A DNA stretch of 38,669 nt, taken from assembly GCF_013285555.1 (NCBI RefSeq), contig NZ_JAAXLT010000185.1, positions 1 through 38,669 of the forward strand. The letters run 5' to 3'. How positions within the stretch are numbered: position 1 is the stretch's first letter; every line of letters begins with the position of its first letter. This document shows, in pieces, positions 1 through 38,669 of the stretch. A program made the position numbers and the translations under genes. The notes under the pieces are model-generated. The model saw only the letters and a program-made list of their open reading frames with translations. It ran no database searches and was not told the origin of the DNA. This DNA comes from Candidatus Cyanaurora vandensis (GTDB lineage: Bacteria > Cyanobacteriota > Cyanobacteriia > Gloeobacterales > Anthocerotibacteraceae).

Positions 1-76
1 AAAGGAGAAGTTATTTTAGACAATAAATCATCGATATTTTAAAATCAAAAGCTCTTAGGAGCTAATTTCCTATCAT

Positions 77-120
77 CCTATTAATAAATCGAGGTTCCCC
101 TATTAATAAATCGAGGTTCC
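77..120. repeat. Perfect tandem duplication of a 22-bp unit
   Basis: Positions 77-98 and 99-120 are identical 22-base units beginning CCTATTAATAAATC and ending GAGGTTCC. Only these two full copies are present; the match fades after 121. It lies just beyond the 3' end of the minus-strand gene pair, in AT-rich DNA. A simple tandem duplication is the most economical reading; there is no sign of a CRISPR or of an integron site. Confidence 0.85.
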
Positions 121-143
121 CTACATTTCTTGGGCGCTGCACT

Positions 144-428
144 TCATTCTTCAACTTGCAGCTCTTTAAGGTTCTTCAAGGCTTCACGAATCGCAAAAAC
201 TCCCACACCCGCAATAAAAAATGCATAATTCATATTTATTTGTTTTTGTTCATTAGCCCATTCGCATATATCAGGTGCCTTGCATAAAGCACTGTGACAG
301 GGAGAAGACTCCCATCCTTCTTCATCGCACATTGTTGTATCAATCTCATTAATACTATCAACACTAATACTGCCGTCTCTTATTGTCGGTCCTAGTAATG
401 AAGTAAAAAAACAAGATGCGCCAATCAC
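144..428 (-). CDS. Small hypothetical membrane protein, second gene of a related pair
   Basis: No family is recognised. The 94-residue frame starts with GTG at 428, which overlaps the upstream gene's TAG stop (TAGTG), so translation is probably coupled. It has a hydrophobic N-terminal stretch, a Cys-containing middle part and a C-terminal hydrophobic segment (around MNYAFFIAGVGVF). The block with DICEWANEQ followed by MNYAFFIAG resembles DVCELAQK followed by MNYKLYMGG in the upstream gene, so the two look like tandem paralogous modules. The frame stays open upstream to about 518 and there encodes further hydrophobic sequence (such as RLPFSWLPFILVIGAS), so the true N-terminus may lie inside the upstream gene, or the two may once have been one protein. 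Clearly more AT-rich than the genes to its right. Confidence 0.5.
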   Translation of the reverse strand: MIGASCFFTSLLGPTIRDGSISVDSINEIDTTMCDEEGWESSPCHSALCKAPDICEWANEQKQINMNYAFFIAGVGVFAIREALKNLKELQVEE

Positions 429-769
429 TAATATAAAGGGTAACCATGAAAAGGGAAGCCTCCAAAAAAGACCTGAAGCGAGAACAACAGAAATACTCTT
501 AGACCACCCATATACAATTTATAATTCATACCTTCATCACTTATTTTCTGAGCCAATTCGCATACATCGGACACCTTGTCGTCATATGAAAAACATAATA
601 CTGCGGCTGTGTATGCATCAAATGGATCTTTGACAAATCCCATATAAAATGACCAACCAAGAGAAACTGAGGCAAAAACAAGGATAACTTTACACCCATT
701 TTTGGATGATGTAAGAGAAAGAATGGAAGAAAAAAGAAGAATAAATAAAAAATATGTAATCCCGTCCAT
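428..769 (-). CDS. Small hypothetical membrane protein, first gene of a related pair
   Basis: No family is recognised. The 113-residue protein starts at ATG 769 and appears to have three membrane segments: residues about 4-20, 27-44 and 88-106. The loop between the second and third carries two cysteines (AVLCF and DVCELAQ) that could face the periplasm. A similar Cys-loop/MNY/hydrophobic pattern recurs in the next gene, with which it overlaps by one base. Shine-Dalgarno-like purines (AGAGAAG) lie rather far upstream. Near the 3' end there is a run of six T (464-469 read on minus) where a one-base slip would move ribosomes into the hydrophobic open frame of the second gene. Confidence 0.5.
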   Translation of the reverse strand: MDGITYFLFILLFSSILSLTSSKNGCKVILVFASVSLGWSFYMGFVKDPFDAYTAAVLCFSYDDKVSDVCELAQKISDEGMNYKLYMGGLRVFLLFSLQVFFGGFPFHGYPLY

Positions 770-859
770 AAAAAAATATGTAACTTCTCTAATGCGTCAT
801 TTTCCTTTCTAAGTTACAAAGCAGTCTAGCACAAAACTGTTACATCTGAACGGCATTAT

Positions 860-977
860 CCTCTGGGGTTTGTCCGGCAATACCAGCGATGGAACCTACT
901 TGCTACCAAGAGAGTAGTGCTGAAATGCATGCTGGGGTGGGCTTCCACCGATTAAGCTAAAATTGGCTCCCAGAAGG
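860..977. ncRNA. Possible structured RNA (multi-helix element)
   Basis: This gene-free stretch can fold into several nested helices. An outer stem pairs CCTCTGGG (860-867) with CCCAGAAGG (969-977, one bulge). An inner stem pairs CCAGC (883-887) with GCTGG (931-935) around a hairpin CTACT (896-900)/AGTAG (913-917). Next to it are a GGTGG/CCACC hairpin with a GCTT loop (936-949) and an AGCTA/TGGCT hairpin (955-968). The size and closed outer stem would suit a small RNA such as 6S, or a riboswitch, but I recognise no conserved core of either. The strand is not settled: read on minus it follows tRNA-Ser and precedes the small membrane genes. Hand-drawn pairing only. Confidence 0.25.
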
Positions 978-1000
978 CTTTAAATCGTTGAAATTAAGTA

Positions 1001-1085
1001 CGGAGAGGGTGGGATTCGAACCCACGGAAGGTTTCCCTTCGGCGGTTTTCAAGACCGCTCCATTCGACCACTCTGGCACCTCTCC
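1001..1085 (-). tRNA. tRNA-Ser (anticodon UGA)
   Basis: Read on minus, the seven-base acceptor strand GGAGAGG (from 1085) pairs with CCTCTCC just before the discriminator base at 1001. The anticodon loop reads CTTGAAA, giving TGA and thus serine UCA codons. The long variable arm, typical of class II serine tRNAs, is a GAAGGGAAACCTTC-type hairpin, and the T arm has GGGTTCGAATCCC. No CCA is encoded after the discriminator, so it must be added after transcription. Confidence 0.97.
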
Positions 1086-1174
1086 TCGCCCTCCTACCCT
1101 ACCATCTGGTGGGTGAGCTGGGCTATCCAGGGGAGAGCGGGCGGTTTACAATTGAGCAGTTTTAGGAGAATACC

Positions 1175-1279
1175 ATGGGCATCATTGGCAGCACCGCACT
1201 CATTATCGCTGTGGCAACCCTAGTTGGACTCGCCCTGGGGTTTTTAATTATCCGGGTCCGGGGCGAAGTTAAGGAGTAA
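1175..1279 (+). CDS. petM: Cytochrome b6f complex subunit PetM (34 residues)
   Basis: A 34-residue single-helix protein with an ATG at 1175 and a good ribosome site (AGGAGA, 1164-1169). After a short lumenal-side N-terminus, residues 8-26 form one membrane helix containing TLVGLALGFLIIRVRG. This matches the PetM pattern of a helix with GL-x-LG and GF-x-I followed by a basic, then acidic tail. PetM is a small peripheral subunit of the cytochrome b6f complex in photosynthetic membranes, linking photosystem II and I electron flow; it is usually 32-36 residues. A possible -10 box, TACAAT, lies at 1147-1152. The next gene starts 36 bases downstream, so co-transcription is possible but not functionally obvious. 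PetM is preferred over PetG, PetN or PsaM by the helix pattern. Confidence 0.8.
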   Translation: MGIIGSTALIIAVATLVGLALGFLIIRVRGEVKE

Positions 1280-1315
1280 TGCGGTAGAGTAGGGGGCAAG
1301 TCGTGAGGGGTGCCG

Positions 1316-3349
1316 ATGCGTGTCCAGTCCTGGTCTTTGGGGTTGGTGGGAGCGATAGTCTTGGGTTCGGCGGTGTGGGCCAACAGTGGGCGGGTACCCG
1401 CGCCTAGCCTCCCGCGCTCAGAACGGGTCCGTCAGCTTCAAAACTCGATTCCCCAAGCCCGGACCAGCGCGGAGCAAGCAGCCCTACGCTATGTATTAGC
1501 AAGTACGCTCCAGGATTTAGGTGATAGTCAGGGTGCCCTAGGCGTGTTGACCGGATTAGAAGGGCAATACTCAGTCCTCAAAGAACGAATTCTAGTCAAA
1601 CAGGCGCAACTCCTCGCCAATTCACCCGCCGCCTCAGCTAAGTGGCAAGAAGTATCACGCCAGGGGGGAGTCCTCCAACCCGAGGCCCTCTATCAACTGG
1701 GACTCAAGGGTGACCAAGAGGCTTGGCAACAACTGAGCCGTCGGTTCCCTGGTCATCCCCGGACTGCACTAGTTTTGAGTGCTTGGCTTGACCGTGCCCC
1801 GAATCAGGGGCTTTATTTGCGCCAATGGTTGACCTATTTTGCTGACCAGCCCGCCAGTGTCCGCTATGGCAAGCAACTAGAGACCCTTTCGCCCACTGCC
1901 AGTGAATGGGAACAACTCGCTCGGATGTATTACCGGCATAAAGAATACCAAAAGACCTTGATGGCTCTGGACCGTGCCCCATTGAGTGCGCTCAATCTAT
2001 TGTTAATGGGGAAGAGCTACCGGGCGATTAAACAGGATGACCGGGCGCGGGCGACCTGGGACCGCTTGGCCCAAGGTTTCCCCGACCAGCCCGAGGCCGC
2101 CCAGGGGCAACTGCTCAAGGCCACCCTCGTTCCTAAAACCCAACGCGTCAATTTTTATCAGCAGGTCGCCCTGAATTTTCCAGCTGTGGGCGGGACGGCC
2201 CTCTGGGAGGCCACCAAAGTCGCTAGTGGTGGGACGCAAGACGGGTTGTACCAGCAGTTAGTGAGTCGATTCCCCAAGAGCGATGAAGCGGTGGATGCCG
2301 CCTGGGAACTGGCCTGGGGTGCGGCGAACCGGGGGGATTTGATGACGGCGCGGACTTTGGGGGCGCGGGCCTTGACGGACTTCCCGATGGATAAATACAC
2401 TACGCCCCGGTTGGGATTTTGGGCGGGCCGGTGGGCGGAGGACCAGGGGGACCGCAAGGAAGCCCGGGCTGCCTTTCAGACCGTGCTCCAGCGTTTCCCG
2501 GCCTCCTACTACAGTTGGCGGTCAGCGGCCCATCTGGGGCTGGTGAAGGGGGAGTTTCAGGTGCGCCAACTCGACCAACCCGTGCGGATTGGCGAGAATC
2601 CCGGCCCCTTGCCCGATGGTTCGCCCGTGGTCCAGGAGCTTTATGAACTAGGGCTAATTCAAGAAGCACAAGCCCAGTACCAAGCTGAAACCTACGCCGC
2701 CCTCCCCAGCCCCCGTCAGCAAGCGACCCAGGCTATTTTCCAACAGGCGACGGGCCAGAATCTGGCGGCTCTGCGGCAACTGTTGCCCCTGGCCTATGAG
2801 GACACCGAGCGGATGGTGGACCTACACCGTTTCCCGAGCTTTTGGGCAGCGGCCTACCCCACCCCCCACTGGTCCCAACTCGTCCTGTGGTCCAACCAAC
2901 AAAACAGTAACCCGCTACTGGCCTTGAGTTTGATGCGTCAGGAGTCTGCCTTTGAACCGACGATCCGTTCTCGGGCCGGGGCTTTGGGGCTGATGCAGGT
3001 CATGCCCAGCACAGGCCGTCAGATTGCCGGGAGCTTGGGGGTCAGTCAATATAGTCTGACCAACCCCAGCGATAACATCCGTTTTGGTACCTGGTATCTT
3101 GCCCATACCCATGACCGTTGGCGGGATAACTCGCTCTTGGCGGTGGCGAGTTACAACGCGGGGCCGGGGAATGTCAACAAATGGACCAAAACCCTCTCGC
3201 TGGCGGACCCGGAACGGTTTGTCGAGTTGATTCCTTTTCGGGAAACCAAGGGTTACGTAAAGTCGGTTTTCGGCAACTATTGGAATTATCTCCGGCTCTA
3301 CAGCCCGAGCTTCCAGCAACGCTTGGCCCAAGTCCCGCCCGTCAGCTAG
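1316..3349 (+). CDS. Lytic murein transglycosylase (Slt70-type, TPR plus SLT domain)
   Basis: Cleaves the glycan strand of peptidoglycan between MurNAc and GlcNAc, forming 1,6-anhydro ends, in the periplasm. The N-terminus is a signal peptide (residues 1-23, ending SAVWA). Residues about 30-500 are alpha-helical TPR-like repeats as in Slt70 and in YfgC/Slt cyanobacterial homologues. The C-terminal SLT domain, about 525-660, has the family signatures: LMRQESAF with catalytic Glu543, AGALGLMQVMPSTGRQ, and ASYNAGPGNVNKW. Of two possible starts, GTG 1310 and ATG 1316, I chose ATG because GAGG at 1305-1308 sits at normal distance and the signal peptide begins MRVQ. The length is normal for the family. 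It is followed 19 bases later by a small gene. Confidence 0.93.
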   Translation: MRVQSWSLGLVGAIVLGSAVWANSGRVPAPSLPRSERVRQLQNSIPQARTSAEQAALRYVLASTLQDLGDSQGALGVLTGLEGQYSVLKERILVKQAQLLANSPAASAKWQEVSRQGGVLQPEALYQLGLKGDQEAWQQLSRRFPGHPRTALVLSAWLDRAPNQGLYLRQWLTYFADQPASVRYGKQLETLSPTASEWEQLARMYYRHKEYQKTLMALDRAPLSALNLLLMGKSYRAIKQDDRARATWDRLAQGFPDQPEAAQGQLLKATLVPKTQRVNFYQQVALNFPAVGGTALWEATKVASGGTQDGLYQQLVSRFPKSDEAVDAAWELAWGAANRGDLMTARTLGARALTDFPMDKYTTPRLGFWAGRWAEDQGDRKEARAAFQTVLQRFPASYYSWRSAAHLGLVKGEFQVRQLDQPVRIGENPGPLPDGSPVVQELYELGLIQEAQAQYQAETYAALPSPRQQATQAIFQQATGQNLAALRQLLPLAYEDTERMVDLHRFPSFWAAAYPTPHWSQLVLWSNQQNSNPLLALSLMRQESAFEPTIRSRAGALGLMQVMPSTGRQIAGSLGVSQYSLTNPSDNIRFGTWYLAHTHDRWRDNSLLAVASYNAGPGNVNKWTKTLSLADPERFVELIPFRETKGYVKSVFGNYWNYLRLYSPSFQQRLAQVPPVS

Positions 3350-3368
3350 CCCCACTGGAGGAATCACG

Positions 3369-3686
3369 ATGATCCAACTTTTAAGCCCCAACGGTACCTT
3401 TGAACTGGCTGAAGAGAGCCGTGGGGTCCTGTTTCAGTTGTTGCACAGTCCCCCATTTTGTGAACAGATTAGTCAGCAGTTGGGTTGTGCCAGTGTGCAA
3501 TTCCTGGAGTTACTCTTTCAGCCCGTCCCCTATAGTCCCCGGACCCGCCACGGGATGCCCCCGGAGTTTGAGCCGTACTTCCATTCCGCTGAACACGCGG
3601 TAATCAACGTCCCCGCCAATTTCCTATTCAAGTCCCGCATCAGTCAACCCAGTCGGCTCTGTGCTATTTACCGTCGAGTGCTTTAG
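3369..3686 (+). CDS. Hypothetical protein of 105 residues
   Basis: No family is recognised. The start ATG 3369 has a strong ribosome site (TGGAGGAATC) just after the transglycosylase stop, so it is likely translated from the same transcript. The sequence is soluble, with no signal peptide or membrane segment. The N-terminal part looks ordered (LLSPNGTFELAEESRGVLFQLL), but the last 20 residues are basic and less convincing. From about 3610 another frame (the one of the next gene) is open and reads plausibly, e.g. GSVLFTVECFRDDTPAIVKF, so the present C-terminus could result from a frameshift. Confidence 0.55.
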   Translation: MIQLLSPNGTFELAEESRGVLFQLLHSPPFCEQISQQLGCASVQFLELLFQPVPYSPRTRHGMPPEFEPYFHSAEHAVINVPANFLFKSRISQPSRLCAIYRRVL

Positions 3687-3738
3687 GGATGACACTCCCG
3701 CCATTGTAAAATTTATGGGTAGCCAAGGAGTCCAGTCC

Positions 3739-4131
3739 ATGCGTGCGTCAGGAACTTTTACTGTTTCCATGAAGCCCCAGACACCCTCCGAGGAACTAGC
3801 AGGGGGGTCCCTCGGGCGGATGTTGCTAGACAAGCAGTTCGAGGGCGGTCTCGTTGCTGTGGGCAAGGGCGAAATGCTCACGGCTATTACCCAGATCCAA
3901 GGCTCAGCGGGCTACGTTGCTATTGAGCACGTCACGGGTACCCTCCATGGACAGCAGGGCAGTTTCGTGTTTCAGCATTCCGGTACGATGACGCGGGGAG
4001 CACAGCAACTAGCCATCACGGTTGTGCCCGATTCGGGTACTGAGGCGTTGACAGGTATTACGGGTCAGTTCACGCTCAGCATCGTGGATAGTCAGCACTT
4101 CTACGAGTTTGAATACTCGCTCCCGCAATAA
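3739..4131 (+). CDS. DUF3224 family protein
   Basis: A 130-residue single-domain protein resembling the DUF3224 family, small beta-barrel proteins of unknown biochemical role. Family-like features are the opening GTFTV-x-MKPQTP, GGSLGRMLLDKQFEGGL, GTLHGQQGSFVFQHSGTM, and the C-terminal GTEALTGITGQFTLSI followed by HFYEFEYSLP. The start was chosen at ATG 3739 because AAGGAG (3725-3730) lies eight bases upstream and family members begin about here. The same frame is open further upstream to GTG 3661, giving 26 extra residues, but that is less likely. No catalytic residues can be named. It lies 52 bases after the 105-residue gene on the same strand. Confidence 0.8.
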   Translation: MRASGTFTVSMKPQTPSEELAGGSLGRMLLDKQFEGGLVAVGKGEMLTAITQIQGSAGYVAIEHVTGTLHGQQGSFVFQHSGTMTRGAQQLAITVVPDSGTEALTGITGQFTLSIVDSQHFYEFEYSLPQ

Positions 4132-4384
4132 ATTCACCCGACGAGTTCCTGCTCAAAGCAGCCCAAAGTCTAAGGCCCTGAGCAAAAAACCTTGTTTACT
4201 AGCAGAACTTACCCAGAGCAAGAGGAGTCGGTCGGATAGTGGAGCCGTGACCTGCCCTTTAGCCTATGGTACAGGCCAAACCATCTATCAACGCCAGCAG
4301 GGGCTACGCTCTGGGTGGTTGATACAGCAACTGAAGCACCCGGCTAGGCCGATCGCTCTTGCGTAAGTCCTGAATACTCTTGCG
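4132..4384. other. Intergenic stretch between convergent genes
   Basis: About 250 bases without a convincing gene. A frame of 85 codons overlapping the DUF3224 end (4109-4366) is basic and compositionally poor, has no ribosome site and is judged spurious. I see no tRNA, repeat or promoter here. Confidence 0.5.
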
Positions 4385-4423
4385 CCCCTACCTTGCTCGT
4401 GGGGGAGAGGCTGGAGGTAGGGG
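4385..4423. terminator. Inverted repeat at the end of convergent genes
   Basis: CCCCTACCT (4385-4393) pairs perfectly with AGGTAGGGG (4415-4423) across a 21-base loop. It lies just past the cyclase stop on minus, where a transcription end is expected. There is no T-run on either side, so this is not a textbook intrinsic terminator. Confidence 0.35.
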
Positions 4424-4431
4424 GCATGACC

Positions 4432-5307
4432 TCAACACAACTGGAAGTAGATTACATCGGGCGAGGGGTTTTCTAGGGAGAGGCCGAGACTAATCTCGCC
4501 CTGTCCACGCAAAAGCATTTCCTCACGACGCAGATAGGTAATCTCACCTTCGATACGGACGAAAGTGCCATTGGTACTCTGGTCAATCAAGAAGAATTTG
4601 CCCCGGCGGTACTCGATGCGGGCGTGGATGCGGGAGGTGAATTCGTTCTGGATCGTCAAGTCATTGTGACGTTCACGACCCACACTCATCGTGGCGCGTT
4701 GGGCGTTGAGTTCCAGATGTTGTTGGCCTAGGCGCAACTTGAGTTGTCCCTGAGTCGGTAGGGCACTGCTACGTTCACTGCCGAAAGTGGTCAAACCTTC
4801 GCCCTGCCAAATCACCTCATAGACCGCAATCGCTTCGCGTTTACCCTTGACGAGGGCTTGCTCAATGTGACGGGTACCAGACCGAAAGGCTGGGGTCAGG
4901 TGACTGACCGTCTGTTGGGTGGTGAGGACTTGACCAGCTTTTGCTAAGGAAACCATCCGCGCCGCCACATTCACTGCATCCCCAAAAACATCCTCGGGCG
5001 ACCGAATTACCGGGCCGTAGTGAAAGCCGACCCGCACTTGGGGGACGACCGTGAGTTGCGGTCCCAGACAGGCTTGCAGGGCACAGGCCGCCCAAGCCGC
5101 TTGGTCTACGGTACTGAAAACACTCAAGACTTCATCGCCAATTGTCTTGATCACCGTCCCGTCATGTTTTTGGACGACCTCACACATGCAGGCTAACCAC
5201 TGGCTCACCAGCCTTTGGGCACTGGTATTACCCAGTTCTTCGTAGAGGGCAGTACTGCCACTGATATCAGCAAAAAGCACAGCAAGGGGCAAGCTATGGT
5301 TCGACAT
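4432..5307 (-). CDS. Class III adenylate/guanylate cyclase with C-terminal FHA domain
   Basis: Makes cyclic AMP (or possibly cGMP) from the nucleoside triphosphate; the FHA domain binds phosphothreonine peptides. The catalytic domain spans about residues 8-170. The two metal-binding aspartates are visible as Asp14 (LFADISGSTAL) and Asp58 (KTIGDEV), and the transition-state pair as Asn113 and Arg117 (GDAVNVAARM). The FHA domain, about 190-275, has the core GRERHNDLTI, SRIHARI and STNGTFV. It has no membrane segment, so it is probably cytoplasmic. This cyclase-FHA arrangement occurs in cyanobacteria and suggests that Ser/Thr phosphorylation controls or localises the enzyme. Nucleotide specificity cannot be read with confidence. 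It is a single-gene unit, divergent from nadE with a gap of about 75 bases. Confidence 0.9.
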   Translation of the reverse strand: MSNHSLPLAVLFADISGSTALYEELGNTSAQRLVSQWLACMCEVVQKHDGTVIKTIGDEVLSVFSTVDQAAWAACALQACLGPQLTVVPQVRVGFHYGPVIRSPEDVFGDAVNVAARMVSLAKAGQVLTTQQTVSHLTPAFRSGTRHIEQALVKGKREAIAVYEVIWQGEGLTTFGSERSSALPTQGQLKLRLGQQHLELNAQRATMSVGRERHNDLTIQNEFTSRIHARIEYRRGKFFLIDQSTNGTFVRIEGEITYLRREEMLLRGQGEISLGLSLENPSPDVIYFQLC

Positions 5308-5383
5308 AGGGCCAGGGAGGACGGGTTCTTAGGATGATGATAGCCCTAACGGTTTACCGGGGTCCGTATGTCAAGATTTGAGT

Positions 5384-7000
5384 ATGCGTATGGCCCTCTT
5401 GCAACTCAATCCCACCGTGGGTGACCTGACGGGTAATCAGACCCAGATCCGGGAGGCTGTCCGGGGTCTAGGGGAGTCCGTGGACCTTGTGGTTACGTCA
5501 GAACTCTCCTTAGTCGGCTATCCGCCACAGGACTTGTTGCTCCAACCGAGTTTCGTTACCCGTTGCTGGCAGCACTGTGAGCAGCTAGCCCAGGAACTCG
5601 CCGGTTCGCCCCCGGTATTAGTGGGACTGCCTACGGTCAATCCCCATAGCCCCGGTCGTCCGCTTTTCAACAGTGCCGTGCTGCTTCATGAGGGTCAGAT
5701 CCAGCAGACTTTCCATAAAACCCTACTGCCGACCTACGATGTTTTTGACGAAGACCGCTACTTTGAACCCGCCTCCCCTACGCCGCTCTTGATTTTGGGT
5801 CAGGAACGGATTGGGGTGAGTATCTGTGAAGATCTCTGGAATGACCGCGATTATTGGGACCGTCCGCGCTATCACCAAGACCCGGTAGCAGCTTGGGCCG
5901 CAGCGGGAGCGACGTATTTAGTCAATCTCTCCGCCTCTCCCTACAGCCGTGGCAAACAGACCCGCCGCGAAGCCATGCTGGGTAAACTCTGTCACAAACA
6001 TCAGTTACCGCTGGTTTATGTGAATCAGGTGGGCGGCAATGACGACTTGATTTTTGATGGTTACAGTTGTGCCTTTGACCGCTTGGGCCGGTTGATAGCC
6101 CGCGCTCCCGGCTTTACCCCGGCGGTTTTAATCGTAGACACAGTGGGAACTATGGCACCCCTCCTGCCTGAGCTTGAGGAAGTAGGGACGGCCCTAGTGT
6201 TAGGAACCCGCGATTATATCCGTAAATGTGGCTTTAAACAGGTTTTATTAGGGCTATCGGGCGGGATTGACTCAGCAGTGACGGCGGTAATTGCAGCGCA
6301 GGCCCTGGGTCCTGAGCATGTCCTCGGGGTGTTGATGCCCTCGCCCTATTCCAGTGCCGCGAGTGTGACCGATAGCTTAGAACTCGCCCAAGCCTTAGGC
6401 ATACAAACTCTAACCATCCCGATCCAACCCGCGATGAACGCTTTTGACCAGATGCTGAGCGGAGCTTTTGCAGACTATGCCCCCGATGTCACGGAGGAAA
6501 ATATCCAATCGCGCTTGCGGGGCAACATTTTGATGGCCCTCACCAATAAATACGGGGCCATGCTCCTGACCACGGGTAACAAATCAGAGCTAGCGGTGGG
6601 CTACTGCACGATCTACGGCGATATGTGCGGGGGCTTAGCGGTCATTGCGGACCTCCTGAAAACCCAGGTCTATCACCTCGCCCACTGGCTCAACCGCGAC
6701 CGCATAGTTATTCCTGCCGATATTTTGACCAAACCCCCCTCCGCCGAGTTGCGCCCCGACCAAACCGACCAGGATGCCCTCCCGCCCTATGCCCTCCTCG
6801 ACGCAGTGCTCGAACAACACCTCACCTACCACGCCGACCATGCGGAACTAGTCGCCCAAGGCTTCCCCGCTCCCGTGGTCGCGCAGGTCCTCCGCTGGGT
6901 CCGCAATGCCGAGTTCAAACGTCGGCAAGCTCCGCCGGGACTCAGGGTGACGGAGCGGGCTTTTGGGACGGGCTGGCGGCTGCCGATTGCCCGCGCCTAG
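5384..7000 (+). CDS. nadE: Glutamine-dependent NAD+ synthetase
   Basis: Last step of NAD+ synthesis: amidates nicotinic acid adenine dinucleotide using ATP and ammonia released from glutamine. The N-terminal nitrilase-like glutaminase domain (about 1-260) has the catalytic triad Glu40 (TSELSLVGYPP), Lys112 (FHKTLLPTYDVFDE) and Cys148 (GVSICEDLW). The C-terminal synthetase domain (about 265-538) has the ATP pyrophosphatase P-loop LGLSGGIDSAV and the later TTGNKSELAVGYCT and KPPSAELRPDQTDQD motifs. The total of about 538 residues is normal for this two-domain type. ATG 5384 was preferred to TTG 5378 because relatives begin close to M-R-x-A-L-x-QLNPTVGD. The stop is interlocked with the convergent flavodiiron gene: CTAG at 6997-7000 gives TAG on both strands. 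Confidence 0.96.
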   Translation: MRMALLQLNPTVGDLTGNQTQIREAVRGLGESVDLVVTSELSLVGYPPQDLLLQPSFVTRCWQHCEQLAQELAGSPPVLVGLPTVNPHSPGRPLFNSAVLLHEGQIQQTFHKTLLPTYDVFDEDRYFEPASPTPLLILGQERIGVSICEDLWNDRDYWDRPRYHQDPVAAWAAAGATYLVNLSASPYSRGKQTRREAMLGKLCHKHQLPLVYVNQVGGNDDLIFDGYSCAFDRLGRLIARAPGFTPAVLIVDTVGTMAPLLPELEEVGTALVLGTRDYIRKCGFKQVLLGLSGGIDSAVTAVIAAQALGPEHVLGVLMPSPYSSAASVTDSLELAQALGIQTLTIPIQPAMNAFDQMLSGAFADYAPDVTEENIQSRLRGNILMALTNKYGAMLLTTGNKSELAVGYCTIYGDMCGGLAVIADLLKTQVYHLAHWLNRDRIVIPADILTKPPSAELRPDQTDQDALPPYALLDAVLEQHLTYHADHAELVAQGFPAPVVAQVLRWVRNAEFKRRQAPPGLRVTERAFGTGWRLPIARA

Positions 7001-8742
7001 TAATGGGTCCCGGACTTGCGGTGGTGGACAGCGGTACGACCAGCATGCTGGAAGATCTGGCCCGCCTGGGCGACACAGTACACCAACCAATGGTCGTGGC
7101 AGTCCATCCGGCTCTCCACCTGGGCCTCAATATAGGCCATCGCCTCAGTGAGAACGGGCGCACCATTGAGACCATCCCGGGTGGAGACCCCAGCAAAACG
7201 ATCCGCTCCTGGCGCAAAGGGCTGGAGGAAATGACGGTGCAACAGTTTCCCCTCTTCCACCACATTGAGAATCAAGCTATCCCCCCGGTGCAAGAGAGAT
7301 TCCATGGCGCGGTCCTTGGCGACCGCGACGGAAAATCCCGGCGGGTTGAAGGTGGCTTGGCTGACCCAGGAAGCAACCATGGCCCCGGTCACTTCGCCTT
7401 TGCGGGCAGTGGCGAGGTAGAGTCCGCCGACGAGACGGCCCAACGCCTGTTCCGCTGGCGTGGCCCGGACCCGCTCAGGTCGCGGTTGACGGGCTTTACG
7501 GACGGCGTGGGCGAAGTCCGTCCCGGCTTCTTTACAAAGTTGCAAGGTGCTATCGGTGGGTTTAAATTTGACCCGGATTGTCGGGAAACCCAGGGTGAAC
7601 CCGGCATCCAACAGTTTCCCCTCAATGAGATCCAAGGCCTCCCCGCTCCAACCAAACGAACCAAATACCCCGCAGGGCTGGGACTTTTTAGCGGTGGCAA
7701 GGATGACGCCCAGGGCGGTTTGAATCGGGGTCGGGGCGTGCCCGGAGATAGTCGGGGAGCCGATGATAAACCCCGCCGAGCGTTCGAGGGCCGGTTGGAT
7801 GGTCAGTGCGTCGGTCTGTTCCACGTCCAGCATCTCCACCGCCACCCCCGCCTTGGTCAGTCCACGGGCGATGGCTTGGGCCAGAGTGGTCGTACTCCCG
7901 TAGGCGGAGGCATAGATTAAAACCACCTGTTCAGTCAATTCCAGTTGTTCTTCCGACCAACGGCGGTACAGATTCAACAGTTCGCGCCGATGATAGCGAA
8001 AAAGTGGCCCGTGACCAGGGGCATAAATTTTAATCTCCAGCGGTTCAATGCGCTTGAGGGCCGTGATTAACTGACGGGCGTGGGGCGCAAGCAGACTGTT
8101 GAAATAATGATGGATGTCTTCGCGGATCAAGTCCAAGTCATCATCTAGGAGACTGTAACTACAGAAATGGGTGCTGATGACCTTGCCCGTGAAAAGAATC
8201 TTTCGGACGGGCAGATAGACAAACATTGCATCCAACCAACGAGCATTGGGGGCCATCAAAAATTGCAACACGGTTTGACCCAGGGTCAGGGTATCGCCCC
8301 CTTCCACAATCTCCAGCGGCAAGCTCTGTTCCGGTGGGGCCAAGTCGCGCAGGAACTTCGCGCCCATCTTTGAGCAGAGGATTTTGAGTTGTGGGTAAAG
8401 CTCCAGGAGGCGGTCCAGACTAGCTAGGGCCTCGGGTTCAACGTGGGTCAAGATGAGATAGTCCAAGCGGGGTAACTGCGGCTCCGTCAGATTCAACTGC
8501 CGCTCCAGGACAGTCAACAATTCTTGAAAATAACGCGGGCTATCCTCCCCCGCCGTCACGGGCAAATCCACCAGGATGTTCTGCTCCCCCAGGATTAAGT
8601 AGGAGTTGTAGGTGGTGCCGTGCTGCAACGAGAACTCGATATCAAACTTGACCTTCCCCCAGTCCTGGGCACGCAGGGCCAAGATATTCGGTGCGATCCC
8701 GCCCACCTGGATACTCTGTTCACCCACATTTAAGGTACTCAT
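6997..8742 (-). CDS. Flavodiiron protein, Flv1/FlvA type (non-canonical iron site)
   Basis: Cyanobacterial flavodiiron proteins reduce O2 to water with electrons from the photosynthetic chain, normally as Flv1/Flv3 hetero-oligomers. Three modules are visible: metallo-beta-lactamase-like (about 30-255), flavodoxin (about 270-410, LIYASAYGSTTTLAQAI) and flavin reductase (about 430-575). Several iron ligands are replaced. The H-x-E-x-D-H motif reads HVEPEA (His100 and Glu102 kept, then Glu104 and Ala105), the His before W-x-D is Arg168, and the expected Asp after LF is Lys187; the last His remains in APGHGP. Loss of ligands to neutral or basic residues marks the Flv1/FlvA group, which needs a Flv3-type partner; none is in this window. 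Start ATG 8742 has GGGAGAGG upstream. It is divergent from lysA. Confidence 0.88.
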   Translation of the reverse strand: MSTLNVGEQSIQVGGIAPNILALRAQDWGKVKFDIEFSLQHGTTYNSYLILGEQNILVDLPVTAGEDSPRYFQELLTVLERQLNLTEPQLPRLDYLILTHVEPEALASLDRLLELYPQLKILCSKMGAKFLRDLAPPEQSLPLEIVEGGDTLTLGQTVLQFLMAPNARWLDAMFVYLPVRKILFTGKVISTHFCSYSLLDDDLDLIREDIHHYFNSLLAPHARQLITALKRIEPLEIKIYAPGHGPLFRYHRRELLNLYRRWSEEQLELTEQVVLIYASAYGSTTTLAQAIARGLTKAGVAVEMLDVEQTDALTIQPALERSAGFIIGSPTISGHAPTPIQTALGVILATAKKSQPCGVFGSFGWSGEALDLIEGKLLDAGFTLGFPTIRVKFKPTDSTLQLCKEAGTDFAHAVRKARQPRPERVRATPAEQALGRLVGGLYLATARKGEVTGAMVASWVSQATFNPPGFSVAVAKDRAMESLLHRGDSLILNVVEEGKLLHRHFLQPFAPGADRFAGVSTRDGLNGAPVLTEAMAYIEAQVESRMDCHDHWLVYCVAQAGQIFQHAGRTAVHHRKSGTHY

Positions 8743-8839
8743 TGAGCCTCTCCCGGTTCTACTCTCAGAATACTTCGATTACCCGTCAGGGATTGGGCCG
8801 GTAAGGTACGGTAAAATTGCAGCACTATCACCGCTCACC

Positions 8840-10171
8840 ATGGCACCCAACCAACAAATTCGTCCGCTGACCGCCTGCGTCAACGCCCAAGGCCACCTCG
8901 CCATCGGGGGAATAGACACGGTGACACTGGCTGGACAATGGGGAACCCCCCTCTACGTGGTAGATGAACTAACCCTGCGGACAGCTTGCCGGGAATACGT
9001 CCAAGCCCTCGCCACGGCCTATCCCGGCGCAGCCCTAGCCATCTACGCCTCCAAAGCCTGGAATATCCTGGCTCTTTGCGCCTTGGTCCGCCAGGAAGGG
9101 CTAGGGATTGATGTGGTCTCAGCAGGGGAGTTAGCGGGAGCGTTGCAGGCCGGGGTTGCTGCAGACAAGATTTATTTCCATGGCAACAACAAGTCTGAGG
9201 CGGAACTAACCCTCGCTTTGACGGCGGGCGTGACGATAGTGGTAGATAACTGGTTTGAACTCAAGACCTTAGCGCGTCTGGGTCCGCAACTCAGCTATAT
9301 TCCCCGGCTCTTAGTCCGAGTTACGCCCGGTATCGAGTGCCATACCCACGAATACATCCAGACCGGACACCTCGACAGTAAATTCGGGTTTGATCCCAAC
9401 GAGATTGGTGATTTGTTTAGTTATTTAGTGGATCAACCGGGCCTCCATTGTGTCGGTCTCCATGCTCACATCGGTTCACAGATCTTTGAATTGCAACCCC
9501 ATCAGGATTTGGCGCAAGTGCTGGTGGATCTCTATGCCAAGGGTCTGCACCAGGGTTTACCTTTTTGTGAATTAAATGTCGGCGGCGGCTTGGGGGTCTG
9601 TTATGTCGCAGGGGATGACCCGCCCGCCATTGCCGCCTGGGTTGAGGCCGTGGCGGGGAGTGTGGCCCGTGCCTGTGCTAGGGCAGGCCTGGACTATCCC
9701 AAACTCATCTGTGAACCGGGCCGCTCGCTCATTGCGAATTCCTGCCTTACCCTCTATCAAGTCGGCTCCACCAAGACGGTCCCCGGTGTACGGACCTACA
9801 TTGCCGTGGATGGCGGGATGTCCGATAATCCCCGTCCAATTACCTACGGAGCGCGTTACACCGCTCTCATCGCCAACAAAGCCGACCAAGCAGCAGACCA
9901 ACTCGTGACTGTCGCCGGGAAACATTGCGAGTCTGGGGATATTCTGCTCAAGGATGTCCTGTTAGCACAACCTGAATCTGGTGACCTCCTGACTGTCTTC
10001 ACCACCGGGGCCTACAACTACGCCATGGCCTCCAACTACAACCGAGTGCCCCGGCCCGCTGCGGTCTTGGTTAATGAGGGTGAAGCAAGTCTAATTCTCC
10101 AACGCGAGACGACCGCTGACCTGTTACGTCAGGACTGTTTGCCCCCCCGCCTAATGGGTATGCCAGAATAG
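8840..10171 (+). CDS. lysA: Diaminopimelate decarboxylase
   Basis: Last step of lysine synthesis: decarboxylates meso-diaminopimelate with pyridoxal phosphate, in the cytoplasm. The alanine-racemase-fold barrel carries the PLP lysine Lys72 in IYASKAWN and the phosphate-binding and active-site motifs VGLHAHIGSQI, LNVGGGLGV and ICEPGRSLIANS. The C-terminal beta domain has GAYNYAMASNYN, which contributes the substrate-contacting Tyr. A length of 443 residues is normal. The frame is open upstream to 8612, but that part lies within the divergent flv coding region, so ATG 8840 was chosen. The 97-base gap to flv must hold both promoters; a TAAAAT at about 8811 is a candidate -10 element for lysA. 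Confidence 0.96.
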   Translation: MAPNQQIRPLTACVNAQGHLAIGGIDTVTLAGQWGTPLYVVDELTLRTACREYVQALATAYPGAALAIYASKAWNILALCALVRQEGLGIDVVSAGELAGALQAGVAADKIYFHGNNKSEAELTLALTAGVTIVVDNWFELKTLARLGPQLSYIPRLLVRVTPGIECHTHEYIQTGHLDSKFGFDPNEIGDLFSYLVDQPGLHCVGLHAHIGSQIFELQPHQDLAQVLVDLYAKGLHQGLPFCELNVGGGLGVCYVAGDDPPAIAAWVEAVAGSVARACARAGLDYPKLICEPGRSLIANSCLTLYQVGSTKTVPGVRTYIAVDGGMSDNPRPITYGARYTALIANKADQAADQLVTVAGKHCESGDILLKDVLLAQPESGDLLTVFTTGAYNYAMASNYNRVPRPAAVLVNEGEASLILQRETTADLLRQDCLPPRLMGMPE

Positions 10172-10194
10172 GAAAGCCCGTTTGGGTTTGTGTC

Positions 10195-11574
10195 ATGTCA
10201 TCTTTGCCTGTTGTTGCGATTGTTGGTCGTCCGAATGTCGGTAAGTCTACCCTCTTAAACCGTTTGTGCGGGGGACGGCAAGCAATTGTCGCAGACGAAG
10301 CGGGTGTGACCCGTGACCGCTTGTATCGAGAAGCTGAATGGACGGGCTATCGCTTCTGGGTGGTGGATACCGGCGGCGTTCTTTTTAACGAAGATACCAA
10401 GTATCTACCCCAGATCCGTGAACAGGTTGAACTCGCCCTCGCCGAAGCCCAAGTCGCTATTCTCGTCGTGGATGGTCGCGATGGTACGACCGCCGCTGAC
10501 CAAGAAATTGCCAGTTGGCTCCGGGGCCGTAAGCTCAAAGTCCTCATCGTCGTCAACAAACTCGAAGAACCCTCCACCGCCCTCGGCCTCGCCGCTGAGT
10601 TCTGGAATCTCGGCCTCGGTGAACCCTACGCTATTTCCGCCATGCACGGCTCTGGGACTGGCGATATTCTGGATGCTATCGTCGCTGACTTCCATCCCCA
10701 GACCGAATTTGAAGAAGAACAACATCCCTGTATCGCTTTAGTAGGCCGTCCCAACGTGGGCAAGTCTAGTCTGCTCAACCGCTTGGTGGGCAAAAAACGC
10801 TCGATCGTCGCCGCTGAAGCCGGGACCACCCGCGATGCCATTGATACGCTAGTCAACTGGGAAGGTAAGACTTACAAATTTGTGGATACTGCTGGGATTC
10901 GGCGTCGGGCACGGGTGGATTATGGGGTAGAGTCCTTTGGCGTGGTGCGCTCGTTCCAGGCAATGCGCCGCTCCGATGTGGTCGTCTTGATGCTGGATGC
11001 CACCGAGGGCCTAAGTGAACAGGAAATGCGCCTTGCGGGTAAAGTCCGCGAGGAAGGCCGCGCCTGCATCCTTGCTGTAAATAAATGGGACCTCGTCGAG
11101 AAGAACGAACACACCCTTTTGAGCTACACCGAGAAACTCCGCGAAGACCTCTACTACCTAGAATGGGCACCGATTATCTTCATCAGTGCCCTGACCGGAC
11201 AACGGGTCAGTAAGCTCTATCCCTTGGTGGATGAAGCCGTTACTCAGCACCGCCGCCGCGTCACCACCGCAGTCCTCAACGAAGTCCTCAAAGAGGCTAC
11301 CTTGCGCCACTCTCCCCCCGCCAGTCGCCAAGGCCGCCAGGGGCGAATTTACTACGGTACCCAGGTTAGCACCCGTCCGCCGACCTTCTGTCTGTTTGTC
11401 AACGACCCGAAATTGTTCAAAGATAACTACCGTAAATACATCGAAGAACAGTTCCGGGGAGCCTTGGGCTTCAGTGGTACGCCGTTACGTCTCTTGTGGC
11501 GGGGCAAGACTGAGCGCGAGATCGAACGCCAAGGCCGTCAGCGGGTCCGAGTCGCAGTCACAGCAAAATCTTGA
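10195..11574 (+). CDS. der: Ribosome biogenesis GTPase Der (EngA)
   Basis: An essential GTPase with two G domains that helps assemble the 50S ribosomal subunit. The first G domain (residues 1-165) has the P-loop GRPNVGKST, DTGG and a NKLE motif in place of the usual NKxD; the second (about 178-350) has GRPNVGKSS, DTAGIRRR and NKWD. A C-terminal KH-like domain (about 355-455) ends in FVNDPKLF and an RLLWRGK stretch. At 459 residues it is the normal size. The fourth motif in domain one (VVNKLEEPS) is slightly off consensus, which is seen in some Der proteins. It starts 23 bases after lysA and may be co-transcribed with it. Confidence 0.96.
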   Translation: MSSLPVVAIVGRPNVGKSTLLNRLCGGRQAIVADEAGVTRDRLYREAEWTGYRFWVVDTGGVLFNEDTKYLPQIREQVELALAEAQVAILVVDGRDGTTAADQEIASWLRGRKLKVLIVVNKLEEPSTALGLAAEFWNLGLGEPYAISAMHGSGTGDILDAIVADFHPQTEFEEEQHPCIALVGRPNVGKSSLLNRLVGKKRSIVAAEAGTTRDAIDTLVNWEGKTYKFVDTAGIRRRARVDYGVESFGVVRSFQAMRRSDVVVLMLDATEGLSEQEMRLAGKVREEGRACILAVNKWDLVEKNEHTLLSYTEKLREDLYYLEWAPIIFISALTGQRVSKLYPLVDEAVTQHRRRVTTAVLNEVLKEATLRHSPPASRQGRQGRIYYGTQVSTRPPTFCLFVNDPKLFKDNYRKYIEEQFRGALGFSGTPLRLLWRGKTEREIERQGRQRVRVAVTAKS

Positions 11575-11619
11575 CGTAGACTCAGAATGCTACTAAGCTT
11601 GAATACGCGGAACACGTTT

Positions 11620-11696
11620 GGGCCTGTAGTTCAATTGGTTAGAGCATCGCCCTGTCACGGCGAAAGTTGCCGGTTCGAACCCGGTCAGGCCCGCCA
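11620..11696 (+). tRNA. tRNA-Asp (anticodon GUC)
   Basis: The acceptor GGGCCTG (11620-11626) pairs with CAGGCCC, followed by discriminator G (11693) and an encoded CCA (11694-11696). The anticodon loop CTGTCAC gives GTC, for aspartate. The D arm (AGTTCAATTGGTTAGAGC) and T arm (CCGGTTCGAACCCGG) are standard, and the length is 77 with CCA. The start codon of the next gene lies only three bases after CCA. Confidence 0.98.
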
Positions 11697-11699
11697 ACC

Positions 11700-13325
11700 A
11701 TGAATCAATTTAATACACTGCTCTGGTTGCGCTACCGTCTTTTTAGAGGTAGTCTACAGAGCCGTGAAACCAAACTGGGAGCCTGGGCGGGTGTCCTGGG
11801 TCTAAGTTTGTTGGGATTATTGGCCTTAGGGGCCGGCAGCTTAATTTTTATGGGCTTGATCGTTATCCTCCTGCCCCGCAAGGCTCCTCTAGAGATGACC
11901 ATTGCGGCTGGACTGTGGGCGGTACTGTGGTTCCAGGTACTGACAACGGTTCTAGCCCAAGCGACGGGCGCAGGGGCGGTGGTGGACCCCCGGCGGTTTT
12001 TGCTCTATCCCATTCCGCTGGCCCGTCTATTTACGCTCAATGGCCTGACGACGGTGGCGGATGTGTCCTGTTGGCCCCTGTTGCCCGCCACGGTCGCGCT
12101 ACTTTTGGCCCCGACGGTCTACTTCCAGTCGGGATGGGGGGTGGTCTTGGTGTTGCTGGGAGTGCTCTGGTTGGGGGTGGTCGGATTTACCTTGAATCTG
12201 GTTCTGGCTTGGTTGTTGGGTCAGGGCGGACAACGGCGGGAGGTCACGACCGCACTTTTAATCGGGGGAGTTTCGGTCTTGCCCCAGGTTTTTTTGGTGA
12301 TCCAGGCCCGATTCCCTCAGTTGTTTGCTCAGTGGCGCTCGGTCCTGTCACCCTGGCAAGGTCTTTTAAAGTTCCTGCCGCCCCAGGCTTTAGCGATTGG
12401 GATGGCTGAGCTTCAGCAGGGTCAGTTGAGCGGTTTGGGACTGGCCCTAGTCGTGGTGTTGGGCTGGTGCCTGGGACTGTTGGCTCTGGGGTACTGGTGT
12501 TTTGGACGGCTAGCTCTGCAAGTCGAAACTGGAGGTACCAAGGCTGGACGAACATCCTGGCACTTACCGGACGCTTGGTGGGGGCTTTCTACTGGGACAG
12601 GAGCGATTTTAAATAAACAACTGCGTTATTTGGGACGTAATCCCCTATCGTATTTTCTACTAGTGCCCGTGGTTGTCGTCTTTGGTGGTTTGGGGCTGGG
12701 GATTTCGGCAGAGAGCTTCCGGGAGTGGGGAGGGCTCTGGGTCCTAGTCGGGGTAAGTAATGGCTTTTTATTTTCGGCCCAGTTTGCAAACAATATGTTT
12801 GGGTTTGATGGTCCTGGTTTCAAGACTTATCTCCTCAGTCCAGTCCCTTGGCAACAGGTCCTCTTAGCCCATAATCTTGCCCAAGGGGTGTGGATATTGC
12901 CCCAGGTTTTCGGCGGTGTGCTTCTACTCCAAGGACTAACGGGTGGATTGCGACTGGACCTACTGCCTCTGACCGTAATGAGCGTGGTTGTGTTGGGGGT
13001 GGTTTACAGTTTGCTAGGGAACTGGTTCTCAATTCTGGTCCCAACACGCCTAGAGTTTGGTGTTCAACGACGGCGAAGAAACTTCCCCTTGGGCTTAGCC
13101 TTGGCTCCCCTAGCTGGTCTCGGGGTTAATTTGGTCGTCCTCCTCCCCTTAGTCCTGCTAGTCCTGGGGGCACACTGGCTCCAGAACACGCTACTCCTGC
13201 AGACAGGCACGATTTTAATCATGGGAATTGCCCTGCTGGTTTACCCGGCAGGGCTAAATGCCCAAGCAAGCTGGCTAGAGACCCGTCAGGACCAAGTCCT
13301 GGAACGATTGAGTTCTCTAGAATGA
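11700..13325 (+). CDS. Polytopic membrane protein, ABC-2-type permease-like
   Basis: A 541-residue protein with roughly twelve hydrophobic segments grouped in two halves, resembling large ABC-2-type export permeases. The substrate is unknown and no ATP-binding subunit is encoded in the window, so the partner must lie elsewhere. The start was placed at ATG 11700 (MNQFNTLLWLRYRL): an earlier TTG in the frame lies inside the tRNA and would translate tRNA sequence. There is no ribosome site between the tRNA CCA (ending 11696) and ATG. After tRNA 3' processing the mRNA would have a three-base leader, so initiation may be leaderless, or depend on sequence inside the tRNA. Polar patches (TRQDQ, QRREV) separate the membrane segments. 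Confidence 0.72.
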   Translation: MNQFNTLLWLRYRLFRGSLQSRETKLGAWAGVLGLSLLGLLALGAGSLIFMGLIVILLPRKAPLEMTIAAGLWAVLWFQVLTTVLAQATGAGAVVDPRRFLLYPIPLARLFTLNGLTTVADVSCWPLLPATVALLLAPTVYFQSGWGVVLVLLGVLWLGVVGFTLNLVLAWLLGQGGQRREVTTALLIGGVSVLPQVFLVIQARFPQLFAQWRSVLSPWQGLLKFLPPQALAIGMAELQQGQLSGLGLALVVVLGWCLGLLALGYWCFGRLALQVETGGTKAGRTSWHLPDAWWGLSTGTGAILNKQLRYLGRNPLSYFLLVPVVVVFGGLGLGISAESFREWGGLWVLVGVSNGFLFSAQFANNMFGFDGPGFKTYLLSPVPWQQVLLAHNLAQGVWILPQVFGGVLLLQGLTGGLRLDLLPLTVMSVVVLGVVYSLLGNWFSILVPTRLEFGVQRRRRNFPLGLALAPLAGLGVNLVVLLPLVLLVLGAHWLQNTLLLQTGTILIMGIALLVYPAGLNAQASWLETRQDQVLERLSSLE

Positions 13326-13463
13326 ACCGAAGAAGGGCAGACCAAGGGGACGGAAAACACGGAAGCGACGCAGCAAGACGAACAGGGGACTGGGATTTTT
13401 GTTCGTGTAAACACGGTTATTTTATGGGAATGAGCACAGGATTGCAAGCTTTTTTCCGTGTAT

Positions 13464-13952
13464 TCACGTAAAGTAACGATGAAGCTTGCGATGGCGGGGA
13501 GCCGCATAGCCCATGACCAAAGGCCGAAATGTCATGTGGTGAAGCGCGTCATGGACGTACTTCGGCGCGTGGGTCGGGTAGAGAAGGGGGGGCAAAATCG
13601 GGATGTCGTGGGCGGGGCGGCGGCACCAGAGGACCTCGGGGTAAAGAATATCGCCCTCTAGATCGAGGAGGGTGGTCCGGCCTTGGGCCAAGACCCGCAG
13701 GACCCAGGTGCAGGGAGTATCGGTACCCACCAATTGGGCGGGCCGGACGTGGCCCACGGGGGTCTCAATCTCCACCACGGGCCAGTCAGGGTCTGGGGTA
13801 AGGCGGAGAATCGTATCCTGCAACTCTAAATCGAGTTCATCCAGGTGGTCGGTGATGACAGCAGGTTGTCCATCGCGCAGGAGGACCGCTATGCCATCAC
13901 TGTATTGCTCCAGGACGAAGCTTGCACTCTCGTAGACAATGATCTGAGACAC
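13464..13952 (-). CDS. Hypothetical protein of 162 residues
   Basis: No family is recognised. The start is GTG 13952 (MSQIIVYES) and no ribosome site is clear. The protein is soluble and acidic in the middle, with a His-rich end (HAPKYVHDALHHMTF and APRHRKLHRYF). The opening (SFVLEQYSDGIAVLLRDGQPAVITDHLDE) looks like ordered beta structure. The stop lies in an imperfect inverted repeat (CGTGTAAACACGG at 13404-13416 with CCGTGTATTCACG at 13456-13468) whose arms are 39 bases apart. It is separated from nurA by about 80 bases and transcribed the same way, so it could be in the same unit. Confidence 0.6.
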   Translation of the reverse strand: MSQIIVYESASFVLEQYSDGIAVLLRDGQPAVITDHLDELDLELQDTILRLTPDPDWPVVEIETPVGHVRPAQLVGTDTPCTWVLRVLAQGRTTLLDLEGDILYPEVLWCRRPAHDIPILPPLLYPTHAPKYVHDALHHMTFRPLVMGYAAPRHRKLHRYFT

Positions 13953-14035
13953 AAGGGCGGGTGAAGATGTTGGTACTTAGCTTGCCGCCATTGCCGCTTG
14001 AACTCATGAACTTCCCATGAATTCTTGACAAGGAG

Positions 14036-15211
14036 CTAGGCAATGGAGCCGCGTTTACGGGCTTCTTTGTGGGAGACGCGCACCTGGCTCAACCCAGACT
14101 TGACCATCTCCTGTTCCAACAGCGCGAAGAATTGGGTACGGTCGGCGGAACGGACGACGGCTTGGTTGTGGGCTTCAGCCAAGGCGACGGGATAGCCCTG
14201 GCCTTTTTGAGCTTAGTCGAGGGCACAGCCGAGGACCTGTTCGAGCAGGGTGTCATCTTGAGCAACCCAAGCCGGGAACTCGATCCGGGCCACTTCATCC
14301 CCGACATGCAAGTAGCAAAAATAGACCCCATGGGGACCATAGAGCCCCAAGATCCGGGAAGTGCTCCGCCATAGCGCACTGCGTTCTCCAGGCTGAAGTA
14401 AAGTTTCCCAGAGCCGACTGTCAGTGAGGGGGCTGAGACCCTGACCACAGGCTGTGGCGCGGGGTTTGAGACCGGGGCAATGCTTTTCACAGTCTGGGGG
14501 TTGGTGGGGACAGGCAGTGATTCTGAGTAGGTTCACCGTTTCACTGGCGCGTGAGGCACTGATGTAACCCGCCATTGGGACCCGCGCTTCCCGCAACCGT
14601 TCCCAATGGGCCAAGAAGGAATCGAGCACCTGGGGTTGGTAGAGTTGGGGAATTTGTTCTAGTTGCCAATAGATTAAGGAACCGTCCACGAGGGCGACCG
14701 TAGGCAGGGGGCAAGGGTCTTGAGCTAGGTCCGCCAAGACGCGGAGTTCGGCCCGCGAACGCTGGATCGCCAGCCATTCTTCAATATTGAGGCCCAGTTG
14801 TTGAGGTCCGTAGAGGTCTTCTTCTTTATAAAAAAGCTCAGGCATACTGTCGAGTCGCGCTCGCTGCCCCGTCCCGTAATACAGACAAACCCGGCCGACA
14901 TTAATTAAAAAACAATAGGCAATCTCATGGTGACTGGGTTTAATCTGGGAACCATCCGTCGCTAGGACCCGGTGTTGGCGAGGAATCGGCGTGACCGGAC
15001 GGCCCCAGTAGCCATCTACTTGCAAAGGCTCCACAGGTTCGCCAACCAAGAAACCTACCCCCGCTAAACTCGGGATAGTGGTGGGGTCCTGGGCTAGGGC
15101 GGTGAGGAGGTGCTGAGCGCGGCGTAGGCGGTGTTGCATCGCTTTACTCTCAGCTTGGAGTTGATTACCTACGCCCTTCATCTGTTGGTTGAGCTTGAGG
15201 AAGTCGAGCAT
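14036..15211 (-). pseudogene. nurA: NurA-family nuclease gene interrupted by one in-frame TAA
   Basis: NurA-family 5'-3' nucleases act in DNA end processing; cyanobacterial members are usually 380-390 residues. From ATG 15211 the frame encodes the family's two metal-binding aspartate motifs, Asp86 (VLATDGSQI) and Asp176 (VALVDGSLI), then FPAWVAQDDTLLEQVLG. It meets TAA at 14215-14213 after 332 codons (CALD). Directly after that stop the same frame stays open for 58 codons to TAG at 14036 and reads AQKGQGYPVALAEAHNQAVV, a typical conserved C-terminal block of this family. So one codon (CAA to TAA would do) breaks an otherwise full-length gene. It may be a recent pseudogene, a read-through case or a sequencing error. 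Translation to the first stop would lack the last active-site block. Confidence 0.85.
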
Positions 15212-15241
15212 TTTACCCTGGGAGCCGTTCCCTCAAAAATA

Positions 15242-16006
15242 TCAGAAGTTACGGCGCGATAGGACGGTAGTCGCCGTTAGGTCCGGTTGTTGGGCCTGTT
15301 TTTGCCCATTGGTGAGGGCAGTATTGAGAGCCCCTTGGAGGGTGAGCTTGACCCGGGGCGGATTGTTACTTGCGTTGTTACTGCTGAGGTTGGGAGCGGG
15401 AGGCGTAACTGTGTCATCCACGACCGTGAAATTACTGAGATTGTCTACCAAAGGTGCAGCGATGGACAGTGTAGCGTCCGCTGCTATACCATCTTGAACA
15501 CGCGGTACTCCCCCCACGGCCCACCAAGCACTGGAAAAGTTAGCCACATTGTTTAGCGCAGTGGGTACAGGTTGGTCAGGACAGTCATCTATATAGAGAC
15601 TAAGGGTACCGCCGCGAAAACCCAAGCTAGCTAAATCCGTGGAGGGCGCAAGGTAGTAATAGGCCCTGAACTCAAAAGGTGAAGCATTGAGACAATCCGG
15701 TGCGTTGGTACTCAAGTCGCCATCACGGTACCGCAGCAGGGCTAGGACTGGTACAGCGTCATCTGCATAGAGCGGCAGGAAGGCTGTACCCTCGTACTGC
15801 GTATAAATAGCAACCGCCTTTTGAATATCTTTACTAATGAAAGCTTGGGCCTTTTGGAGTTGGGTGCGTGAGGAGACGGTACTGAGATTCACCACACTCT
15901 GCTGTGTCATATTGGCAGCAACAGCAGCGATACCCACCCCAATAATCCCAATGATTGAGACCCCGACCAGTAATTCTGTCAAGGTCAATCCGTGCTTGCG
16001 CTCCAT
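15242..16006 (-). CDS. Type IV pilin-like pseudopilin (PilW/GspJ type, HpsC-like)
   Basis: An inner-membrane prepilin that is cut and methylated, then assembled as a minor pseudopilin. The leader and cleavage region is visible: MERKHG, then LTLTELLVGVSIIGIIGVGI, with glutamate at +5 of the mature chain. The following globular part (about residues 45-254) has Cys residues (PDCLNASP, DDCPDQP) that may form disulfides. The start ATG 16006 was chosen over the longer frame because AGGAGG lies directly upstream and the six-residue leader is typical. It follows the GspH/FimT-like gene by 10 bases and sits beside PilX- and PilV-like genes. Cyanobacterial hps clusters, which secrete hormogonium polysaccharide, have the same set; the HpsC name is inference. 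Confidence 0.82.
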   Translation of the reverse strand: MERKHGLTLTELLVGVSIIGIIGVGIAAVAANMTQQSVVNLSTVSSRTQLQKAQAFISKDIQKAVAIYTQYEGTAFLPLYADDAVPVLALLRYRDGDLSTNAPDCLNASPFEFRAYYYLAPSTDLASLGFRGGTLSLYIDDCPDQPVPTALNNVANFSSAWWAVGGVPRVQDGIAADATLSIAAPLVDNLSNFTVVDDTVTPPAPNLSSNNASNNPPRVKLTLQGALNTALTNGQKQAQQPDLTATTVLSRRNF

Positions 16007-16016
16007 ACTCAGCCTC

Positions 16017-16622
16017 CTAACAACGTCCAACACTCCCTCCCCTGGCATCACTCGCCGTAGTCCCACCCACTAGACAATCCTGCCGTAACGCACCAAGATA
16101 GGTCGTGACGGTGATCCGGGCAACATTGGTCATCCCCGCTTCACGCAGAGCCAAGCTGAGCCGGGAATTCACCTCAAGGCCATTGCTGTCTGACATGGTG
16201 CCATTTTCATCAAAAGTAATCTGCAATATCTGCTCCCCATCCTCCCCAAAATTAGATTGGGCTGGCGTTCCAGGGCGGTCAGTGACGAAATAAACTCCAC
16301 CATCTAAGGTCTGCCAAGGTTGGTTGTTGCGGTCAGCGAGCGGGATCGCACTGTCGAAATAACGAAACCGGACTGGTGCCGTGGGGATACTACCCGCCGT
16401 CACCGTATCGAATTCCACTACGTAGGGAGAACTACGGGATTGGGCCAGTTGTTGAGCATTAACGAGGGCTGACATTACTTGCTCTGTTGCGGCGTTAAGG
16501 CGGTTACGTTGGATCTGGGGGACAAAAGCAAGGCTCGTGAGCGATGCCAGAACGCCCAAGATGACCACAGCCACCAAAAACTCAATCAGGGTAAAACCCA
16601 GCGTGGTTCGGAATCGTCTCAC
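16017..16622 (-). CDS. GspH/FimT-type pseudopilin
   Basis: A minor pseudopilin for a type IV pilus or type II secretion-like machine. After the short basic leader MRRFRTTLG comes FTLIEFLVAVVILGVLASL, the classical prepilin cleavage site and helix with Glu5. The region after it (QIQRNRLNAATEQVMSALVNAQQLAQSRSS) matches the GspH/FimT helix, where relatives have NDL-x-xAL-x-xAR-x-EA-x-xR. The rest is a beta-rich domain, with two late cysteines. Start is GTG at 16622 with only a weak ribosome site. It is the first gene of a minus-strand pair with the HpsC-like pseudopilin; its promoter lies in the 207-base divergent gap (16623-16829). Confidence 0.85.
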   Translation of the reverse strand: MRRFRTTLGFTLIEFLVAVVILGVLASLTSLAFVPQIQRNRLNAATEQVMSALVNAQQLAQSRSSPYVVEFDTVTAGSIPTAPVRFRYFDSAIPLADRNNQPWQTLDGGVYFVTDRPGTPAQSNFGEDGEQILQITFDENGTMSDSNGLEVNSRLSLALREAGMTNVARITVTTYLGALRQDCLVGGTTASDARGGSVGRC

Positions 16623-16829
16623 CTTCGTTGCCCCGCCCTTTACCAGTGCCCATAGTATATCGGTTGTTTTTGCAAACTAACCCTAGGATTCCCGTGAACC
16701 TTGAGTGAATTTAGGTTTAAAGAGTTACGCATTTTCCTGGGGGTGAATTTTGAACTTAGACCGAGTAATCTGGCATTGACGGAACCTCAGCTTTAGCTCT
16801 TTGATTACAACATCAAGGGGGGAGACAAA

Positions 16830-19427
16830 GTGATTGCGACAAAATTGGCACGTAGACGGCAGGGAGTAGCCCTCATCACCGTCATTCTGTTGGGGCTAGC
16901 CCTGACGGTTTTAGTTCTGGGTCTGATTGTGCGTACCCAGGGCGACAAATCCCTAATCCAGCGTGGTCGTGAAACCATTGCGGTCCAGACAATTGTGGAG
17001 GGAGCCGTGGGCCGTGCTCGGGCACGGATTGCCGCTGCTTTCAAGAGACCACAAGCTGAGCAAAACTTTCGGGCCTCTCAAGCAGACCTAGACCTCCATG
17101 GAGTTGCTTTTGATGACGATATAGCGTTGTTGACAACCCCTGGGGGCGTTCCCATCTACGAATTTACAGTAGATCATGACAATGACTCAGCCGATGGTGC
17201 TGACGCAACCGATACACCCCGCCGCATCGTCCGCTACACTTTACGCTTAGAAAAAACCGACTATCCCAACCATCCTGCTAATAGCTTGCTACTGCCTCCT
17301 ACCTCGGCTCCTACCTCGGAGGTTTCAACTTTTGGTAAGCCCCTAGCCTGTTTTTCTAGTGGCGTACTGGCCCAGACGGACTATCAATCGGATTGGTGTT
17401 CAAACAATGGGCCGACGGCTGGCGGCGTGATTGCGAATTTAGCGTTAACTCAATATTATGTGGTGACGGCGGTTTTAGTGGATGAACCGGGTCGTCCTTG
17501 GGCGGGGCTACAAACACGGATCAAAGTATCACGCAACTCTAATTTCCGTGGAAAATTTGCTGTCTACCGCGATAATCTTGAAATCTTTCCCGGCGGTGGG
17601 TTTACCATCCGGGGCGGGATTCAGAGTAACGCTAATCTCTTCATCGGTAATGGAGTCAACCTGAAACACCTGCGCGATGTAAGCGATCCTAACTTTGATT
17701 CCACCGATTCTAACGTGAATACCGTGGGCCAAATTTACCGTCACCGTCTCCACAATAACAATACCGAGAGCGATGTCAATATAGACGTGCAAGTAGGCGA
17801 TACCCTCCAGACTCGTTCTCTGACCCCCAATAATGATTCCTTGAAGGTAGGTGCAAGCCTCAGTAATTACAACGTTGGCTTCCTCAATGATTACGATGCC
17901 AATGGCGATGGTATCCTGACAGACCCCGGCGACCGTGACGTGAATGGGGATGGCCTCTATCAATATGGCGAGACTTTCAAGGGGGCTGGTGGGGCGGCTG
18001 GGGCCAACGAATGGGTCGTAGACACCGATTCAGTCCAGAGCTATACCGGCCCTAATGGGACTACGCAGACCGCCACGGGTTGGGATGAGATTGCCAAGGA
18101 GTATTTTGGCGGACGGCTCAATACCAACGCTGAGGCTTACAATGTCCCCGGTGCTGACAAACTAGATCCCAACAATCCTGAAAATACCAGCATCAATTCA
18201 GCCAATGTGAATGGCCTGCGCGTAGAAACCATGACGGGGACCTCAGTTGCGACGCTCCCCGCCAATACCAGTAATCTCAGTAATGGCGAGACCGTGATTT
18301 GGCGCGATGGGGAGGCTATCGCCGTCATCAGTGCCGATGGGTTAACGGAATGGGCTGCTGTTAACACAGACCTAAGCACTAAACAATCCAACAAGGTCGT
18401 CAAACAGATAACCCCAAGGGGGAGCAGGGCGACTGGCGAAAACTGTAACACCAACCCGCCGTCCACCCTCAGCTTTAGCCCTGTCGACACTGCCTCTATA
18501 GCGAATGCCGGTGAACGCAAATTTCCCAAGTGTACGTTTTATAACAGCAGTTTCCGGGATGGGCGGGAGAGTGCTAACAGTGGGCCAGGAAGTATCACTG
18601 TGACCAATATTAACGTCGGTAATCTGAGCCGCAGTGGTCTAGCTCCTGCCAGCGGTCTAATCTACGCCACTCGCTTTGATGCTGTTGCCGGTAATGGGTC
18701 CACCAAAGTCCCGAATGGTATCCGCATCCAGAATGCCAGCGTTCTACCCAAAGAAGCGATTGTGAATGATGCCCTCAGCGGGACTACCTGTACTAAGAAT
18801 CCCGCCTTGAAATGCATCACCCCGACCAATTTCAACTTGACCACCAATGACCCGCTTTATGTCCAAGGTACTTTCAACACAAAGACAAGCGGGGGGAGTA
18901 ACTGGATACCGGCTTCCTTGACCTCTGATGCCATTACTGTCCTCTCGAATAACTGGCGGGATGCTGACAATCAGACGGGCAATAATAACTTTGCTACCTT
19001 CACGGAGATCAATGCCGTCATCGTCTCCGGGATTGTTGCTTCTAAGGGTAGTAACTATAGTGGCGGGCTGGAGAATTTCTTCCGGCTTCTGGAGAACTGG
19101 AGCGGCTCCAACCCAAGCTGTCGCACGGCCTCACCGGGGGGGAAGAAATGCACATTACAGTTCAAAGGAACGATTATTCAACAGTGGACCAGCCGTTTTG
19201 CCACGGGCCGTTGGGGTAGTGGGTACTACTCTGTACCCGAACTCCGCGATTGGGGTTATGACCTAGACCTACTCCCGCAACCCGATGATATTTTCAGTGC
19301 CGGACTTGGTGGGGTCAGCGTGACTACAGTGGGCGGACCGGATGGCGTGTTTCAGAAGACCTTAACTCAGGCACAGATGACAGGCATTAGTACCTTGGAC
19401 CGCATTCCCCTAACCGAGGAGCCCTAA
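16830..19427 (+). CDS. Large PilX/HpsA-like pilus-associated protein with EF-hand-like loops
   Basis: An 865-residue exported protein. The N-terminus (ATKLARRRQG, then VALITVILLGLALTVLVLGL) is a prepilin-like leader and helix lacking Glu5, as in PilX and HpsA proteins. The remainder is beta-rich, low in Lys, with many Asn/Gly/Thr. At 356-381 there are two calcium-loop motifs: DANGDGILTDPGD, and DVNGDGLYQYGE, the latter a perfect 12-residue EF-hand pattern (Asp370, Asn372, Asp374, Gly375, Glu381). A further acidic run, DHDNDSADGADATD, is near 115. Several Cys are spread over the chain. Start GTG 16830 has GGGGGGAG just upstream. It overlaps the next pseudopilin by one base (TAATG) and faces the two minus-strand pseudopilins. 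The HpsA name is inference by context and N-terminus. Confidence 0.75.
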   Translation: MIATKLARRRQGVALITVILLGLALTVLVLGLIVRTQGDKSLIQRGRETIAVQTIVEGAVGRARARIAAAFKRPQAEQNFRASQADLDLHGVAFDDDIALLTTPGGVPIYEFTVDHDNDSADGADATDTPRRIVRYTLRLEKTDYPNHPANSLLLPPTSAPTSEVSTFGKPLACFSSGVLAQTDYQSDWCSNNGPTAGGVIANLALTQYYVVTAVLVDEPGRPWAGLQTRIKVSRNSNFRGKFAVYRDNLEIFPGGGFTIRGGIQSNANLFIGNGVNLKHLRDVSDPNFDSTDSNVNTVGQIYRHRLHNNNTESDVNIDVQVGDTLQTRSLTPNNDSLKVGASLSNYNVGFLNDYDANGDGILTDPGDRDVNGDGLYQYGETFKGAGGAAGANEWVVDTDSVQSYTGPNGTTQTATGWDEIAKEYFGGRLNTNAEAYNVPGADKLDPNNPENTSINSANVNGLRVETMTGTSVATLPANTSNLSNGETVIWRDGEAIAVISADGLTEWAAVNTDLSTKQSNKVVKQITPRGSRATGENCNTNPPSTLSFSPVDTASIANAGERKFPKCTFYNSSFRDGRESANSGPGSITVTNINVGNLSRSGLAPASGLIYATRFDAVAGNGSTKVPNGIRIQNASVLPKEAIVNDALSGTTCTKNPALKCITPTNFNLTTNDPLYVQGTFNTKTSGGSNWIPASLTSDAITVLSNNWRDADNQTGNNNFATFTEINAVIVSGIVASKGSNYSGGLENFFRLLENWSGSNPSCRTASPGGKKCTLQFKGTIIQQWTSRFATGRWGSGYYSVPELRDWGYDLDLLPQPDDIFSAGLGGVSVTTVGGPDGVFQKTLTQAQMTGISTLDRIPLTEEP

Positions 19428-20080
19428 TGAAAACTCGCCAGCGTCAGGGTGCTGCGTTGATTGAAGTGCTGGTAGCCTTGGTAATTCTGACTATACTCCT
19501 GGTGGCCCTACTGCCTGGTTTGACCGGTTCAGCAGTCCTCCTCCAACAAAATTCCCAGGTAAATCTCGCGGCCCAAGTCGCTAAGGAACAACTGGAAAAA
19601 ATCCGTGCCCTCTACATTCCCGTGGACGGGCTACGTTCCCCCCGGAGTAATGTGCTGGGTACAGGGACTTTTTATTGCACCTTAGGCGAACAGTTCGAGG
19701 ACGCGCTCAATCTCTGTCCCACTACCTTGACTGGTGCTGAGACACTTTTTGGTGCCAATGCTACTGTTTATCGCGTCCGTTCCGTGGTCACGGATGGTCC
19801 CGTGGGTTGCTGGTTTCAGGAGGCTAGTGTCTCTGATACGGCAAAGGATAACCTGGGTACACCCTTAGTTTGTTACGAAACCCCGGCTGCTGCTGCTACC
19901 GCTGGGGTTTTCCCGAGCTATCGCTCTTCCAAGCAGGTCACAGTTTGGGTCTATATGGAGGACACGCCAACTGCTAATGACAATAACCCCCAAGTCTCTT
20001 CAGTCCAAGCTAGTAGTGGTCAAGCAGGCGCAGAAACCTTGCGCTCTGGTCCACTTGTAATTCTCTCAACTACATTTTGA
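19427..20080 (+). CDS. Pseudopilin, PilV/HpsB type
   Basis: A minor pseudopilin: leader MKTRQRQG, then AALIEVLVALVILTILLVAL with Glu5 and the usual continuous helix. The PilV-like start of the globular domain (VNLAAQVAKEQLEKIRAL) follows. The mature part has four to five cysteines (FYCTLGEQ, NLCPT, GCWFQ, LVCYE) that could form disulfides. ATG overlaps the stop of the preceding gene by one base, so translation is likely coupled. A strong terminator 9 bases after the stop ends the two-gene operon. With the minus-strand pair this gives all four minor-pilin classes in one locus. Confidence 0.87.
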   Translation: MKTRQRQGAALIEVLVALVILTILLVALLPGLTGSAVLLQQNSQVNLAAQVAKEQLEKIRALYIPVDGLRSPRSNVLGTGTFYCTLGEQFEDALNLCPTTLTGAETLFGANATVYRVRSVVTDGPVGCWFQEASVSDTAKDNLGTPLVCYETPAAAATAGVFPSYRSSKQVTVWVYMEDTPTANDNNPQVSSVQASSGQAGAETLRSGPLVILSTTF

Positions 20081-20088
20081 ACTCATGC

Positions 20089-20116
20089 AAAAAGGGCACG
20101 CTTAGGTGCCCTTTTT
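20089..20116 (+). terminator. Rho-independent terminator after the pseudopilin operon
   Basis: AAAAAGGGCAC (20089-20099) and GTGCCCTTTTT (20106-20116) form an 11-bp stem with a six-base loop. The A-run before and T-run after allow function in both directions, so it may also end the small minus-strand gene at 20137. Confidence 0.92.
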
Positions 20117-20136
20117 AGTAATTGTGGTAGGACTAC

Positions 20137-20253
20137 TTAACCGCCGAAGCCTGCGGCAATGATAATAAGGCCTGCCGCCGCTGCTGCAAAAGTGAGGAAC
20201 AGACCAGCATTAGGACTGCCCATCCAAGAGTAGCTTTTGTCTTGATTCTTCAT
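20137..20253 (-). CDS. Unrecognised 38-residue single-helix membrane protein
   Basis: A short gene with ATG 20253, stop TAA 20137-20139 and a ribosome-site-like TAGGTGG upstream. The N-terminus is polar (MKNQDKSYSWMGSPNAG) and is followed by one membrane helix rich in Ala, Leu and Ile (LFLTFAAAAAGLIIIAAGFG). The size and build are like small subunits of photosystems or the b6f complex, but it matches none that I can recall (PetL, PetN, PsbX, Psb30, PsaM, PsaX were compared by memory). It faces the pseudopilin operon tail to tail with the symmetric terminator between them, which fits a separate transcription unit. Good coding signals for such a small frame, yet function unknown. Confidence 0.65.
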   Translation of the reverse strand: MKNQDKSYSWMGSPNAGLFLTFAAAAAGLIIIAAGFGG

Positions 20254-20425
20254 GATCCACCTACAAACGTTGACTTAATAGTAATGATAGGCTGTAATTT
20301 GTGTAAAATGTTTGATTTTCTTAATATTTGGGCCATTCTCATACTTTCTGTGATAGTTCAATCTTTGGGGAGAGTACGGGATAACAAACGTGCTCTTACA
20401 GTACTAAGGGTGACTTGAGCAGATT

Positions 20426-20677
20426 GTGGTTGCCCATACTCCCCTGCAAGGACTGGATTTAGTTGATTGTGCACGAGCCAATGCGACCCTCGGCGTAGCT
20501 ACGGCCTGCGAACGCTGTGGTTATGGCACTGATGCTCCCAAATTCTTGACCAACCTCAGGACGGCCTGTGCCCAGATTGGGGTCACTATCGCGGGCCTCA
20601 GTGACCTCGACCCCGCAACCTCCCACAAAATTCCCGAAGGGGTTGAGATTGCCCCAGAAAGCCCCGGTGTTCTTTAG
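20426..20677 (+). CDS. Hypothetical protein of 83 residues
   Basis: No family is recognised. The start is GTG 20426 with a weak ribosome site. The sequence is soluble, with a Cys pair in ATACERCGYGTD and another Cys in RTACAQIGV, which might bind metal or form a disulfide. It lies 11 bases before a cupin gene, whose ribosome site (TAGGAGAAG) overlaps this gene's stop region, so the two are probably one operon. The upstream 170 bases are AT-rich and may hold its promoter and that of the 38-residue gene. Confidence 0.55.
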   Translation: MVAHTPLQGLDLVDCARANATLGVATACERCGYGTDAPKFLTNLRTACAQIGVTIAGLSDLDPATSHKIPEGVEIAPESPGVL

Positions 20678-20688
20678 GAGAAGCCATA

Positions 20689-21021
20689 ATGACCATTGCC
20701 AAAATTAGTCAAGACCAAGCACCCCAAGGCCAGAATGGTCAACGGTATCTAGCTGCTGGTGTCCAAGTTGCCCTGCGCCTCTGGGAAAACGAACTACCAG
20801 GGGATGACAAACCCGCCACCAGCCGTGATTACGAGACTGTGGGGTATGTTTTGTCAGGACAGGCCGAACTCCATCTCGACGGTCAACAAGTCCTCCTGAA
20901 GCCCGGCGACGCCTGGCTGGTCCCCGCCCATGCCCAGCACCAATACCGAATCTTGGCCCCCTTCACGGCGGTTGAGGCCACCAGCCCCCCTGCCCAGTAC
21001 CAAGGGCGGGACCTCAGTTGA
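20689..21021 (+). CDS. Cupin-domain protein
   Basis: A 110-residue single cupin barrel. The first cupin motif is recognisable but degenerate (ETVGYVLSGQAELHLDGQ), as is the second (PGDAWLVPAHAQHQYRIL). Of the usual metal ligands only some His remain (His in AELHLD, His in AHAQHQY), so metal binding is possible but not certain. Start ATG 20689 has AGGAG upstream at good spacing. Small stand-alone cupins may be enzymes or ligand-binding proteins; the function is open. It comes 85 bases before the ado gene, in the same direction, with a TATACT (21066-21071) between them that could be ado's own -10 box. Confidence 0.82.
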   Translation: MTIAKISQDQAPQGQNGQRYLAAGVQVALRLWENELPGDDKPATSRDYETVGYVLSGQAELHLDGQQVLLKPGDAWLVPAHAQHQYRILAPFTAVEATSPPAQYQGRDLS

Positions 21022-21106
21022 ACCGTTCACGCAGCATTGATGATGGTAGCCGAGCTAATCCCCCCTATACTTGTAAGGTTGAAAGCCGCAAGAAAGGAAC
21101 CCCGGG

Positions 21107-21787
21107 ATGGAGGCTTGCTTAGATTACCAAAGCGCAGTTTACAAAGATGCCTACAGCCGCATTAACGCGCTGGTGATTGAGGGTGAGGCACAGGCTGTTC
21201 ACAACTATGAGCAATTGGCTGAGCTGATCCCAGCGGAAGCTGAGACCCTCCGCAAGCTCGCCGCCATGGAGAATCGTCACCGCGCTGGTTTCACGGCCTG
21301 TGGTCGGAACCTCCAGGTTGAGCCGGACATGGCCTTTGCTAAACGGTTCTTCCAGTCCCTCGAAGATAATTTCCGGGTAGCAGCGGATACCGGGGACCTT
21401 GCGGCCTGCTTGGTGATTCAATCCCTCATTATTGAGTGTTTCGCCATTGCGGCTTACAACATCTATATCCCAGTGGCTGACGAGTTCGCCCGCCGCATCA
21501 CTGAGAATGTGGTTAAGGACGAATATTTACACCTGAACTTCGGTCAAGAATACCTCCAGCGTAATTTTGACCAGATTAAAGCCGGGGTAGAGCGTGCCAA
21601 CGCCGTCAATTTACCCTTGGTCTGGCAGATGCTCAATGGGGTTACTGAGGATGCACAGGTTCTCGGGATGGAGCGCGAGGCTTTAGTTGAAGACTTCATG
21701 ATTGGCTATGGGGGTGCCTTGGGTGAGATTGGCTTTAGCACCCGCGAGGTGATGAAGATGTCCTCCCACGGCCTGCGGGGTGTTTGA
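21107..21787 (+). CDS. ado: Aldehyde-deformylating oxygenase (alkane synthesis)
   Basis: Converts fatty aldehydes to alkanes (one carbon shorter) plus formate, using O2 and reductant; a soluble ferritin-like di-iron enzyme special to cyanobacteria. All six iron ligands are in place with the family's spacing: Glu27, Glu55/His58 (ENRH), Glu110 ([12 protein letters not shown]) and Glu139/His142 (EYLH). At 226 residues it is about five shorter than typical. Start ATG 21107 is preceded by AGAAAGGA. The acyl-ACP reductase gene follows after six bases, so the two form the classical alkane pair and are very likely co-translated. Products in cyanobacteria are mostly C15-C17 alkanes. Confidence 0.97.
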
Positions 21788-21793
21788 GGTGGC

Positions 21794-22819
21794 ATGTTCG
21801 GTTTAATTGGACATCTAACGGATCTAGCCCATGCCCAGGAAGTGGCCCACGACTTAGGGTATGACGAATACGCAAGTCAGGGGCTGGAATTTTGGTGTAT
21901 GGCTCCGCCCCAAGCGGTAGATGAGATTTCCATTACCAGCATCACCGGTCAAGTGATTCACGGTACTTATATCGAGTCTTGCTTCCTGCCGGAGATGTTG
22001 AGCGGGGGAAAGTTTAAGACCGCAAGCCGCAAGATCCTCAACGCCATGGCCCATGCCCAGAAACAATGCTTAGATATCACGGCTCTAGGCGGGTTTGCCT
22101 CAATTATTTTTGAGAACTTTAATCTCGAAAAAATGACCCAGGTGCGTGATATTACCCTGGATCTTGACCGTTTTACCACCGGGAACACCCACACTGCCTA
22201 CGTCATCTGTGAACAGGCCCGCCGGGGTGCCTCAGCTCTGGGGATGGATCTGGCTCGGTCTCAAGTTGCGGTGATTGGGGCGACCGGGGATATTGGCAGT
22301 GCAGTCTGTCGCTGGCTTTCCCAACGGGCAGGGGTGGAAAAATTGCTGTTAGTCGCCCGCAATCAAGAGCGTCTGACCAACTTACAGACCCAATTGGGTT
22401 ACGGTACCTTGATGACTCTAGAGCAGGCCCTACCGGTGGCGGATGTCATCATCTGGGTGGCGGCCTTGGGACAGGCGATGCAGGTAGACCCCGGCATTCT
22501 CAAAACCCCCTGTTTGATTATTGATGGTGGCTACCCCAAAAATCTCCAGGCTGCAATCCAACGGGAGGGGATTTATGTCTTAGAAGGCGGGATCGTTGAA
22601 CACGCTCTTGACATCAACTGGAAAATCAAGAACTTCTTTCGGATTGCTAACCCAACGCGACGCTTATTTGCCTGTTTTGCCGAATCCATGTTGCTAGAGT
22701 TTGAAGGTCTGCACACCAGCTACTCCTGGGGCCGTAACCAAATCACTCCTGAGCGCATGGATGAGATTGGTTCACTTTCGCGTAAACACGGCTTCCAGCC
22801 CTTGGGGATCAGCTCCTAG
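21794..22819 (+). CDS. aar: Long-chain acyl-ACP reductase (alkane synthesis)
   Basis: Reduces acyl-ACP with NADPH to the fatty aldehyde, the substrate of the oxygenase encoded just upstream. The 341-residue length is normal. The Rossmann motif [14 protein letters not shown] lies at about residues 156-169, and the catalytic Cys is expected in [13 protein letters not shown] near the C-terminus. The N-terminal block [15 protein letters not shown] and [13 protein letters not shown] are also typical. The start ATG 21794 is six bases after ado. No clear terminator follows; the next gene begins 95 bases on. Confidence 0.97.
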
Positions 22820-22914
22820 ACCAGCAGCGGCGGAAGCATCAAGTTTCGATAAAGTTTTAATTCTTGTCTGAATGCGCTGTTTAATTAAAGGCAACTCCTT
22901 CCTGTTGATGAAAC

Positions 22915-24744
22915 ATGTTCTTACTCCCCTCGCTTAGCCCAGTCCCGCCCCCCGAGTGGGAAGATTTTTTCACTATTGTTACAAAAATTCGGGAATCTTG
23001 AAATCTCCCCACAATTTTTCAGACCGCTGTTACTGAGACCCGGCAGCTACTCCATGCTGACCGGGTCTTGATCTATCAATTTAATGAGGAATACCTAGGC
23101 ACGGTGGTGGCGGAGTCGGTAGGGCTAGCTTGGACTGCGGCTCTAGGAGCCAAGATTATCGACACTTGCTTCCAAAAAAGTCGGGGTTCCCAATACAGCA
23201 ACGGCTACATTACACCCATTAACAATATTTATCAGGCGGGCTTGACGGCTTGTCACCTTGAGCTTCTAGAACGGTTTGAGGTCTGCGCTAACCTTGTAGT
23301 TCCTATCTTTCGCGATCAACGGGTCTGGGGCCTCTTAATTACCCACCAATGCGCTGGACCGCGCATTTGGACTGAGGCTGAGGTAAATCGACTCTATCAG
23401 ATTGCGACCCAACTCACTATTGCCATTCAACAGAGTGAAACGGTTTCCTTGCTCAAGGAACGGCAGGCACGAGAGGAGCGAGACCGTCTACTGATGGTGG
23501 TCAACAAGATCCGTCAGGTATTGGATCTTGAACAGGTCCTCAAAACGACAGTGGTTGAAGTCCATAAACTCCTCCAAGCTGAACGCGTTGCCATTTACCA
23601 ATTCCAGAAGGACTGGAGCGGCGCATTTGTCGCTGAATCCGTGGCTCCCGGCTGGTTATCATGGCTGGGTCAAGACAATTTACCGTTGAATCGGAATATT
23701 GAGCAGTGTAGTGCGCGGATTCTGGGCCGGGGTTGGGCTGACACCTATCTTCAGTCCACAGGCGGTGGACCTTTTCAGCAAGAGAGTTTCCGGGTCGCTG
23801 AAGATATTTACACTATGGATTTCGCGCCCTGTCATATCGAGATGCTAGAACAGTTCCAAGTCCGTGCTTATCTTATTGTCGCCATTATCAAGAACCAAAA
23901 ACTGTGGGGACTGTTGGCGGTCTATCAATGTTCAGGTCCACGGGTATGGGAGGAAGCAGAAATTAACCTAACTTATCAGGTTGCTACCCAATTGACCGTG
24001 GCCCTACAACAGGCAGAGTTGTACCAAGCAAGCCAAGCCCAAGTCGTTGAACTCGAACGGTTAGCCCGCCTTAAGGACGATTTTATAAGCACCGTCTCCC
24101 ACGAGCTCCGCACGCCCGTCTCCAATATGAAATTGGCTATTCATATGCTCAAGCAGGCCAAGAGTGAAGCCCGCCGCCAAAGTTATGTCCAGATTCTAGA
24201 GGGGGAGTGCGACCGTGAAATTGCGCTCATCCAAGACCTTTTGGATTTGCAACGCTTGGATACTTACGCCCATCCCCTAGCCCTCAACAGCCTAGACCTT
24301 ACCCCTTGGCTTGAGCAGCTCGCCGCACCGTTTCAAGAACGGGTCCAGGAACACCAACAGCAGCTCATGCTCAAGCTAGCCAGCAACCTCCCGCAGCTAT
24401 GTACGGAGGTGCAGAGCCTAGAGCGTGTCCTCGTCGAACTATTGAATAATGCCTGTAAATATACCCCAGCCAGACAGAGTATCACGTTAGAAGTCGGGCT
24501 AGAAGAGACGCACCTGATTTTTGCAATTACCAATACTGGGGTTGAGATCCCGGCTGCCGAGTTAGCGCGGGTCTTTGATAAATTCTATCGCATTCCCAAT
24601 AACGATCCCTGGCGACAACCAGGGACCGGCTTAGGCTTGGCTTTGGTGCGACAACTCACCTTACGTCTAGGCGGTCAAGTCCAGGCGGAGAGCACGGATA
24701 ACCAGACGACCTTCCGGGTCCGGCTCCCCTCCAATCAGCTATAG
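22915..24744 (+). pseudogene. Cyanobacteriochrome-type sensor histidine kinase with in-frame TGA
   Basis: A light-sensor-like kinase with two bilin-type GAF domains and a kinase core. The frame from ATG 22915 (MFLLPSLSPVPPPEWEDFF, TIVTKIRES) meets TGA at 22999-23001 and continues in the same frame (NLPTIFQTAVTETRQLLHAD) without further stop to 24744, 609 codons in all. GAF1 has the DXCF motif (DTCF, Cys85) and the canonical bilin Cys113-His114 (TACHLELL). GAF2 has Cys306-His307 (APCHIEML) but no DXCF. HisKA has His396 (VSHELRTPVSN), and the ATPase domain has NNACKYTP and GTGLGLALV. The stop cuts ahead of GAF1, and the next possible start (TTG 23068) is inside GAF1 and lacks a ribosome site. 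Probably inactive unless read through or mis-sequenced. Confidence 0.85.
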
Positions 24745-24750
24745 CTCGCG

Positions 24751-25968
24751 CTAGTGGGCTGCCCAGACAATCTGCTTGAGATCAATGCCTTCTTGGTGCA
24801 TTTCCCACAAAGGAGACATCTCCCGTAACCGCTCAACTACCTGCACCACTTTGTCCACCACCCGGTCAATGTCAGCTTCAGTGGTGAAGCGGCCCAGCCC
24901 GAAACGTAGAGAGGAGTGGGCCAGTTCGTCGCCGACTCCGAGGGCCTTGAGGACGTAGGAGGGCTCCAGGGAAGCTGAGGTACAGGCGGAACCCGAGGAG
25001 AGGGCGACGGTCTCGTTCAGCCCCATCAACAGCGACTCCCCCTCCACAAAAGCAAAGCTCAAGTTGAGGTTGTTGGGTAAACGCAGGGTCTCGTCACCAT
25101 TCAGGTAGACCTCGGGCAACCGGGCCATCAGTTTTGCTTGAAGCTGGTTACGGAGAGCCAAGAGTCGAGTGGATTCCTCTGCCATCTCGGTTACGGCTAG
25201 TTCCGCCGCCGCTCCGAGCCCGACAATCAGGGGTACATAGAGGGTCCCGGAACGCATGCCCCGTTCGTGCCCACCGCCATGCATCTGGGGAGAGAGCCGG
25301 ACGCGGGGATTTTTGCGCCGCACATATAAGGCTCCAATGCCTTTAGGACCATAGAACTTGTGCGCCGAGATGCTCAACAGGTCAATCTGCTGGGCTTCCA
25401 CATCTACTAGGACCTTACCTACAGCTTGGGCAGCATCGGTATGGAAGAGGACGCCCCGTTCCCGGCAAATCTGCCCAATCTCGGCGACGGGTTGAATCAC
25501 GCCGATCTCGTTATTTGCCATCATCACTGAGACGAGGATGGTGTCTTCGCGGATCGTGCGCTTGAGTTGATCCAAGTCAATCAGCCCGTTGGGCTGGACT
25601 TCTAGATAGGTAATCTCAAAGCCTTTTTGTTCCAGGTACTTGGCACTGTCGAGGATGCACTTGTGTTCAGTAACTGAGGTGATGAGGTGCTTGCCCTTAT
25701 CCTGGTACATCTCCGCCACGCCCTTGAGGGCCAAGTTATTGGACTCGGTTGCACCACTGGTGAAAATAATCTCTTTCGCGCTGGCATTGATGGCGCGGGC
25801 GACCTGTTCACGGGCGTGTTCGACGGCTTCTTCCGCTTCCCAACCGTAGGAATGATTACGAGAAGCGGCATTGCCAAATTTCTCGGTGAAGTAGGGCAAC
25901 ATGATATCGAGAACCCGCTGGTCCACGGGCGTCGTTGCATTATTGTCCAGATAAATCGGACGGGTCAT
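24751..25968 (-). CDS. iscS: Cysteine desulfurase (IscS type)
   Basis: A PLP enzyme that takes sulfur from cysteine for iron-sulfur clusters and thio-modified tRNA. PLP lysine is Lys204 ([18 protein letters not shown]) and the persulfide cysteine is Cys329 ([14 protein letters not shown]). The 405-residue length and the C-terminal ending ([18 protein letters not shown]) closely resemble proteobacterial and mitochondrial IscS rather than the shorter NifS-like forms common in cyanobacteria. No iscU, iscA or hscAB is nearby. Start ATG 25968. The stop is six bases from the convergent kinase gene's stop. A palindrome (26005-26019) lies 36 bases upstream of its start. Confidence 0.95.
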
Positions 25969-26004
25969 CGCTAAGCCTCATCGTGGTGCACTTGCCTGAA
26001 TACC

Positions 26005-26019
26005 ATACTAACTTAGTAT
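26005..26019. promoter_or_regulatory. Palindromic operator candidate between iscS and the CobW-type gene
   Basis: ATACTA and TAGTAT are perfect inverted repeats around ACT. An outer AC/GT pair extends the symmetry with one mismatch. It sits 36 bases upstream of iscS and about 105 upstream of the GTPase start, so it could control either or both. The TAGTAT arm could also serve as a -10 box. An Fe-S or metal regulator would suit the neighbours, but no known consensus matches fully. Confidence 0.4.
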
Positions 26020-26124
26020 TGTTTCTCAACCCAGCCCCAGTCCGCTAATTCTCAGTCAGAGCAGCTCTCCAAAAGCCCTGTGTTACGCTTGAATCGTCTG
26101 GTTGGGCTTCAAGGAGTAAGGGTT

Positions 26125-27168
26125 ATGCCGCTAGAGACTGAGCGTGGGTTGCCTGTCACCATCATCACGGGTTTTTTGGGGAGTGGCAAAACCACCCTGG
26201 TCAACCACATTTTGACTAATAATCAAGGCATCAAAACGGCGGTTATCGTCAATGAGTTTGGGGATATCGGGATTGACAGTGCTTTGATTGTCTCCACGGA
26301 CGAGAGCATGATTGAACTGGATAACGGCTGTGTCTGTTGTACGGTGCGCGATGACCTAATCGAGGCCACCCTCAGAATTTTGGAACGGACGAACCCGGTG
26401 GATTACCTGATTATCGAGACGACGGGTCTAGCGGACCCCGCGCCGATTGCTTTGACTTTCATGAGTCCGCAGTTGCGGCCCTTGACAAGGTTGGATGCAA
26501 TTGTGGGCCTAGTGGATGCTGAGAATTACGCGCCCGACCTTTTCAATTCTGAGACCGCACTCAATCAGATTGCCTACTCAGACATCTTGCTCCTTAATAA
26601 GGCCGATGTAGTTTCCCCGGAGCGACTGGCCCAATTGACCAAACAGATTAAAGAAATTCAACCCGAAGCTCCAATTATCCCGACTCAAAATAGTGTCGTG
26701 GACCTGCGGCTGATCCTGGATGTGGGTGCTTTTAAGGTAGATAAATATCTCACGATTCAGGACGAAGGGCATGACCATCACGATCATGCTCACGAACACG
26801 ATGACCATGAGCATCACGACCATGCTCATCATGACCACCCTACTCACTTTGAGGCTGAGGGCTTTAGTTCAGTTTCCATCGAGCTTGCCGAACCCCTAGC
26901 TGTCCAGAAATTACAACGCTTCCTTGATGAATTACCCGCGAATGTCTTCCGGGCGAAGGGCTTTTTGTGGGTGAAAGAAAGCCCCGAGTGTGTTATCTTC
27001 CACCGCGTCGGGCAGCGGGTGCGGCTGGATTACGAGAAATGGAAGATGACCCCGCAGAACCAAGTGGTTTTCATTGGTCAACACTTGGACGCAGAACGCA
27101 TCCGCCAAGGTTTCCTGAACTGTGTCGCTAGCAAAACCAAGACCAAACCCCGTGGTTTCGTGCGCTAG
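26125..27168 (+). CDS. COG0523 (CobW/Zng1-type) GTPase with His-rich loop
   Basis: A G3E GTPase of the metallochaperone group, which delivers metals such as zinc to target proteins in a GTP-dependent way. The N-terminal G domain has the P-loop GFLGSGKTT, the metal site DNGCVCCTVRDD (CxCC) and NKAD. Next comes a His/Asp-rich stretch at about residues 213-235 (HDHHDHAHEH and so on), then the C-terminal CobW domain (about 240-340). I chose ATG 26125 rather than the frame start at 26080 because AAGGAG (26111-26116) lies eight bases upstream, giving 347 residues. Whether it serves zinc, cobalt or nickel cannot be read from sequence. It is divergent from iscS and 85 bases ahead of a small Cys4 gene. 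Confidence 0.9.
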   Translation: MPLETERGLPVTIITGFLGSGKTTLVNHILTNNQGIKTAVIVNEFGDIGIDSALIVSTDESMIELDNGCVCCTVRDDLIEATLRILERTNPVDYLIIETTGLADPAPIALTFMSPQLRPLTRLDAIVGLVDAENYAPDLFNSETALNQIAYSDILLLNKADVVSPERLAQLTKQIKEIQPEAPIIPTQNSVVDLRLILDVGAFKVDKYLTIQDEGHDHHDHAHEHDDHEHHDHAHHDHPTHFEAEGFSSVSIELAEPLAVQKLQRFLDELPANVFRAKGFLWVKESPECVIFHRVGQRVRLDYEKWKMTPQNQVVFIGQHLDAERIRQGFLNCVASKTKTKPRGFVR

Positions 27169-27197
27169 AGGCTGGCGGGGGGACCGCCACTGCCTTG

Positions 27198-27211
27198 CTT
27201 AATTCATTAAG
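27198..27211. promoter_or_regulatory. Perfect palindrome upstream of a small Cys4 gene
   Basis: CTTAAT-TC-ATTAAG is a 14-base perfect palindrome placed 43 bases ahead of the ATG at 27254. AT-rich sequence with TAATATTAC follows, which could be a promoter region. It may be a repressor site or part of a weak terminator for the GTPase gene. Confidence 0.35.
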
Positions 27212-27253
27212 TAATATTACAATCCAATAAGAAGTGTTAAGTGGAGCTGACCC

Positions 27254-27577
27254 ATGGTGATGAACTTTCTGGCCCCGCAGTCGCCTACTACCGAAGTAGA
27301 TCTGGATTTCAAGACTTTTTTTGTGAGTTTAGTGGAGTCGGCCTGTCGTGATGGCTTGACGCTCGCTGACATTGACCAGGAAATCGCTGGTGTTCGTGAA
27401 GGTTTGGACGTCCCTGGTCTAGAAAGCTGGCCTCTCAAGGAGTGGGCTACCCAGACCTATTGGGCCTATCAAAATAATGTCCGTGCTGCGGCAAAAGTGG
27501 AAGTCTGTGGTCTCTGTGGCAAGATTGCGCCCTACCGCGAACTCAACTGCGCTAGTTTTTGCCCCTACACCCGCTAG
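27254..27577 (+). CDS. Hypothetical protein with Cys4 motif (107 residues)
   Basis: No family is recognised. Start ATG 27254 has GGAG seven bases upstream; ATG 27260 is an alternative. The N-terminal two thirds are acidic and helix-rich (VDLDFKTFFVSLVESACRDG). The C-terminus holds four cysteines in VCGLCGKIAPYRELNCASFC, a probable zinc or Fe-S knuckle with CxxC-x11-CxxxC spacing. Being right behind a metallochaperone GTPase makes a metal-binding role attractive, but the two are separated by a palindrome and may have separate promoters. Confidence 0.65.
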   Translation: MVMNFLAPQSPTTEVDLDFKTFFVSLVESACRDGLTLADIDQEIAGVREGLDVPGLESWPLKEWATQTYWAYQNNVRAAAKVEVCGLCGKIAPYRELNCASFCPYTR

Positions 27578-27629
27578 GCTCTGTCTGCTGAGGACGGGAA
27601 CGAGTTTTTGGATGAACAAGGTTCACGCA

Positions 27630-28460
27630 TCAAACTAAACAACCTAGATGTAAGGGGATGGCGAGTAAGGGGAGCAGAGCCAAGAGGAGCCAGACCCACA
27701 ACCAGTTCGTTGTCGGTTTTGTCGGTAGAGGTTGCAGGAGGGCTTGGACTCGTTCGCCTAAGCGGTAATCGGTGTCTGCCATGCCCGCACTCCAAACTTG
27801 CGTGTGGGCGGTAGGGTGCGCGACCACGAGGAGCAGAGCTTCCGCGAGTAAAAGCGGGTCGGTGCGCTCACAACTCCAACGGTCTGCCCGCAATTCCCGC
27901 AGAGCGAGCAATTCCTGCCAAAGTAGACGGCTCTGGGGTAGCCAAGCCGTAGCCCGTTGCACCCAACCTAGCCAGAAGAACCAGAAGGTATCCCGGTAAT
28001 AGGCGTGGGCTTCTTCGTGACACAAGGCCGCTTCGAGTTGACCCGGGCTGAGGGCATTGAGGAGCCCCTGACTGACCACCAGTTGCGTCTTCCAGAAACC
28101 AACTTGGGCAATGAACAGACTAGGTTCTGGCATGAGCAGGGCTGCGCGTCCCCGGACCATGATTTGGGGATAGTCCCGGAGTAGCTGGTTTAGGTGGCGT
28201 CCCTGGCGGACCAAGCTCATTCCACAGCCGACCGTCAGTCCAAGTAAGCCCAGGGCCAAACCATGCATCAAATAATCGTCTCCGTGGAGCAACGTGAGGT
28301 GGTCCGGGCACATCCCCAGAGTCGCAACCGCCGTACTCCACAACAACACAGGCGGGAACAAGAAATAGCCCAGCACCCCTTGCCAACCCAGGACCCCCTT
28401 TCCCTGCCACCGGACCCCCCAAGATAACAACAGAGCCACCGCCGCCATGACTAGGTGCAA
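27630..28460 (-). CDS. M56 (BlaR1-like) membrane metallopeptidase without sensor domain
   Basis: A zinc protease of the BlaR1/MecR1 family embedded in the membrane. The HExxH motif is HEEAH (His148, Glu149, His152), with the third ligand probably Glu189 in ELRADRWSC. Hydrophobic segments lie near the N-terminus (about 3-50 and 65-82), around 157-172 and at the end (about 253-272). There is no penicillin-binding sensor domain, so it is the short form common in cyanobacteria. TTG 28460 was taken as start because AGGAGG is right upstream; ATG 28448 is possible. The gene overlaps the preceding BlaI-type repressor gene by ten bases. In this family the peptidase inactivates the partner repressor on a signal. 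Confidence 0.87.
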   Translation of the reverse strand: MHLVMAAVALLLSWGVRWQGKGVLGWQGVLGYFLFPPVLLWSTAVATLGMCPDHLTLLHGDDYLMHGLALGLLGLTVGCGMSLVRQGRHLNQLLRDYPQIMVRGRAALLMPEPSLFIAQVGFWKTQLVVSQGLLNALSPGQLEAALCHEEAHAYYRDTFWFFWLGWVQRATAWLPQSRLLWQELLALRELRADRWSCERTDPLLLAEALLLVVAHPTAHTQVWSAGMADTDYRLGERVQALLQPLPTKPTTNWLWVWLLLALLPLLAIPLHLGCLV

Positions 28461-28879
28461 GGGTCCTCCTTTTGACGCGCCCGCCGCGCCGTCTCAATTG
28501 ACCGGGCAATCGCTTCTAGTTGCTCTCGACTCGCCGTATCCAGATCATCGGTCAAAGTCGCCATCAACTCCGGGGTCCCCACCGCCAAAAATTCCCGCAG
28601 ACGACTATTCGCTTCTAGGACTGCTGCCTCAGATTGAGAGACCAGGACTCGCCACCGGAATACCCGCCCTGTCTCATCACAGCCTACCCAGCCCTTCTGG
28701 AGTAACCGACTCAGCACTGTCGTCACCGAGGAATGACTCAACTCCCGGTCGGGATCACGCAACAAAAACTCATGGACCTCACGGGCGGTCGCCTCCTGGA
28801 AGTGCCAAAGGATTTCTAGGATCTCGCGCTCTAGGGGGCCAAGAGTCAGACGGAGGGGGCGGTGGTCCGGCAGCGGCAT
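28451..28879 (-). CDS. BlaI/MecI-family transcriptional repressor
   Basis: A 142-residue winged-helix repressor of the BlaI/MecI/CopY family. The first 75 residues have the family pattern (LTLGPLEREILEILWHFQEATAREVHEFL and SSVTTVLSRLLQKGWV; split here for length). The C-terminal helices (about 90-135) serve for dimerisation. The start ATG 28879 is in the 97-base gap to a divergent TonB-dependent receptor gene. It overlaps the M56 peptidase gene, giving the normal repressor-protease pair. It most likely controls its own operon, and perhaps the receptor. I see no TACA/TGTA-type operator in the gap. Confidence 0.9.
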   Translation of the reverse strand: MPLPDHRPLRLTLGPLEREILEILWHFQEATAREVHEFLLRDPDRELSHSSVTTVLSRLLQKGWVGCDETGRVFRWRVLVSQSEAAVLEANSRLREFLAVGTPELMATLTDDLDTASREQLEAIARSIETARRARQKEDPCT

Positions 28880-28976
28880 GATGGATTGAGAAGTTGTACA
28901 GCTAGGTTAGCACTCGACAGCCCGTCGTTTGACAGTCCAGGGGACCCTGTTTGACTATTGGGAAAATTCCTCAGGT

Positions 28977-31277
28977 ATGACTGTGCAACGCAATCTGCTA
29001 CTTCTCTCGCTCTTGCTACTTACCCCGGTAGCTCTTGCTGAACCGATGACCAAAGCCCAGCTCCTTCAACAGGAAGGGACGACCTCCGGTACGCTGTCTC
29101 CCCAGACCCTGGCTCAGGTCCCGGAACCCAACCTCACCCCGGAAGAAGATAGTGGCGAGATTGACCTGCTCAACGAAGTTACTGTCACCGCCACTCGTCG
29201 CTCGACGCGGCTCAGAGATACTTCCAGCACGGTCTATATTGTGGGCCGCGAAGAACTGGAGCAAAAGGGAGCTAACAACGTCGGGGATGCCATCCGGGGG
29301 GTACCGGGGGTCCAGACCAACCTCTTTGGTGCGGGGTCCGATGTCCACAACAACTATTTCATCCGGGGTCTACCCAACTCGGGCCTAGGCATTTTAGTGG
29401 ATGGGCGACTGATCACTAACCTCAACCAGGAACACTTTGACTTGGGCGACCTCCCGGTCAACAACCTAGAACAAGTGGAAGTCCTGACCGGAAGCGGGGC
29501 TGTTCTCTACGGCTCCAACGCCGTCGGCGGGGTTGTCAACCTCATCACCCGTCGTCCCACCGAGCCCTTAGAAGCCCGTTTCAAGACCGAGTTCGGCAGC
29601 TACGGCTATAGCAATTACTTGGCAAGCTTCGGCGGGAAGATGGAACGCTTTGGCTACATGCTCGATTACCAACAGTTCGACACCAGTAACGACTACTACT
29701 ATGAGGTCCAGCGGCCCACTGGCTTGTTCACCGGGGTCCGGCCCAACGGTTATGTTAACGCCCGCAATTACAATGCAACGCTGACCTATGACCTGGATGA
29801 GCGTAATCGGCTTGCCCTGGATGCCTACGTCCGCACCAATACCCGGGGGATCGCGCCCTTCACGATTATTGACCCGACCCGTCCCCTAGAGACGGATGGT
29901 GAAGCCCAATTTGAAATTACGCGCTTGAGTACCGAATCCCAGGGTGTGGCCCTCACCTACGACAGCCAGTTGGGGCTGGGTCAGGATTCCGAGTTACAAG
30001 TGGTCCTGGGGCTAGACCATAACCGCATCACTGAGCAGGCCGGTTACGAACCGGAGGACTTGGGCGTTTACACCGATATCTCTGCCTTCAATGCTCAAGT
30101 CCGCCACAACTGGCAATTCGACCCGACGAATAATTTCACCTACGGCTTCGATTACATCCGCGAGTTTGGTAACTCTGCCGCCAATGATGGCAGTCTCACC
30201 AACTTTGACTCTGCCGCCGGACGGCCCGCCATCTTTGGGCTCTATACTTGGACGCCCAGCGAGACCTTGTTATTTAATGTCGGTGCTCGTTACACCGTAC
30301 CCGACCCGCTCGTGAATGGCTCGTTCACCCGGACCCTATCGAGTTCCTTTGACCCTGGGGTAGGCGCACGGTGGCAGATTACTCCGACTTTGGCCCTGCG
30401 CGGCAACTACCAGAGCGTCTACCGTGCCCCCAACTTCAACGACCTCTTCGGAGCCACCACCCACATCGGTAATCCCTTCCTAGAGGCAGAGACCGGGACC
30501 TCCCTCGACGTGGGCGTGGACTGGCAACCGAGTCCGAGTACCCTTTTGCGCTTGACCTACTTCCATTCCGATATCAATAACTTGGTGGATTACCTGCTCG
30601 TTCGTAATTCCTGCGCTGCCAATGGCTTCGCCGAGGCTTCTCCTGAGTGTGTGAATGGACTCGCCGACGAGTCGCTGAATAACGACCCCGCCAGTAACGC
30701 TGAACGATTCCGGGTGAGTTATCCAAGACTCAGTACTTCGGGCTTAGAAGGTGCCTTCAACTGGCAGGTCTCGCCCCGCTTGGGCTTTTTCGCCACCATC
30801 ACGCTCACCGATTCCCGCATCCTGGAAGCTCCCGATGCTGCCACCACGAATCAACAACTTGATGCTCTCGCGGGACTGGGGAGTGAAGGGCAGGACCTAC
30901 GGGGAGTGGACCAAGCCGAGCGCGATGCTTTGATTGGCACCCAATATCCCCTGGTTCCCTTCAGCACTACCCGCCTCGGGGTGACCTATGAAGAACCCAC
31001 CGGGTTCCAAGCCAGCCTTTTCGCCAACCTGTCGGGTCAGCGTACGGTGGATGTCAACCATGTCGGTCCTTTTGCCACGACCCACCCAGCGCGACTTGCC
31101 CCCGGTTCGCTGCTTGACGGTTACACGACCTTGGACTTCTCTGCCCGACTGCCCTTGACCTCAGCCATCGTCGCCAATGTGTACATTGACAACCTCCTCG
31201 GCACCTACTACGAACGCTCCTACGGCAATCCCGCGCCTAGTTTCAACTTCCGTGTAGGACTAGCCTACGGTTTCTAA
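28977..31277 (+). CDS. TonB-dependent outer-membrane receptor
   Basis: Imports a ligand such as a siderophore, heme or cobalamin across the outer membrane with energy from TonB. Signal peptide: residues 1-21 (MTVQRNLLLLSLLLLTPVALA). The TonB box is near NEVTVTATR. The plug domain runs from about 70 to 175, with LRDTSSTVYIVGREEL, GDAIRGVPGV and GAVLYGSNAVGGVVNLIT. The remaining 590 residues form the beta barrel, ending in the aromatic VGLAYGF expected for outer-membrane insertion. I chose ATG 28977, not TTG 28929, because the signal peptide begins there. No AMIN domain precedes the plug, unlike many cyanobacterial receptors. TTGACA at 28929-28934 is a possible -35 box. Ligand unknown; divergent from a BlaI repressor. 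Confidence 0.93.
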   Translation: MTVQRNLLLLSLLLLTPVALAEPMTKAQLLQQEGTTSGTLSPQTLAQVPEPNLTPEEDSGEIDLLNEVTVTATRRSTRLRDTSSTVYIVGREELEQKGANNVGDAIRGVPGVQTNLFGAGSDVHNNYFIRGLPNSGLGILVDGRLITNLNQEHFDLGDLPVNNLEQVEVLTGSGAVLYGSNAVGGVVNLITRRPTEPLEARFKTEFGSYGYSNYLASFGGKMERFGYMLDYQQFDTSNDYYYEVQRPTGLFTGVRPNGYVNARNYNATLTYDLDERNRLALDAYVRTNTRGIAPFTIIDPTRPLETDGEAQFEITRLSTESQGVALTYDSQLGLGQDSELQVVLGLDHNRITEQAGYEPEDLGVYTDISAFNAQVRHNWQFDPTNNFTYGFDYIREFGNSAANDGSLTNFDSAAGRPAIFGLYTWTPSETLLFNVGARYTVPDPLVNGSFTRTLSSSFDPGVGARWQITPTLALRGNYQSVYRAPNFNDLFGATTHIGNPFLEAETGTSLDVGVDWQPSPSTLLRLTYFHSDINNLVDYLLVRNSCAANGFAEASPECVNGLADESLNNDPASNAERFRVSYPRLSTSGLEGAFNWQVSPRLGFFATITLTDSRILEAPDAATTNQQLDALAGLGSEGQDLRGVDQAERDALIGTQYPLVPFSTTRLGVTYEEPTGFQASLFANLSGQRTVDVNHVGPFATTHPARLAPGSLLDGYTTLDFSARLPLTSAIVANVYIDNLLGTYYERSYGNPAPSFNFRVGLAYGF

Positions 31278-31348
31278 TACCATTGCTTAGAATTGGTGCG
31301 TGATTTAGTAGTTGAGGGACCATAGAGAACATAATTGAGGGTCGGGCG

Positions 31349-31588
31349 ATGGTTGGGGTACTCACACTGCTCATTCATGAGGATGCTGTGATGCTCAGGT
31401 CCCTTATGGAAAAGCAAACCCAGCCGACTAGCCGCGAGAAGATTCAGGCCCCCTACCTACTTAAGTCAGGGATTATCAAGATCAGGCAGCACCTAGCCCA
31501 GGTCCTAGCACGCCACGCATCCACCCTAACGCGCTGGTTCCGCATCTATCATCCATCGTGTGGTTTTTCCTGTGATTTCCTGATTTAG
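31349..31588 (+). pseudogene. IS630-type transposase N-terminal remnant
   Basis: A 79-residue frame whose middle (SREKIQAPYLLKSGIIKIRQ, then HLAQVLARHASTLTRWFRIY) resembles the helix-turn-helix start of IS630-family transposases from cyanobacteria, in which a repeat-like DNA-binding domain precedes the DDE core. It stops after the helix-turn-helix in unrelated sequence (HPSCGFSCDFLI), and no DDE catalytic domain follows. A decayed insertion-sequence copy is the likely reading. No inverted repeats or target duplication were found by eye. Confidence 0.55.
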
Positions 31589-31663
31589 CCGCTTTTCAGG
31601 TGAAATACACTACACCGCTGCACGGGATTACCAAGAACAGACTTTACGATATCTTTATCAAGT

Positions 31664-32101
31664 TCACGACGGTAAATACTTCTGCACGACCTGCCAGCCA
31701 CTCGCCAGGACACCGAGTAAGCCCAGGAATAGAACGCCATTCGTCCCTAAATGTAAAGCTCTCGCCCAGGGCCGCCGGGGGTGGATTTGGGTAGCACTCC
31801 AGGCGGAGCACAGTACGAGTCCCAATACACCCAGCCCGGACCCCAAATGGACCGACTGCCCCAGGGACCCGAAATGCCCCAGCGTTCCCACAATGCCAAT
31901 GCCAGACAGGAGGAGGGTCAGTCCGACTAAGCTCCAACCGAGGACCCAGTGCCAAGAGCGGACAAGCTTGGTTCCTCGGCCCTGTTGTCGGAGGTAGCGC
32001 AGGGTGTAGCCGCTGACGATTTGAGCGGCATAGACGATGAGGAGCAAGCCCATGGACCAAGCTGCTACCCGCCAGAGCCAGAGAAAGGAAGGCAGATGCA
32101 T
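31664..32101 (-). CDS. Four-helix membrane protein, probably DUF4079
   Basis: A 145-residue protein with four membrane segments (about residues 8-28, 48-66, 80-98 and 115-136). Conserved-looking histidines (RSWHWVLGW, GTLGHFGSLGQSVHLG, RALHLGTNG) could coordinate heme, as in cytochrome b561-like folds; that is inference. The C-terminus RALHLGTNGVLFLGLL and GWQVVQKYLP fits cyanobacterial DUF4079 proteins as I recall them. ATG 32101 was chosen because GGAG lies seven bases upstream; the frame extends up to 32164 but would then overlap the neighbour. It follows the 148-residue gene by 34 bases on the same strand, so they are likely an operon. Confidence 0.65.
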   Translation of the reverse strand: MHLPSFLWLWRVAAWSMGLLLIVYAAQIVSGYTLRYLRQQGRGTKLVRSWHWVLGWSLVGLTLLLSGIGIVGTLGHFGSLGQSVHLGSGLGVLGLVLCSAWSATQIHPRRPWARALHLGTNGVLFLGLLGVLASGWQVVQKYLPS

Positions 32102-32135
32102 GGGTATCTCCGCTAATTTTTTCAGGGTAGCGGGT

Positions 32136-32582
32136 TCAGGCTTTTTTGAGTAAATCTTCCGCACCGTCGGCTTGCCAGGTTTGCCGGATCTGGGGCGGGA
32201 GATGAGCGGCGAGGATACCCGCTAGCTTTTGGCGAGTTTGGCGGTCTATTAGGAATATCGGGAAACTAATTTGTTGCTGGTTGCCGTCTCTCAGGATGAG
32301 GCGCACGCGCCCACAACCGGGGACAGGGGTAATTTCGGCGGCGGTCAGGTCTTGCCAATTCAGATGTAAAGCTAGGTGTCCGACATGACGGGTCAGGCCC
32401 GTTGCATTGGCCTGAAGACGGAAGGTGAGCAAGACCAGCAAGACCCAGCCTGCCGGGAGTGCTAGGGCTATGCCAGTGAGAGGGTTTTTGGTTATGGAGG
32501 CTGCCAGGAGGAGAGTAGCGGCGGCGGCGAATTGAGCGAGGTAGACAAGGGGTCCGCCGAAACGGATCGAGCTTGGGTTCAT
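32136..32582 (-). CDS. Hypothetical membrane protein, 148 residues
   Basis: No family is recognised with confidence. It starts at ATG 32582. Two membrane segments near the N-terminus (about 10-29 and 33-53) are followed by a cytoplasmic domain of about 90 residues. That domain (LHLNWQDLTAAEITPVPGCG, VRLILRDGNQQQISFP) looks like the PH-like beta domains that follow such hairpins in many bacterial membrane proteins. It is the first gene of a probable two-gene operon with the DUF4079-like protein. Confidence 0.6.
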   Translation of the reverse strand: MNPSSIRFGGPLVYLAQFAAAATLLLAASITKNPLTGIALALPAGWVLLVLLTFRLQANATGLTRHVGHLALHLNWQDLTAAEITPVPGCGRVRLILRDGNQQQISFPIFLIDRQTRQKLAGILAAHLPPQIRQTWQADGAEDLLKKA

Positions 32583-32981
32583 AGGTGGGTAGGGTGTCCT
32601 TCATGCGTAGTGGGGAGCCGAGGCAGAGAAAATTTCTTATTCTTGCTCCCTCACAAACAGGGTAGAGAGCGGTGGTTGGTCCCCGGCAAGCTTCACAGAA
32701 ATCTTTCTGGAGCTACGAAAAGCTTAGTCGGTCTTGCGGAAATTTTGCAGACCCCCTGGAAAACTCAGGCGATCCAGCGGAACGGGACCCTTGCCGCAGA
32801 TCTCTTAATGCCTTGGTCCCCCATTAATGGGGCGGAGGGGCCTGCTTAGCGAACGTATCACCCGAGCTTCATACTTTGGGTTGAGTCCCAATAACGGCGG
32901 CGGTCCTAGCCAAGCATCAAGAGCTCATGAGCCGCTGGGTCTGGCTCTATGGCAGGATAAAGCAGCACTCAGGGTGAGGCG
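32583..32981. other. 399-base gene-poor gap with a perfect palindrome
   Basis: No convincing gene: the plus-strand frame at 32532-32849 overlaps the 5' end of the minus-strand gene, lacks a ribosome site and has no family-like sequence. CCCCATTAATGGGG at 32819-32832 is a 14-base perfect palindrome of unknown role. The gap must contain promoters for the flanking divergent genes. Confidence 0.5.
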
Positions 32982-33866
32982 ATGAAGCGGCGTGTCGTAG
33001 TCTTGGGGAGTTTGTGGGGTCTGGGAGTCCAGGCTCAGCCCGTGGTCGAGCTTTTAGCCCCGAATCATTATCAAGTGACCTATGACAGTGAGGGTTTACG
33101 GGTCAAGGGCTTGCTCTGGTTGCCCGCCCGGACTCCAGCCCCGGGCGTCCTCTTCAACCATGATGGGAACCGGGGGGTCACGCCCTCTACCCAGGAACGT
33201 TGTCTGGAGTTATGCCAGCGCGGGTTCGTTGTGTTCGCGCCCAGCTACCGGGGGGAAGACGGCTCTGAGGGAGAGATTGAGATTGCTCAGGGTGAGGTCA
33301 CGGATGTCCTCGCGGCTGCCACGTTCCTCAAGAGTCGCCCGGAGGTCCGCCCTGGTCCCTTGGGGCTTGTGGGCACCAGTCACGGAGCTTTGATCAGCCT
33401 ACTCGCTGCCGCCCGGGCCCCTCAACAGTTCGCTAGCGTGGTTTTTGGGTATGGGGTGGCGGATATCTATGAGTGGTATGCCTACCTCAAACAGACCCAA
33501 CGTCTCGGTAATGATCCACTCACGCTCAAAACCTACGGTCAAGGCCCCCAGGATGTCCCCGAGAATTTCCGTCGCCGTCACGGGTTAGCTGTCCTCGACC
33601 GCATCCAGGCCCCGGTGCTAATTCTCCAGGGTCGCCGCGATGTGATTGTCCCCCCCAGCCAAGCCCAAGAACTCCACGACATGCTCAAACTCCGCAAAAA
33701 ACCTGTGGAACTCCAAATTTACCCGGAAGCGGGACACGGTTTCCTCATCTACCGCAACAAGATTATCCAACAAGTAGGCCGGGACTCCATCCGCTACCGC
33801 GAGTCCTTAGCGGCCTTCGAGACCACTGTGAAATTCCTACAACGGACCCTGCGCTACTCAGTCTAG
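32982..33866 (+). CDS. Secreted alpha/beta hydrolase (dienelactone hydrolase/S9-like)
   Basis: A 294-residue serine hydrolase with an N-terminal signal sequence (cleaved near VQAQP). The catalytic triad is visible: Ser133 in GTSHGA (a GxSxG nucleophile elbow), Asp220 in QGRRDVIVPP and His252 in EAGHGF. The oxyanion-type region NHDGNRG follows the first strand at about residue 59. It resembles dienelactone hydrolase and prolyl-oligopeptidase C-terminal domains; the substrate (ester or peptide) cannot be read. Start ATG 32982 has a purine-rich GGGTGAGGC upstream. It stands alone on the plus strand. Confidence 0.88.
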   Translation: MKRRVVVLGSLWGLGVQAQPVVELLAPNHYQVTYDSEGLRVKGLLWLPARTPAPGVLFNHDGNRGVTPSTQERCLELCQRGFVVFAPSYRGEDGSEGEIEIAQGEVTDVLAAATFLKSRPEVRPGPLGLVGTSHGALISLLAAARAPQQFASVVFGYGVADIYEWYAYLKQTQRLGNDPLTLKTYGQGPQDVPENFRRRHGLAVLDRIQAPVLILQGRRDVIVPPSQAQELHDMLKLRKKPVELQIYPEAGHGFLIYRNKIIQQVGRDSIRYRESLAAFETTVKFLQRTLRYSV

Positions 33867-34120
33867 GTAATCCCTGGTCGGGAAGGAGCCGTTAAGATTT
33901 ATATGCAGAATCCATCTGAAACAGTGGTTCCTCCTTGAGAGAAAAATTCATCCTTTGCTGATAACTACTACGATTCAAGACGCTTTTCACTAATGGCTCA
34001 TCGTCAATAGGACGGTCTACGTATTTTCACCATGATCATTAGGATGAGTCTTGACAATCCCCTACGCTTCAATCTACAGTTTGCGAGGTAAGTAAAACTA
34101 ACTACACAACCGAAACCCTC

Positions 34121-36247
34121 ATGCCCAACCTCCTCCAAAACCTATTCCTTAACTTAGGGTCCACCCCTCAAAAAAAGAACACCCATTTTTTCCAGAAACA
34201 GCAAGTTTTCCTAGGTAAACTCCTACTCTTCGCACTTATCTTTCAAAATCCACTTTTGGCTCAAAATAAGAGGCCAGTGGAGACTAAGGCAAGACAGGAA
34301 GCACCTTCTCCAAAGATTCGTCAGTCATCTCCTTACCCTGCACAAGTTAAACCAACGCCCTACTCGATAGGTCCAGACTCAGGTACAAATGTAATTACCT
34401 TCGACGAATACCCAGTAGGTACAACAATTGCCGACCAGTACGCTGACAAAGGAATTCTTTTTAGTCCACATCTTCTTATTCACGATGACAAACGGAATTT
34501 TCCAGCCATTATAGATGAAGGTAATCCAAGTCCCGGTTTGTCGCCTTGTGAAGAAGATTTAGTTTCTCATTTATCTTGCTACGCTAGAGGTTTAGATATA
34601 TTTAGTAGTTATTTTGTGGAAGAAGTGTACTATATTAAAATGTGGGTGGAGGGAAGCTCAGGTTTTATTTGGTGGTTTGACGGACCTGGTAACGTGCTTG
34701 GTCATAGAAGTCTCGCATCTCTTGATGAATTACTGGAAGATGATGGTGTAACAATTATTCCAGATACACCAGATACAAAGGAACCGTATGGTTCAACAAT
34801 TACTATTGAACAAACGGGAGTTCGTAGCTGGGATCTTATTAATAGTTCATTTATTGACAATGTTGTTGTTAAGTTTCCATTGATAAACTCAGTTCAATTT
34901 GAAGCTATCAACAGTCCTCTTGACAATAACCCTAATGCAGGAGGCGGACAGCGTATGTTCCCTGAGAAATCGAAAGGGTTAGATAAAACCACAGTTAGAG
35001 TTAAAGTGGATTTACAGTTACCTCGTAAGGGCAAGGTATATCTCGAGGTTTTTGATATGGATGATCCTTCTACAGATGAGGCTCCCGTGGATAGCAATGG
35101 TGCAAATGGAGGTGATAATAATGGGACGACCCAAGGAACGCTAAGCTCTACCGTTTTGGACCCTGAGAAAGATGGTGATGTTTCTCAAGTTACGTTTACC
35201 CTCACCAAGCAGCCGGGAGACAATTTCCGGGTAGTAGCAAGTACTAGCCAGAGTGAGCTAAGTGGGATTGTGGTTGATGGCACAAAATTAATGAGGTATG
35301 GAAAGGAGATAACGGATGATGCCACGCCTGCCGAGACGAAAAGTACCCCAATGTTGACGGTGTGGCGCAAGTTGCACATTGAAGTGGACTCCATGGGTGT
35401 CGTATCAGGCAATCAAGTCCAGGGAACAATTACAGGTCAAGTTGAAGCAGGAGGCGAAGTCACTTTAACTACCGACATCACCCAGCCACTCGAAATCAAT
35501 AGATTTGAGTTTGGTAAGCTCTACCTTCTGAGGAATGGTAGAGAAGTTGGTAGTGCCTCTGTCGTCAGAAATGGTACGAACACTGTGATAATCAGAGGCG
35601 CAGAGTCTGGTTCAGTTCCTTCTTTGGTCGGGCTTCAGTTTAGACTAGTGGATGATGACAACGTTGGTAACTTCAATTCTCCCAATGGGGATAGCGGTGT
35701 AAACGTTCCAGCACCGAATCTAAGTTTGATGCAGACAAGCGATAGTGCTTCGGTCAACGTGTTTGCACCTGCTTACGTGGTACCAACCTATGATTGGGGT
35801 ACTACAGGTAATGACATTCCATTTGTTCTCAACTCTCCCGCCACCTTAGATGGACAGAGAAGTATTTACAGGTTTGATCAAGCTGCAACAAAGGCAGACC
35901 CAGATTTCTGGACAGTTTACTTGCTAGGATGCTATCAAATCTCTGATTCAAATGAATTTTCAGATGGAGATCCTAATGAACTCGCACCTGGTTTAGGTAT
36001 AGACATAGCTGGCGGACTGGCGGACGGTGTGTTAAACGGAGTACCAGGAGACGGAGCATGTGTTTTTACTGACACTTTGAGGGAGAGTGTAAGTCCTAAC
36101 AGTGCAGTCACTGCTGCACATGAGGTCGGTCATCTTCTAGGTGGCGAGCATATAGACGACGGGTTGATGGCACAGGATATTAGTCGTAATAGCTTTGTGT
36201 TTACTGGCAAAACACTTGACAAGATTAGACGAACAATTGCCCCATGA
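34121..36247 (+). CDS. Secreted metzincin-type metalloprotease
   Basis: A 708-residue exported protein. A long signal region ends at about residue 48 (LGKLLLFALIFQNPLLA). The middle has the motif ITFDEYPVGTTIADQYADKG, typical of beta-sandwich modules in secreted proteins, and Asp/Asn/Gly-rich loops. Near the C-terminus is the extended zinc motif HEVGHLLGGEH: His667, Glu668, His671, Gly674, His677. The Met-turn DGLMA (Met683) follows unusually closely, six residues after the last His. The catalytic domain is thus C-terminal, with about 620 residues before it. I see no pro-peptide cysteine switch and cannot give a subfamily. AT-rich codons (AGA, ATA) contrast with the genes to the left. The next gene starts 23 bases on (or overlaps by four). 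Confidence 0.85.
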   Translation: MPNLLQNLFLNLGSTPQKKNTHFFQKQQVFLGKLLLFALIFQNPLLAQNKRPVETKARQEAPSPKIRQSSPYPAQVKPTPYSIGPDSGTNVITFDEYPVGTTIADQYADKGILFSPHLLIHDDKRNFPAIIDEGNPSPGLSPCEEDLVSHLSCYARGLDIFSSYFVEEVYYIKMWVEGSSGFIWWFDGPGNVLGHRSLASLDELLEDDGVTIIPDTPDTKEPYGSTITIEQTGVRSWDLINSSFIDNVVVKFPLINSVQFEAINSPLDNNPNAGGGQRMFPEKSKGLDKTTVRVKVDLQLPRKGKVYLEVFDMDDPSTDEAPVDSNGANGGDNNGTTQGTLSSTVLDPEKDGDVSQVTFTLTKQPGDNFRVVASTSQSELSGIVVDGTKLMRYGKEITDDATPAETKSTPMLTVWRKLHIEVDSMGVVSGNQVQGTITGQVEAGGEVTLTTDITQPLEINRFEFGKLYLLRNGREVGSASVVRNGTNTVIIRGAESGSVPSLVGLQFRLVDDDNVGNFNSPNGDSGVNVPAPNLSLMQTSDSASVNVFAPAYVVPTYDWGTTGNDIPFVLNSPATLDGQRSIYRFDQAATKADPDFWTVYLLGCYQISDSNEFSDGDPNELAPGLGIDIAGGLADGVLNGVPGDGACVFTDTLRESVSPNSAVTAAHEVGHLLGGEHIDDGLMAQDISRNSFVFTGKTLDKIRRTIAP

Positions 36248-36270
36248 AAATTTCACCTAGGAGAACAAAA

Positions 36271-38562
36271 ATGAAGATAGAGCAATGGCTAGACTGGCTC
36301 TCGGAAAAACTGTTCGGTATTAACTTTGTCTCTTGCGTTCTAAGACTCCTATGTCTTTTACTTGTACTCACATCACCTACTTTAGGACAGCCAACAAGGG
36401 AGGAACGGCTTACTAAAATAAGAGAGCTTATTGAACAATCCAAGCAGGATTTTTCCAAACTCTCCCTTGAGCTAAAGCTTGATAAGGCAAGCTATTTGCC
36501 CGGAGAACAAGTTAAGTTAGTGTTCCAAGTTGTCAATACATCAGATGCTTCCGCTGTACTTGAGCGGCCTTCAACCAAAGTCGGGACGTTAGGTATACAC
36601 ATCATTGACACTATGAATGTTGAAAAAAAATATACTGGCCCCTCTTGGGGAATTATGGGTAGCGGGTCGTTTTCAATTGCTGAGCCAGGAAAATCCGTTT
36701 CATACGAATCTGTCATGCTGTGCAATCATCGCTCAGACGCATACATTGATGATAGAAAATTCATGCGAGAAGGTCTTGAATCAGGCTTTCCTTTTCTGAG
36801 GGTTGGCACTTACTATGTTGTAGCTAGGTATGGTTCTAGTTATTCAAACTACATTGAGTCTGAACCTGTCAGGGTTGTGATAAAGCAACCGATAGGAGCG
36901 GATTTAATCGTTTGGAACACGATTAAAAGTAACCCTCTCTTCGCCTGCTTTCTCGAACTAGGTGTTCCTGGAGACTATGAACAAGTAGAAGAGAGTCAAC
37001 GAATGGTCGCCACCTTTGAGGATTTACTCCTACGCTATCCCAGAAGTACCTACGCCCCGTTCATCCGTAAAGCGTTAGAAACATTCCGTGGGGAATACAA
37101 GTGGATTGAAGAACGCTGGGCCTCAGGCTATTACCCAAGGCCACCCGCACCCACAGCACCCAAGATACAAGCCCCAACCGTTGTAGCAAACGATAACTTC
37201 ACGGCTGCCATCCCGCTAACAGGCTCCACCTTCTCCACCTTAGGCACAACGGTTGGAGCCACGAGAGAGCTTGGTGAACCCCAGCATGGTAACACCTGGG
37301 GCGGTAAATCGGTGTGGTGGTCTTGGGTTGCGCCTATTTCTGGTACTATTTCACTCAGCACCCAGGGCAGCAGTTTCGATACAACTCTCGGCGTTTACAC
37401 AGGCACATCCTTGTATGAATTGACCAACATCGCGGCAAACGATGACATTGATCCTAAGACAAACCGGAACAGTGAACTCACGTTCAAAGCTACGGCTGGT
37501 CAGCTCTATAGAATAGCCGTGGATGGTTACACCGGAGCGGCTAAGGAAGCTCCTTCCGGTAGTATCTCCCTTAGCTCAAAGTCGAGTAGCGGTCCTATTA
37601 ATGATGACTTTGCTGACGCAACGGTTTTACCCAGCAGTACTACCCTCTCAGTAACCTCTACTAATGTTGAGTCTACTAAGGAACTCAATGAACCTAAACA
37701 TGCTGGGCGACAACCGGGACGTTCAGTTTGGTGGTCTTGGGTTGCTCCTGAATCGGGTACCGTTTCGCTTGATACTATAGGTAGTAATTTTGACACTGTG
37801 TTAGAAGCCTACACAGGGGCCAGCCTAACTAATCTTACTTCTTTAGCCAGTGATGATGACATGGGTGGTAATTCCACGAGTAAACTAGCTTTTACTGCAA
37901 CCGCTGGTCAGACTTATTTCTTTGTAGTAGATGGTTACGCTGACAAGACTGGAAACATCACACTCAACTTGCGCTTAAAAACTCCCACCGTCTACCCTCC
38001 TGTAACTATTACATCCTTCACTCCCACTAGTGGAGAAGCGGGATCGCTTGTTGTTATCACTGGTAATCCTTTTCTACTTGCGTTACAAGTTACGTTCAAC
38101 GGCGTGTCTGCTGACTTTGGTATTGAGTCTGATACTAAAATTATCGCTACTGTACCATCTACTGCAACAAGTGGACCTATCGGCGTAAATGCATACGCCA
38201 CGTCTGCTTTGAGTAGTCAGAACTTCTCGCTCCCCGCAACCATCTCTAACTTCACTCCTAAAAGTGCGCGACCAGGAACTCCCGTTATCATTTCTGGGAC
38301 TAACTTTCTGGACACCAGTTCAGTTACCTTTAACGGTGTGATCGCCAGTTTTACTGTAAATAATAACGAACAAATCACCGCTATTGCACCCGACTCGACC
38401 CTTGGCCCCATTGCTCTAACTACTCCTGCTGGGGTCGTCATTAAGAAAGATTTTATTTTTAGTCCGGTCATTACTAGTTTTACCCCCACGGTAGGACCGG
38501 TGAGTACGTCGGTAACAATTACAGGCCAAAGTTTCTTCGGAGTTAAGCTGACAAGCATTTAA
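36271..38562 (+). CDS. Surface protein with two PPC-like domains and TIG repeats, C-terminus cut off
   Basis: A 763-residue exported protein. Signal peptide residues are about 20-40. A region of about 260 residues with a beta-sandwich look (DKASYLPGEQVKLVFQVVN) is followed by two homologous domains at about 304-430 and 440-575, each with VWWSWVAP, FDT, YTG and ATAGQ motifs, as in pre-peptidase C-terminal (PPC)-like domains. Three IPT/TIG repeats follow from about 577, each starting ITSFTP or ISNFTP. The third has only about 30 residues before TAA, so the C-terminus is truncated. I chose ATG 36271 because AGGAG lies seven bases upstream, not ATG 36244 which overlaps the protease stop. Likely exported along with the protease and possibly its partner or substrate. 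Confidence 0.82.
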   Translation: MKIEQWLDWLSEKLFGINFVSCVLRLLCLLLVLTSPTLGQPTREERLTKIRELIEQSKQDFSKLSLELKLDKASYLPGEQVKLVFQVVNTSDASAVLERPSTKVGTLGIHIIDTMNVEKKYTGPSWGIMGSGSFSIAEPGKSVSYESVMLCNHRSDAYIDDRKFMREGLESGFPFLRVGTYYVVARYGSSYSNYIESEPVRVVIKQPIGADLIVWNTIKSNPLFACFLELGVPGDYEQVEESQRMVATFEDLLLRYPRSTYAPFIRKALETFRGEYKWIEERWASGYYPRPPAPTAPKIQAPTVVANDNFTAAIPLTGSTFSTLGTTVGATRELGEPQHGNTWGGKSVWWSWVAPISGTISLSTQGSSFDTTLGVYTGTSLYELTNIAANDDIDPKTNRNSELTFKATAGQLYRIAVDGYTGAAKEAPSGSISLSSKSSSGPINDDFADATVLPSSTTLSVTSTNVESTKELNEPKHAGRQPGRSVWWSWVAPESGTVSLDTIGSNFDTVLEAYTGASLTNLTSLASDDDMGGNSTSKLAFTATAGQTYFFVVDGYADKTGNITLNLRLKTPTVYPPVTITSFTPTSGEAGSLVVITGNPFLLALQVTFNGVSADFGIESDTKIIATVPSTATSGPIGVNAYATSALSSQNFSLPATISNFTPKSARPGTPVIISGTNFLDTSSVTFNGVIASFTVNNNEQITAIAPDSTLGPIALTTPAGVVIKKDFIFSPVITSFTPTVGPVSTSVTITGQSFFGVKLTSI

Positions 38563-38669
38563 AATGCGTTATACTGGAATTATTCAATGTCCAAAAATGT
38601 TACAACCATGCTTAGTAAAGCTTCCTTTCCTCAGAAGAAAAGCAAATCCTGCAACGAGAGCTTTACGCT
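38541..38669 (+). mobile_element. Possible mobile-element end at the right edge
   Basis: The TIG-repeat reading frame breaks where AGTTAAGCTGACAAGC begins. The following GCATTT-A-AAATGC (38555-38567) is an inverted repeat containing the stop codon. Behind it an ATG (38587) opens a frame that runs to the window edge; a neighbouring frame (SSEEKQILQRELYA) reads more like a helical protein. This arrangement would suit an insertion-sequence terminus with the start of its gene, but no transposase motif is inside the window. The plain alternative is a natural gene end. Confidence 0.3.

Follow-up and report, generated by a model that had tools for sequence, protein, structure and literature searches.

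In insert-Cys cyanobacteriochromes (CBCRs), an insertion loop with a loose CXXR/K motif supplies a second Cys, and DTYL replaces DXCF (PMC5240096). The locus described here, part of the 38,669-nucleotide stretch of DNA that was analysed (the window), holds, as assembled, a CBCR kinase gene with two GAF domains that is intact apart from a premature stop codon. The second of these, GAF2, resembles the insert-Cys domains NpF2164g3, NpR1597g2 and Mbr3854g4 (PMC5240096) in its extra loop, its Cys in a CXXR context, DTYL and CH, but differs from them in sitting on the early-branching Gloeobacterales side of the tree. The first, GAF1, resembles the TePixJ GAF domain (4glq/4fof) and the dual sensor histidine kinase 6oap in DTCF, CH and similarity over the full domain, whereas its N-terminal helix region is severed by a TGA. 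The nearest homologues are L013 (794-aa frame) and L097 (793-aa frame), tandem-GAF kinases of the Gloeobacterales genome G007 with 56% and 51% identity, which have the same order of GAF1, insert-bearing GAF2 and HisKA-HATPase. They differ in being longer by about 190 residues at the N-terminus and in lacking a stop at the corresponding Leu column. Interrupted CBCR genes are occasional in other genomes, with one TAA in G054 and two TGA in G016, and are isolated lesions in frames that are otherwise intact; unlike these, the present stop falls right at the 5' end of the gene, with a possible start still available further on.

Reading frame of the interrupted kinase gene

The frame runs from the ATG at 22915 on the plus strand for 28 residues to a TGA at codon 29, followed by 580 sense codons and a terminal TAG. 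The TGA is the single internal stop in the translation of 22915-24744, which reads MFLLPSLSPVPPPEWEDFFTIVTKIRES, stop, NLPTIFQTAVTETRQ... A longer 5' form was considered and ruled out because of an in-frame TGA directly upstream, at 22909-22911. Shine-Dalgarno pairing is absent at ATG 22915. The features of the locus are as follows.

22915-22998, plus strand: leader, ATG and 27 codons (MFLLPSLSPVPPPEWEDFFTIVTKIRES), from translation; last residues align with TKIRESL / AKIRESL of paralogues
22999-23001, plus strand: in-frame TGA, codon 29, from translation and homologue alignment; Leu in homologues
23002-23439, plus strand: rest of GAF1, predicted DXCF type; DTCF at 23161-23172, putative bilin Cys113 at 23251-23253
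23035-23069, plus strand: predicted strong RNA hairpin of 13 bp, z -3.9, 33 nt after the TGA, overlapping the first two bases of TTG 23068
23068-23070, plus strand: TTG, first in-frame start past the TGA (codon 52), in the first beta strand of GAF1
23494-23496, plus strand: in-frame ATG, codon 194, at the start of GAF2; AGGAG 15 nt upstream; 416-residue GAF2-HisKA-HATPase product
23494-24030, plus strand: GAF2, predicted insert-Cys type; Cys265 (CSAR) at 23707-23709, DTYL at 23740-23751, putative bilin Cys306 at 23830-23832
24073-24261, plus strand: HisKA; phospho-acceptor His396 at 24100-24102, H box SHELRTP
24412-24732, plus strand: HATPase_c; LLNNACKYTP, NTGVEIP and GTGLGLAL boxes, then TAG at 24742-24744

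The end of the leader and the residues past the stop (TKIRES-stop-NLPTIFQTAV) align with two paralogues on contig C138 of the same genome, TKIRESLDLQTIFNTAV and AKIRESLDLQTIFETTV. The preliminary description had proposed looking in strain relatives for an orthologue with Leu or another residue at codon 29; Leu is present in this column in 16 of 18 sampled homologues, encoded by TTA, CTN or TTG, and the paralogues in the same genome have CTA, CTA and TTA. TTA differs from TGA by one base, and is in use within the kinase gene and in neighbour genes. When Leu is put in for the TGA, the translation matches a solved CBCR structure, the dual-GAF histidine kinase fragment 6oap, from residue 20 onward (E 7.5e-53). 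The structure match from residue 20, the alignment of the leader with paralogues and the Leu at the TGA column together show that the frame is not due to chance, and, judged by these alignments, the 28 leader codons are genuine coding sequence of the kinase gene.

Domains and receptor type

Pfam analysis of the read-through protein identified two GAF domains, HisKA (1.5e-13) and HATPase_c (1.4e-21), and the H-box His, N box and glycine-rich boxes of a HisKA/HATPase sensor kinase are all present. GAF1 contains DTCF at residues 83-86 and the pair Cys113-His114, as in the DXCF type, consistent with a DXCF-type cyanobacteriochrome GAF domain and putative bilin binder. The preliminary description had reported a tandem-GAF cyanobacteriochrome kinase with a TGA at codon 29, the same frame resuming after the stop into a DXCF-type GAF, and everything downstream intact, including His396 and the ATP site. 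Translation and Pfam domains agree with it on each of these points, and all 580 codons are open.

The type of GAF2 had been overlooked in that description. Relative to red/green structures, GAF2 contains an additional loop of about 15 residues. This loop bears Cys265 within CSAR; DTYL and then Cys306-His (CH) come after it. The loop Cys in a CXXR context, the conserved Asp and Tyr of DTYL, and CH are the features of the insert-Cys type, and GAF2 is accordingly classed as a predicted insert-Cys cyanobacteriochrome domain. Given a DXCF-type GAF1 and a GAF2 with insert-Cys features, the protein would have combined two dual-Cys photosensor types. An NI-x-x-C-S loop is common to homologues from several families, such as NISECSAKYLG...VDTYL in L113, and the GAF2 insert loop was observed in two Gloeobacterales kinases and in many other cyanobacteria. 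That Gloeobacterales have an insert-Cys domain, and that related domains are spread over the cyanobacteria, is relevant to how early in evolution this type of colour tuning appeared.

Search for UGA decoding and RNA signals

A genome search for UGA-decoding components found no UCA-anticodon tRNA among 39 tRNA genes (anticodons by ARAGORN), no tRNA-Sec above the gathering cut-off, where the best score in the genome was an ordinary tRNA-Ser within the window, and no SelB above the cut-off, where the best partial match in the genome was in a 411-residue, EF-Tu-sized frame. With all three undetected, decoding by selenocysteine or a suppressor was rejected. A UGA-reassigned code was likewise rejected, since TGA terminates 8 of the 21 ORFs in the window. 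The hairpin at 23035-23069 has no counterpart in the homologous stretches and no Rfam match; it is specific to this gene, and a conserved RNA signal was rejected.

Origin and consequences of the stop codon

The locus is probably, by a modest preference, a recently inactivated (nonsense) allele or a young pseudogene in the population. The ancestral state would have been a complete single-gene light sensor, in which a DXCF CBCR GAF and an insert-Cys CBCR GAF are joined to a HisKA/HATPase kinase. Substitution of one base in the Leu codon, most simply TTA to TGA, would then end translation after 28 residues, with the result that the full-length photoreceptor is not made. This reading is supported by the position of the stop in a conserved Leu column, by the failure to detect a UGA-decoding system in the genome, and by the downstream domains and motifs, which are intact, as a young stop would predict. 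The occasional interrupted CBCR genes of other genomes, the frameshift in another sensor kinase of this genome and the absence of the kinase from beside the acyl-ACP reductase gene in the relatives examined point the same way. We infer that cells do carry this change, that it is recent and that it leaves no functional product. The 580 codons past the stop without a further lesion would also fit an error, a strain variant, or a shortened form that is functional. The main rival, a real but less likely alternative, is that the assembler took the TGA from a minority strain, or that the consensus is wrong at this base, while the resident population encodes a sense codon (Leu) and makes the full-length receptor. 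In its favour, the host genome is a draft metagenome bin of 3,073,437 bases in 234 contigs, fitting the 3.07 Mbp Lake Vanda bin of Candidatus Aurora vandensis, for which a second bin of 2.96 Mbp is also reported (Illumina reads, MEGAHIT assembly; PMC7368068). The kinase gene is intact apart from the TGA, and a second kinase gene likewise has an isolated one-base lesion. Strain mixtures are not uncommon in such Illumina metagenome data, and single-base substitution errors are uncommon in an Illumina consensus at normal depth, which counts against an error. A mis-join with a paralogue is itself unlikely and was rejected: in comparisons with eight related kinase loci of the same genome, no shared word spanning the TGA exceeded 10 bases. 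No exact DNA match was found in viral contigs.

The remaining explanations differ in whether the stop is passed or bypassed. Reading through it, by natural leakiness or with the help of a stimulatory RNA structure, would yield some full-length protein; in bacteria, UGA is relatively leaky when the next base is A, and the strong hairpin begins 33 nt past the TGA, but the hairpin is unconserved, suppressor tRNA and Sec machinery went undetected in the genome, and the homologues carry a plain Leu. Such leakage is very improbable, and programmed read-through is unlikely. The gene is most likely a copy that broke only recently, or else a variant local to this uncultured genome, ahead of a new decoding trick. 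Bypass would require a start downstream. The in-frame starts soon after the TGA are TTG 23068 (codon 52), GTG 23104 and GTG 23107, all within GAF1. Restart at TTG 23068, the earliest beyond the stop, would give a 558-residue protein with a trimmed GAF1 and is hardly credible: Shine-Dalgarno pairing is near nil (-1.1 kcal/mol), the predicted hairpin pairs two of its three bases, and in a low-to-moderate-confidence AlphaFold model of GAF1 (mean pLDDT 64.7, used solely for secondary structure near the TGA and TTG) the product would lose both predicted N-terminal helices and the beginning of the first strand. ATG 23494 is the stronger candidate. It is in frame exactly where GAF2 begins, has the best anti-Shine-Dalgarno pairing among the in-frame starts (-6.1 kcal/mol), has only intact sequence downstream, and encodes Met at residue 194, where the closest homologues have Ile or Ala. 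Translation from it could produce a light sensor of 416 residues that lacks GAF1 and keeps the insert-Cys GAF2, HisKA and HATPase. We regard this shortened kinase as possible, not likely, because its ribosome-binding site is poorly spaced, the 15 nt between AGGAG and the ATG being beyond the usual; in addition, GAF1 is undecayed, which would be unexpected had it long been dispensable. Identity to L013 is 56% for GAF1, 51% for GAF2 and 52% for HATPase. GAF1 is thus conserved as well as the other domains, and its loss, if any, would be recent.

These starts bear on two further claims of the preliminary description. It had given a TTG inside the GAF domain as the only nearby downstream start; TTG 23068 does lie in GAF1, but ATG 23494 at GAF2 went unmentioned. 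Its statement that read-through or correction would be needed applies to the full-length receptor and is too strong for a functional kinase, because ATG 23494 could yield an intact GAF2-HisKA-HATPase protein. Made from the sequence alone, the description could also take no account of the draft-bin origin of the DNA, which makes a strain variant or consensus error a real alternative. It is doubtful that the nonsense change converted a two-sensor receptor into a one-sensor form, with GAF1 silenced and the insert-Cys GAF2 kinase expressed from ATG 23494; if true, a stop codon would have switched the light input of the kinase. The stop codon itself is ordinary; if real, it would record that an Antarctic cyanobacterium of very early-branching position recently lost or shortened one of its light receptors.

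Other kinase genes and genomic neighbourhood

A receiver-histidine kinase gene lies beside a CBCR hybrid kinase on another contig of the same genome (L102 about 1518-2710; G000:C34 about 8544-9277, minus strand). It is split between two frames near L102 1960-1970 by a single-base shift, and the genome therefore has at least two interrupted sensor-kinase genes.

Directly upstream of the TGA-bearing kinase gene, at window positions 21107-22819, is a gene pair for alkane synthesis, encoding aldehyde deformylating oxygenase and acyl-ACP reductase. In the relatives examined (G001, G007 and G002) the acyl-ACP reductase gene does not have the kinase as its neighbour, and the kinase is thus no fixed member of this neighbourhood. 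A type IV minor-pilin-like gene cluster occupies window positions 15242-20080 on both strands, with two genes encoding N-terminal methylation motifs (Pfam). On contig C138 (L101 8458-12315; G000:C138), a gene whose 1285-residue product has a methyl-accepting signalling end, at least three DXCF GAF domains and more GAF domains besides adjoins CheA-like and CheW-like genes, and this region is likely a phototaxis cluster.
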